Shown: in pieces, positions 1-64,000 of the stretch
Layout of the letters: the number at the start of each line of letters is the position of its first letter
How positions within the stretch are numbered: position 1 is the stretch's first letter
Source: Agaricus subrufescens
Lineage: Eukaryota > Basidiomycota > Agaricomycetes > Agaricales > Agaricaceae
Direction: 5' to 3'
DNA length: 64,000 nucleotides
Assembly: GCA_029945375.1 (NCBI GenBank)
Contig: CM057062.1
Coordinates: forward strand, 2,371,564-2,435,563
The notes under the pieces: model-generated
Told to the model about the DNA's origin: nothing
Seen by the model: the letters and a program-made list of their open reading frames with translations, nothing else
Databases searched by the model: none
Program-made: the position numbers and the translations under genes

Positions 1-758
1 CGCAACCTCGCTTAGCTGGTAGGCTCAGCCTCAACTATTTCCCTAGTTGGCAGGTGCCGTCAATCTCCCGGTAATAATAACACAAATAGTTTTTGGACAG
101 CTTTGTGCTTTTATTACGACCCCTAAAATTGACGATCGCTAGCATTTGTTTAGGGTTTTATGGGGCAGCAAACGGTTTCGTCTCCAAGCAACGGAGAAGG
201 AACGTTTCTACTTAATGTTATAGTGACCCCGGCCCGGTCCTAAGCTGGGGCGATACGTCACTACCGATAACACAGTTACTGATAGAGCGTATCAAAGGAG
301 CCTTCTCGGTTGAATGGAGATTCAACTTCAAAGGTAATAATACTGAGACGATTATACAAGCAAGAGAGGGAGCTTAGCAATTAAGACTTATAGGTTCTAG
401 AGCTTTTAGATAAAGGCTTAGTATTAGTCTCCACCTAACCAAGTAGAAACGTTGTTTCTACATGGTTGAGTTGAGGGGTTTATATACTACAGCGAGTATC
501 TACTTATGTAATACTAATAGGAGTCATATCCAGTCATAACTAGTCATAATAAGTCATATCAAGTCATAACTAATCATAATGAGTTGTATCAAGTCATATA
601 AGTCCTCCAAGTCAGTATAAGTCAGAACGACTCTTCCGACTCTTGACTTTGCTGACTAAGAAATATTACGTAAGAAAAGAGAAACAATATTCGATACAAT
701 TACATCAGCAAAGGTAGGCATATTAGATAAGAAAAGAAATTGAAATCATAACATACAA
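1..758. other. Unassigned repeat-like sequence left of the first LTR-like copy
   Basis: No convincing coding region is visible. A TATA-like stretch (tttatatac) lies near 479-487. From about 512 to 640 the sequence is a run of degenerate 10-11 bp units of the type AGTCATAAC/AGTCATATC. The homology between 759-1535 and 3627-4403 stops abruptly at 758/759. This stretch is therefore probably another element that cut or replaced the left half of that repeat copy, possibly part of an LTR. This is inference; no paired end is visible inside the window. Confidence 0.35.
512..640. repeat. Degenerate short tandem repeat, AGTCATA-type units
   Basis: Successive copies of AGTCATA with A/T changes (gtcatatcc, gtcataact, gtcataata, gtcatatca, gtcataact, atcataatg, gtcatataa) are seen directly. 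They lie just downstream of a TATA-like motif, so they could belong to the untranslated part of an LTR, but that is not shown. Confidence 0.5.
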
Positions 759-1535
759 TACACAATAAAAAACTGAGACAAAATAAACAAATATGAAACA
801 AGTAACCAAGTCCATATCCAGTGCTGAATGGGTATAGCCTCCTCGACTCTTCTTTCTCCACCAATCAACAGTCTCGACTATTCAGTCTCCTTGACTGAAC
901 ATTGCACTTGTCTAATCTTCCACTCCTCATTGGCTAACGAGCTTCTAACCCTAGACCCTAGTCTAGAAACCCTTGAGACCCATCCCCCACTGATCAATCT
1001 GTTGATAAGATGTCCTCAATTAGACTAAGTTTCTATCTTGCCTTTAGTTGCTTTGAGATTATCACTATTGCTGCCTGATCCAGAGTCTTGACTGACAATT
1101 CCAACAGTCTCACTTCAGTTTATTCAGTCTCAACATGTGTGATTCACCTATTTCCTAGCCCTTTCCCATTAGGCAGGTAGTAGTTATAGATTCAGTCTAG
1201 CATAAGGTCTGCTAAAGGAACTGTGCTCCGCTAAGTCCTCGAGCCATCCCATAGCCAGTCTCGATGATAATTCCCAATAAAGTTTCCCTAGACTCAGTCT
1301 TGAGACTTCCATTTTAAAGTCCTCAAACACAATTATATTTCCCCTAACTGTACAGTTTTCCTGTTAGGAATTGCAGATGCAATCTCAACTGATCCCTAGT
1401 TTGACTTGTCTTCACACATGCCCTTGACCAATCTTATCTCTAACAGGGTGACCAATTGTTCATTCTCAAGCCTAATACGTACACCTAGCCACATTAAATG
1501 TATATTTTCATGTGTAAAATGGCTGGGGCTGTAAC
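759..1535. repeat. Partial copy of the LTR-like interspersed repeat (right part)
   Basis: This stretch matches 3627-4403 closely over its whole length, starting at atacacaataaaaaactg and ending at ggggctgtaaca. It lacks the first ~600 bp found in the 3025-4403 copy. It abuts the LINE fragment that starts at 1536 and has the same orientation as the second copy. Most differences between the copies are C/T and G/A changes. Confidence 0.75.
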
Positions 1536-1879
1536 AATGTTGCTCCAACTTTTCATACTGGAATGTTCCAACACTCCTAGATGATACAACCCACCAGTCT
1601 CTTTCAAATCTGTTTCCCTAGCATATCTATTTGTTGCCTTCAAGTTTCTTGTAGCAATAACCTGGCTTGCCCTTAGTCTAGCTCTGCCCCATGAGCTTCT
1701 TGTCTCCCATGAAACATCATCATAATATATCCATCAAATCTCCTTTGTGACAATCTCAGATAGTGCTTTTGAACAGGCAGTTTGTCTTGGTGAGAAGGCT
1801 TCTTTGTTGGTTCTTTGGCCATGTCTTCATATGATAAACAATGTGACCAACATCAAAAATAGCACAACTGTAATAATGA

Positions 1880-3024
1880 CTGGAAACCAATACTAACATC
1901 ATACTGAGTATAGATATATGTGCAGAAGACTTCGACATCCAAGATGCAGAGTGGGATATGGAAGCAAAAGCTCATTATAGCCTGAATGCTCTCAGCTCTA
2001 GATTCACTGATGTTACTAGCACTTTAGGCACTCTTAGAGCCATACCCACCAACCCCAACACCCCCACTCACATCCTGCACCAGCACAAAGGAGTCTGGCC
2101 TTCCATTATTAACCTATGCTTCACCTCCCTGCAATTCCTAGAAGACCCTAGTTTCTGGGCAACAGTCCAGGATGACAACATTAGCAGGCTAGGTTTGGGC
2201 CACAACCCTATCCTCATCAAAATTCCCAACAAAGGACAGGAAGACTTGACAGATAAGATATTCCTCAACTGCTACTCTAAGGAAGAAGATGCCTTCATTG
2301 AGGAGGTGATCCAAAAAACTAACCTCCTCAGAGCCAATTATGGTCTTCCAACAAATGTGGTACAAGTTGAAGAATTTATGACAGGTATGGTAACCATCTT
2401 CTCTGACATGTGGAATGCACATGCAGTCATGGCTAAGCCATCCCACCACTCCAAAAAGTGGTGGGATAAGAAGTGCAAAGCAGTATTCAATGACATGAGG
2501 CTTAATCACCAACATGGTCAAAAACATGATCCTACTAAATTTTCAGCCCTCAGGAAGAAAGCCAGGGAAAAATGGAATGCCCATTTCAGTAAAGCCATCA
2601 AGTATATGGCAGTCAACAAGAAACACCCATGGGACCTCATTGAGTGGACCCGGGAGTGAAAGCTGCTGGCCACAGAAGCCATCCTTGATATTAACAGTAA
2701 CCCTTGCAGTGATAATGAATCCCTTTTTGATGCTATTCACAAAATGTTTAACTCCACCAATTGCCGACCTGTCAACTTTAGCAGAGCATCCAAATGTCTC
2801 CCTCCCCTTCCACCACGGGACTGGAATCCTTTCTCCCCACTCGAAATTACTGATGCTCTTTGTAGTTGCTCAAAAAATTTGGCCCCAGGACCTGATCATG
2901 TTTTGTGGCACTTACTTATAAGGTTCATTTGCTCATCACCCAAATTCACAGCCACCCTAGTCCCACTATGTAACACATGTGTGGACCATGGTATATGGCC
3001 ATCGCACTTCAAGAAATCCAACTC
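1880..3024 (+). pseudogene. LINE ORF, endonuclease end to start of reverse transcriptase (broken)
   Basis: One frame runs from about 1880 through 3024, with a TGA at 2657-2659 inside a WTRE*KLL context where CGA is the likely ancestor. It contains a conserved-looking linker with KKWWDKKC, then the RT entry segment (ITDALCS, APGPDHVLWH, IWPSHFKKSN). The reading stops at the junction with the inserted repeat and resumes exactly at 4403 with TIIIPKPNKPSYNRIKSFR, which is the normal continuation of a LINE RT. This shows that the repeat was inserted into the RT gene. No start codon of the original ORF is present. Confidence 0.75.
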
Positions 3025-4403
3025 CGTTGAAGAGACTAGATCAATATAAGTGTGGAAAATAAAATATAAAAAATATAAAACTGAATGTGAATGCAACCCT
3101 TTGAAATACACCGAGTCTCAAGTGTGGTTTGTGGGGAGAATAAATCAGAAAGAAAGTGAAAGTAAGAGTCTTGATTAAGTATTAAATGAAAATAAGGGTA
3201 GAATAGAAATGTGAAACAAGTCTTGACTGAATAGAGACCTCTTCCAGACCTGTGCCATTTTGATTAGAACCTTCATGACAGGGGGCTAAGCTTGCAACAA
3301 CTGTCCTCAATAGGATGGGTTAGACACCTATCTAGGAGGGGTAGTGAGTCTGCCCTAGTGATGCCTCAACAAACTTGGAGAGCCTTGACCTGCCTTTGTG
3401 CTTCAAGACAGACTGCAAGACAAGTTGAGCTAGCACCAAATGCTATTGTGATCCTATTAGACCAGTGAAGATACTCTCTTGAACAGAACACAAGTTCTTC
3501 TGAGTTGAGAAAGAACTTTAAGAAGTGCTTAGAACACTGTGAAGTTTAACCAAACTTGATTTCACTTGCACAGTGCTTTGGCAAGATTCGATTCCGAACC
3601 TCGTCCTTGACTGGCAACTATATATGATACACAATAAAAAACTGAGACAAAATAACAAATATGAAACAAATAACCAAGTCCATATCCAGTGCTGAATGGG
3701 TATAGCCTCCTTGACTCTTCTTTCTCCACCAATCAACAGTCTCAACTATTCAGTCTCCTCAACCAAACATTGCACTTGCCTAATCCCTCACTCTTCATTG
3801 GCTAACAAGGTTTCAACCCTAGACCCTAGTCTAGGAACCCTTGAGACTCATCCCCCACTGATCAACCCATCGATAAGATGTCCTCAATTAGACCAAATCT
3901 CTGGCTTGCCTCCAGTTGCTTTGAGATTATCAGCATTGCTACCCAATCCTGAGTCTTGACCAATAATCCCAACAGCCTTGCTTCAGTTCATTCAGTCTCG
4001 ACATGTGTGAATCACCTACTTCCTAGCCTTTCCATATCAGGCAGGTAGTAGTTATAGATTCAGTCTAGCATAAGGTCTGCTAAAGGAACCACGCTCCGCT
4101 AAGTCCTCAAGCCATCCCATAGCCAGTCTCAATGATAATTCCCAATAAAGTCTCCCTAGGCTCAGTCTCGAGACTTCCATTCTAAGTCCTTGAATGCAAT
4201 TATATTTCCCCTAACAGTACAGTTTTCCTGTTAGGAACCATGGATACAATTTCAACTGATTCCTAGTTTGACCTGTCTTCACACATGCCCTCAACTGATC
4301 TTGTTACTAATGGAGTGATTGATTACTCATTCTTGAGCCTAATACATACACCTAGCTGCATTAAACGTATATTTTCACATGTAAAATGGTTGGGGCCGTA
4401 ACA
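3025..4403. repeat. LTR-like interspersed repeat (about 1.38 kb) inserted into the LINE RT
   Basis: The insertion splits the codons of the LINE RT between KKSN and TIII. Read on the minus strand it starts TGTTACGGCCCC and ends near CTCTTCAACG, which resembles an LTR with a damaged CA end. A TATA-like tatatatg lies near 3619. No long ORF is present, so it is probably a solo LTR. Target duplication is unclear: AACTC on the left versus AACAC overlapping the right boundary. Ends are accurate to a few bases only. Confidence 0.6.
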
Positions 4404-6760
4404 CCATCATTATCCCCAAACCCAACAAGCCATCTTACAACAGGATCAAATCATTTAGACTCATCGTCCTCCTCAACACCACCAGAAAGCTATTTGAAAA
4501 AGTCATTGCCACTTGCCTTCAATTTGACAGTATCTCCCGCAAAATCATCCATCCATGTCAGACAGGGGGCATCCTCCAACAATCCACAGAGGATGCTGCA
4601 GTCACAATCACACACTCAGTATAGAATGCATGGAGCTGAAAACAAGTTGTAACAGTCTTGGCATTTGACATTGCCCAATTTTTCCCATCTCTAAACCACT
4701 ATATCTTATGTGAAGTGCTTGCTCACTTTGGGTACCCCCCCCAGATTGTCTCTTTCTTCAAGAATTATCTCATCAACCAGTTCACATCCTATAATATTAA
4801 TAACAAACAGTCCCAAAAATTCCCATGTAGTGTAGGAGTCAGTCAAGGTAGCACCTTATCACCTATACTATCTGCACTCTACATCTCTCCTATCTTTCAT
4901 CTTATCAATTACTGGATTACTCATGATGACTCATTTATTAAACCACTCTCTTCATTTCTATCTTATGTAGACAATGGTCTTTTTGTTGCCACAGACTCAG
5001 ACTATAGTTGTACCCACAAAACCCTCCTGCATGCATACTCACACATTACCACCCTATTCACAGAATTTGGTCTCATTATGGAACACTCCAAAATGGAACT
5101 CTTTCAAATGATATGCAACCAGGTTGTTTTCTGTGGCCAAATGGCTCAAAACACTAGGTAATTCCACCAAAGGCCTCCTCCCCCACCACAAGAGACTCCT
5201 CTATACAACATGCATTATCCCCATCACTACATATGGCCTTTGGTGCTGGTATTGCCCAGGCACATGAGGGTTCATCACCAACACAAAAACCTTCATTGCA
5301 ATGCATTGATCTGCATCCTTATGGATTACTGGATCTTTCCACACTACCCCCACAGGAGGTGCTCTTGCTCTAGCAGGCCTAGTCCCCATGCACATCACTC
5401 TCAAAAAATTATACAACAAATCCAAAACACGTATTGCCACCCTTCATTGTGGCTACCCTATCCTTGCCCTCACTGATAAAAACATGGCCCAGGGATCTTT
5501 ACTGCATCCTGACAGTCTGGAGTTCATGTCTAAAACTAGAAGGAAAGCCACTAAATCTCCATTAGATGTTAATGACCTTGACCTCATAGCAGAAACATTC
5601 CACCCTACCCACCCTAAAGCCACCCCAGGCCAATGCTTCATAGATATTCATCACACCAAGCTATCCCTCCACCTCCCCCCATCTTCTCTTAAAGCCTCGA
5701 AAGAAGAAATCAAGGCCCATCACAACCTCATGTCCAAAATCATCTCCTCCCCTGAGACCCACTCCATATGCACCGTCATGAGCGGAAAAAGACAGAAGGA
5801 GGAATCTACTAAACCCAACCTCCCAAAACACCACCATGCCGCTTACTCTATCACCCATAAAGGCACCCTCATCTGCTTCAAGACACTTCCCACAGGAAGA
5901 CAAACATCTATAGCAAATGCGCACACATGGTCTGCCATTATGGCCATTACTAAGATCACAGAACACATATGCCTCCATCCCCACCATTCCATCTGACACA
6001 TCCACCTGCTTTCCCCATGTGTCCCAGTCCTCAGGGGCCATATTTTTAACAGCAGGTCCCATAAAGGACATTCCATCAACATTGCTCTTGCCAGAGCACT
6101 CAGCAACCTCATTGAAGTCATTTCCCAGGCACACATCACTATCACAGGGTGCAGGGCAGCTAGTATGCCTAAATGCCCGCACAAATTGTTTGACCATAAG
6201 TGTGCCCCATGCATTGCTAAACACACAGCCACATCTACCAGACATGCTATGTTCAATGGCAAAACCATCTTCCCTCCATCCCAGACCCTCCAAAAACATC
6301 ACCTCTCAATAGAATGCAAAGCCATTGCCCAATGGGCAAGCGACTTCAACAACCCCAAATCAGGATTCTTCAAAGGGAAGAAGTTCCTCCCCATGAATGA
6401 TGGAGATTCCAAAGATCACCTTGCCCCCAGCACCCATGGTAATGGTCCCTGGATGGGAACATATTTCTATATGTCCACCATAGAGTCTATGCAACTATTT
6501 GCAAGATTTTGCCAAGCTGTCACCAACCATGCCCCCATTGGGGACTACCAATTATGGTTCTTTGCCAACTCTGACCCCCCCCATCCACCACATGCCCGGG
6601 ACACAGCCACACTCTCAAGACCAGGCATCACATCTTAAACAAATGCTCCTGGTATGCAAGGCACATCAACCACAACTACACCTGTATAGAGGATGTCATA
6701 CTATTCCTCATAGACAATCCCAAAGCATTCTCTTTCCAAGGCCCCTTATGCCCTAGGAAA
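4404..6760 (+). pseudogene. LINE ORF, reverse transcriptase palm to C-terminal zinc knuckle (broken)
   Basis: Reverse transcriptase motifs are clear: LAFDIAQFFPSLNH (motif A region), GVSQGSTLSPILSALY (motif B) and LSYVDNGLF (motif C). The usual YVDD/FADD catalytic pair reads YVDN, so the enzyme would be dead. In-frame stops occur at 4622-4624 (TAG), 4637-4639 (TGA) and again near 5267 and 5306 (TGA); most fit C-to-T loss of CGA or CAG. At about 5150 the frame jumps from the palm region straight to KWLKTLGNSTKGLL, so a piece between is missing. Further down a C-terminal CPGH...TRHHILNKC knuckle-like motif ends near 6655, typical for LINE pol ends. The RNase H region, if present, is too damaged to call. 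Confidence 0.75.
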
Positions 6761-7463
6761 GAGGAAGGTGAGTGGAAAGCCCATGTTGAATATATGCACC
6801 GCTCAAAAACCACCATTGCAAACTCATCGGTCTATCTCCTGACCCTCATCAAACACCTATTTTCATTGGGGAACAGATCTCTCCCACCTTCACCCAACTC
6901 CTAGTCCCAAAGCTCATTATCCACTCAGACACCCTTATTAAATTCTGCCCCATTCCTTTGAATGAGTTAGGCAAACATCACAGCTGGCTCAACTGGACCA
7001 ACAGAGAGGCTAGGGGTGGCAACCCCTATGCCTAGGCTTTACCAAGTTGCAAATAGGACGGTCAAGGAAGGTTCCTATTGGCTCAGCAGTCTTCAGACCG
7101 TGCCACACTTATTCAGGTCCTGAACAGGTAATTGGTTTCCAATCTCCCTGAACCCCCCTGAGCTTGCTCAGAACACATTTCGGTTTCAGTTTTGATTTCA
7201 CATTTTTGGCATTATATTAACAGATAGGTTACCTGTACACAATGAACTAATAGTATAGTAAGCTAACTTCGCCTCAGCTTCTACATGTCACTTAGGGCAC
7301 CTGTCCGTGTTTGAATAGTTTTGTTGGCCTGGGTTCTGTTTTTCATTTATTCTTCTCATTTGTTGTCTGGGGCTTTGTCTTTACCACATTTTTCCTGACC
7401 TTCAGTCAGGAGCGCTACACGATCGGGCAGCGCTATATAAAATTTGATCTAAAAAAAAAAAAA

Positions 7464-8040
7464 ACTGTAATGATGACAACACTAAGTAGGATAGAGGCAA
7501 TAAGTGTGTGATTGGTAGAAGAGTATAACAACAAGAGCTCACCTCAGTAACTTGTGGATGCGAACAAGAACTGAGGTATCGCAGAGGAGAAGGAGGCATA
7601 TATATACTGAGTAGAGATGTAGCATGGACTTGCATGGTCATGTATCTAATGAAAGAGAAAAAGTGAAATGCAGTTCAAGGTGTCATGCATCACATGTACT
7701 GGCCAATGCGTCGTTAGTAGTTGCATGATAAGCATGTGGCCAGGCGCAGGACCAGGCGCTCGGCATTTCAACAACAACGGCCATATTCAAGGCCTGTTTA
7801 TTCCGTGTTTCATAAAGTAAAAGTTGAGCATTCAAAATTGTTGACTTTAATCATCAGAGCCGCCATTAAGTCGAGTGGTCGAACTCCCTTGAAGAATACA
7901 TAAAACCTCGTAGTAACAAATCCACTCATCAAGGCATTACTGAACATCTATTTAAGTCGGAAATTTTCCGGGCCGGGGGGGTTTATCAGAACACTACTAC
8001 ACAACTCATCTCCAATAAACTTAATATACAGCACATATTT
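7464..8040. other. Intergenic stretch after the LINE poly-A
   Basis: I see no convincing gene here. Short open stretches lack family motifs. A G-run (ggccggggggg) occurs near 7975. The sequence probably includes the 3' flank of the membrane-protein gene whose coding end is at 8041. Confidence 0.4.
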
Positions 8041-9500
8041 CTACACGGAAAGCAGTCCGACATGTCCAACCGCAGGGGCAGTAGTAGTAGATGATGACGC
8101 AATGTGACCATCATCAGAAGGACACACAATCGTAATGTTTGTATCCATCTCTTCACTCTCCATGAATGAAGTAAACATAGGTATTGAACCCTGTTCGTTT
8201 GGATCTGGTGAACCTACAGGAAGTCTATTCGTTAAAGTCCCAGTTCGTTGTCGAAGAATTTGTAACACCACTCTGTTGCAAAGGACTGAATGGAGCACTC
8301 TCTGCGGCCTTTGACCAGGTGATCAATAAAAGTAGGGGAAAAAATCATTCTTCGATAAACATCCTACTCACGTCGCTAGCCAGTTTGCGAGTGGTCTCTT
8401 TTTAGGAGTGTCATTCCTCAGATAAATCGAAGACGCGAGGTATAGACTCACTGGAGCGAGGGCAGCTACTAGCACATTTGCAATTGATAAGACTGGAGCA
8501 TGTGCCATTAGGTGTCACAACGGGACCATAGAAGCCAACATACTCAATACGTAGATGTAGTATAGAAGTCCTAGGGTTCTGATTCCTGAATTCCGTCCCT
8601 TTCTAAGCGGTCTGAAAGCTTACCATCCTTATACATTTGTTTAACCCAGGGAGAATGAGAATGTTGGACTAAGTTTATCGGTTAGGATTTTTCTCTATAG
8701 AAATCGAAGAGCTGACGCACGGGAACGGTAAGCTTGGATTGCCGTAAGTATGCCAACAACTGGATACATAGACATCCTTCAGACGACCTACGATCACAAG
8801 CAGCGGTGCACACACTTACTGGTTTCTGATAACGCCAGAAGGATATACGAAAAGATGATGATGGGACTTGCTCGACCTAACCTACACCCCGGTACGTGAG
8901 GAGATAGAGTGGGCAAATCTAAGCGAGGCAATATTTAGATGACGGGAGGCATGAACGCTGGACATCAAGCACATACACTCCAGAGATCGAAGTTCGATCG
9001 CTGTGATTACGATGGCAGGTAGGAACGTCAACTGCAAAGGAATACAATGAGCGATTTATGTAGGAGTAGGAGGACACGCTTACCCCGGAACTACAAAGTA
9101 AAATAATCATGATTATTCTGCGTCTTTCCCAAAGAGCAATTGTCCGTAATATAAGAATTGCTGCGGCATAGTTAGCGGAATGTCATACGCGGAGGTGCCC
9201 GACACCGACTTTCTGAGATTATAATTCCAGATACAATAAACCCTATTGTCAGCCTTAGCAAAAGAAAAAATTATCAAGTGGATTGAACGCTTACATGCCA
9301 ACACTGTATTTTGTCTGAGGCAGCTCTACCCATTGGCAATTGGAAAATATCCGGTCGTCCTGAGCAAGGTAGCCGACTTACCTCAGGGTCATGCGTCGAT
9401 AGGACATTCACTAAAATTACATTAGACGGGAAGAATGTTGGTAGGGGAAAAGGATGAAACACACAATTCAGAGTCATGAATGTATCCACATAGGGCAAAT
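8041..9500 (-). CDS. Probable DUF6533-like multi-pass membrane protein (spliced; 5' limits uncertain)
   Basis: The last exon ends at 8041 and encodes RVLHSVLCNRVVLQILRQR followed by a hydrophilic acidic tail of about 65 residues. An intron fits upstream (gtgagt ... cgcag, about 8297-8370) joining KLASD to RVLHSV. Further upstream, hydrophobic exon pieces read FSYILLALSE, VVGILTAIQAYRSRASAL and (VYKDG)IRTLGLLYYIYVLSMLASMV. The order 'helix - AYR - short loop - YKDG helix - LQRVLHSxxxxR' is what I know from the fungal DUF6533/DUF6534 membrane proteins. N-terminal exons at about 8920-9500 are less certain (one open piece ends MPQQFLYYGQLLFGKDAE). Some exon frames contain stops, so it may be decayed. 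Function in this family is unknown. Confidence 0.45.
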
Positions 9501-10917
9501 ATCTGTTTAAGATGAAAAAAATAAAGCCTCCTTTGAGGGGATAATTCCAAACATGCGCCAGCTAGGGTTGCAACACTGATCGGAAAACGTTCAACAGGCT
9601 CGCGGGTGGATATACGTACTTCCTGGTCAAGGGTGCATAGGTGATCATATACCTGACATCGTTATATCATCGCCGAGAGGAAAAGTGGTGACGGAACACA
9701 CAAGTAGTGTAGCACAAGCCACCATAGTGCTCGGCACCAGCCGTGGCTGCCAAGCGCGACAACGTCAGTCCCTACAGCCCGAAATAGACATATGCACTCA
9801 CATCCATCTTCGCCAACCCCGCCCTCCTCTCAGACTCGGCGCACTGGCCCAATGCTACGCAGGTAAGTGAGACGTTGCTTCCCACCGTCAAGAATGTGAG
9901 TGAGTTGGCACAGAGATGAATTGTCGGCAGAAGCAGCCGAAAATTCCCGAGTCACGAGTCGTATGCCGACAGCCGCTTGAGACGACTTGCAAAGCCAGGT
10001 TGAAGGGGGGGAAAGGTGTGTCTCTCAGTAGAGGACAAAGAGGGGAAAAGATGCGGAGGGCCGGGAATGGACCGAGAATCTTTGATGATTTATCTTTTCT
10101 CAACCATGAGGTGATGACGGCATCAGCTTGTTCTCTCTTCGGACGTACTCGACGGAGCACAGGCTACTATTTTTCACTTAGGGTTTCTAGACGTTTCAGA
10201 AGTCGTTGGCCTTCGCTTCAACTCGTCTAGACTCTCTTCTAATGCGCTAATCTGACTGTGGTAAGAAATCCCGCCAATAGCGTCAACCTGATATTGTTGT
10301 CTCTCATCTGGAACGCCGAAGGACCCATTATATGTAAAGAACGTCTTATCGGCGGCCAGGCTTCTCGCCTCTGACTGATTCTATATGACTGATTTGATGC
10401 CGAGAGAATACCAGGGATACCCTTCGGGCCCAATGAGCTTAAAATACCCTAGTCTATAAACATTTCCATTGGATGATCTATTTGGCGCTGACACTGATCC
10501 TCAAGGACCGGCCTATACTGGTGTTCGTCGACAGAACCACACGATGGCAACACACTTCTTTGATAAGTCGTAGAACTGCATCACCCAGTGGAGGTGTTCA
10601 CACTCCACAGCGTTCGAAGGACCAATTATCGCAAGAGCGCCACCAAAACTGCGACAACTAAGAGCAGGATCACCGCATCTGCCAGTCTGGCTCGCGCAGC
10701 AAGTCAAGTTCAATTTCCCGAAGGGTAGCCTCTAAAAACAGTATAATGAGCAATTATGGCCCCCTATACGCACCTCCATTATTCGGAGTTTCAGAAGAAA
10801 AGATTCTGAAGCTAGTTGGCAATAAATTTACGAAGTCAAGAGCACAAGCATATATATAGACTACAAGAAAAACTACTCCTACATTAAACGTGCAGGAACG
10901 AAAGTAAAAGGTTCCTT
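9501..10917. other. No recognisable gene
   Basis: Only short open stretches (under 105 codons) without known motifs are present on either strand. No repeats shared with the rest of the window were noticed. Confidence 0.4.
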
Positions 10918-11982
10918 TTAGCGTTGTCGCCGTCTCTGAATGCCGCTCTTCATCTCTTCGAAACAATACCCCATAACGGTGAATGAGCCCGCAGCGGTAA
11001 CATCTTCCTCCCAGGCCCCGACACAATCTCCGTCAATACCCAACCACCCAGTCTCACTCAGACCCATCCCCCATTTAGCACCAACCGCACTAATCACGCA
11101 AAGAGACTCATATCCGGCACAAAATGAACAAGCCTGCAGGGTCTCGAAAGCTTCGTTCATGGTTACCCTTGCTTCCCTTCTCGTGAAATCATTCACTGCC
11201 AGTGCATTATGAACATTCACGAATAAGAAGGGTTCTGTCGGGGATGTTACGTCGAAGACCGCAAATGATTGTTTTGACGTTGATAAGAACGAGCCCCCAC
11301 CCATATCGTCTGGCAGAACCTGATGGGCCTGCAGTGAGCCCTTGGGATCCCAGTCCTGTAGAATTTCGAAACCCTGCGTCGAAGGGAACCAATACTCCAA
11401 CACATGATTCCACAAAGGGCAGAAGTTTCTTCCGAGAGGATGTTGATCAAGGATGAACGCTAGTGTATCGTGAATGAATTCTGGATATGCCGTATCGGTG
11501 ACCGGGTGTATAATTGGTTGCTCAACGGCAACCTCAGCACGATCAGGCGATGCTTCCTCTATTTCTTGGGGTAGGCCAATCAGAGATCGGAACGTAGATT
11601 GGAATGTAGAATTGTAACCCTGAGAAGCAAGGTTGTCATAGGAGGAATCATGGTATTCATCGTGATCGACGAACGAATCCACGTTTGCTTGGGGTCCTTC
11701 CAGAGACGGTTCAACATTCCTTCGGGAGGTCTGAAGAGAATCCGGAATCGTTTCATTATGTCGAGGTTCTATTGCTTCCTCGAGGTTAGGAGGGTCAGCG
11801 AAGGGGTTGCTGGGTCGTGTGTGAGGGGTCGGTGTAGCATCGGTATAGCAATGTACAGCTCGAGGTGTTGAGGATGATAACTCCATACGGTCGGCATCGC
11901 TCTCTGACACTAGTGGCGCAATCGGCTGATTTTCATTCTCCTGCACATATGTAGCAGGCGGGCGCTCTCTGTAGACTAGCAT
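10918..11982 (-). CDS. Hypothetical protein, 354 codons in one exon (possibly with upstream exon)
   Basis: The ORF is long, uninterrupted and on the minus strand. Its N-terminal half (about residues 1-160) is polar and rich in S, T, P and acidic residues, so probably disordered. The C-terminal half (about 165-350) looks folded: TLAFILDQHPLGRNFCPLWN, then GGSFLSTSKQSFAVFDVTS, then FLFVNVHNALAVNDFTRREA, then SLCVISAVGAKWGMGLSETG. The pattern of a hydrophobic strand followed by ...FLFVNV.. and a helix with R/E residues is reminiscent of degenerate PD-(D/E)XK-type folds in Agaricomycete proteins, but no clear catalytic D-ExK is visible. A possible upstream exon exists, since an intron with gtgag...aattag fits at about 12004-12042. 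I do not recognise the gene and assign no function. Confidence 0.5.
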   Translation of the reverse strand: MLVYRERPPATYVQENENQPIAPLVSESDADRMELSSSTPRAVHCYTDATPTPHTRPSNPFADPPNLEEAIEPRHNETIPDSLQTSRRNVEPSLEGPQANVDSFVDHDEYHDSSYDNLASQGYNSTFQSTFRSLIGLPQEIEEASPDRAEVAVEQPIIHPVTDTAYPEFIHDTLAFILDQHPLGRNFCPLWNHVLEYWFPSTQGFEILQDWDPKGSLQAHQVLPDDMGGGSFLSTSKQSFAVFDVTSPTEPFLFVNVHNALAVNDFTRREARVTMNEAFETLQACSFCAGYESLCVISAVGAKWGMGLSETGWLGIDGDCVGAWEEDVTAAGSFTVMGYCFEEMKSGIQRRRQR

Positions 11983-11999
11983 ACAAGCAACGGAATGAG

Positions 12000-12733
12000 C
12001 ATTCTAATTGTTCAGAAAACGTTAATGAGGCGTGTTACTCACTAATGTGAATCTCTAGTTGCTGGCACTGGCTTTTGAGAAATTGTCATCAGAAATTATA
12101 TCAGCTGTTTAGCATAGGAAAAGCCTACTCAGGATGTGGATGCAGAAGCTGCATATTGGTCAGGAGGAGACAACGCGGATAAGCGGTGCATCAGAACAAT
12201 GACTGCATCGTTTCACACGCAGCTTTCCCATCTGACCGATCCCCTGGAACTGTGATGGTAACCCAGACTCTGAGCTGACGCATTCCCAATTTCTCATTCA
12301 CTCTTTGGGTGAGGATTATGGAGATTCCATTGCAATGATTGTACTCCAGGGTGCGATATGAATTTCATTCGTTCTTGCTCGGGAAGACAACCGCACTCGC
12401 CACAAATTGTAATTTTCTATTTTGGTTTATAATTTCCGTCTTAGTTCCATGGGCAATCATTTCGGTCTTCTTTTATCCTCAAGGTGCGGCAGAAAAATGG
12501 ACATTCTATCACCTCCTTGGATTATAGTGTATATGAATCTTAGCATCCCGTCAAAAGCCGCTAGCATAAACTTGCGTCAAGATGAGTTTGCTCTGCCTTT
12601 TGGATATTCAAGCAGACTTGTGCCTCGGCACCTTACCTATCTCTACATGACATGCAACTCCTCTGATGTAATAATCCGCAGTCAGGGAACGTCAGTTACA
12701 CAATAGTAATGCGCAACCTGAACTGTCCACATC
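12000..12733. other. Intergenic, right part homologous to 48171-48250
   Basis: No gene is recognised. The last ~85 bases (from gacatgcaactcctc through gcgcaacctgaactgtcc) align with 48171-48250. Together with 22156-22290 they form the empty-site sequence of the gypsy insertion. Confidence 0.55.
12729..12733. repeat. Target-site duplication of gypsy-1, left copy (ACATC)
   Basis: ACATC directly precedes the 5' LTR and is repeated at 22156-22160 directly after the 3' LTR. Confidence 0.95.
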
Positions 12734-12931
12734 TGTAGCGCCGGCTATGTCATTACCGATATTTGTTATTTGTTTCTTTTAACACAGCTTAGACAAACAG
12801 TCTCTAGATATATAAACCTCTATTCACTGTTTGTATTAGCTAGACTTTTCTTAACCCGATAGTTATACCTGTCGAGTCCTCCGTCTGAAAGGTCTTCATC
12901 GTGTAACGTGACAGTTACCTCTCTCGTTACA
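12734..12931 (+). repeat. 5' LTR of gypsy-1 (198 bp)
   Basis: It begins TGTAGCGCC and ends TCTCGTTACA (TG...CA). TATATAAA at 12809-12816 is the probable promoter. It is identical to 21958-22155 as far as I can compare by eye. Confidence 0.95.
12809..12816 (+). promoter_or_regulatory. TATA box in the gypsy-1 LTR
   Basis: TATATAAA sits in the middle of the LTR, where the RNA polymerase II promoter of LTR elements is expected. It is identical in the 3' LTR. Confidence 0.7.
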
Positions 12932-13092
12932 TATTTTCGACAGCCCCCACTATCTACTCTTAACAAAAAACTCCTTACTCCCCACTCGACGTTTGGAAGA
13001 CCCCGGTTAGGCCAACCAGGTAATTCACTCCGTCAAACAAAAAGACTAACCTCTATAGTCATCAACAACCTTCAAACCACATCAAAACAAGA

Positions 13093-16000
13093 ATGTCAAG
13101 ATACAATCTGCGAAGTCGTACTACTCAAAATCAAACTCAAAAAATACAAAAAAGTGAGTCTATCTCTCAAAAACCCGTTAATGAAAAATTTCCTGCACAG
13201 CCACCCGGACTCCCAGTCCCTGACCATCTCCTTCCTCCTGTGGAGAAGGAAACCGTATTAAGACCCACCGTATCATGCGAGGAAAATATACCTCAACTGG
13301 AAGTCAAGATCGCGGATCCACCTGAGGACCCGATCTCTTCCACGGATGATGAGGGTTTATCCCCATATTCATCAACAAGCCCCGACGTCTCGGACGCGAG
13401 AGTCGAGTATAAAGATAACAACGATGTATCTAGCTTGTCTAACGATTTCGTAAAAATAGTTAATTCCCTAAGCACCTTGTCACTTTCCCCGAACGAGAAA
13501 ACTAGTATTAGCAACAATGACAATTACTATACTGCGCTGTATTCGATCAATCCAATCGAGGAAGAAAATTCTATACAACTGGAAGACAACCAATGGACCC
13601 GAGATATCAGTACGGCGGCCGCCAATCTTACTGAAGAACAAAGGGGTATAATATACAATAGGCGAGCGAACGTTGAATTCGCTAACACAGCCAAAGCAGG
13701 GCCATCAATTGGTAAAGGAAAAGGTATAGACCCCCGCAACTGGGGAAACTCCGATATACCGGAGGAAGAATTAAATCCGGAGGCCCAACAACGCGTGTTC
13801 GAAGAAGCGAAACGCATAATGGAAAAAAGAGGGAAAAGGCCCAAGGCCACCTCAACCCCGCGACAGAGCAGTACCATATCAGACACAATAACCCCGAGCA
13901 TAAGAGCTACCCCCGCTCGAGACAAGCCAACAAAGCAAAATGGCCAAAGCCAGGGTATCGGTAAATTCATAAGAAACAATTACACCAGGAATCGAGGACA
14001 ATCGCATGTTGAAAATGCTAGCTTGGGTAACTCGTCAGGGATAAATAGACCAATAGACCTGGTCAATCCCAAAAGCTATTTAGGAATGGCATTCGACGAA
14101 CTCCGACAACGCTCTACCGCCCCCGAGAGGGAAAACGAATCTCATGATTATCGAAAGAAATCTAAACGCAAAGGAAATAAGCGTCACCAATCCAGACACA
14201 AGAAAGCGCATCCGAGAAAGCATTCTTCTCATCGATATCATGAATCTCCAATCACAATACCAGACCCAAATGACTCTGAACCTGAGGATAGTCAACCTGA
14301 ACCATCCGATTCCTCGTCAAACTCATCCGAAGATGAGTCCAGTAGTCCGAGCGACTCCTCATCAAACGACATGCCTGATTATACAAGCTCTGATAGCATG
14401 AATAGTCATCGCTCTAAAATACATCGGAACTCCAAAACGAAAAAGAATAGCTACTCACTGTTCAAGCCTATTCCCCCTGAGAAATATGACGGATCCCCCT
14501 CCATACAAAAGTTCTTCAGGTTTATAAAACAAACCGATGAGTATCTAAGCGACGGTCGTGCCCCAAAAGAACGAGAAGTAACAATTGCCTCGAAATTTCT
14601 TACTGAAAAAGCCTATGACTTTTACCTACTGAATGTGTCGCTACAACCACAACGGTGGAAGTGGCATGAATTCGCTGAGGCCTTGTTTAACCACTGTTTC
14701 CCTGCCGATTTTAGAACCAGACAACGATCAAAACTGAACAATCTAAAACAACGTTCAATGACTGTTAAGGAATACACAAGCCAACTCTATGAACTCTTCA
14801 TCGTTGTCGGATTGGATGCAGAAAATCAGAATGACGAACGTACCATGGCAGATAAATTCTGGCATGGACTTCGTTCAGAAATCCAGGAACAGCTTTGGCT
14901 GAGCAATTTGAATCCTGACTTAAACTCCCTGGAAGAAATCAAGTTAACGGCGGAACGCATAGAAATGGCACAATCAGTGGTGTTAACCAGAAACTTTGAA
15001 CACTCGAATCACAACCAATCCCGAAGAAATACCAGTGAGAGAAAATCGCGTCACAATCACAAGAAACATCACACACACAAGGCAAATTCTTCAAACGAAA
15101 ACCAAGAAAATAGAGGACATTATCGGAGGGAGAAAACCAAATTCGGGCGCAGAACTAATACTACCGCGAATATGAACAACGGATACCGAAGGAGAAAGCG
15201 CAGCTCCTCACCTACATACCGTCGAAAAACCAATTTCACCAAAGAAAACCGAAAGTCGAATTGGGTACCTAAAGAAGAATGGGAACGTAGACGAAGGGAA
15301 GGCAAGTGTCAGAAGTGTGGCGACGGAGGCCATATGACTAGGCAATGTCCCGACTCCCAAGTCGTCTCCTCCTCTTCTCAAGGACCACCTGGAATTCGAT
15401 CCAACAATGTAGAAGTTGCGAATCTAGAAGAAACTGAAAGACTGCGGACATTGGCGGACACTACTGAATGCGCAAATGAACTTGTACTCGCCTCTCTCAG
15501 AATTTTCCACCCCAATAAACGTTGCCCTTCGGAAACGTCATCCTATGACGGACAACTGGATGTCTCTGACACACTAAGTAACGACGACACAGGTGGAGGT
15601 CCAGGAATGACGCCAGACGAAAATTGGAGGGGACTGTACAATGACGAAGACGGTATAATCGGCGATGATCTACCTGAATTGCTAAGCGTCTCCAACTCGA
15701 GCCTAGAAGAAGATATAGAATACAGCTCACCCAAATACCACCGTGCTCAACCAGCCCCTAGGCAAAACTCAACCTCACACGATCTCCACGATTGCGAGTA
15801 TAAACGGGCACTCCTGAACTTGCTTGCAGACGTGGCAGTTGGTAAAACGTATAGACGTGACAATAGATACGATCCGAGAGAAAACTTCGAATTCGTGAAA
15901 GTCATGGATGGGGACACGATTGCGGTACCCCCTGAATCCTCGGTCTTCTCGTTCCTACGTGATGAGAGCGAAACAATGGACTCCTGGGAAAGGGTGAATA

Positions 16001-19000
16001 GTTGGGTTAGTAACCAGTTCAGGAATAACAAACCTAAAGAAGAGACTGGGGATGATCTAGGTCAACGGATGTTTCGATTCATAGACAACGGACTACACTA
16101 TAACGGATCATATAATACTGGAAAAAGGATTGCTCACTTCCTGTGCTCAAACAATGGGTTGATCGGAGATGTTGCAACCAATAAGCTGGAACGAGTCCTA
16201 ATGGAATTCTTTCCTAAAAAATGGTATAACAATGAGGTGCGCAAACGACGTGGAAGATATTACATCACTAGCTCTGCCTGGAGGTGCGAGATCACCATGA
16301 ACATGGAGCATGTATTGTCATGGAAGCCATCCGTAATCGCACGGTACATATGGCGAAAATTATTCTTCGCAGCAGGTCGAAAACCCGTACCTAAATGCAT
16401 AACAACCATGATAGACAAAATAGCGATTGACAGCGATTACGAGGATGACTACCTTGCGAACGCAGAGTTCGTTCTAAACTCCAAGAAAGGACTGCTTTGG
16501 GGAGGCTTCACTCATAGAGTTGAATCCGAATTCGAATACTGTTATCACGAGCGATATGGAGCGATAAAGAGGGGAGAGATGGCGGAAATCAGAGACATTC
16601 GAACAAGCATATGCCGTTCTATACCTTATGGACTCCTACAAAATCCCCAGTTCAACATAGTGGGATGGTGGACCAAAGAATACTGGCGACTTGAATATGG
16701 ACCGCAATTAGGAAAACAGTGGCCTGAAGTCCCTCTTGAGCAATGGGAACATCTCGAGAAGGGACCATACGACAACAGGAGAGACTCGAACTTTGAATCT
16801 CGAGACAGCGAATCTGAACAAGAGTGCTCAGAATCAGACTATATAGAGATTGAAGCATTTGGTGCACAAGTGAAAGCGGGTACTTACCCGACATTGCAAA
16901 GGAACTCCGCAAATGTCAAAGATGTCACTCGACCAGTACCAAAACCTTTGGTAATCGTCGTCAACGTCAACGGACATCCAGCAAGGGCATTAGTTGATTC
17001 GGGCTCCCTCAGTGACTTCATATCCGGAGCCTTGGTGCAACAACTGGATCTATCGAAAGAAGAATTAGCAAAACCATTACAAGTCCAGATGGCGGTACAG
17101 GGATCTCGATCCAAGGTGAACTACAGTACGACGACCACATTGACTTACCAAGGCATAAAAGAAGAAAGACGCTTTGACGTCATGAATCTCTCCAACTACG
17201 ATCTTATTCTCGGAACTCCATTCCTCTACCAACATCGCATCAGCCTTTGCCTGGAACCACCTGCTATCGTAATCGGTAGCGACAGGTCCCTACCCCTAAA
17301 AGGACCGAGGATACGAATACTCGAGTCGAGAGCAACGGAAATCTATGAGGATAATCTACAAAAGGTTCGTGAAAAGTTAATTGAGTATGCGAAGCCACTT
17401 TGTAAAAACGCTATAGACACACCTCTTCCGCCACTACGCGAAATCAACCACGAAATCCCGCTAATAGACACCACAAAGAGATACAACTGGAGGCCCTCGA
17501 GATGCCCGGACGCTCTGCTGGAACAATGGTTAGATAAAAAGAAGCGATACGTCGAGAGTGGAAGATGGAAACCTATGCCTGTGTCTAATGCTGTCCCAAT
17601 GTTGCTCCTTCCTAAACCCAGAAAACCTGGGGAACCAATGAAACTGCGCACAGTAGTCGACCTAAGGGAACGAAACGCCAACACAAAAAAGCTATCATCA
17701 CCACTACCAGAAATAGACTCCATCCTAAGGAAAGTCTCGTCAGCTAAATATCGTAGCTCGATAGATTTAACGGACGCTTACGAACAAATCCGAGTCCGGC
17801 CCGACCACGTCCAGAGGACAGCGATGTCTACCCCCAACGGCACGATGATCAGCCTCGTTATGCAGCAAGGCGACTGCAACGCCTCGGCTACCTTTCAGAT
17901 GATTATGACCAGTATATTCGCTCCATACATAGGCGTCTTCCTCGAAGTCTATCTTGACGACATATTCATTTTCTCGGAAACACTAGGTGACCACATAAGA
18001 CATGTACAGCTAGTCATCGACCTGCTAAGGAAGAATTCGTTCTTCGTAAGCGAGAAGAAACTCCATTTCCTACAGAAAGAGATGAAAATCCTGGGCAGGA
18101 TGATTGTCAACGACGGAATCCAGATGGACCCCGATAAGGTTGACGCTCTCTCGAAGTGGAAGGCACCAACCAACCGGGACCTGTTGAGGGGATTCTTGGG
18201 GTGTGCTGGCTACCTAGCAGACGATATGGATAGAGTACGAATACCCATGGGTATCCTGAGCGAACTAACTGGAGACACGGTTCCTTTCAGATGGGAGTAT
18301 ACACATCAGCGAGCATTCGAGGATATCAAAAACAAAGCGCTAACCTGTAAGAACAACCATCGTAAGCCATTGAAATATGGGGCGAACGCTCCTCCAGTCA
18401 ACGTTGTCACGGATGGTTGTGTAACTGGTATTGCCGGTGTGATAAGCCAGGGGCCGGATTGGAAAACTGCGACTGTAGCAGCGTTCTACTCAGCTAAACT
18501 CAATCCTGCGCAACAAAACTATCCAGTACACGAAATAGAGATGTTAGCGGGATTGGAAACAATGATGCGGCATAAAGACATACTGCAAGGATGTCGGTTC
18601 CGATGGTACACAGACCACAAGGGACTGATCAATCTGTTTCGGCAGAAGGATCTGTCGCCGCGGCAAGCACGATGGATGGAGAAGCTCTCGCAATTCGATT
18701 TTGACATCGAATATGTGCCCGGGGCCGAGAACATATTGTCCGACGCCTTGTCTCGTCTATACTCGAATGAGAAAGCGGGAACAGTTCGAGCACGAGGAGA
18801 ATACACGTACCACGATGTAATGGACGAAGACGGTCCAACCCTGCCAGAGGTGACGCGGCCGGTGCTCGTATCCACAGAAGGGAAAGCATCTCTGCTTGCT
18901 TCCGCAAACGGTAAAGTGCACCAGAGAGTGAGGGATCGAGCGGAGGGCGCGCGCGACGACGATGCCATAGTAGAAACTTCGGCAGTGGAGGTACGACGTT

Positions 19001-21816
19001 CTGCCCGCTTGAATGGGCGTAGGGGATATGCTCGTTTCCTCCTGCCAGAAGGAAAGGAGGGCGGGGATCAGAGTACACGTAAACAAAGAACGAAAAAGAA
19101 CTCACCAGGCAAGCCTGCAACCAAAAAGCAAACCAACGAGAACGAGAAACTGGTCATTAAGATACCAGCGAGACAGACCAAACCTACACGCATACAAGAA
19201 CCGCTCACTATCGCTGACACGTTGCCTAACGACACTTCTCGGGAAGAAGACCCGAAAACTCAGGAGGTGACTAAAAATAAAACGAGTCCAGAACTCACCC
19301 CTCCCGAAATGAAAAGCCCTATTAAACAGACGATGTTCCTCGCAAACAATGAAGAAAGCATCGACATTGCTAAAGCAATTAAAGGGAAATACTTGGGAGA
19401 TGAAACCTTCAAGTCTATCATCGAAAGACCAAAAGAACACAAAAACTTCATATGGAAAGAAGAAATACTGTATATCAAACTCGGTGAAACTACTCCCATG
19501 TGTATACCAGACACAATGGTCAACGGTCGAAAACTGCGCGAAATGTTAATATCGGAAGCCCATACGTTATTAGCACACTTAGGTCCTAGAAAGACCTTAT
19601 CTTACTTGAGGGACCACGTCTGGTGGAAAAATATGGCCAAAGAGACCGCCACATTCTGTGAATCATGTATTACATGTAGGAGGAGCAAACCCTCGAACAA
19701 CAAACCATACGGACTGCTCAACCCCCTAAAAACTCCGTCACGGCCATGGGAAAGTATTGGTATCGACTTCGTCGGACCTCTGCCCGAATCCCAAAACAGG
19801 AACGGAAAGTTCGATACCATCACAGCAGTAATTGACCGACTCACTGGAATGGTCCATCTCATACCAAGTAGACAAAATTTCAGCGCCAAAGAAATCGCCG
19901 AACTCCTCTTCAGCGAAATATACCGGTTACATGGACTACCAAGATCGATCATAAGCGATCGCGATTCCCTATTCAACAGCATCTTTTGGAAGCGACTACA
20001 CGAATTAATAGGAACTAAACTGCACATGTCTAGCGCCTACCACCCTGAGTCAGACGGTGCAACAGAGCGGGCTAACAGAACAATTACTCAGATGCTTAGA
20101 CAATGCATCTCGCAAGATCAAAAAGATTGGGTGACGAAACTACCCGCTGTTGAATTTGCTATCAACTCCGCAAGGTCGGAAGTTACGGGTTATGCTCCGT
20201 TCTTCCTAAATTACGGGCTACTACCCCGTGCTTTCCTATGGGACACGGGCAGGGAAAAAGAATATCCTGGCGTCCTAAAATTTGCCGCCAATTTGAAACT
20301 GGCAATCATCGATGCTCACGACAGCATTATAGCCCATCGAGTAAAGGAGATAAAATACGCCAACAAAAAACGATTGCCGTCTCCATTCGATGTGGGTGAC
20401 CTAGTCTACATATCAAGCAAGAATCTATCTGTACCAAAGGGTTTAGCAAGAAAGTTTTTCCCGAAGTATGTGGGTCCATTTCCAATAACCCAAAACTTCA
20501 ATAACGACTCATTCCGCATTGGGATCTCAAAAAACTTGAAACAACGAGGCATACATGATGTATTTCACTCATCTCTGCTCAGAATACATGTACCAAATGA
20601 CGACCGATTATTCCCTAACCGTGCTGAAGAAACCATATGGGAAAATTCTGGCCAGGAGTGGTCGGTATCCCATGTCAAATCCCATTCGGGGAAAAGGCGT
20701 GACGCCTTATTCGAAATAGTATGGAAATCAGGCGACGTCACCTGGCTCCCATACCATAAGGTGGATCACTTAACCGCTTTAACTCAATACTTCGAGGCAC
20801 AAGGAATAAACAACATAGATGAGTTGGTCGGAGAAGGGAAAAATGCTCGAATAGACGATGAACAGATCCTGCTCGGATGCGTAGAAGTATATGATACATT
20901 TAAAAGCCCTAACGAGGATCCAAGTATCTCGACTCAAGTCACCCCTTTCTCTGCTCACTACTTTTCCTTCACAGATACTCACTCTCTCTCTACCCTTCTC
21001 AGTATGCCCGAGGTAAACTGGCGTCCCCCGAGAACTCTCGTGAATACGCTCAAAAGCAATTTCCCATTCATCTATGCTTGGGAACCTGCCCTTTGGACTA
21101 TCAAGGATACTACCGATCCTGACTTCGCGTCCAAACCCCCTGTCTATCGCCACTTCTCCCCCGCCTTGATGCGCTCCTACAACATCTTTGACAGCCAAAT
21201 TCGTAAAGGCAATCTCACTGTCCCTCAGCCAGTTGGCTATTCCGAATTTGCTCGCATTTTTAACCATCACCAAAGTACACCTTTCGGCTACGCCTACTGG
21301 GACAATCACGAAACTCGTTGGATAGTCCCTCCTGATCGTCAACAGATCACATTCAACGATCTTGATCTCATCGATTACGCTCTCGCTGTTCCACCTGCCA
21401 AGAACAACACCCTTATGGAAATGGGATTAGCGGATGTTAACGGTCATACTAAGGACGACGTAGTTGTGAAAATGACACGAGCCATAGTCAGCAGCGCCAT
21501 TAGGAAGGAGAATGAGTTGGTGGAGAAAGTTGGATATGGTCCTAATCGTATTATAGGGAAGGGAGCGTTCCGGAGGGCGAGAACCAGACCATATGAAAGA
21601 AAACCACGCAGGTATTTCGAGGATGATAACGCAAGCACCATCCCATCAACCCCCGGATCGCCCAGTCTTTTTAACTCATCTATTGACGACGCTCTCAACT
21701 CTCCCCATGACTCCACTCATTCGGCCATGAACGAAACTATCGACCCCGCTCACCTGACCAACACTGAGGTCGTCTCTGCCGGTGATCCCTCCGGGCCTAT
21801 GTTGATTCACATGTGA
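13093..21816 (+). CDS. gypsy-1 Gag-Pol polyprotein, 2907 aa, with two extra unassigned regions
   Basis: Domains by approximate residue: 1-455 polar, low complexity; 456-660 retrotransposon gag core (FFRFIKQTDEYLS ... FWHGLRSEIQEQLW); 737-755 CCHC knuckle (CQKCGDGGHMTRQC); about 897-1240 a globular-looking region of unknown kind; 1285-1400 aspartic protease with LVDSGS (about 1299-1304); 1447-1700 reverse transcriptase with YLDD at 1620-1623; 1765-1895 RNase H (TDG..., TDHKGL); 2150-2205 integrase HHCC finger; core D2225, D2289, E2325, giving the D-x35-E spacing; about 2505-2575 chromodomain-like (EWSVSHVKS ... DVTWLPYHKV); about 2590-2907 a C-terminal extension of unknown kind. Gag and Pol are in one frame without a stop. 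Typical gypsy polyproteins are about 1200-1800 aa, so this one is unusually long. All catalytic residues inspected are present. Confidence 0.93.
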   Translation: MSRYNLRSRTTQNQTQKIQKSESISQKPVNEKFPAQPPGLPVPDHLLPPVEKETVLRPTVSCEENIPQLEVKIADPPEDPISSTDDEGLSPYSSTSPDVSDARVEYKDNNDVSSLSNDFVKIVNSLSTLSLSPNEKTSISNNDNYYTALYSINPIEEENSIQLEDNQWTRDISTAAANLTEEQRGIIYNRRANVEFANTAKAGPSIGKGKGIDPRNWGNSDIPEEELNPEAQQRVFEEAKRIMEKRGKRPKATSTPRQSSTISDTITPSIRATPARDKPTKQNGQSQGIGKFIRNNYTRNRGQSHVENASLGNSSGINRPIDLVNPKSYLGMAFDELRQRSTAPERENESHDYRKKSKRKGNKRHQSRHKKAHPRKHSSHRYHESPITIPDPNDSEPEDSQPEPSDSSSNSSEDESSSPSDSSSNDMPDYTSSDSMNSHRSKIHRNSKTKKNSYSLFKPIPPEKYDGSPSIQKFFRFIKQTDEYLSDGRAPKEREVTIASKFLTEKAYDFYLLNVSLQPQRWKWHEFAEALFNHCFPADFRTRQRSKLNNLKQRSMTVKEYTSQLYELFIVVGLDAENQNDERTMADKFWHGLRSEIQEQLWLSNLNPDLNSLEEIKLTAERIEMAQSVVLTRNFEHSNHNQSRRNTSERKSRHNHKKHHTHKANSSNENQENRGHYRREKTKFGRRTNTTANMNNGYRRRKRSSSPTYRRKTNFTKENRKSNWVPKEEWERRRREGKCQKCGDGGHMTRQCPDSQVVSSSSQGPPGIRSNNVEVANLEETERLRTLADTTECANELVLASLRIFHPNKRCPSETSSYDGQLDVSDTLSNDDTGGGPGMTPDENWRGLYNDEDGIIGDDLPELLSVSNSSLEEDIEYSSPKYHRAQPAPRQNSTSHDLHDCEYKRALLNLLADVAVGKTYRRDNRYDPRENFEFVKVMDGDTIAVPPESSVFSFLRDESETMDSWERVNSWVSNQFRNNKPKEETGDDLGQRMFRFIDNGLHYNGSYNTGKRIAHFLCSNNGLIGDVATNKLERVLMEFFPKKWYNNEVRKRRGRYYITSSAWRCEITMNMEHVLSWKPSVIARYIWRKLFFAAGRKPVPKCITTMIDKIAIDSDYEDDYLANAEFVLNSKKGLLWGGFTHRVESEFEYCYHERYGAIKRGEMAEIRDIRTSICRSIPYGLLQNPQFNIVGWWTKEYWRLEYGPQLGKQWPEVPLEQWEHLEKGPYDNRRDSNFESRDSESEQECSESDYIEIEAFGAQVKAGTYPTLQRNSANVKDVTRPVPKPLVIVVNVNGHPARALVDSGSLSDFISGALVQQLDLSKEELAKPLQVQMAVQGSRSKVNYSTTTTLTYQGIKEERRFDVMNLSNYDLILGTPFLYQHRISLCLEPPAIVIGSDRSLPLKGPRIRILESRATEIYEDNLQKVREKLIEYAKPLCKNAIDTPLPPLREINHEIPLIDTTKRYNWRPSRCPDALLEQWLDKKKRYVESGRWKPMPVSNAVPMLLLPKPRKPGEPMKLRTVVDLRERNANTKKLSSPLPEIDSILRKVSSAKYRSSIDLTDAYEQIRVRPDHVQRTAMSTPNGTMISLVMQQGDCNASATFQMIMTSIFAPYIGVFLEVYLDDIFIFSETLGDHIRHVQLVIDLLRKNSFFVSEKKLHFLQKEMKILGRMIVNDGIQMDPDKVDALSKWKAPTNRDLLRGFLGCAGYLADDMDRVRIPMGILSELTGDTVPFRWEYTHQRAFEDIKNKALTCKNNHRKPLKYGANAPPVNVVTDGCVTGIAGVISQGPDWKTATVAAFYSAKLNPAQQNYPVHEIEMLAGLETMMRHKDILQGCRFRWYTDHKGLINLFRQKDLSPRQARWMEKLSQFDFDIEYVPGAENILSDALSRLYSNEKAGTVRARGEYTYHDVMDEDGPTLPEVTRPVLVSTEGKASLLASANGKVHQRVRDRAEGARDDDAIVETSAVEVRRSARLNGRRGYARFLLPEGKEGGDQSTRKQRTKKNSPGKPATKKQTNENEKLVIKIPARQTKPTRIQEPLTIADTLPNDTSREEDPKTQEVTKNKTSPELTPPEMKSPIKQTMFLANNEESIDIAKAIKGKYLGDETFKSIIERPKEHKNFIWKEEILYIKLGETTPMCIPDTMVNGRKLREMLISEAHTLLAHLGPRKTLSYLRDHVWWKNMAKETATFCESCITCRRSKPSNNKPYGLLNPLKTPSRPWESIGIDFVGPLPESQNRNGKFDTITAVIDRLTGMVHLIPSRQNFSAKEIAELLFSEIYRLHGLPRSIISDRDSLFNSIFWKRLHELIGTKLHMSSAYHPESDGATERANRTITQMLRQCISQDQKDWVTKLPAVEFAINSARSEVTGYAPFFLNYGLLPRAFLWDTGREKEYPGVLKFAANLKLAIIDAHDSIIAHRVKEIKYANKKRLPSPFDVGDLVYISSKNLSVPKGLARKFFPKYVGPFPITQNFNNDSFRIGISKNLKQRGIHDVFHSSLLRIHVPNDDRLFPNRAEETIWENSGQEWSVSHVKSHSGKRRDALFEIVWKSGDVTWLPYHKVDHLTALTQYFEAQGINNIDELVGEGKNARIDDEQILLGCVEVYDTFKSPNEDPSISTQVTPFSAHYFSFTDTHSLSTLLSMPEVNWRPPRTLVNTLKSNFPFIYAWEPALWTIKDTTDPDFASKPPVYRHFSPALMRSYNIFDSQIRKGNLTVPQPVGYSEFARIFNHHQSTPFGYAYWDNHETRWIVPPDRQQITFNDLDLIDYALAVPPAKNNTLMEMGLADVNGHTKDDVVVKMTRAIVSSAIRKENELVEKVGYGPNRIIGKGAFRRARTRPYERKPRRYFEDDNASTIPSTPGSPSLFNSSIDDALNSPHDSTHSAMNETIDPAHLTNTEVVSAGDPSGPMLIHM

Positions 21817-21957
21817 CGATCGGTGGAAAAGAGTTATATTTGGTTTGCCCTTTAAATTTGTTTCTTCACCGAAATCACTTCATCTTTTACTTCAACTTCC
21901 ACTTTCAATTATCCTTTCAAAACTAAAATGCTCTTCATCAGAGCCTTGGAGGGCGTA

Positions 21958-22155
21958 TGTAGCGCCGGCTATGTCATTACCGATATTTGTTATTTGTTTC
22001 TTTTAACACAGCTTAGACAAACAGTCTCTAGATATATAAACCTCTATTCACTGTTTGTATTAGCTAGACTTTTCTTAACCCGATAGTTATACCTGTCGAG
22101 TCCTCCGTCTGAAAGGTCTTCATCGTGTAACGTGACAGTTACCTCTCTCGTTACA
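21958..22155 (+). repeat. 3' LTR of gypsy-1 (198 bp)
   Basis: Same sequence as 12734-12931. A purine-rich stretch (ttggagggcgta) immediately upstream could be the polypurine tract. Confidence 0.95.
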
Positions 22156-22300
22156 ACATCCTCTGATCCAAAAACTTGCAAATAATTTCTCGCTCGGGTC
22201 TGGCTATAAACTCATATGCAACCATGCACCTACGTAGTAAATTTTCTCACTACCATCACATACCCATGCAGCAATCGAAAAAGTGCGCAATACCCCTTCA
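22156..22300. repeat. Right flank of gypsy-1, homologous to 48255-48395
   Basis: It starts with the ACATC duplication and continues ctctgatccaaaaacttgca..., and matches 48255-48395 through the common gcagcaatcgaaaa. With 12650-12733 it forms one diverged copy of a ~220-bp sequence, the other copy being 48171-48395. Confidence 0.7.
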
Positions 22301-22560
22301 GATCACTGACTCGAAACCCCTTCGAGTCTTGCGCGTTTTAAACATCCTTGACCTCTATATGTCAGATTATCAAGGATTTAAAAAATCCCTTGTCAACGAA
22401 ACAGACCCGGTTTAGTATTACGAAAAGTATAGTATCAGTGGCGTAGAGATAACCTGGGTCCTGAAGTCAGGAGAAGGTGTCGGCCTACCAGGGATTTATT
22501 CCCCTAGGCATCAACAGTTTGGGTATGGAGAAAGCGATTGTTTCTAATTAGACGTACATA

Positions 22561-24110
22561 CTATTTATAACATAGTATGGGGCAGTTGTAATATGCAGGT
22601 AATATGTGAAACGAACTTTCCGTTGTCAGGCCCATGTCAACGATAGTGTCCTCGAAACCGGCTTCGAATCTGCTGTCCGCAATGACTTGAGAAGCTCGTG
22701 GACTGACAATGCCTTCGAGCATGAGAAGGTCATCTTCCACCATGCGTAGACGAAGATGGATGGGCATTGCTCGAGGATGACGAAGAGGAGATGACACCAG
22801 CAGTACTGGCGCCTCTGGTGGGTCTAAATATAAATTTGGCTCGATTAGGAACTTCTCCAACTCGGTAAACTGGTGGTATTGGGTCCATAACTGAATGGTC
22901 GTGCACTAGCGCAGGATGAAGAAACAGAAACGCCGGATGAAGCAGATGCAGGAAATGGCGATAACGGAGGGTTTGATGATCCAGTTGTAGTTGGAGTCGT
23001 AGGTAGAGCTCTGGTGCTGCTGCTTGATTTACAGCGAGTATTGTTGGTTGAAGATCATTTCACAGTGTAGACCAGTATAGCGTTGACCGGGATTTGGCCT
23101 AGTTGGGGCTTGGTTCTGAAGCGACGTTTGGAGTAGGAAAATCTTTCTCGGAGAGCTGAAAAGAAACCAGCAGAATATTGGAGATGAGTATTTCTGAAGA
23201 AGAGGAGTAGAACGCGTACGGGTGTTCTCAGTGAACTCAAGACCTCTAGCGAATATCCCGAAAAGGGTTGGAGGTCGAGGAACATACTCCAATTCCCGCC
23301 CTGCGGTATGACAAATTCTACGTTAAAACCTTCAGCTGCACTTGAGAGGAAGTGCTCACAGTTGACTGGCGAGATGTCAAAGGTTGTTGTGATGAATCCG
23401 GCCAACCACTGGCAGATCATGTGATGATGCTAGGTATCTCGGAATCAGAGTGCTGGTGGTTGACGAGCGAGGATGCGTCAGGCAGAGAGATATTGGATTT
23501 GACGGTAGGGGGGTGTACGGGCCAAGCGCGTTGAGATGAAAGTTGCTGTGTAGAGGTTGAGATGGATATAGATGAGAAATCCACAAGTTTGAAAAGTGGA
23601 AGCTCACCAGTGGCGGTATATGACGATGCATCAAATCTTGAAGGAGGCCGAGGGAGTGGGAGGACTGGATGGCGTAGAGGGCAAGTGGGGCAGGGGCGCT
23701 GAATTTCCGCAACGATAGAGGGGGAGTACAGACTCTGTTGCAAGGAGCGGCACCGCAATAGAGCGGGGGGCGAAATTGCAACACGTTGATTGCAGCCGTC
23801 TGGGAAAAGATGGCTTGATGAAGGATACATGTATGCGCTGAACCATGGCAAAGATCCTATACAGCTAAATTCCAATGGAATCCACTGTAAAAAGGAGTAA
23901 GCAACAAGATTCAAACGGCGTATATTGCGATCGTTTACCATAGATGACAGAAATTCGGCCAATTTTTCCAGGCTGAGATACCAGCGTAGACCATGTAGAC
24001 TGTTCTTCGCTCACTGAGTATGGTACCCATCCTCAGGGCGATGAAAGAGCGTTCCATAGAAGGAGAGGTCTCTCCGACCAAGCTGGAGCATCACTGGCGC
24101 CATATGGATT
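22561..24110 (-). pseudogene. Unrecognised minus-strand coding remnants
   Basis: Several open pieces look protein-like but do not join cleanly. One of about 99 codons at 22561-22860 (EKFLIEPNLYLDPPEAPVLL...) has a plausible upstream acceptor. One of about 120 codons lies at 23055-23420 (GGNWSMFLDLQPFSGYSLEV...). Overlapping pieces in all three frames cover 23377-23962 (SSMVNDRNIRRLNLVAYSFLQ...). The alternation of frames and stops suggests a decayed gene, perhaps of an F-box/LRR type, but I have no motif that supports a name. Confidence 0.3.
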
Positions 24111-24895
24111 CAATTAGCTCAGGGCTTGGGTGGAAATGGGAATAAAAGATTGCTTACCTCGCGCTACTGCGGTGGGATTGACCTGCAGTCGCCGCTCTAT
24201 AGTCAAGGTGGTGTTGGAACTGGCGCGGTACCAAATTGTTGTGGATGTTTGAATATGGCGGTGACCCTACATGGCACGAGGGTTCATCCATCCTCGTCCT
24301 CGATGCTTGTCGTTATCGTTTGGGGAGCTGTTTCGTAGACAGAGGCGGTGGTAGGAGGAGAGAAGGGCACTCGGCATTTTCCAGACAACGCATCTTGGGA
24401 CACTCATGCATAGAAACACCTTCGTCGGAGACCAAAGAGCGGGTAGCTGCTGGCTCGCTGATCAAGGCGGGGCGCGTCATTCTTAGCTCGCTATCAAAGT
24501 CGCTTGGTCTGTCTCTTGCTGATGCGCTTGCAGCCTTCGCACCCTTGCTGGGCTCTCGCCGGACCGCTCTTGGCTCATCGGCTCGCGCTCTCTCCTGGGC
24601 CATCCTCCTTACCTCATTCCTCGCCAAGTTCCTCCACCGTCGCCATACGATCTCAATCTCCCGCCACCGCCGCTGTACGAACAGTACACCTCTTAACAGG
24701 GTTTGTTTCCTCGACGGAGCGCTACCCCCTCTCGGGGCTCAAGTCCCAAGGTTGTACATATTGCTAACCAAGTAGGGAAATGTCATGCAGCAACTCGTCA
24801 TGAATCATTGGATGCCTAGTTTGACTATGCCTTGGGTCGAATGTGAGTGTCTGTGCTTCTTTGCGCCTCATCCACAGTTCGAGTCCAAGAGCTGA
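24111..24895. other. No recognisable gene
   Basis: Open stretches exist on both strands (up to about 180 codons on plus, 104 on minus at 24313-24627) but are compositionally biased (S/R/L or R/A/E rich). They overlap one another and show no family motif. Confidence 0.35.
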
Positions 24896-26165
24896 ATGCC
24901 GCCTGTCAGATTCGTGTTCGGCAGCTACGTTTGGAAGCGTGATGTAGAATACGCTTGGAATACGCAGACTTCAACGGCAAATGCATCACCTTCCAAATCC
25001 CTGTTGCTGCCCTCCTTGTTGGTTCTCTCATTGGGTATCTCTTGGGTATCTGTACGCCAATCCATCATTTGCGCGTACCCACCCTCGAAGTGTCTCCCGG
25101 AACCACTACAAACATGTCTGCCCAGACCCTTACATCCTGTATTCATGCGCCATCATAGACACACTTCCCTTGAACACCACTGCACTCTGGAGAATGAACG
25201 TATGGATCGACAAACTATGGAGCTTCACGGACCGCTGTGTCAAAATCGAAAAAGACACACCTCAGCTGGTCGACATCTGGTAAGTGCTTACTCGATCAAT
25301 TTTGTTTTTCTGTCGCCTCAAATCTCTCATAGGCAGTTTGGTACTCCACGGTTGCACGATATCATGCCAATGATATTCAACTTATCCCTTCTGAAGGATC
25401 TTGCCTGGTCGCCTCCGATTCATTCAGCCTTCCAGAAAAACGTGCATCACTTCACGTCCTCCACCTCGGATACGAAATATAAACTTGAGAAAATACTATT
25501 GTTGTATACTTCTTGGAACGGGGACTTTCCCTCGCGATACTACTGGAGTAGGCGCGGAACTTACCCTGTAACCCACACCGTCGGCCACAAAGGCCGAGCG
25601 CTGATCCTTCACTGCTCCTTGCTGTCTACCTCAGCCGAGGCAACTTCATCGAGCACTGCGATGATCATGTCTCATGGAACTCGGCAATACCATAGCTACA
25701 ACACCCTCCCATCCCTCCCCGACTGTTTCTTTGTCGGGAACAGTACCCACTCAGATGTCTTACCCAAGGACGAGCTCAAGAGAAGATACAGGGAGAAATG
25801 TCTCGTCGACATCAACATAGTGAGCAAGACAGTGGTGAAGGTGTGCGGGAGCGGTGCTCGGAAGGGCTAAAGATCAAAGAAGCGAAAACATCTTCAATAA
25901 CAAAATCAAAAATCAAAAACGTGTAGGGGAAGATCTACGCCTTGACCAACGGCGACACCAAATGTTTACAAGAACTCAAAGAGGGCCTGCACATCAACGC
26001 CCTTTGATCTCTGTCCAACACCATCTTCTCCCCCACTCTCACTGCCGCCGCCGACAAAGACGACAACAACTCAGCCTTGCTTACAGATTTCGATTACAAC
26101 TTTGTGTGGGACTGGGATGAAATTTCAATCAGTCGGGATCTAGATTCGGGATGGGAGACCAGGTA
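24896..26165 (+). pseudogene. Unrecognised plus-strand gene or gene remnant
   Basis: Protein-like segments lie in changing frames: a hydrophobic segment IPVAALLVGSLIGYLLGICT (about 24999-25060), MNVWIDKLWSFTDRCVKIEKDTPQLVDIW ending at a good donor (ggtaagt, 25280), an acceptor at about 25335, then FGTPRLHDIMPMIFNLSLLKDLAWS and further open sequence to about 25870. A separate piece ends ALLTDFDYNFVWDWDEISISRDLDSGWE at about 26155. I do not recognise the family. The frame changes suggest missed introns or decay. Confidence 0.3.
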
Positions 26166-26798
26166 CGTTGCGCAGGCGATGGGCAGCGGGCAGAGTTGTC
26201 CATTTCGCATAAATCCTCAAGTTTTGACGGCTTGCTTGCGGGTGCTGTATCTTGGTGTAGGGGGGTTTCGGCGATGCTGTCTACAAATGCATGTCTAGTC
26301 GTTTGGTTCTTTTTTTGTATGTTCGTTACTCGGGCTTGTGTATTTTTCCGTTTTGATACTCGCCGCATCCGTCTAGTACAATGTTAAGTAGGAACAACAT
26401 ATAGTAATAGAGGGAGTAGTGAGCTTTGGTGATAAGTCTTATCGAAAGTGCCCCGGGATTGGGGTGAGGGTAGTGGTGCGGATGATAATATGGGAAGACA
26501 TACTTAAAGTGACAATGCCGTTCAAATACTATTGTAGGTGTAAGAGCTGGGAGGGCGAGACGCGAAAACTTGTAGTCCTTTCAGATGGGGATAATGGATA
26601 AGGATGAGGAGACTCTGAAAAGGCAGCATGGATAGATGTTGTACATTTACAAGACAAAAACACAACAAGGAAAAAGTAGCATATGACAGACTCAGACTAT
26701 ACACAATTTGTCTCCTCCTTCACCAAGCTTGTATCCCAGTATTCTACACCCTGGCCTGTGAGGATCAACAGGTGAAAAGAAAAAAGATCTTAGACTTA

Positions 26799-27013
26799 CA
26801 GTGGCTCAAAAAACTGTCCCAATGTTTTGAGGTTTTCAACTATTTCAGTTATAGCGTCGTGGGAACATCGCAAAACATTACATAATAATTATGTATAGTA
26901 GTGTAGCATGTGATCTATTAGGGACATTTTGGATTACGTAAATTGATTGGAAACTGATTGAGAAATTAAATCAACAAAATAATCAATCATTGGGACAGTT
27001 TTTTGACTCTCTA
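26799..27013. repeat. Left terminal inverted arm of the Tc1/mariner element
   Basis: This 215-bp arm pairs with 28192-28406. Within the arm itself, TCAAAAAACTGTCCCAATG at the outer end recurs inverted at the inner end (cattgggacagttttttga at about 26989-27007). Each arm therefore has inverted ends of its own. Confidence 0.9.
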
Positions 27014-27025
27014 CCCTTGTTGTAA

Positions 27026-28047
27026 CTAATACTTTGTATGACCACCTTTAGCCTTGATAACTGCCTGGCACCTCCTAGGCATACTTTCTATAAGTCTCTG
27101 ACACTCTTCTGGAGTGATTTTGTTCCACTCTTTAGCTACCCTTTCCCACAAATCATGAACTCCTCTAGGTGGTTTGGAATATTCCTTCAACTTGTCCTTG
27201 AGGTTGATCCAAAGGTGTTCAATGGGATTTAAGTCAGGGGATTGGGCAGACCAGACTAGGACTTTGATGTTGTTGTCTTCAAACCACTTGTCTGTTCTTT
27301 TTGCCATGTGCTTGGGGTCATTATCATGTTGGAATATCCTCTTCCCCTCCTCCATCTCCAGTTTTTCAAAGCTGTCAACCACTCCACTGTCCAAAATATC
27401 ACAGTATTGCACAGAATCCATGATACCCTGAACCTCTGTAAGCATCCCAACTCCCTCCCATCCCATACAGCCCCATACCATAAGGTTATTCCCTCCTCCA
27501 TGTTTGACTGTAGGAGTAGTAGTCCTATCAGAAGGGCCCTCACCATTTTTCTTCCAGGTATACACCTTTCCATCTGACTGAATCCTACATTAATCTTGGT
27601 TTCATCTGACCACAAGATCCTTTTCCAGTCCTCCACTGTCCAATTTTTGTGATAATGAGCAAATTTGAGACAGTCTCTTCTATGTTGCTGTTTGAGGAGA
27701 GGACATTTCTTCTTTACAACAGCCCTAAATGAACTCTCTTTGAGAGTGTTTCTGACTGTTTGAGGATGTACTGGACTGGGAATGATGTTGTTGATATACT
27801 GGGCACCCTGAACTGCATTATCCAGCTGGCCAGTAGTGATTTGGTGAATGATTGCCCTTTTGTCCTGAGAAGAAAGCTTAGCTGGACAACCCCCTAACAT
27901 GTTCTCCTTGTCCTCATCAACCCCTTTCTTAATCCTCCCCACAGTAGACATCCCCAGACCAGTTCTAGACTGAATCTGACAAACAGAATAGCCTTCTTGA
28001 AGAAGAGATATGACAGAGGAGCATTGAGTAGAAGAAGTAGCTTTCAT
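27026..28047 (-). pseudogene. Tc1/mariner DDE transposase, one frameshift
   Basis: The frame starting at 28047 has an N-terminal helix-turn-helix region (about residues 1-110) and the first catalytic Asp in WSDETK. At about 27565-27600 the frame shifts, and the second frame continues YTWKKNGEGPSD, WGCMGWEGVG, IFQHDNDPKH (second Asp) and WSAQSPDLNPIEHLW (Glu), ending KGGHTKY at 27026. All three DDE residues survive with Tc1-type DD34E-like spacing, so a single indel is the only visible lesion. The total length of about 340 residues fits the family. Confidence 0.88.
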
Positions 28048-28191
28048 GGTGGTGGTTTAAGGTCAAGATGTGATTTAATCAAACTTTGATGATGCAAATT
28101 TATACAAACAAGGTCACATGACATTCTCAAATATTTCTGTACTTTTTCGGATTTTTATGAGGGCTCTAGAACAAGATTTGTCTCAGCTGAA

Positions 28192-28406
28192 TAGAGAGTC
28201 AAAAAACTGTCCCAATGATTGATTATTTTGTTGATTTAATTTCTCAATCAGTTTCCAATCAATTTACGTAATCCAAAATGTCCCTAATAGATCACATGCT
28301 ACGCTACTATACATAATTATTACGTAATGTTTTGCGATGTTCCCACGACGCTATAACTGAAATAGTTGAAAACCTCAAAACATTGGGACAGTTTTTTGAG
28401 CCACTG
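28192..28406. repeat. Right terminal inverted arm of the Tc1/mariner element
   Basis: It is the inverted partner of 26799-27013, with the same internal inverted ends. Confidence 0.9.
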
Positions 28407-28419
28407 TACTTCCTCTACC

Positions 28420-31400
28420 TCATGTACTTCTTGGGTGGTAAGGAACAATACAGTATGTGTCCCCCTCATGATCTCCAGGAAAAATTGCAACTTGGCCACC
28501 AGGAACTGCTCCACATACAAGGACTTGTAGATAGGGTGAAGTTTGTAAGAACCGTTTTGTTGCATGATCAATAACCTTATAAAGCCAAGAGAAAGTGAGG
28601 AATAACTGACTACAGTTCATGAACTGATGTACTTACACCCTGATTATGTAGAAAAGAAATAGTGAAGCATAGACCAGAGATCGGGAACTGATGTACTTAC
28701 AAACTGACCCATGAGATTTGTGGAAGAGAAATAGTTAGTGACAGACCAGACTTGACCAACTGATGTACTTACTTCCTGATGCATGAGATTTGTGGAAGAG
28801 AAATAGTCAAAGACAGACCAGACTTCACCAACTGATGTACTTACACCCTGATGCATGAGAGTTGTGGAAGAGAAATAGTCAATAACAGACAAGACTTCAC
28901 CAACTGATGTACTTACAGTCTGACGCATGAGATTTGTGGAAGAGAAATAGTCAATGACAGACCAGACTTCACTAACTGACGTACTTACATCCTGATGCAT
29001 GAGATTTGTGGAAGACAAATAGTCAATGACAGACCAGACTTCACCAATTGATGTACTTACACCCTGATGCATGAGATTTTTGGAAGAGAAATAGTCAATA
29101 ACAGACCAGACTTCACCAACTGATGTACTTACAATCTGATGCATGATATTTGTGGAAGAGAAATAGTCAATGACAGACCAGACTTCACCAACTGATGTAC
29201 TTACAGCCTGATGCATGAGATTTGTGGAAGAGAAATAGTCAATGACAGACCAGACTTCACCAACTGATGTACTTACATACTGATGCATGAGATTTGTGGA
29301 AGAGAAATAGTCAATGACAGACCAGACTTCACCAACTGATGTACTTACAATCTGACGCATGAGATTCGTGGAAGAGAACTAGTCAATAGAGGACTAGCCT
29401 TCACCAACTGATGTACTTACATGCTGAAGCATGAGATTTGTGGAAGAGAAATAGTCAATGACAGACCAGACTTCACCAACTCATGTACTTACATGCTAAT
29501 GCATGAAATTTGTGGAAGAGAAATAGTCAATGACAGACCAGACTTCACCAACTCATGTACTTACAGCCTGATGCATGAGAGTTGTGGAAGAGAAATAGTC
29601 AATGACAGACCAGACTTCACCAACTGATGTACTTACATACTGATGCATGAGATTCATGGAAGACAAATAGTCAATGACAGACCAGACTTCACCAACTCAT
29701 GTACTTACAATCTGATGCATGAGATTTGTGGAAGAGAACTAGTCAATGGAAGCCTAGCCTTCACCAACTGATGTACTTACATGCTGATGCATGAGATTTG
29801 TGGAAGAGAAATAGTCAATAACAGACAAGACTTCACCAACTGATGTACTTACATGCTAATGCATGAGATTTGTGGAAGAGAAATAGTCAAAGACAGACCA
29901 GACTTCACCAACTGATGTACTTACACGCTGATGCATGAGATTTGTGGAAGAGAAATAGTCAATGACAGACCAGACTTCACCAACTCATGTACTTACACCC
30001 TGATGCATGAGATTTGTTGAAGAGAAATAGTCACTGACAGACCAGACATCACCAACTGATGTACTTACACCCTGATGCATGAGATTTGTGGAAGAGAAAT
30101 AGTCAATGACAGACCAGACTTTACCAACTGATGTACTTACATGCTGATGCATGAGATTTGTGGAAGAGAAATAGTCAATGACAGACCAGACTTCACCAAT
30201 TGATGTACTTACAACCTGATCCATCAGATTTGTGCGACAAAATAGTCAATAACAGTCTGGACTTCACCAACTCATTTACTTACCACTCTAACCATATATT
30301 TTCCATTATCATCAAAGTCAACATCTATATCCTTGTAGTAGACCTCTCGGAACATCCCACTTTTACCAAGTTCATCTCGAAATTCCTGTAACAATAGTCA
30401 GAAATTCCTATCTTTGATACCAAGTCCAATACTACCTTCCATGCACCAAATGCTTTCCTAACAAATACATATACAATGCTAACACTGTAATTAGCACTCC
30501 ACAAACTATCATTGAAGTTGCAAAGCCTGATCATGTTAATATTCGAGACGGCATCAAACTCAATATCCTTTTGATGCAACTGTGACGAAATCCCTTGCTG
30601 AGCCTTAGATCTGTTAACTATCTCGGTTAGTAGTCTTTTGCCCATTTCTGCAAGAATATCTCTAGTAAATCCTATAATTTCTTCCTCCGGGAGTTCTGGC
30701 ATTCCGGCACTGATAAATTTGCCAGCTGAAAGCGTGTATGAGCATTACTCAAATATGATGAGCTATACTCAAACGTACCTGATTCCTCGCCACAATATTT
30801 ATCCCACAACTTGACATAGCCCAGTAACACATCGTGCTCAATACCATCAGCATCAATATAAAACTTCCCCGATCTTTGCTCATCCACCAGGTAGTCGGCA
30901 AAAGAAGCATGTAAGAATGTCAACGGCATCTTATGCGCTTCCTCTCGAGACGGTATCTTGAGGGTTGAAATACATTTGATGAGAGCGGGACGGACCTGAT
31001 CCGGATCCAGCTGGAGAACCAGAGCCATGCCTCTTAGTGTGTGGGATTTCAACGAAGCACGGATTCCCCAAGGATCATCGTTGCGGAACGCAAGTGCTAG
31101 CGCAAGCAAGTGTTGCGCTGCGGGTAGCGACTTCACTGGGATCTTTGAGAGAATCTCGGTGTACAGGTTGTCGAGATTCCTGAAGGGCTGCTCCTCGCTC
31201 GGAACACACTTCGAACGATCAATGACGGATAAGACAAGACTGAGGCGCGACACGGGATTACCCTCCTCAGGGTCCATGATGAACCGAACCGCAGTTGCGG
31301 CGAAAACAAAGAGGCCAGACGAAGCAGTTGCTAGCTTTGTGACGTCAGTTTTCACTGGCCAATTCGTGGGAACGACACCAGCAAACTTGCGTTGTATGAC

Positions 31401-32851
31401 GGCGAAGCTTTCATCCAAGAAGCGTGCAGCATCTGTGCGAGCATCCGGGTCATCGATGGAGATGGTGTATGACTTGAACTGTCCTTGCATTGGCGCCTCC
31501 CTGAACGCATTCATTATATACAACTCCAGACAACTCGCAATGACCCAGGTAAGGGGTGCATCCGGATAATCCTGCATAAATGTTCCGATGAGGCCGATGA
31601 TGTGTTGTTGGGCGTCTGCACCCTCAAGTTCATCAAGTCCATCCAGCAATATATCCAAGGGTGGCCCATCGACTCCAATCTTCCCTACTCCGAATGGCTC
31701 GATGATGAAGATTTGAAATTGTGTTTCCATATCTGTCTTAAGGATGAGGGGGTCGGCAGCAATCCGATCAACGATATAATTTCGGTAAGCTTCGATAGAA
31801 ACAGCGAGTCGGTACCCGATAGTGGTGAAGACCTGGTTCAGGTTGTTACATTTATTGGGTCGTGAAATGAATACAGAAATGACGGGATGGTCCGCATTTT
31901 CCGTGTAGGTCTGCATGACGGCGGATTTACCAACGCCTGCTGGACCAGTAAGGTGAAAAAGGGATTCGGAGCAGGAGGCGTCTTTGAACCAAGCCAGGAG
32001 CCATTTGAGAATTCCTTCACGTGTGCTGGGATGACACCTGGGGCGCTACTCGCGGGAGGCATCGTTTGGTGCGGAACCATCCATGACATACTCTAAAAGC
32101 AGTTTTATCACTGTGAACAAGGCAAATGAGTTGAGTTCTCGAAGAAATAAGATGACGGGTCTTACTAGGGTGTATCCCGCCCTCTCTTTCCCCAAAGGTG
32201 CCACCGTAGATATTAAAGCGATGAGCTCCAGCGAAATAGCTGCCTGTACCAGACGGAACTAAGGCGAACATGAGCTCCAATTGACATCATTCAAATAAAC
32301 ACACAGCCGCACCTTGCAAATTCCATGAAGACGAATCATAATTTCCAGCACCGGATTGATCGATCACAGCAGTGATAGGCGTCAGTGGGGCGAATGAGGG
32401 AGGGGCTGGGGCAACCATGAATCCTGACTCTCTCATCATACAAATACACACAAAAACACACCTAGGACATTGTGTGAAGGCGAAACATGACTTTCGGCAT
32501 TGACATCATGAGCTATGGTGGCGATAGGTGTCGGTTCGATGGGTGGAACAGGACATGAGGCAGTCATGAACTTGTGTTACTAAACAAGTATACGCAGAAA
32601 CATACCTCCTGTAGCCTGTAAAGACGAGGGACGATTTCCGGAGCTGGAGTCATGGATCATGCTGGCAGTGGGCCTCGGCTGGACAGATTGGAGAGGGACT
32701 GAAGCGACCATAAAATCGGATTGTGTCCTAGTGCAAGGATCTGGAGCATACCTGAGATTCCCGGTGAAGACCCAGAGGAGCCTCCCAGCCCAAGCGGATC
32801 GACCGTGCTGCTATTACGCCTACGTTTAAACAGCCCAAAGCAACAGGCCAT
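28420..32851 (-). CDS. NACHT NTPase (fungal NLR-like), about 769 aa if spliced as modelled; one in-frame TAG
   Basis: Exons modelled on the minus strand: 32752-32851, 32606-32698, 32313-32405, 32166-32258, 30779-32092, 30436-30725, 30284-30385, then 23 three-base exons between 24 introns (see the array), then 28420-28575. All phases fit. The N-terminus MACCFGLFKRRR is short and basic. Exon 32166-32258 has the FAGAHRFNIYGGTF signature known from mushroom NLRs. Exon 30779-32092 holds PRCHPSTREGIL, the Walker A LTGPAGVGKSAV, the Walker B ILLDGLDELEG and a NACHT-associated tail. The rest (PELPEEEIIGFTRDI ... NGKYMVRV and VIDHATKRFLQT ... PYHPRST) matches nothing I know. An in-frame TAG at 32046-32048, just before PRCHPSTR, breaks the model. 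The gene is either a pseudogene, or has another start, or carries a sequence error. NACHT NLRs act as intracellular sensors in heterokaryon incompatibility and probably immunity. Confidence 0.7.
28576..30283 (-). repeat. Tandem array of 24 intron-like units with 23 single-codon spacers
   Basis: The array has a 72-bp period (21 of 22 intervals are 72 bp, one is 64). Read on the minus strand each unit is GTAAGTACATCAGTTGG...CTCATGCATCAG, 69 nt with consensus 5' and 3' splice sites, followed by three bases. The first unit is 30216-30283 (68 nt) and the last is 28576-28636 (61 nt, ending AAG). Every unit keeps GTAAGT and every inner unit ends CAG or TAG. The three spacer bases vary while the 69 bases are well conserved. 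Read through without splicing, at least seven units contain in-frame stops (TGA in those with ACATGAGTT, TAG in two with GACTAGTTC). Coding sequence in phase 0 lies on both sides. It is not CRISPR: repeat and spacer sizes are wrong and it sits inside a gene. Confidence 0.85.
32166..32698 (-). repeat. Tandemly repeated 93-nt exon modules of the NACHT gene
   Basis: Exons 32606-32698, 32313-32405 and 32166-32258 are each exactly 93 nt and phase 1 on both sides. They are separated by short introns beginning GTATG or GTGYG. A fourth module at about 32461-32553 has the same layout (PVPPIEPTPIATIAHDVNAES) but its acceptor reads CAT instead of CAG, so it is probably skipped. The first modules share a P-x-P-T/I-A/T...HD/DQ-S-S/G-x-GN pattern, and the last module has become the GGTF exon. 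The repeats are visible in spacing, splice phase and protein pattern. Confidence 0.65.
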
Positions 32852-33339
32852 GATTTAGAGTGCTGCAAACAGAAAACAAAAGTTGTGTCAAGAGGACCAC
32901 TGCGAGGATCGTGAAGGTGCAATGTTTGGGCCACACCTCTTTGAGTTGGAGTTCTGTGAGCAGGGATTTGTGCGTACGAGGTTGGGTGGCAAGAGAAATC
33001 AGCTGGTCTCGTGCCTCTGATCATGGGCATGAGTTCTCTCACAGACGTGCTGTGCTTGTGCTAATTATAAACTACAAACGAAGGCTAAGTACACTACATG
33101 ACCACACGTCTCACTGTTAGACCTCGGAGGAGCGCAGGGGACAAAAACATATATAAGACTGGCTGGTAGCAGAAAAAATTACTGAGGTAACATAGGGAAG
33201 AACCATGAACATGAAAAACACAGTACCGGACGGGCATATGTTCCCACAATCAGGCGGGCTGTACGCCAGAAGTCTCTCCAATACTGGACTCGGGTAGGGT
33301 AGAGAAAGTGTGCTGTGAAATATCTTCCAGAGAAGGAGT
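32852..33339. other. Upstream flank of the NACHT gene; no gene seen
   Basis: There are no ORFs with recognisable motifs. It should contain the promoter of the minus-strand NACHT gene. No clear TATA box was found. Confidence 0.4.
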
Positions 33340-33515
33340 AGCCTTGCACAGGATTAGCACGACTTTATCTGGGGCTAGTGTGGAGGTGAGGAGGCTGGCT
33401 AGAACGATGGCAGTGCCTATGATGAACTTGTACTCATAGGCAAAGCTAAGGGCCTGTTGAAGAAGGTCGTGAGTGAGGAAGACATGAGAATCACCGTGCC
33501 AGAGAAGAGGTTACT
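33340..33515 (-). pseudogene. P450 first-exon remnant (part of the duplicated block)
   Basis: On the minus strand LLQQALSFAYEYKFIIGTAIVL corresponds to LQQILNYAYEYRFIIGTVALV in the first exon of the intact P450 at 51422-51512. The surrounding DNA (gcagtgcctatgatgaa.. through tacttctaggtcaa) also matches 51430-51560. The rest of the P450 is absent. Confidence 0.7.
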
Positions 33516-33647
33516 TCTAGGTCAAGAGAGTTGAGCGAGAAACTGTGGAATGCCAAACCATATGATATATAGTGTGAGAGAGACCCGGTAATGAATAGAA
33601 CTATTAGAAACCCACGTGGAAGGCATCAACTGCCCTTAGAACTGGAG

Positions 33648-34672
33648 ATGCAAGTCCCTACTCGCGTTATTCTCGGCTTTTCATGGCTTGCGTAAAAGGT
33701 CGCTTTCGCCAAGTAGGGCTCTGATGGCTTTCTCCGTTGGCTGGGCAGTTTATCTGGGGACTGTCGGTGTTCGGTACAGCACTCATAGGGATTTTACTCG
33801 ATCAGGAGCCGGAGCTACGAAATGTACGTCTATAGGGAGAGAGAAAATGAACTGTGACTGACTTGACCTGGATGGAAAACAGCGCAAGGCGAAATCGGAG
33901 GACGAGTATCAGGAGGCAGGGTAGCAAGTGTTGTGCAATAGCGCGTCTGGGATCGTAACGGAAATCGCTTGGAACGCGTTGATTTGTGCAGGGGAGTGGC
34001 AGGCTGGGATTGGGCGATAGTTGGCAGCTGAGGGAGGGGTGGGTGGTGTCCGCTCAAGAGAGATAGCAGGCGATGCTGCTCTTTGGGGCACTTGGGTAAG
34101 CCGCACAGGAGGGAGTGAGCAGGTTTATTGACAATCTGCAGGCGCTTCGCATGCTGTCTGCTGGCGTTGAAGCTGAGTGTCCTGGCGAGGCGCGGGCCAT
34201 GGCTCGTTCTGGCGCGTGCCCCCAAGAAACGAAGCCATGCCCGTTGCGGGCATTTTTGTTTCCATTTTGGGGGGGTGCTGCCGTCGGGGTCCTCATGACG
34301 TCCACTCTCGTCTTCAAGAACGTGCGGTGCAGACAGGACTGCGGCTCGGTGGCGTCCCTTATATTGTGGGGCGCCTTTGCTGGCTTCTTTGGCAGCTGGT
34401 GCGTCAGATATCACCACAACTGGGTCACTAACAATAGCAAAAAGAGACAGGTTGATTCCCTGATGGGTGCGACTATTCAGCACACACGCTACTCAAAGGG
34501 GGTTGTTCTGCAGGACGCGTGGCGGGCTGAGGGTGAGGTGATCAGTGGGCTCAACCTGCTCACGAACAACCAGGTGTGTGTGTGTGTGGCTTGTTGAGTG
34601 ATTTGTTGCTGATGGTGCGCAGGTCAATCTGGCATTGTCGGTGATTACCTCGTTGGTGATTGGGGTCGCGTC
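33648..34672 (+). pseudogene. TMEM19/DUF92-like pseudogene (duplicate of 52571-53678)
   Basis: The nucleotide sequence follows the intact gene at 52571-53678 through all five exons and the introns. It has many substitutions and several small and mid-size deletions (for example near 33655 and 33970) that destroy the frame, including in-frame stops in exon 1. The last exon joins directly to glycogen synthase sequence at about 34672-34680, so the intergenic region and the first ~260 bases of the glycogen synthase gene are missing. Confidence 0.85.
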
Positions 34673-35182
34673 GCGGTCGCTGGCTCATCGAATGCAATCC
34701 ACATGTTGTCCTCTTTGACACCAGCAGCATGTGCTCCTACCTCAACGAGTGCAAGGTCGATCTTTGGAACTCAGCTGGCATCCCAAGCCCTCCAAACAGT
34801 CACCAGACCAACGAGACGATTAGTTATTGCTTGGTTCCTTGGCGATGTCAGCCCACTTTCCCTACTCCGCTCTTCTCCTTCCCCCCTGATTTTCCTTTTG
34901 CTAAATCTGCCATCAGCTCTCCACTACCGCCATTGTTCACTTTCACGAATGGCCAGCTGGCCTCGTTATCCCGCTTTGCTGCAAATGCCACATCAGTGTA
35001 ACAGCCGTCTTCACAACCCATGCCACCCTTCTGGCCCGATATCTCTGCGCTGGCTTTGCCAATTTCTACAACAACCTCCAGTAGTTTGACGTTGACCATG
35101 AGACCTGAACATGCGGTATCCATCACCAATACTACATCAAAAGTTCTGCAGCCCACTATGCTGGCCTTTTCACGACCACTTC
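34673..35182 (+). pseudogene. Glycogen synthase pseudogene, left part
   Basis: It matches the intact gene from [18 protein letters not shown] (54000) to the site corresponding to 54523, where gypsy-2 is inserted. Exon 1 has lost the bases encoding VFG, and later exon sequence has frameshifts and stops. The right part continues at 48114. Confidence 0.88.
35178..35182. repeat. Target-site duplication of gypsy-2, left copy (ACTTC)
   Basis: ACTTC precedes the LTR at 35183. GCTTC follows the other LTR at 48114-48118, with one mismatch. The intact paralog at 54519-54530 has the uninterrupted sequence cgaccgtttctcaca. Confidence 0.75.
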
Positions 35183-35439
35183 TGTTAACCGCTAAGAGGT
35201 TCCCTAAGAGGGCAGCTTCGTAGAGAAGGAGAAACAATGTAATACCAAGATGTTCTAACTACAACATAAGTAGACGTTTATATACTATCTTCCTCCTACC
35301 ATATGGGTTTTGTTAAAGGATCTATAGAGCAGAACGAGCAAGAGATAATAAAGCGGAGGAGGAGAGAGTAACAAGAGAAACAGGCAGAGAGGGAATATGA
35401 AAAAGAAAAATATTCGGGAGGGGACGTATGGGCATAACA
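35183..35439 (-). repeat. 3' LTR of gypsy-2 (257 bp)
   Basis: On the plus strand it begins TGTTAACCGC and ends GGGCATAACA. It is a copy of 47857-48113. Purine-rich sequence (on minus, gacaggggcta) flanks its inner end at about 35440-35452. Confidence 0.95.
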
Positions 35440-35568
35440 TTAGCCCCTGTCTAGGGTCGAGATTCCAGCGAGACTTCTATGGTTATTTTTTTTTTGCTAG
35501 GTTATTCGTTTGAGAGATTACGTGGTTAGGACGTGATATTCGAGTAGGTATGTTTTTGTGAATTTTCT

Positions 35569-36737
35569 TCAATAGACATGTGGTTCAGAGGTGATGTTTG
35601 AGTAATAGTCATTGTCGATGTTTTCGTCGTGTGTTGAATCAAATGAAGAAAGAAGGGATTTAAATGGGCAATCGTTAGGGAAATGGTCCGCTTGAGTTCC
35701 CAGACAATACCGACATTGATAAGAAGGACATTGAAGGAGGGCATGTCCAGGTTGCTGACACAACAAACATCGATACAGAGGACAACAAGTAAGGCTGTGG
35801 CCCGGGGCATTCAAGTTGCAGAAACGGCAAGTGTACTTGGGGCAGTAGACAGCAAAGTGACCAGTCTTGCCACATTCATGACAAGCTAATTGGGTCTCAG
35901 GTCCGGGTTGCGGGATTCGAGGGGATGTTCGAGGGTTGGGGTATGCGCTGAAAATACATCGTGCAATACGATCGGATACTCTCTGTAATCGGAGACTGTT
36001 TTCAAGGTTTCGCAGACTTCCAATATGCGTTGCAACTTCTGTTCGGGATTGGAGGAGTTGTCGATGATGATCTGCGTAAGCGAGGAGAGTGCTTCGTTGA
36101 CAATTACCGGAACACAGGTTGAGGAGGCGAAGTATATTGGTATTTGATTCGAAGAACTCTGGGTGCGAGTGGGTGGCGAGGGACAGCGAATCACGAGTTC
36201 CCTGGGCCTCTCTAGGAAGAGGTTCATGGGTGTTTCTAGATTGAGTGGGAAAGGGTTCTGATCGAAAAGTTCTTTCATCTCGCGAGTGATAAATAGTGTT
36301 GGTATAGGGGAGTGTATTGGCATTTGCCATGGCTCTTCCGGGGGAAGATGTTCGAGTTGAATCGAGAGAGGGGGAGATGAGGTTACCGGGTGAAGTTGGC
36401 GAAACAGGTCGTTCCATTCTTCCATAGTCTGAGGATGGTCGGAGTGGTCCTGCCTCAAGAGGGAGAATGGGGTTGATGTCACAGGTGGCGAGGGCGGTGC
36501 TGAGATCCTCGCGATATTGTTGAGCAAAGTTGAGGGTCTGTTCGAGGGTAAGGTTTCGGAGAATTCAAGCAATGGTGGTGGGGGAGAGATTGGCGGAGAG
36601 ACATTGGATAGCGGGGCTGGTAGGGGTTGTTGGTCTGGGTTGTTGGTAGATGGGGATAGTGGAGGCTGGTCGGTCCAAGGGCTCCGACCATTCCATGGAT
36701 CTTGATGATTGACTAGGGGATCGGGTGTGTTCGACAT
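35569..36737 (-). pseudogene. gypsy-2 third ORF with four CCHC-type zinc knuckles (two overlapping frames)
   Basis: It begins 21 bp after the pol stop. The first frame (36737-35886, 283 codons) is proline-rich at its N-terminus, then has a folded-looking part (LFITREMKELFDQNPFPLNLE, EALSSLTQIIIDNSSNPEQKLQ). Near its end the other frame (open 36417-35569) takes over and encodes CHECGKTGHFAVYC, CRFCNLNAPGHSLTCC, CLLCQQPGHALLQC and CRYCLGTQADHFPNDC, ending in an acidic tail. A frameshift, or programmed slippage, near 35890-35950 would join them. A nucleic-acid binding role is inferred from the knuckles. A separate gene after integrase is not part of the basic gypsy plan. Confidence 0.6.
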
Positions 36738-36758
36738 AGGTGAGAGCAGGGGAACTTG

Positions 36759-39700
36759 TCATAGGTTATTTGTAGTAGGTCCAAGTCGGAGAGAGGAGCC
36801 CGAGAAGTTCCACGTTCGGTCAAAGGGAGGGAGTTTCTTTGCCTTTTTGTAGTCGATGAGGAGTTCGTTTGCATTTTCAAGTTCTGATTCGGTTAGCCAT
36901 TCGTTCTTGTGATGTGGAAAGTTCCTCCATTTCACTTGGAACTCGAGGTGTGCGTCCCTGTTGCGATGGTTGACAATTCCCTCAATTTTGTATTCTTCAT
37001 GACCGTCTACTGTATTCGGAGTTGGGGCTGTGGTGTTTGCTCCATGGGCTTCTGTTTCCTGGTACGCAGTAAGTAGTGTCGCATGGAAAACCGGGTGGAT
37101 TTTCCAGGTTGGCGGGAGTTCCAGTTCGTAGGTCAAAGGGGATAGTACTCTTTTGATGGGGAATGGTCCTTCACGTTTCGGTGCCAATTTCTTTGTTGGA
37201 TAGGCTAATCTCAGGTTCCGAGATTCCAACCAAACCCTTTGGCCTTGAACAAAAGGTTTGAAGGTTGATGTGATCCGCCGGGCCATGTGTGCTTGAGCAA
37301 TTTTGTGCGCTGCTATAGCTTTGTTTCTTGCACCATCAATGTCTCGTAGTCTCTGTTCAGAGGACTCAATGTTGGGAGTTTCGATGATTGCTGGAATGCC
37401 GTGGGGGTTGACTCCCATCAATAGCTCAAAGGGGGTCTTTTTCCGATCCGAGTGAGTTCTCGAGTTGTGAACGAATTCCATGATGGGAACATGCTTGACC
37501 CATTCCGAAGGGTTGTGAGAGGAATAGATTGATAAGTAGGCGGCAATCTCCTGGTTGAACCTTTCTGTGGTTCCGTCGCTCTGGGGGTGGAAAGCCGTGG
37601 AGAAGGCTTGCTTGACTCCTAGTTGCTTTAGGAGGGCCCTGATCGACTTGGTGGAGAATCGTGGATCGCGATCTGAAATGATTTTGTTTGGGAGGCCAAA
37701 ACGGGGGAAGAATTTGGAAATAAAAAGGGTGGCTATTTCCTTGCTGGTTGCCGTCTTGTTGGTTGGGATGAACATAGCTCCTTTCGTGAGTCCATGGTCC
37801 ACAATGGACAAGATAGAGTCATATGTCCTTCCGTCAAAGTCTTTTGAGTGTGGGAGATCCGTGATAAGGTCCATGGAGATCTGGGAGAAGGGGCGGGTGT
37901 CAGCAGGGGCGTCGATGGGATTAAGTGAGGGCTTAGTCGGGTGACGGTTTATCTTGAATTGCTGGCAGACAGCACAGCCACAGATATAATTCCGTATGAA
38001 AGTATGCATCCCCGGCCAGTATACGTGTTTGCTTGTCAGCCGGAAAGTTTCTTGTTCGCCAGGATGTCCCGCAAGTGGGTTGTCATGGTAGTTCTTCAGG
38101 ATCTTTTGGTGCAACCTGAGGTCTTCTGGAATTACCACACGATTGTCGTATAGTAGGAGTGGGCCATTGTCCGTCGGGAGTAGGGAGTACTTGCTGTCCA
38201 CCATCTCAGGTTTCTTGTCCAATAGAGCTTGGAGGACCGTTGTGGAAAGTGTGTCGTATTTCGGAGAGTGTGTGATTTCGGTCTGAAGTTCTTTATCAAT
38301 AACATGGAGAAAGAGATCTTCCGGGAGCATGACAATGTCTTCATTGTCGCAATCTGTGTCCTCTACATGGTCGGGTCATCTAGATAGAGCATCTGCGGCA
38401 GGTAACTTTGATCCGGCAACATGTTCAATTTGGATATCAAATCGGGTAAGGAACAATTTCCAACGGGCTTGTCTTCTGGATATTTTCTGGGGTTTCTTCC
38501 AGTACCCAAGGTTACAATGATCTGATCGGATGACTGTTTGAAATTTGGAACCTTCCAGATAGTGACGCCATTCCTCAAGAGCCCGAATGATTGCGAGGAG
38601 TTCACAATCATAAATTTCGTAGTTCCTTTTGGCAGGAGAAAATGATTTCGAATAGAATTGCACCGGGTGTCTATTGCCATTTATATCATTCTGGTACAAA
38701 ACAGCACCCGAAGCATATTTTGAGGCGTCGCATTCTACTTCAAAAGGTTTTGTTTGGTCAGGGATGACCAAGACTGGTTTGCTGGTGAAAATTGTTTTGA
38801 GTTTTTCAAAGCTAGTACTGGCAGCGTCGTTCCATTCGAATTTCTTGTTCTTGGACAGGAGATTGTTTAGAGGGCGAGTGATCTCCGCATAACGGTGGAT
38901 GAAACGTCGATAATAGTTTGTGAAGCCAATGAACTTTTGTACATCACGAACTGATTTGGGTGTGGGCCAGTCCGTAATCCCTTTTAGTTTTCCCAGGTCC
39001 ATTTCTATCTTATCTGGGGTGATAATGAAGCCGAGGCACTCCAAGCGGGTTTTTTCAAATTTGCATTTTTCTGCTTTCAGGTACAGATCGTGTTTTCAGA
39101 GAATCTGGAGTACTGCCTTGGTGCGTTCATCCAATTCTGCCACCGAGTTCGCATAGATCAGGATATCATCCATATAGATGATAATCCAGTTGCCATCCAC
39201 AAGCTCGATGAATATAGTATTCATCATGTCCTGGAATGTGGCCAGCGAGTTGGTCATACCGAAGAACATTACCATAGGCTCGAAGAGCCCAAATGGCGTA
39301 CTGAACGCTGCCTTCCACTGGTCTCCATCGCGAATGCGGACGTTATTATACCCCAGGCAAACATCAAGTTTAGTGAAGTATTTTGCTCCCTTGAGTTTGT
39401 CCATGATATCCGAAATTAGGGGCAGGGGGTAAGCATTCTTTATAGTGTGATGGTTGAGGTATTGATAGTCTTGACATGGCCGTAGTTTTCCATCTTTCTT
39501 GCCTACGAAGAATAAAGGGCTAGCCATTGGAGATGATGATTTGCGGATGTAGCCCTTTCTTAGGTTTTTGTTGATGAATGATTTTGCTTCAGCTGTTTCC
39601 TGCGGGGACAATCTATAGGCTTTGAACCGTTTGGGATCAAAGTCGGGTTTGGTCTCAATTTTGTGATCAAACTTGGACGATGGGGGGAACTGTTCCGATT

Positions 39701-40469
39701 TCTTCTTGTCGAAGAGGTCAGCAAATTCTTGGAACTTGGTGGGCAGTTTAAACGGGGCATCTTCAGATTTCTGGCGTTCTTTGGCAAGGTGGGTGGAAGT
39801 GGTAGACTTGTAGAGGAGGTCCACTACCCGGTTCAAGTTGTCGGAGATGGAGGGATCGGGGGTCGAGGGCAATTCATGGTATTCATCAGGGTCTTCATCC
39901 CAGTTTTCGATGGGCGGTTCGCCAGTTTCAAGTGTGGCCAGGTGATTCAGGGTGATTGAACTTAGGGTGGAAGGTGTAGTTTGCGAGTGCATGAGTTGTC
40001 TTGCGATATCCTGTGAGCGCCATTTGAAGGTTCAGGCTTTCCAATCGATGTCTGGGTTCTGGTTTTGCAGAAATGGGATGCCGAGGATGATATCTTTAGA
40101 TGCGAGTTTGGTGATAAGAGCTGGGGTGTGGCAGGTTCTTCCATCGATGGTAACATTCATTATGGCGTAGTGTATGACTTTTGATTCGTCGGTGGTGGAT
40201 CCATCTGCAAATTGGAGGGTGATGGGTTGTTTCAATTTCCACGGTTCTAGTTGGTTGAGTTCGGCAAATTCTTTACTGACAAAGTTTTCTTGCGCTCCTG
40301 AGTCGATGAGCGCAGTGACAGAAATAGACTGGTTAGATTTTGAATTGTGCAGAGTCATAGGGAGAAACAGAAAATTATTTTTTTGAATTTTCGGGATATT
40401 TACTACATTCAGAGACGGGGAGAGTTGGGTTTTGGTAGCCAACTCCGTCGCATTGGTTCCCAACTTCAA
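36759..40469 (-). pseudogene. gypsy-2 protease-RT-RNase H-integrase-chromodomain, three TGA stops
   Basis: One continuous frame runs from 40469 to 36759 with TGA at 40032-40034, 39096-39098 and 38376-38378. Protease has LIDSGAQENF. RT has KKDGKLRPCQDY and IIYMDDILIY. RNase H starts VECDASKYASGAV. The integrase finger is HPGEQETF...CAVCQQFK, and the core has MDLITDLP, IISDRDPRF and DGTTERFNQ. The C-terminal chromodomain reads YKIEGIVNHRNRDAHLEFQVKWRNF...NEWL. Each stop replaces an Arg codon in context (WKA*TFKW, IL*KHDLYLK, ALSR*PDHVE), consistent with CGA to TGA. Two further changes (KLDVCLGYNN, NSLATFQ) look like C-to-T missense at conserved R and P. Confidence 0.9.
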
Positions 40470-41691
40470 AAATCCGAGAAGGCATTCTTGGCTTCCTCGC
40501 GGTGCTCTTCGGGGATGGCGTTAATGATATTGGATGCCATTTTTGCCATTGTGATGGCATTTACCGCTTTCGACGTAGGTCCTGGCTTTGCGGGAGTTCT
40601 GTTGGTGGGCCTTCGTTGGGTTGATTGAGGGAGAGGTCTTCGCGAGGGAAGCGAATTTGGAGGCCTAGATGCCATGCACGGGTTCCTGTAAAATTGGCAG
40701 CGTTGTGGGCATTCTCGGGCAAAGTGTCCCGGTTGGTGACAGTTCCAGCAGGAATTGTTCAGGAGGCGGGCCTTCTGTCCGGGGGTGAAGATGGCATTTA
40801 GTTCCCCACTGGTGAATTCATATACTTCATCGTCGTTTTCTTCTGGGTAGTCGATGTAGTCCTCTTCTTCCGATTGTTCTGTAGCATATTCCGCTTCGTA
40901 GTAGTCATGGTAGTTGTCTGCTGGGTAATAGATATTATCAATGTCCATGTCGTCTGGGTTTCTTTGTGGAACGGGGGGTGGTTGGGCGAAGTGAGTAGGC
41001 GGTGGGTAGTAATTGGGTGGAGGTCGGGGTGTAGGGAATCTCCTAGGGGGTAGTGGTCTGTATTTTGGTCGGTAAGAATTGGTTTGTATGCGATCCCTTT
41101 CGTTCGCATCTTCATGGCGTCGAGCCAGGGTATACCAGCCATCAGCTGTAGTGGGAAGGTCAATGTGCACATTGATTTCATGGGCTATCTTTGGATTGAT
41201 TGCCCTTCGATAGATTTCGATGAGTATACGGTCGTCTGTAATATTAGCCTTTCTAGCCATTTGTTTGAATCGACTATTGAAAATTTCGATGGGAGTATTT
41301 CCCTGTTTGAGATTCTGGAGGCCCACAAGTCCATGGGCTAATTCGTCGAAAGGGGCAAAGCTCTTTCGGAGTTCTTTGCGGAAGTCTTCATAAGAGGGGA
41401 GTACAAAGCCGGTTCCAGCTGCATTGCCATGTCGGTCCTGAGCGTGGGGAATTCCGTTTGCCGAGTTGGTGTATTTTGCCATGAATTCAGCCGCCCAATC
41501 ATAGGCTTCTCCGGCTTGCATGGTGCTCAAAATGTACCAAGTTTTGTCATCGTCTGTCGGATAATTGAGCCGGTTGCCATACAGATAGATCTGGCAAGCT
41601 TGCATCCACTCGTCAAATCTGTTGCGGTCGCCATTGAACGTAGGAGGCTCTTTGAATTTCGGGTTAGGTTGGTGATGCGAGGGTGCCGGTG
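40466..41691 (-). pseudogene. gypsy-2 gag, part downstream of the copia insertion
   Basis: It encodes the gag core (PPTFNGDRNRFDEWMQAC ... DLPTTADGWYTLARRHEDANE), a P-rich hinge and acidic stretch, one CCHC knuckle (CWNCHQPGHFAREC) and a C-terminal tail. The gag frame ends at TGA 40466-40468 inside gattttTGAag. The protease frame is open across this point in the -1 frame. The copia element separates this part from the N-terminal part at 46973-47600. Confidence 0.85.
41687..41691. repeat. Target-site duplication of the copia element, left copy (CGGTG)
   Basis: CGGTG at 41687-41691 is repeated at 46973-46977. Removing one copy and the element restores an open gag reading frame (SAAPAPSHHQPN). 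Confidence 0.92.
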
Positions 41692-42064
41692 TATTGAAAT
41701 GGCTTCGGTAACGTCTTAACTTCATTTCTATTTTTATGACCTATTCTATTTTTACTTATTCTACATTTCTTTCGCCATCCAACTTTTATCTTCATTCCGA
41801 CTTCTGCCCCTCTCTTATAACTATACAGTTTAACCTTTTCTACTATATAGTTTTACTTGTGCCGTTCCATGCCGAGAACTTATATCTACAGCCACCATGT
41901 ACACACCTCAGCGGTCAGCTACAACTTCATTGACGCTGAGGTGAGTTTGTCCTGTCTCACAGTTGTCCATACCCAGTTCTCACTTGTACCTAGATTGTAT
42001 TTCTTTAGGTGAATATGCTAGCGGTCAGCTACAACTTCGTTGACGCTGAGATTGTATTTCTTTA
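41692..42064 (+). repeat. 5' LTR of the copia element (373 bp)
   Basis: It begins TATTGAAATGG and ends TTTCTTTA rather than the usual TG...CA. It contains two copies of a 30-bp segment (gcggtcagctacaacttc..., at about 41910 and 42021) and two copies of attgtatttctttag. Confidence 0.92.
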
Positions 42065-42076
42065 GGTTATGGGCCC
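42065..42076 (+). promoter_or_regulatory. Primer binding site: GGTTATGGGCCC, complementary to the tRNA-iMet anticodon arm
   Basis: It follows the LTR directly. Its complement GGGCCCATAACC matches the conserved anticodon stem-loop of eukaryotic initiator tRNA-Met, as in half-tRNA-primed copia elements. Confidence 0.8.
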
Positions 42077-42146
42077 CGGTCTGTGAACCTATATCAACGA
42101 AGAAAATTTTTTGAAACAGCAAAACTGCCTACTTTAACTTTATATC

Positions 42147-45100
42147 ATGTCTAGCACTGGTGGGAGCGCCCCCCCGATTTTCACTGACAGCACCAAGTTC
42201 AATGGGATGAACTGGGTTACTTGGAGAGGATTGATACAGATAGCCGCCGACTTGCGAGGCGTGTCTGGATACCTGGATGGTACCATACCGAATCCTTCCC
42301 CACAACCACCTACGCCAGCCATACCTACTGCCCCCGCGGCTCCTATTGCCCCCGCGGCCACTACTACCACACCGGCTATCACTTCTACACAAACCCCTGA
42401 GACACCATGGGAATCCACGTCACCCACTCCTGCTGAGTGGAAGGTTCGCAACGCCTGGGCAATGGGTTTACTTATTTATAACACAACCGACCCCCTTGGC
42501 CTCGGTATCAACATTCAAGGTACCGCCGCCGATGCTTGGAAATCCTACACGGACGGTTACCAAGTAGCCTCAGAGGTAGCTTTGGCCAATGCAGAACAAG
42601 ACCTCAGAAACATGTCTTACAGTGATGGTCAGGACTTCGTTGAATTCATATCTAAACTCTGGACCAGATGGTCGAGTGCTACCGCCCTCGGAGCGAAGAT
42701 CGATGACTCTGCGTTCAGGATGATCATCCTGAACGCCCTCCCTCGATCTTGGGATTCGATCGTTGCAACTTTATACACCACGCACACCTCTCGCGATGCG
42801 ATCAACCAACTTATGACGCACTGGGCTAGGATCAGCCGTGACCGAGTAATTAATCCCCAGACGGCGACTGCAGCTCTTCGTGCAGAAGGCAATACTGGCA
42901 ATGCTAACAACCAAATGCGTGTATGCAATAATCCGAACTGTAACAGGCGTGGCCATACAATTGAGAATTGTTATTGGCCAGGGGGAGGCAAAGCGGGACA
43001 ATTCCCTCCAGGTTTTGGGAAACGTAACAACAAGAGGCAATCGAACAACGGTTCCTCAAGCGCCCAACAAACATCTGCGAACACAGTCAACAAAAGTACG
43101 GAACAAGTTTTCGCTCTGGTCACTCACATTCCCATCGACAATTACTCTTCCGAGGTACCTTCCCAAACAAAACTCCAGCCGTTATCCCAATCTGACTCTA
43201 TCACGCCCACTACCAGGTCGCTCAAATCTGACCTAGTCTTTGGGACGGCTGATATGAGAGATGTGTGGGGGGGATATTCGGGAGATATTACCGCACCTAT
43301 ACCACATTGCTTAAATGTCCATACTGCCAATAACAAAGCCTCAACTCTTCTTGATTCCAGTGCTAGTGACCACTGCTTCGTGTCCAAAGGATCCTTTTCA
43401 GGATACGTGGCCATATCGCCACCCCGTATCGGAAACTCCGCAGGAAAGGGAGCCACGTTCTCCATTGAGGGGACAGGCACTGCCGAGTTCACTACTGTCA
43501 TAGATGGCACAGTATCGAAAATTTTGATGACAGACGCGCTCCACACTCCTCAACTGAGGTCGAATCTGATATCGGTCTCGAAACTGGTGAACAAGGGCTT
43601 GAGCGTGAGCTTTGAGGGGGACCTAGCGAGAGTAAAGCAGCCGGGTGGAAGGACTGTCCTTACAGCTGTAAGGGAGAATGGTCTGTATGTTGTACCAATG
43701 AACAATAATGAACATACGCAAGCCAACACCTTCCAATCAAAACGCAAGGTTGTACCATTCGACGTGTGGCATAGACGGTTGGGGCATGCTGGCGCTGATT
43801 CTATGAAGGGGATGGTGAATGGAGGCTTAGTTGATGGTTTGGAAGTCAGCGGACCCACGGAGATGAGAGCTCTCTGCGAAGACTGTATCTTCGGTACACA
43901 CACCAGCCACCCGTTCACGGAATCTACTGCTGGTGAAAAAGACATCTTGGAGCGGGTATACATCGATATTTGGGGGCCGGCTTCGACGCAATCGGCCGGA
44001 GGGGCCAGTTACTTCATGCTCATCGTGGACGGCGCCACGTCATACTGCGCCGTTTACTTCCTAGCTTCTAAGTCGGCAGATTCCACATTGCGCATCTTCA
44101 AAGAATTCCATACGATGGCAGAGAGGCAGACGGGTAGGAAACCTAAACATGTGCGGGCGGACATGGGTAGGGAGTGGTGTAACGCTGCGTGGGATGAATA
44201 CGTAAAACGCTACAGCATTGCGTTGGACTTTACAACGCCCTACGCCCACCAGCAAAATGGCAAGGCCGAGCGCTCCATGCGCACGCTGCTGGACACCGCC
44301 CGAACTATGCTCGCTGACTCCGGCCTACCCCAGAAGTTCTGGGCTGACGCGGTTCAAACGGCAGTCTACACGCGAAATTTCATCCCAACCGCCCGCAACC
44401 CCTCCGCTGTGCCAGCTGGCATGTGGTTCAATTCCCGCCAAGACGTTTTGCATCTGCGGCCATTTGGATCGACCGCATATGCGCACATTCCCCACAAAGT
44501 GAGCCCTTCAAAACTTGCGCCACGGTCGGCCAAGCTGACGCTGTTGGGATACTTTGATCGGTCAGGATATAAATTGGTGGACCGTACCACTGGATCTGTC
44601 TACAAGTCAAGAGACGTGATATTCGAGGAGTCTCCACCGCATTTCAGCACCGATCCCATCATCCGCTTCAGCTCTGACGACCTCACCCCGCAAAACACAG
44701 CTATTGCACCACGGCCGAAGCTCACCACAAACCTACATCCCCCACCTAATCCTCCTTCCAACACCCCACCACCTTCCCCTGCTGTAGCGTTGAAACAACC
44801 AACTGCAACCGCAGGTCCCGTTTTACCTCCGTCGACAAGCGGCGTTGAGCCTAGTCGGGACAGCGAGGACGAGGTGTCCGACGCCGTTATGCCTGGGGGA
44901 GACCTTCCCATCGCCACTCGGAAGCCAAAGAGGGAGACTAGGGCGTCCGCGAGATTGAAGGAGAGCCTTGAGTATTTGAGCTGCCCCACAGCTAGCATGG
45001 CGACCACCGATCTTGACGATTTCTCGGTCCCCTCCACGTTTCACCAGGCGATGCATCGTCCTGAGCTATGGCTTCAGCTGATGATGAAAGAACTCGCGGT

Positions 45101-46571
45101 CATGGAAGCTAAGGGCGTCTTCAGGCTTGTACCACGTCCACTGGGGAAGAACGTTGTTAAGTCCAAGTGGGTTTTCGCCAACAAGTATAATGACGAAGGG
45201 CATATTGTCGACAGGAAGGCTAGGCTTGTAGCGAAGGGCTTTACTCAAATACTCGGGGAGGATTACGATGAGACGTACGCCTCGGTGGCGCATCTTGAAT
45301 CGGTACGAATGGTCTGCACTATTGCCGCATCACAAGGGCTTCGCTTGTGGCAGGTAGACTTTGTGTCTGCTTTCCTGAACAGCGATAACACGTTTGAAAT
45401 ATACATGGAGCAACCCCCGGGTTTTGATGAGGGGGGAGATTATGTGTGGCTACTCCTCAAAACCCTCTATGGGACGATGCACGGAGCCCACGATTGGGCG
45501 GTTACTCTCAAACGTGCATACAATGAACACGGCTACCATACCTCGAAGGCAGACCCCCAAGTCAGGTCTAAACTAGTCGACAACGAATTTACAATAACCT
45601 CGACTTGGACGGATGATATATTGGGGGCATCATCGACCGAAGCGGGGGAGATTAAGGCAAAGGAGGAGTTGAAGAGCAGCTACGAGATCAAGGATCTGGG
45701 GATGGCGCGGTATATTCTAGGGATGAAAATTGAGCGTAGAAATGACGGGAGCATCAAGTTATCCCAATGGGCATACTCGGAACGTGTCTTGGGTCGCTTT
45801 AACATGGATGAGGCGAAACCCCGATCCACTCCCCTTCCAGCGGGACTAACTCTATCGACCAAAGACTCGCCAATAACAGAGGAAGAGATACTAGATATGA
45901 AGGAGGTACCATACCGTGAAGCTCTCGGTTCTTTAATGTGGTTGCAGGTGGCAACTAGGCCAGACTTATCATATGCGGTTAACCTCCTTTCCCGTTTCGC
46001 TCACAATCCAGGACGAGCGCACTGGAACGCGCTGAAACATGCCCTTGCTTATCTCAAGAATACCCTCGACTACGGCATCGTATACTATCACAATTCCAAT
46101 TTACAACCTTTTGGCTACGTCGATGCCGACTATGCAGGCGACATTGACGCGCGGTGATCAACGGAGGGCCACGTATTTTTTATGGCAGGGGGTCCTGTGT
46201 CCTGGGCTAGTAAACGACAGGAGACTGTGGCGCTATCGACGGTAGAGGCTGAGTATATGGCCTTCACTCGGGCTATCCAACAAGCAATATGGATGGACAA
46301 ATTCTTAGACGAAGTTGGACTGGCCCAGGAGAAACCTACTAACATCTTCGGGGATAACACGGGGGCTATCTCGAATACTCAAAATGACAAGAATCATCGG
46401 CGAACAAAACATATCGATGTGAAGCATCATTTCATCAAAGAAAAGGTCAACTCTGGCGCTGTTACCTTTAGCTATGTTCCAACTTCGGAGAATCTAGCTG
46501 ACATATTAACGAAGCCATTGGCGAAGGATGCCATTCTGAGATGCTGCACGGAAATGGGGATACGGGGATGA
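42147..46571 (+). pseudogene. copia Gag-Pol polyprotein with one in-frame TGA (46155-46157)
   Basis: 1336 codons are open from 42147, then TGA, then the same frame continues to 46571. Gag has the knuckle CNNPNCNRRGHTIENC (about residues 254-269). Protease reads LLDSSASDH in place of the usual DSGAS. Integrase has an H-H-C-C finger (WHRRLGHAG...CEDC), core Asp in YIDIWGP, Asp in VRADMGREW and Glu in NGKAERSM. RT has the copia entry region (KWVFANKYNDEGHIVDRKARLVAKGF) and a TWTDDILG catalytic motif. RNase H has SKRQETVALSTVEAEYMAF and ends KPLAKDAIL. The TGA sits in DIDAR*STEGHVFF where the family has an Arg, so CGA to TGA is the likely change. Confidence 0.9.
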
Positions 46572-46599
46572 TAGACTGCTATAACCGAAGCAGGGGGAG

Positions 46600-46972
46600 T
46601 ATTGAAATGGCTTCGGTAACGTCTTAACTTCATTTCTATTTTTATGACCTATTCTATTTTTACTTATTCTACATTTCTTTCGCCATCCAACTTTTATCTT
46701 CATTCCGACTTCTGCCCCTCTCTTATAACTATACAGTTTAACCTTTTCTACTATATAGTTTTACTTGTGCCGTTCCATGCCGAGAACTTATATCTACAGC
46801 CACCATGTACACACCTCAGCGGTCAGCTACAACTTCGTTGACGCTGAGGTGAGTTTGTCCTGTCTCACAGTTGTCCATACCCAGTTCTCACTTGTACCTA
46901 GATTGTATTTCTTTAGGTGAATATGCTAGCGGTCAGCTACAACTTCGTTGACGCTGAGATTGTATTTCTTTA
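46600..46972 (+). repeat. 3' LTR of the copia element (373 bp)
   Basis: It is a copy of 41692-42064 with one difference. It is followed by the target duplication CGGTG at 46973-46977. Confidence 0.93.
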
Positions 46973-47600
46973 CGGTGCCGCTGACATGATAGGTGAATCT
47001 GGTTCTGATACGATCGGTGATGGGGAAGGGCTTCGGATTGATACGTCTGGAGATTGCTGGGGGGAAGCGAGGTGTTCCGGATTCGGTGGAAGATCTGGTG
47101 ATAGGTCTGGGGGAGGGAGTGTCTGGCCTTCGTTAAGGAAGTTTTCTATGACCAGGGATGGGGGTTCGTCGGGGTTTGCGAATTTAGTTTCGGGGACGAG
47201 GGATAAAAATCGTCTACCGAAAAATGGTCCAAGTCTGGAAACTGTGGTGAGGATCTGTTGTAGATTGGCGCGTTGGATATAAGTGGTGACTTCTGGTCCG
47301 GGTAGTGCTAAGAATTTCTGTGTAAAGGGGTTAGGTAATGGGAAGTCGGATTCGATAGATGAAGCCGGTGCGGGGTCTTCGTTGGTGGGATTTTCTTCTA
47401 GGGCGAAATTTTCCAGATTCGTGAGTAGGAGTGGTTGGTCTAATGGGTCAGGGGATTGGGTTCGGAATGAATCTTCCTCCGAGGATCCTGAGTCCGGGGT
47501 AGTGATTGGGGCAACAAATCGAGGAGAAATGGTGAGATTGGAAATTAGAGGTCGGTTAGATTGGGGTTGGTTCGGCTGGTATACGCCTGATATCTGTTCT
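46973..47600 (-). pseudogene. gypsy-2 leader or N-terminal gag extension, upstream of the copia insertion
   Basis: On the minus strand a frame of about 200 codons is open with no stop and joins in phase with the gag core across the copia element (..SPIMSAAPAP|SHHQPN). It encodes a P/S/E-rich part with one folded-looking segment (PFTQKFLALPGPEVTTYIQRANLQQ). No ATG occurs before the MSAAP methionine. An upstream TAA and a pyrimidine-rich ttttatag suggest either a spliced leader or that translation starts at MSAAP. Confidence 0.5.
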
Positions 47601-47844
47601 ATAAAAAGATATTAGAACGGAGATGTCGCCTTTGTATTGGAAATTGCGGGGGTGTTATCGTTTGGATAGGTTGCGTGGGGTAGACAATGCGTCGGGAGTG
47701 GAGATAGAGATTTGAGGCAAGAGTGATTGGCACCGGAAGTCCAGAGAGACCTTGTACCGTTGGTTTAGAGAGTTTTTGGAATGAGAGTGAACAACGGGAT
47801 CGTCCTAAGAGGAGTGAAACCGTAGGTTCACGAGGAAAGAGGAG

Positions 47845-47856
47845 ATCTTGGTATTT
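47845..47856 (-). promoter_or_regulatory. Self-priming site of gypsy-2, complementary to its own predicted mRNA 5' end
   Basis: On the minus strand the sequence after the 5' LTR reads AAATACCAAGAT. Eleven bases (AATACCAAGAT) are the exact complement of ATCTTGGTATT inside the LTR at 47915-47925, which starts 26 nt downstream of the TATATAAA at 47951-47958. Confidence 0.65.
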
Positions 47857-48113
47857 TGTTAACCGCTAAGAGGTTCCCTAAGAGGGCAGCTTCGTAGAGA
47901 AGGAGAAACAATGTAATACCAAGATGTTCTAACTACAACATAAGTAGACGTTTATATACTATCTTCCTCCTACCATATGGGTTTTGTTAAAGGATCTATA
48001 GAGCAGAACGAGCAAGAGATAATAAAGCGGAGGAGGAGAGAGTAACAAGAGAAACAGGCGGAGAGGGAATATGAAAAAGAAAAATATTCGGGAGGGGACG
48101 TATGGGCATAACA
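47857..48113 (-). repeat. 5' LTR of gypsy-2 (257 bp)
   Basis: It is a copy of 35183-35439 with one A/G difference. On the minus strand it holds TATATAAA at 47951-47958. Confidence 0.95.
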
Positions 48114-48170
48114 GCTTCTCACATCACAGTCTACGAAAGCGGCCATCTTCTCCAACGCAAACCCGACGAC
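48114..48170 (+). pseudogene. Glycogen synthase pseudogene, right part
   Basis: gcttctcacatcacagtctacgaaagcgg... matches 54526-54577 of the intact gene, then stops matching after the bases for KRKPD. From 48171 on another sequence family begins. The pseudogene is therefore truncated here independently of gypsy-2. Confidence 0.85.
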
Positions 48171-48395
48171 ATGACATGCCAACTCACCCATGTAGTAGTC
48201 CGCAGTTCAAACATTCGTTACTATACGGCGATGCGCAACTCGAACTTTACTCATCCTCTGATCCCACTTGAAAAAAAAACTTGCAAACATTTTCTCGTCC
48301 AAGCCTGGCTAAAAAGTCATATGTAACCATGTACCTTAGTATAATTTCTCACTACCATCACATATCCATGCAGCAATCGAAAAGTTGTGTAGAAA
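48171..48395. repeat. Diverged copy of the sequence flanking gypsy-1
   Basis: It aligns with 12650-12733 joined to 22156-22290, including gatgcgcaac, atcctctgatcc, tttctcactaccatcacata and gcagcaatcgaaaa. The junction with glycogen synthase sequence is at 48170/48171. Its nature (UTR, transposon piece or duplicated intergenic DNA) is unknown. Confidence 0.7.
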
Positions 48396-49176
48396 TGTTT
48401 CTTTTTTTTTTTTCTAGCCCTAAGCGTGCTGTGCAAACGCAGTCGCGAGTCAAATGATCGCACCCTGAGCATCGTCGTGTTTGTTCAGTGAAGGAAGAAC
48501 GGAGATCCCGGGTGAAGACTTGCAAGGTATCTCTAAGGCAAACTTTTCGAGTCCTGTAAGGATGCAGTGTTATTGAGTCAAGACTGAGGCGATCGTTGAA
48601 CGTTGATCGAGGATCGAGGATCTAGACATGTAGTGGAGTTCCGGAAAGGCGCCTAGGATCCGGAGTACCATAACAGGCGACACCAAAATGGATATGTTCC
48701 AAAATATCAATATGAACATTGAGTTTGACTGTCGAGCAAGGGAGGAATACAGGTTGTTGGGTCCTCTCGTTGATTATTGGCGAACAATGGGGACGAAGCT
48801 TTTGGAACGAGAAGGTCCTGCGACTTCCTGCACCAGTGAGGGACAAAAATAACCGCAAGACAACTACAACAACAATTCCTCAGACGTCCAATCGTCCCAT
48901 CAGGCATTCCATTCTCTTTTTGATGCGTACAAAAAAGGCGATAACCTCATCTCTATCTCTCAACTAATTGAAAAATCAAGTACCATTCAAAGAATAATAC
49001 ACAAAAAACTTCGTTTCAAATTTATACATGAGAATCAAAAACCGAACAAAAAATCTCGAAAAAGGGCCTAACTGCCAAGATATTAGGTACGATTAATCCG
49101 ACGGACTCTCAAAGGCATGTTATCCTTCGGTTCTAAAAAAGGTTTTCAAGCATCACGTAGTCAAGGAGGAAGAAAA
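48396..49176. other. No gene recognised
   Basis: It contains a T-run at about 48403-48413 and A-rich stretches near 48960-49060. Short open stretches have no motif. It includes the 3' flank of the P450 gene. Confidence 0.4.
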
Positions 49177-51512
49177 TCACGTACTCATAGTAACCGCAGC
49201 CGTAGGCTTAGGTATCTGTCCTTCATACGCAAGATCAAATTCAAAATTCGCAATCAACGATCTACACATGTATCAGATCACAACTCGTGAGAGAGGGAGA
49301 AAAAATTTGTTAAAATCGACTTACGCAATGACAGTCTTCATCTCAATAATCGCCATCGTCTTCCCAATACAAGCATGCGGGCCAAAAATGAAAGACATAA
49401 GTGAATATTGGGAGTTATAACTCTTCGGTAAATTCAGCCATCGTTCCGGATGGAATTCTTCAGCGTCCGGGCCCCATGTAGATTTCCAAGTATTAATCAC
49501 TCGAATCTAAAAAGAACAAAAAAAAAAAACAAAAGGATTTTAGCGCTCGGGACTCCACCCAATCCCAACAAAGAAAAAAAACGTACAGGGATATAGAATA
49601 AAGTTCCTTTAGGGACCAGAACTCCATCTATATAATCCGTCTTCGCGGCTTCACGGAACGTCATGGGTACAGGAGGAAATAACCGAAGTCCCTCCATTCT
49701 TTGAATTACCATGAGATCGGAAAACTCTGGAGAATAAAGGGAGCAGCGCTTACATGACGGAGTCTAAATATTGTAACTCTTTGAGGGTTTTATATTCTGG
49801 TCTTGGATTTTCGGTAAATACAGGACCAACTTCTTTGCGAAGTCGATCTTGAGCATCTTTATTCGCCGCAAGCAGATATAACGTCTTCATCGAAAAAATC
49901 AATTCTGAGGATGATGAATAGAAATCCGTGGGTAGGACGTACCCAAGCAAGTCCAGAAGCCGTAGTTTCATGTCCAGCACCCAAAAACGTCAACTAAAAA
50001 AAAGAAACCAGAAAGTCAGGGCAGTAAACAGGCAGACTAAGAAAGAACGCACAACTTGATCCATCATAGCTTTATCACTCAAACTCCAAGCACCAGGTTC
50101 GCTCTCCAAACTCTCCTTCCTCGCCCTAACAAGTAAACTCATAATATCCTTCTTTCTCTCCTTCTCCATCACATCCGCATGACTTTCAAGCATTTTCTGT
50201 TCCAACATGCGTTTCGATATAGATCGGATTTTATACATCGAATCAACGAGTATAGCGAGAAGCCCTTTTATCAAACAAATTGAGTGATGAGGGATAATCA
50301 ATTTAATAAATAGACTTTTTTTTACTGATGTTTGGAATGGGACGTAAAAATCGCCTCACCCTCCACGCGAATTTGCTATTCAAAAACGTCGAAAACCCAG
50401 GGATCAGAGATACAAAACCGATAAAGAAAGCCAAGTTTCGACCGTTTTGCATTTCGATGAGTTTTTCGTAGGATAGTGCGAGTTCGTTGTGTGGATCGTG
50501 AAGAGAATCGGCGTCGTAGGCAAAAGCTGTAGAGCAGATGATGTCTAAAGTGACTTTGGACACTGCGAGAGAGATGGTTAATTGGTGAGCAATAGACGTC
50601 TTTTTTATTTTTATCGTTGGGAGAAATGTGAAAAACGTACTCCATTCGTACATTGGTAAGACGATGCCTGATTCGGGGGTTTTGCTTGCTGTGATTTGGG
50701 TTTGGATGATATTTAACAGACTATAAACGATATCAGATTAGGTCTTCATTTTCAAAGAAAGGGAGGAAGTCAATGACCTATCAATCGCGTTATGGTATTC
50801 ATCCATTTCTAAAAAAAAAATCCTTCAATAAGAGATCATACAGAGAAAAGAACAACGCACGAGAAACCAAATTCGGTAACGAAAAAGCGGGGTTCATCAT
50901 CCTACGCATCTGCCTATGCTCATTCTTCGTCACCGTCAACAAGCCATACCCCGCAACAAGTCCCAAAATATCTCTCATGAACCGCGGCTTTTCAAATCAC
51001 GACCCACAAATTATCAGCTTGCAATTAACGATAAAAAAAAGAAAACCTGCAACTTACTCGAGGATATTCAACCCAATCTTTAACTAAAATCCTCTCACAA
51101 GCCTCCGGACTCAAAAACATCAATCTCTCAATTCCTACGGGTCCAACGATCCTCACGATACCCTTTTCACCACCGTATTGCTTGAGCCACTCGCGCTGGG
51201 GTATGCCGGCTTCGCCATTGATTATAGCGGGGAACTGACCCCCGATTATAGAGAGAAGGTATGAGAATGGGTTTTTGCTTGATTTTGGGAAAGAGAAGAG
51301 AGGTGGGCCGGGGATGTGTCGGAGTGGGGAGAGGTACAGAGGGTATAGTATAGTTTTGTGGATGATGAATACTGTCAATGCCGTAAGTATTAGGAGGGAG
51401 TTGACGGGAGAAGTTATTTACGCTCGACAAGGGCGACAGTGCCTATGATGAATCGGTATTCATAAGCATAGTTGAGGATTTGCTGAAGGCAGGTCATGGA
51501 TGAAGAAGACAT
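49177..51512 (-). CDS. Cytochrome P450 monooxygenase, 12 exons, about 550 aa
   Basis: Exons on minus that keep one frame: 51422-51512, 51058-51371, 50861-50987, 50778-50808, 50641-50720, 50326-50562, 50053-50264, 49943-49993, 49754-49884, 49587-49698, 49325-49506, 49177-49261. The N-terminus has hydrophobic stretches followed by the proline hinge RHIPGPP. The I-helix motif is AGHETT, the K-helix ExxR is EGLR in MEGLRLFPPVPMTFR, and the PERW region is HPERW. The heme loop reads FIFGPHACIG, with His where many P450s have Arg (known in fungal families). One donor is weak (gtcatt at 50777). The family is typical of Agaricomycete secondary or xenobiotic metabolism. The substrate is unknown. It is an intact gene, and the first exon is duplicated at 33340-33515. 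Confidence 0.9.
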
Positions 51513-52570
51513 GAAGAGGGCACAATCAGGCCTGAGAAGTGGCTACTTCTAGGTCAAAAGTCGAATGAGAAACTGCGGGGCAATTGACATTTGATTATAT
51601 CCAATCAACACCACGAACAAATAGTTGACCATGTGGTACAGTGATACATAGCATGTGAAATTTAAGGCAAATTGATGGCATCCGATTCTTGAGATGGAAG
51701 TAGTATTGCGAGACGAGTTAGCGGGACAGTAGTACGACTGTTGGAAAGCCAGAAGCAATTGACGAGTGACGAACCGAGAGTGAGTCAAGTTGACATCATG
51801 GAGGTGTGGGGTGCTTCACTGGCCACTGTTGGAAATGTAAGCTATTTTCTTGTACGTGTGCTGCGCTTCCGAAGCCGAAGATCCCACACCTTGATGACAT
51901 CGATTTTGGATTGACAGCCTTCGGTCGCAGGACGATATGCCAGCCACGGCAGCAGACAGTCAGCTGAGATGACTAGGCAACCTAGACTCTGATGTTATTG
52001 GACGGGGCCAACTCAATGCACCACATCCTCGGCCCCGATGGACAGGCCTACGATCTCTTCGGCCTTTGGTGCAGATGGTGGTCAGAATGTAAGAGTACTA
52101 ACGTCGGTTCTGTGCTTACCTTTTTGTCTAGTGATTCACCACGTAATCTCGAAGTCTACACAGGCCGCACTAGAAGTCTTCTATCACAATACTTATAGAC
52201 AGGTATGAGCAAATTTGCTCACGATTTTTCGAGCTACCAAGCAAAGTTTACCGCCACGCACTTTAAATATCGTGTTTCAGCTTATAGACTCGACCTTTCC
52301 CTCTCACATCCACAAATTTTCTCAAGCGATTTGATGATATCCCCTTCCAACGATCGCTCCACCCGCTGAACGCTCATCTAGTTCCGTTAGTTTAGAAAGG
52401 ACCATGATGATATTAGGACGAGAAATGAATCGAGTTGCAGCTAAAGAATCAAAAATCGACAAGCACCCATAAGATAACGGTATGCCAAGCCATGCGATAT
52501 ATAGTGTGAGAAAGACCAGTTAATTATTACAAAGGCACGTGGAGGGCATCAGTGGTCTTCAGAACTGGAA
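51513..52570. other. Intergenic between the divergent P450 and TMEM19-like genes
   Basis: No convincing gene is present. A 68-codon open stretch at 51992-52198 shows no motif. The part from about 52480 (tgccaagccatgcgatatatagtgtgag) is also present upstream of the pseudogene at about 33550, so the duplicated block includes this flank. Confidence 0.5.
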
Positions 52571-53678
52571 ATGCAAGTCGTACCCCTCCTACTCGCGTTA
52601 CTCTTGAGTTTTCATGGTTTGCGCAAAAAATCGCTTTCGCCAAGCGGTGCGATGATGGCCTTCTTTGTTGGCTACGGCAGCTTGTCTGGGGGACTATGGG
52701 CATTCGGCACTACGCTCATAGGATTTTACCTGATTGGGAGCCGGGCAACAAAATGTACGTGTCCAGAAAGAATGAATATGAACTGGGACTGACTTTAGCT
52801 AGATGGAAAACAGCGCAAGGCGAAATTGGAGGATGGGTATCAGGAGGCAGGGTACCGTTCAGGGTGGCAGGTATTGTGCAATAGCGCGTCTGGTATTGTA
52901 GCGGCGATCGCTTGGAACGCGTTATTTGTGCCAGGGAGCGAACAAGCGTGGATTGTACGGCGATTGGTGGCAGTAGAGGGAGGGGTGGAGTACGATGGGG
53001 TGGGGTGGTGTCCGCTCGACGGAGAGATAGCGGATGGGTGGAGTCGAATGCTGCTCTTTGGGGCACTTGGGTAAGCCGTGCAGGGTATAGTGGCAGATTT
53101 ACTGAAGTTCTCCAGGCACTTTGCATGCTGTCTGGGCGACACACTGGCGTCGGAGCTGGGCATCCTAGCCAAGGGCGGGCCGTGGCTGGTGACCTCGCTC
53201 CGGCGCGTGCCCCCGGGGACAAACGGAGGCATGTCTGTTGCGGGCACTCTCGCTTCCGTTTTGGGGGGCGCTGCCGTCGGGGTCCTCATGGCGTCCACTC
53301 TCGTCCTCGAGAACGTGCGGTGCAGACAGGACTGGGGCGCGGTGGTGGCGTCCCTTGTATTGTGGGGCGCCTTTGCTGGCTTCTTTGGCAGCCTGGTGCG
53401 TCATGTATGACCATGACTGGGCCGCTGGCAATAACACAAAGAGACAGGTTGATTCCCTGATGGGTGCGACTATCCAGCAGACTCGCTACTCAAAGGGGGT
53501 CGTTCTGCAGGACGCGTCGCGGGCCGAGGGCGAGGTGATCAGCGGGCTGAACCTGCTCACGAACAACCAGGTGCGTGTGTGGCGTGTTGGGTGGCTTATC
53601 GCTAACGGTGCGCAGGTGAATCTGGCGTCGTCGGTGATTACCTCGTTGGTGGCCGGGGTCGCGTCACGGTCACGGTGA
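52571..53678 (+). CDS. TMEM19/DUF92 family integral membrane protein, 305 aa
   Basis: Exons: 52571-52754, 52803-53070, 53116-53395, 53448-53570, 53616-53678; the phases agree and the total is 918 nt. The N-terminus is hydrophobic ([16 protein letters not shown]), with further membrane segments in exons 1 and 3. Family signatures are RKKSLSPSGA, KYGKQRKAKLEDGYQEAGYRSGWQVLCNS, CLGDTLASELGILAKGGPWLVTSLRRVPPGTNGG and VDSLMGATIQ, which is the classical TMEM19 layout. The family is conserved in eukaryotes and its biochemical role is poorly defined (some DUF92 relatives are phytol/farnesol kinases). It ends 58 bp before glycogen synthase on the same strand, and the pair is duplicated as pseudogenes at 33648-35182. 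Confidence 0.88.
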
Positions 53679-53736
53679 CGTCAGGGGTAGATGATAACTT
53701 AATTTTTTTGTATGCATCCGGTTCTTTACACATACC

Positions 53737-56434
53737 ATGGCGGAGACGAAGCGCGATGTGCAGCAGCCCGTCCTGTTCGAATGCGCCTGGGAGGTCGCAA
53801 ACAAGGTCGGCGGCATCTACACCGTCATCAAGACAAAGGTCCCCGTCTCCGTCTCCGAGTTTGGCGACAGATACTGCCTTATCGGCCCCCTCTCCTACAA
53901 GACCGCCCCCATGGAGGTCGAGCCCGAGGAGCCCTCCGACCCCCACATCGCCGACACCATCAACGCAATGCAGGCCCAGGGCGTCAAGGCTCTCTACGGT
54001 CGCTGGCTCATCGAGGGCAATCCCCAGGTCCTCCTCTTCGACACCAGCAGCATGTACTCCCGCCTCGACGAGTGGAAGGCCGATCTCTGGAACCTAGCGG
54101 GCATCCCGAGCCCTCCAAACGATCACGAGACAAACGAGACGATCGTCTTTGGTTATCTCGTTGCCTGGTTCCTTGGCGATGTGAGTCCACCTTTCCTACT
54201 CCGGTCTTGTCCTTCCTCCCTGATTCCCGATTTCACCTTCAGTATGTCTCCCGTCAACTCTCCACCGCCGTCGTTGCCCATTTTCACGAATGGCAAGCTG
54301 GCCTCGCCATCCCACTTTGCCGCAAACGCCATATCGATGTAACAACAGTTTTCACTACCCATGCCACCCTTCTGGGCCGATATCTCTGCGCTGGCTCCGT
54401 CGATTTCTACAACAACCTTCAGTACTTTGATGTTGACCATGAAGCTGGAAAACGCGGCATCTACCACCGATACTGCATTGAACGCTCTGCAGCCCACTGC
54501 GCCGATGTCTTCACGACCGTTTCTCACATCACAGCCTACGAAAGCGAACATCTTCTCAAACGCAAACCCGATGGCGTCCTTCCCAATGGTCTCAACGTCG
54601 TCAAATTTCAAGCGATGCACGAATTCCAAAATCTCCATGCCACCGCAAAGGCAAAAATAAACGAGTTTATTCGTGGACACTTCTACGGCCACTACGATTT
54701 CGATCTCGATAATACAATCTACTTGTTCACTGCAGGCCGCTACGAGTACAGGAACAAGGGTGTGGACATGTTCATTGAGTCCCTCGCTCGTGAGTTGAAA
54801 ACTCTGTTTTTTGTTCTTTGTGTTGATTATTTTGTCAAGGTCTCAACTACCAGCTACAGAAAGCCGGATCAAGTGTTACTGTCGTCGCCTTCATCATCAT
54901 GCCTGCCGCAACACACTCCTATACCATTGATGCCCTCAAAGGTCAAGCTGTCACCAAGCAGCTGCGCGACACCGTCACCGAAATTCAAAACCGTATCGGT
55001 CAACGTTTGTTTGACCGTGCCGCTCGCTTCACTGGGTACGTAGTCCTCCTGCACATCCAGAAACAAGACTCAAGTCTAATTTCAAACAAGCGACATGAAA
55101 TCCATTCCAACCGCGGATGATCTGATATCAGAAGAAGACCAAATCCTGCTGAAGCGACGCATCTTTGCTCTTAAGCGAAACTCACTCCCGCCCGTCACAA
55201 CACACAACATGGCCGATGATCCCAATGATCCGATTCTCAACCAGATCCGGCGCGTCAAATTGTTCAATAACGCTCACGATCGCGTAAAAATCATTTTCCA
55301 CCCCGACTTCCTCAACAGCAACAATCCGATACTGGCATTGGACTATGAAGAATTTGTCCGTGGGTGTCACTTGGGCGTGTTCCCCAGCTATTATGAGCCA
55401 TGGGGTTATACACCCGCGGAATGCACCGTTGTACGTATATTCCATTTTGTGACCTATCATCAACTCGAACCATCACTCTTAGATGGGTATTCCAAGCATA
55501 ACGACCAACCTTTCCGGTTTTGGTTGTTTCATGCAAGATCTCATAGAACGTCCAGAAGAGGAAGGTTGCTATATCGTCGACCGCCGGATGCAATCGGTCG
55601 AAGATTCGGTCAACCAACTAGCCGATCACCTGTATGCATTCACAAACAAAACACGCCGTCAGCGTATCAATCAGCGCAACCGCGTTGAACGGTTATCGCC
55701 GTTGTTGGATTGGAAGAATTTGGGTATTGAGTATTCTAAGGCTAGACAATTGGCTTTGAGGAGGGCTTATCCTGATGCGTTTGATGGTGAGACTTTGGAA
55801 CATGGGGAAGGTGCTTGGGATGATGGGTTTGGGGGAGATACTACTGAGGTCAATGCGGGTGGTGCGGGTGCTCGTAGTGGGAGACGTGTTGGTGCTTATG
55901 CTAGTGCTGGGAGTGTACCTGCCAGTCCGAGGTTGAGGGGTGCGATTACGCCAGGTGATATTGGAACTTTGACCGAGGATGTGAGTTTTGAGGTCTTCTT
56001 TTATGGACCTTTGTTGAATTTTTTTTTTCCCGCGTTTTTTTAGATGCAGGGTCTTGGCACAAGTGACTATAGAGGATACGGATGGGCAGATCACGTTGAT
56101 GAAGATGATAGTTACCCATTGTACGTCTGGGAGTTTCTCTTTTTTTCACAATTATCACTAATAAAATCATTACACTAGCCCGCTTGCGATGAAGGTTCGT
56201 TCGAGATCGGGATCGGTTAGGAGTCGAAGTGGGGCGAGTACGCCAGGGGGGCCTGCGTTTAAGAGTTTGAGTGAGGGGGATTTGAGGAAGGCGAATACGG
56301 CGTTGAAGTTGAGTCAGGCGAATGGGGAGGATGAGGATTTGGAGAGTAAGAATGTTGATGGTGTTGTTGATGGTGCCACTGCCGCTGGTGCTGCTGCCGC
56401 TGCTCCTGGCGCTCCTGTTGGGGATGGACATTGA
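53737..56434 (+). CDS. GSY1: Glycogen [starch] synthase (GT3), about 785 aa
   Basis: Exons: 53737-54180, 54243-54789, 54840-55035, 55091-55430, 55483-55980, 56044-56120, 56179-56434 (2358 nt). It catalyses UDP-glucose addition to glycogen. Visible signatures are the N-terminal [17 protein letters not shown] loop with [27 protein letters not shown], and the catalytic E-x7-E in [11 protein letters not shown] followed by [11 protein letters not shown]. The C-terminal tail is Ser/Arg rich ([12 protein letters not shown]), as expected for the phosphorylated regulatory end, and finishes with an Ala-rich stretch. It is slightly longer than yeast GSY (about 705 aa) because of this tail. The start codon is chosen as the first in-frame ATG before the conserved N-terminus. 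The gene symbol follows the yeast name. Confidence 0.95.
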
Positions 56435-57233
56435 AGTGGTGTGGTGTGATTTTTCTTTTTAGCTTGTTGAATTATGCTGCCGTTGTCTGCTTTTTGTTTT
56501 TTTGTGTATCGTTTTTTTTTTGTGTTTGATATGAAGAGAACTTTGTTTCATGTTTTTTTTTGGTTTGTACTTGTCATTTTGTGAACGTGCTTGGTTGTCT
56601 TTTTTTTTTTTTTGAATAGATTTTAGACTTTGTGTTTTTCGTTTTTTTTTGTTTTTTTTTGCTTTATGACCAAAATTTTTAAGAGTTGTGTTTGTACAGT
56701 GAGCAGTGGATGAGTGGGTGTGTTGTTCTTTTGGAAAATGAGATGAGTTGAGGTTTTTCGATGAGGATTTGGAGTGTTTCGTTTAGAGATATCTGTTGAT
56801 GGCCGGTAACTAAATCGGGTCAATGTGTTAAGTGGATCTACAGGCTTTTGAACAAGAGAGGAGCATTACCTCATTGACAAGGCATTCAATCCTTGAAACG
56901 TCTGTATGAGTAGAGTGGGAATAGAAGTAGTTTGTTTTGTGTTGGTGTTGGACGAAAACTGAGATGTGGATGATTCTAAATTAAGCTACTCAGTTGGACT
57001 TTTTATATTTTTATCTATACGAGTCATTTTCTATTAATCAAGTCATGGTTGTGATGAGCAAAGACCGAGTCATATGCTTGCGGTTGTAACTCAAATAGAA
57101 TTATATATGTTTGAGGCCATGCCGAAATAAATCCACATGATACGACGGATAATATCAGCGCCCAGCGTTGATTGACTGATCATCTGCTCAGAGCGGAAGA
57201 CCAGGGTGGAACATAAGTCACATGAATTAGGAG
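56435..57233. other. Intergenic, T-rich 3' flank of glycogen synthase and 5' flank of Argonaute
   Basis: Several T-runs (56512-56520, 56600-56615, 56642-56660) follow the glycogen synthase stop. No gene is seen. Confidence 0.6.
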
Positions 57234-57240
57234 TATATAA
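57234..57240 (+). promoter_or_regulatory. TATA box upstream of Argonaute
   Basis: TATATAA lies 107 bp before the Argonaute ATG, with a CT/ACT-rich leader (cgacgacgactactactac) between. The position is typical for a fungal TATA promoter. Confidence 0.55.
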
Positions 57241-57340
57241 ACACAGTCTTTGAGTTATGAGCAAATAAGCACAGCTTAACTTTGAACGACGACGACTACT
57301 ACTACTACAACACACACATCAACCCTCCTTTTTATTCATC

Positions 57341-60300
57341 ATGAGTTATCACAACAGAGGCAATAGGGGCGGATCTCCTCGAGAAGGTGGGCGCCCTAGA
57401 GGCAATGCACCTCCTCGAGCAGGTGCCACACCCTACAGAGGTACTGGTAGGGGAACAACCCCCTCGAGTCATACTGGCGATGGAAGAGGAGGAGGAAGAC
57501 ATCCCTTTTTTGGTGGTGGTCCGCGAAGTGGCGGCGGCACTCCAGGCGAAGTCGTCATCTTTAAAGGTAGCTCTCCTGCTACCGTCCAACCTCATCTCTC
57601 CGACGAGAATCTCAACTCTCTGATAACGACTTTATCTCCCTTACGCGGTACACCCAAACGTCCCGTCCGACCCGGTTTTGGCGAGCTCGGTATTCCGATC
57701 AAACTCCGTGCCAACTTTTTCGCTGTCAAGATCAAAGAAGGTCAACAGTTCTATGAATACAATGTTGATATATCAGGTCCTAGAACGAAGATTACGAATG
57801 GGGTGAAGAATCGGTTGTTTGAACTTTTGGAGGTTCACCCGGGTTTTGTGGGATATAACCCTTTTACTGCGCATGATAGGAGTGCGAAGTTGTATTCTGC
57901 GAAACGGCTACCTCAGCCTTTGGTTTTGGGTATCAAGTATTTTGACGAGCATAAGGAGGGACCTGGGCCTAATGCGGACGAGTACCGAGTTAAACTTGAA
58001 TTTATCAAGGAACATGATTTATCTACAATGAACGAGTACGTTCGTTTCGCCTACTTGATATTAGCACCTTTATTGACGCTTATACTTGAAGTTTTCTGAA
58101 TGCCGATCGTCAAGCCAGGGATTTTGACCTTCAGCCGTTGGCCACTGCCTTGAACTTGTTCAGCGGCAAGTTGGCTTCGAAGAGGGGTACACGCGTTGGA
58201 CGCCCTGTTTCGAAATACTTCTATCAACCTGAGCGACCCAGTACATTATCTCCGCAACTCGAAGCCTGGCAGGGCTTCTCCGTGTCCGTTAGGCCAGCCT
58301 ACAAGCAGCTTATGGTCAACGTGTAAGTCTTTAATTGTTACTTTTCAATCACTAGATTGACAAACTGTTTCTAGAAATGTTTGCATGGCGGCTTTTATCA
58401 CTCCGGGCAACCTTGCTGAAAAGCTCAAGCAATTCAATCGAACTTCTTATGGCGGAATGCTCAATCTTCCTCAACGATTGGTCAAAAGTCTGAAAGTCAA
58501 AACGACTCATCTTGGATACAAGAAGAGTGTTTATCAAATCATGACTACTTCTGCTCGACAAACTCGTTTTAAGCAAGATGCTGGCGGTGAAATTACTGTC
58601 GAAGAATATTTTAAACAGAGTACGTGTTCTTGTACACACTCTTCTATCACCCTTTCTGAATGAACTTCCAGAGTATAACAAGAAACTCAAATACGCAGCT
58701 GACCTCCCGGTAATCAATCTCGGCACTCGACAGAAACCCAACTACGTCCCTGCGGAATTATGCGAGATCCTACCGGGATGTATATTCCGCGATAAGCTAT
58801 CCGGAGCGGAAACTAGCAAGATGATAAACGTGGCTTGTAAACCCCCTCACGAGAATGCCCGAGCCATAACGGAGACCGGATTTCCTTTCCTCGGATTTTC
58901 GCAACAGAATTCATCATTGGAACCGTTCGGGATATCTATTGACCCCGAAATGGCTGTGATTCCCGCTAGGGAGTTGCCCCCGCCAACGATATCTGGAAAT
59001 AACACGATTACGAATGTTAAACAAGCTTCATGGTATTTCTTGAATCATGTTAAATTCGTGAAAGGTGCTAGGATTCGTGCCTGGGAAGTCTTGATCATCC
59101 GAGATGGGGGAATGGAGATCAGGGCTGATGAGATTGTTGATAGGTTTATGACGAGGTTGGGAAAGCTTGGGGTTAATGTGCCAAAGGCGCCACCGAAAAA
59201 GAGAGAAATTACTTTGGTTGATCCCAGGTCCGATGATGCTTCGAGGACGGGGAGCATCCAAGTTGTTAGGGAGGAGATGTCTAAAGTCGGGGATGTGTCG
59301 TTTGTTTTGGTCCTTCTGAACAATGGGGACAGTATCATCTATTCGGCTGTTAAGGTTGGTGGCAAACGAGTTTTGGTGGTTTAGTCTCAGGAGCTGATAG
59401 ATTTGTTTACAGAAAATTGGAGATGTCGAATTGGGGATCCATACAGTCTGTATGCAGGCTGATACGGCATTGAAGAGGGGTGAGGCGTATTTCGGGAACG
59501 TGGCGCTGAAATTGAATATCAAACTCGGTGGAATCAGTCATAAGGTGTGCTGCCATTCCTACCATACTTATCGCCATAGTTATTTAACACCCTATTAGTT
59601 GGATGACCTGACTTGGAAGGAGTCGACTATGATGGTTGGGATCGACGTTACGCATGCTGGACCTACAAGTCGTTACGGAACACCTTCGATTGCCGCCGTT
59701 GTTGCCAATGTGGATGATTCATTTGTTCACTTTCCTGCAAGTATCAGGATCCAGGCTGTTGATTATAACAAAGAGGCGAAAGAGGTGCGCAAAAATTTAC
59801 TCTTTCCTGTGATTCTCCTTCTTTCTTACAATTGACGTTTTTAGATGGTGACAGATTTGGCGGAGATGATGTATGAACGATTGTTGGCGTATCAGAGTAA
59901 GATGAATAGTCTGCCGGACAAGGTTTTGGTATTTCGGGACGGTGTGTCTGAAGTACGTCTTTTCCTCCTCTCCCTCTCAGCAATCATTTGACGGTTTGTC
60001 GTTTTTGCTTAGGGTCAATTTGATGTCGTCTTGAATGAAGAGTTGCCTCGTATTTCAGAAGCCTTTACAAAGGTGAAGATGCCTGATGGGAAGGCCTACA
60101 AGCCGAAATTGTCTATCGTTATTTGTGGTAAACGTCACCACGCGAGGTGCGTCTTTCTTTTTTGTTTACATTGCACTGTCTGGGCAATTAGCTGATTTTT
60201 TCTTCAGATTTTATCCCACCAATTCTCAATATGCTACCCAGAATGGGAATACTCGTCCTGGAACAGTGGTCGATAAAGGGGTCACTGCAGTGTAAGTATC

Positions 60301-60776
60301 TTACCCAAAAATTCCTTCCCGGCCCATTTAGCTAACCAAAAATAAAAAGTTTCGACTACGATTTCTACCTCCAACCCCACGACGGAATCAAAGGTTCAGT
60401 CAAAGCTACACACTATACGGTCATCTATGACGAAAATCAACTCAGCGCGGATGAAATTCAAAAGGGGACGCATGATTTCAGCTATTTGTATGCCAGGGCG
60501 ACAAAGGCTGTAAGTTTGATACCGCCGGCGTATTATGCGGATTTGGCGTGTGAGAGAGGGAGATGTTACTTAAATGATTTTTTGGACTTCGGGGCTGGCA
60601 AGAGTAGTTCTGGTGGAAAGGGGAGGAAGGATAGGGAAGAGGAAAAGGAAGAAGTGTTCAGAGCTGCGACGAAGGCTTGGGGAGATGGGGTAAGTGTATC
60701 TTCATAGTTTTTTCTTCTCGTGCTGATAGTGTTGTAGGTGCATCGCAAGATGAAAGATAGCATGTTTTATATTTAA
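57341..60776 (+). CDS. Argonaute (QDE-2-like), 958 aa, 11 exons
   Basis: Exons: 57341-58035, 58092-58322, 58375-58619, 58672-59354, 59413-59544, 59599-59784, 59845-59952, 60013-60146, 60208-60291, 60350-60689, 60738-60776 (2877 nt, all phases agree). The first 75 residues are a Gly/Arg-rich RGG-type tail. The ArgoN region starts near RPGFGELGIPIKLRANFF. L1/PAZ follows (SVRPAYKQLMVNVNVCMAAF ... KKSVYQI), then MID, then PIWI. Catalytic residues are present: D678 in VGIDVTHAG, D756 in FRDGVSEGQF, H854 in ATHYTVI, so slicer activity is plausible. It ends ...MKDSMFYI, as Argonautes do. It loads small RNAs and silences transposons or genes. Confidence 0.95.
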
Positions 60777-60993
60777 GAGTCCCTGTGCGCTGGTGTTTTT
60801 GCTTTGTACTTTGCTTTAATGTATGTGTATAAGAATGCTTGATCATATCTTCGTGTCATGAAAATATCTCTATCGTGTGCAAGGATTACTTTGATCATCA
60901 TGACGAGGGACAAAAATAAGTAAAAATAGATCTTTGTTTGTTTGCCAAATACGAAGCAAAAACATATACAAATTCGGAAATGGCAGGTATGCA

Positions 60994-61995
60994 ATGCAGT
61001 CCACTAAGGTCCTTCGCTCAATTTCTCCCTCATCTCGCGCTTGGCTCGCAAGACAAAATTCAGATCCTTACGTCAAAAAGCGTTACACCTCTGCAACCGT
61101 CTATCGTTCTCGCTCAGCCTATAAACTAATCGAAATTGATGACAAGTATAAGATTCTGTCGAATCCGAACGTTCGTGCCGTCGTTGACCTCGGTGCGGCA
61201 CCTGGTGGCTGGAGTCAGGTCGTTGCCCAACGACTAGGGTGGGATGAAAGTGCAAAGGAGCCTCCGACAAAGTTGAAGGGTATCGGATACGGTAAAAACC
61301 GTGATACAGTTATCCGAAAGCATGGGACGTGGAGCACTCCCAAACTCGTAGGCCTCAAGGAGAACCATAAGTATAAAGGGAAAGGAAAGGAGGCCGCGGA
61401 TGCTCATGCAGAAACGAAAGTCTTTGACCCTTTGAACATTGACGAGGTCGACGTTCATCCCAACCTACCAGTTGGCATTGGTAAAATTGTGGCTGTGGAT
61501 TTACTACCAATGCAGCCTATCCACGGCGTCTTTGACTTCCGAGGAGACTTCCTCAGGCATGAAACTCAAGAACGCCTACGCCAGTTGTTGGCCACGGACC
61601 CCGAAAATCCACATGGCAAAGTGGACGTTGTCCTTTCCGACATTTCACCAAACCTCACAGGCCAAAAAATGCGGGATACTCAACAGAGCCTGGATGTCTG
61701 CGAGTCGGTATTGAACTTTGCTATGGGTCATCTTCGCGCCCCGCAGGGGGATAATGACCTCAATGGTGTTGTACTGTGAGTCGTTAAGTCAACATTCATA
61801 CCAAGTCAAAACTTATCAAGTTTGGAATCCAGAGTCAAATTCTTCTATCACCAGCTCCTGCAAGAATTTTGCCAAGCAAAGCTATCACCACGTTTCCATG
61901 ACGTACGCATCGTTAAGCCCCAAGCCAGTCGCAAGGGTTCGGAAGAGGCCTATTTCCTCTGCCGGGGATGGAGAGGTTTAGATATGATATCGTAG
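60994..61995 (+). CDS. MRM2: FtsJ/RrmJ-type rRNA 2'-O-methyltransferase, mitochondrial type (MRM2-like), 314 aa
   Basis: Exons are 60994-61775 and 61833-61995 (945 nt). The SAM-binding motif is VVDLGAAPGGWSQVVA. The K-D-K-E tetrad fits: K44 in SAYKLIEID, Asp in VLSDISPNLTG, Lys in VKFFYHQLLQ and Glu in GSEEAYFLCRG. The N-terminus is rich in S, R and K with few acids, compatible with mitochondrial import, and the length fits MRM2 rather than Spb1 or Trm7. An insertion of about 80 residues between motif I and DLLPMQPI is typical of fungal MRM2. The start is the first ATG in the frame. A nearby ATG at 60980 is in another frame. Confidence 0.85.
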
Positions 61996-62099
61996 TTGGT
62001 ATGAAAAACATAATAACATTCCGACCATTGCAAAAGTAGATACCATAATATTTTAGACTAGTAGCCTGACACGTCGAATATAATTGTCGACAACACAAA

Positions 62100-64000
62100 T
62101 CAAACGTCAAACGCAGAACTACGCCATCCAGATTGCAGTTTCTCTTCCTCAGTCTTCTGTTCTACGCTCCTCCTGAAGCTCAAGTACTGTCTCTTCCCAT
62201 CCTTCAGCATATCCTTGGCCTCTCGTCGTGCTCCAGCAACATATTCCCTGACGCCATCTCCATTTTCTACAACGCCCGCCGGAATGCCCAAGTCCTCACT
62301 GGCCCGCTCCAAGCGTTCCCTCAACGGCGACGAACCTGTGCCGAGAGGCCCACGTTTTTCGCCACTCAAAATCTGTGGCTCAGCACCCAGAGCAAACTCG
62401 GTTTTACCGGCTTCTTGTCCTTGTTGCGTGTAGAGTTGCTGTTCAACAACAATCCCCGTACCCGTGGCATGGATGCCTAATTCGCCCTTCTCACGACCTT
62501 CCCTTCTAAGTCTACCTGCTTCGCTCCAAATGGCAGCCATCAAGGATACACCACCGCCAACTCCAGTATCTTGGAACACCTCCTTCCTCTTCCCAATATC
62601 GAACGCGATACCATCCATCCACTCTACAGCTGCTCGAACTTGCTCCGTTAAGGTCCTCTCAAGAGCCTCACGCAATCGTAGAGTCATGATTGGCTTGAAG
62701 AATCGGACGAGGATTGAATGGTTACTTTCCTTCACTGCTAAACCGATGTCCTCAGCAATAGTGACCGAAACCCTCTCGATAACGTTGAAGTGCTTCAAAT
62801 TCTCGCGGGAATAAGGTCCTTTAACTGTCGCCGGGATAAGGCGCAGCTTGAGGTCAAGATCCAGTCCCTTCTCTGGTAGATTGAATTCCATAAGACCAGT
62901 GAACTCATTTGGTCCTATCGAACGACGCGTCTTGTCTTTGTACCAGAATGATACGTTATTAAGATCGAGCTGAACGGCTTGGAGGCGGACGTGAGTCAGA
63001 GCACCAACCGCTGTACGAGGCGATCCGGAGGATCCAGCGGGAGCGTTAATGTCAACATCTGTTATGTTGCGAATGTAGATGTGAGAGGGTAAAACGCGGA
63101 ACGAAGATACGTCGATGTTCTCGAGGACAAATTCTATGTCTGAGTCCTTATACTCGATGCTAGCATCGGATTCAGTACCAATAACGATATCACGAGTGAG
63201 CAAGAACTTACCGAGGTATAGGGATGTCTTTCAGACGTTCCATAATGCGTGGAAGATAGTACCTAAAGGCGTCTTGCCAGAACCAGGTCACTTGCTCTAT
63301 GGCAGCCTGCAAACCGCTGTCCGCTTCCGCACTGGAGTCGATCAGGCCCTCACTGATATCGTGGTTGAAGCGGACATGCGCGGATCTGATACGCTGGAGA
63401 TCTTTGTCCTGCTTCATGCCATCTAGAGCTTTCGAAAATCCGTCCTTCACTGACTCGATATTACCCTTCACCTGCTCGTCCTTTTCAAGAAGGGTGTTCC
63501 AACGCTCGCGAAGCTCTTTGAGTTTATCCGTCGCAGCATCGCTACGAGCGTAGCCACTCTCTGCAAAACCACGTCTGATTTCACCTAGGAAATCTTGGAC
63601 ACAATGCTTAAGCTCTTCATCCTTCACGACTGCAGCGACAGCAATACGGAATTTGCGAATCATGGTGTCGAGTGGCACATCTGCGACGCGCTCAATGAAC
63701 GTCTTGAGACAATCAATAGCGTTGGAAACATGTTGTTCCGGAGTAGGATCATCGATGAATGTGCCGAAACTAAAATTGGGATCGGATACGGCTTTCATTC
63801 CTTGGTCAAGGCGTTTTTGGAGGATATCAAAAATCGTATCAAGGGCCTCACGATACTCTGGATCAGATTGAGCACGATCACAGACCTGAAGTCACATATG
63901 TATGAGTAATGCTCTAGAAGAAAAAAACCCAGCCTCACAGAGTAGAACGCATCGTTTATGCGATTGGTCGTCCGCTCAGTCGTATCTTCAACAGCGCCTG
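62100..64000 (-). CDS. HAM1-like domain protein, 3' part (5' end outside the window)
   Basis: Exons on minus: 63939-64000 (partial), 63212-63885, 62100-63159. The junctions GT-AG at 63160-63211 and 63886-63938 keep the frame (PIPR|IEYKDSD and AFYS|VCDRAQ). The N-terminal visible part is helical (EYREALDTIFDILQKRL..., FIERVADVPLDTMI). Then a beta-rich lipid-binding-like region starts (FVLENIDVSSFRVLPSHIYIRNITDVDI), ending in a long polar tail with KRQYLSFRRSVEQK. This matches what I know of fungal HAM1_N/HAM1_C proteins, which resemble BPI/LBP-like lipid carriers. The molecular function is not established. Confidence 0.75.

Follow-up and report, generated by a model that had tools for sequence, protein, structure and literature searches.

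The NACHT-ANK (nank) genes of Tuber melanosporum (Iotti et al. 2012, Fungal Biol 116:261) are described, in the papers that cite this report, as containing dozens of mini-exons of 3 bp, and in the same passages alternative splicing is reported and the C-terminal recognition part is proposed to be diversified (PMC9815663, PMC4986451, PMC3689799, PMC10197012). In the HET-D/HET-E (HNWD) genes of Podospora, according to the passages devoted to them, near-identical WD40 repeats undergo concerted evolution and a few hypervariable codons are under diversifying selection (PMC12222747, PMC4986451). With respect to short exons, the passages on the P450 genes of Phanerochaete chrysosporium describe microexons, the shortest of which measures 6 bp (PMC1184071), and with respect to repeated introns, fungal introner-like elements are presented as many near-identical spliceosomal introns in one genome (PMC4457414). 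A Rhizoctonia genome paper, considered as a further microexon precedent, was set aside, the microexon mention in the passage concerned being a software setting. In the titles and abstract beginnings of the open-licence literature, neither basidiomycete arrays of 3-nt exons nor a codon-versus-intron signature came to light.

The array presented here belongs to a gene of Agaricus subrufescens and is located in a window of 64,000 nt, a term used for the whole stretch of DNA that was analysed. The original prediction made for this DNA stated that no described gene was known with two dozen consecutive introns around 3-nt exons, a statement contradicted by the truffle precedent as reported in the citing papers (PMC9815663, PMC4986451, PMC3689799, PMC10197012).

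The array and its host gene

The features of the gene, all on the minus strand, are given below in the order of reading.

30672..32045, minus strand: open frame (stop to stop) with a NACHT/STAND ATPase domain (NPHP3_N, match to PF24883) and the start of the C-terminal region
30726..30778, minus strand: predicted ordinary intron, GTACGT...CAG, phase 1 (sequence reading)
30436..30725, minus strand: C-terminal exon AGKFISAGM...FGAWK (sequence reading; conserved in paralogs)
30386..30435, minus strand: predicted ordinary intron of 50 nt (sequence reading; paralog exon borders)
30284..30385, minus strand: phase-0 exon before the array, EFRDELGK...NGKYMVRV (sequence reading and paralog matches)
28576..30283, minus strand: array of 24 introns (68, 21 x 69, 61 and 61 nt), between them 23 exons of one codon each, VHGGRHHIYAHHIYAIGDTGEFG (sequence parse)
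28420..28575, minus strand: phase-0 terminal exon with the stop codon, VIDHATKRFLQTSP...CIVPYHPRST, beginning VIDHATKRFL (sequence reading and paralog matches)

A unit-by-unit parse of the minus strand from 30283 to 28576 resolves 24 consecutive GTAAGT...AG introns enclosing 23 exons of exactly 3 nt each, so that the tandem array of intron-like units parted by single codons, and the minisatellite unit made of one intron plus one codon, are both as originally predicted. The intron lengths are, in order, 68, 21 x 69, 61 and 61 nt; the announced unit of a 69-nt intron plus three bases thus applies to 21 introns and has to be corrected for the other three. Both splice sites are indeed kept in every unit, with GTAAGT donors in 24/24 introns and acceptors of the expected CAG (21/24) or TAG (2/24) type in 23 of them, the last one ending in AAG instead. 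Mini-exons 1-12 read GTT CAT GGT GGT CGT CAT CAT ATT TAT GCT CAT CAT and mini-exons 13-23 read ATT TAT GCT ATT GGT GAT ACT GGT GAA TTT GGT; once joined, these codons encode VHGGRHHIYAHHIYAIGDTGEFG, in which a five-unit duplication appears as HHIYA written twice. Sequence reading agrees with the prediction on the phase-0 exons at both sides and on the reading frame, which is kept on skipping as every mini-exon consists of one phase-0 codon. The array amounts to 1708 nt (1 mod 3), and its full retention therefore shifts the frame; in addition, ten of the 24 introns contain a stop in phase 0 from their own donor, where stops in at least seven units had been claimed. Tandem Repeats Finder returns 22.8 copies of period 72 with a score of 2566. 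This score, the presence of at least 25 array loci in the genome and the excess of the junction pattern over its reversed control confirm that the tandem units and their single codons are real and not a product of chance.

The host gene is NLR-like, as anticipated, its PF24883 (NPHP3_N) match reaching 36.2 bits for a cut-off of 24.8. The NACHT model of Pfam itself scores 13.7 bits on the window gene, below its own cut-off; among three Agaricus relatives, NPHP3_N exceeds the Pfam cut-off in 3/3 and NACHT in 2/3. The last part of the open frame at 30672..32045 reads into and beyond the next intron. Searched alone against a protein database, the NACHT part gives 121 matches, and among the best 120 of these the top named ones come from Agaricus bisporus (55% identity), with the gene Agabi119p4_10318 as the closest named relative, and the unnamed metagenome proteins reach at most 72% identity. 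A Pfam comparison of the joined C-terminal exons gave no family at E<=5, and no WD40, ANK or TPR repeats; the spliced C-terminal protein yielded 73 candidates in a large protein database, none of them at E<=0.001. A search of a plasmid collection with the terminal exon gave no match, as expected.

Directly downstream of the gene, at 26797-28408 of the window, a Tc1/mariner-like element was recognised by sequence reading, with a transposase-like frame (28056-27256), and inverted repeats of ~204 bp at both ends, the repeat being present in many copies genome-wide. The DNA at 24083-26800 is about 70-79% conserved beside other array genes (near L003, L005, L006, L007 and L009). A conserved downstream neighbour gene was considered there and dropped: the matches are spread about equally over several frames of both strands, many of them interrupted by stops, no single reading frame is conserved, and nine frames compared with Pfam matched no family, so that this DNA looks like a duplicated flank. 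On the other side, an open frame at 35569-36564 of the minus strand exhibits, by eye, repeated CCHC-like zinc knuckles, of a retroelement gag-like or nucleic-acid binding type.

A family of arrays with variable codons

In the search of the own genome of the fungus (44.65 Mb, 44 contigs), 32 matching stretches were obtained and 30 were cut out as loci, five of which overlap others, to give at least 25 array loci, all from one gene family. The junction pattern YAGNNTGTAAGTNCAT occurs 271 times in this genome versus 7 times for the same pattern read backwards, and the 100 listed of the 271 matches all fall within known arrays of the family. Locus L002 is letter-identical to the window array locus over 4901 bp, and for L001/L002, which duplicate each other exactly, the possible origins are a recent duplication and an assembly copy. 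A ~100% identical copy of window 24000-36000 (C6:2395563-2407563), established on the three stretches 24000-27000, 27000-31900 and 33500-36000, is also present at a distance of ~556 kb on that contig (C6:1839123-1851123), either as a recent segmental duplication or as an assembly copy.

Twenty-four other array loci were parsed; five of them closely resemble another one (L023/L025 in and near the gene only), and L008, L016, L021, L023 and L027 were accordingly left out of the codon and exon-length counts, 19 arrays being used for codons. As read from the sequence, the number of mini-exons is 23 in the window and about 4 to 29 elsewhere. According to their units, the arrays are subdivided in two classes of 12 arrays each: class A with units of 72 bp (69-nt intron) and class B with units of mostly 71 bp (68-nt intron; 84/112 units in 7 of the 12 class-B arrays). 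An upstream-exon match occurs at 22 of the 24 parsed loci, a terminal-exon match at 20 (19 with E below 1e-3), and both at 18. The exon gaps of L021 and L027 belong to loci that appear cut off by contig ends, and the terminal exon of L026 lies outside its locus, at C4:621833. The exon searches of the loci found no terminal exon for L010 and no upstream exon for L012 and L024, for which reason these three may be gene fragments.

The splice signals are maintained throughout the family. Counted on full-length intron bodies that were located without using the sites, near-identical arrays included and 21 and 25 partial bodies set aside, both splice sites are intact in 180/187 class-A and 175/190 class-B introns; some of the failures correspond to GTAGGT donors (several in L014, L023 and L025, one in L009) and one, in L027, to the edge of the locus. 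The branch A is found in 166/166 class-A units and in 0.99 of class B. At junctions located via the intron bodies, with partial bodies (8 and 4) and near-identical arrays excluded, the exon measures 3 nt in 126/136 class-B and 168/173 class-A cases. The introns in 7 of the 12 class-B arrays range between 63 and 75 nt, and the length of 105/112 is not divisible by 3; if retained, every one of the 24 parsed arrays would meet at least three stops. Broken units occur in L005, L008, L009, L011, L013, L014, L015, L021, L023, L025 and L026, and the upstream exon of L011 carries a stop, which suggests that some arrays may be decaying. At L005 ~2977 and L009 ~2422, the usual acceptor is lost and an upstream CAG would yield an exon of 12 nt, a length once more divisible by 3. 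Two class-A intron variants and the class-B consensus showed nothing unusual in RNA folding (z 0.06, -1.33 and 0.73). Class-A intron columns 14, 27 and 67 show mainly C/G alternation and are far more variable than most others; the idea that column 14 pairs with column 67 was given up.

The variability of the units is concentrated in the codon. Among 166 class-A units chosen for GT, AG and a 72-bp length (L004 and L008 both included), the most variable of the 72 columns are codon positions 2 and 1, with 1.99 and 1.62 bits out of a possible 2, versus an intron mean of 0.28, and the columns of the intron body without a known role are mostly 94-99% conserved. In class B (112 units from 7 of the 12 arrays), codon positions 1 and 2 reach 1.72 and 1.86 bits, the top intron column 1.49 and the intron mean 0.60. 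Taken singly, 11/11 class-A arrays tested have codon position 1 or 2 as their top column, and codon position 2 exceeds every intron column in 6/7 class-B arrays, the exception being L025, where three intron columns are at least as variable. Pairs of units with letter-identical 69-nt introns differ in their codon in 162 of 182 cases (89/101 within arrays, 73/81 between arrays), and all these differences are nonsynonymous, with no synonymous one; the pairs, from which those between L004 and L008 were left out, are not mutually independent. The share of codon differences, 0.89 in identical-intron pairs, compares with 0.92 in random pairs.

Codon position 3 behaves otherwise. Over the 311 codons of the 19 arrays, four chain-end parsing artefacts having been dropped (last of L005 and L018, first of L019 and L025) and one TTG inside L019 being a possible artefact, this position is T in 268 and C, which is always synonymous with T, just once. 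A possible reason is that T in this place is preferred for splicing. The two bases that decide the amino acid thus vary and the mostly silent third base seldom does, a pattern that speaks for selection acting on the peptide, and tells against a non-coding array as well as against a mutator that ignores codon position. No stop occurs among the 311 codons, for a shuffle expectation of 2.7 within arrays (P(0)=0.03) and of 2.2 over all arrays (P(0)=0.10); a codon of the form NNT is never a stop, hence this absence says little and counts as weak support for the reading proposed below.

Near-identical arrays give an idea of how the units change. L016 and L017, 99.05% identical over 4.3 kb, concentrate 28/40 difference groups in about 190 bp of array; one of the two would encode a peptide ending ...MYMYMYLFPWH, the other one ending ...MYMLFPLFPWH. 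L004 and L008 are 99.29% identical, and 17/30 difference groups are located in the array, with other clusters upstream; the array differences include a codon exchanged together with adjacent intron bases, and a disrupted unit. These patch-like differences, together with the duplicated HHIYA block of the window, are read as traces of unit exchange. The exact donor of the L008 patch was not found among the array loci compared. The hypervariable codons and the family of at least 25 loci, like the published precedent, are the main points that the original prediction had missed.

Probable origin, splicing and encoded peptide

The paralogs L061 and L062 possess a single ordinary phase-0 intron at the array site, e.g., CGA|gtgagt...cacag|CCA, and no corresponding contiguous codons. 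Both were reached via weak terminal-exon matches (best weak E 3e-7; 2e-3 for L062 and 5e-3 for L061), and another comparison gave 16-18 bits, values that point to homology of the array-less C-terminus with moderate strength. Of the 26 Agaricus-type proteins that were aligned, 20, counted by eye, continue across the site without an insert, and six have gaps or other sequence there. The simplest history would be that one intron was duplicated in tandem with three exon bases and then expanded. The terminal exon is under purifying selection as judged from its sequence, dN/dS being below 1 in 34/35 usable pairs from nine class-A arrays (median 0.5); for the upstream exon of eight class-A arrays, the signal is weak, with a median of 0.65, values below 1 in 19/28 pairs and a value of 6 in one pair. 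The arrays compared were chosen from the 12 of class A for a clear exon match, L008 and the pseudogene-like L011 being among those excluded.

The best reading of these data, which we consider probable, is an intron-plus-codon minisatellite that would be spliced unit by unit, encode a hypervariable peptide, and owe its diversity to selection and to the exchange of units. Tandem multiplication would have started from a phase-0 intron of the ordinary kind, situated close to the 3' end of a NACHT gene, and would have carried along three exon bases, to create a repeat unit consisting of a complete short intron and one codon. The introns would be recognised by intron definition and removed singly, and the 23 codons of the window joined into a short peptide. 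Their near identity would allow the units to recombine and convert readily, altering the length and order of the peptide, and selection would hold the introns spliceable and favour codon change. What results would be a hypervariable loop that most likely serves as the recognition surface of a receptor-like protein conserved in its other parts. We infer unit-by-unit splicing and translation of the codons, with diversifying selection as the probable driver of their change.

Unit-by-unit splicing finds indirect support in introns that are not triplets in length and nevertheless enclose exons of 3 nt, and in the divergence of the codons but not of the introns. Exon definition can hardly work on exons of 3 nt, and introns of 60-70 nt suit intron definition. 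With an acceptor and the next donor 3 nt apart, neighbouring introns are probably not recognised together, which would make their removal sequential or alternating, and the anatomy of the array is plausibly compatible with recursive or stepwise splicing. Moreover, the exons being all of 3 nt and in phase 0, the skipping of any set of units keeps the frame, and alternative splicing of the mini-exons could add further variants.

If the array were instead removed as one long composite intron, from the first donor to the last acceptor, its codons would never enter the mRNA and it would be a plain intronic minisatellite. The frame does survive such skipping, and very short exons are in general hard to include; yet non-coding pieces of 3 nt should be as homogeneous as the intron bodies, and they are near random, the codon differences between identical-intron pairs are all nonsynonymous, and hardly any unit has lost its internal donor, branch A or acceptor, which makes this explanation unlikely. 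The opposite fate, a retained array translated as 24-residue repeats with one variable residue, like the WD40 repeats of fungal NLRs, is hardly conceivable and was rejected: in-frame stops interrupt 10/24 window introns, the first intron of the array has 68 nt, and at least three stops occur in each of the 24 parsed arrays; class-B units are mostly 71 bp long (84/112) and the read-through frame has no homologue at E<=10, despite a 244-residue open stretch in the window array and a high internal identity which, with the hypervariable residue, resembles the WD40 pattern.

The decorrelation of codons from introns, even among identical introns, implies very fast change, as would result from a targeted process such as hypermutation of exon bases, rather than mainly from selection; however, a third position that is far less variable, with C nearly absent, is unlike the work of a position-blind mutator, and the patch-like differences between near-identical copies further render this proposal distinctly improbable. 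As to the independent insertion of introner-like elements at the codon borders of an exon that was already there, L061 and L062 lack corresponding contiguous codons at the site, the 100 listed of the 271 junction matches are all in arrays of one family, and units duplicate in blocks, e.g., HHIYA twice, so that such insertions, for which the near-identical introns beside unrelated codons do speak, are very improbable.

Returning to the intron-plus-codon minisatellite, the peptide can be tentatively placed in the protein with an AlphaFold2 model of P0029, an Agaricus relative without an array (26 sequences, mean pLDDT 75.7). The array site, transferred by protein alignment, corresponds to residue 660/661, after the strand 655-660 and before the helix 665-681, with a mean pLDDT of 71 in the ten residues before it and of 91 after it. 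At the end of a strand and before a helix, the array peptide would form an inserted loop, hypervariable and about 4 to 29 residues long, near a strand-helix junction of the C-terminal domain. The best 50 Foldseek rows for the whole model are mostly AAA+/STAND proteins with a low TM-score. A role of this loop in recognition is a natural guess, given that the variation of a protein that is receptor-like and elsewhere conserved falls on this peptide.

Known systems and the Agaricus arrays

If this reading is true, the spliceosome is able to excise two dozen introns in succession with a single codon between neighbours, and introns become a substrate of receptor diversification, in which the repetitive part (the intron) is uncoupled from the variable part (the codon). 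Tests of non-self recognition in fungi could be aimed at one defined loop, and the part of these receptors that varies most would escape gene finders. A broader proposal, to which we give somewhat less than an even chance, is that the introns act as a recombination scaffold and the codons as variable cargo, that optional splicing of each codon creates many loop variants, and that the system arose in Agaricaceae-like fungi independently of truffles.

The micro-exon genes of schistosomes have many tiny symmetric exons and give variable proteins; they resemble the Agaricus genes in these exons and differ in the greater exon length, and they are not known to contain arrays of near-identical introns. 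The P450 genes of Phanerochaete, likewise a gene family of a basidiomycete, have short introns and very short exons in common with the arrays, but their shortest exon has 6 bp and no near-identical intron arrays appear in the passages describing them. With introner-like elements, the Agaricus introns share their large number and near identity within one genome; the 100 listed of 271 matches lie in tandem arrays of one gene family, which speaks against a dispersal over many unrelated genes. The HNWD genes, as their passages depict them, also combine near-identical repeats with a few hypervariable codons in NLRs; there, however, the repeat is translated and structural, whereas 69 of the 72 bp are intron in Agaricus and one codon per repeat would reach the protein.

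The truffle nank genes, compared here through citing papers only, resemble the Agaricus gene in belonging to the NACHT NLR-like superfamily and in their dozens of codon-sized exons, which in Agaricus are known by sequence alone. They differ by their ankyrin repeats, the Agaricus gene having no ankyrin match in Pfam, and by what is inferred to be another fungal phylum; hypervariable codons, homogeneous introns and array-less paralogs are shown for the Agaricus arrays. Dozens of 3-bp exons in NACHT genes are thus known from the truffle, as far as the citing papers report, and what is new is an Agaricus family without an ankyrin match, presumably in another phylum. Taken with the truffle report, this points to a possibly repeated origin, among fungi, of NLR exons the size of a codon.
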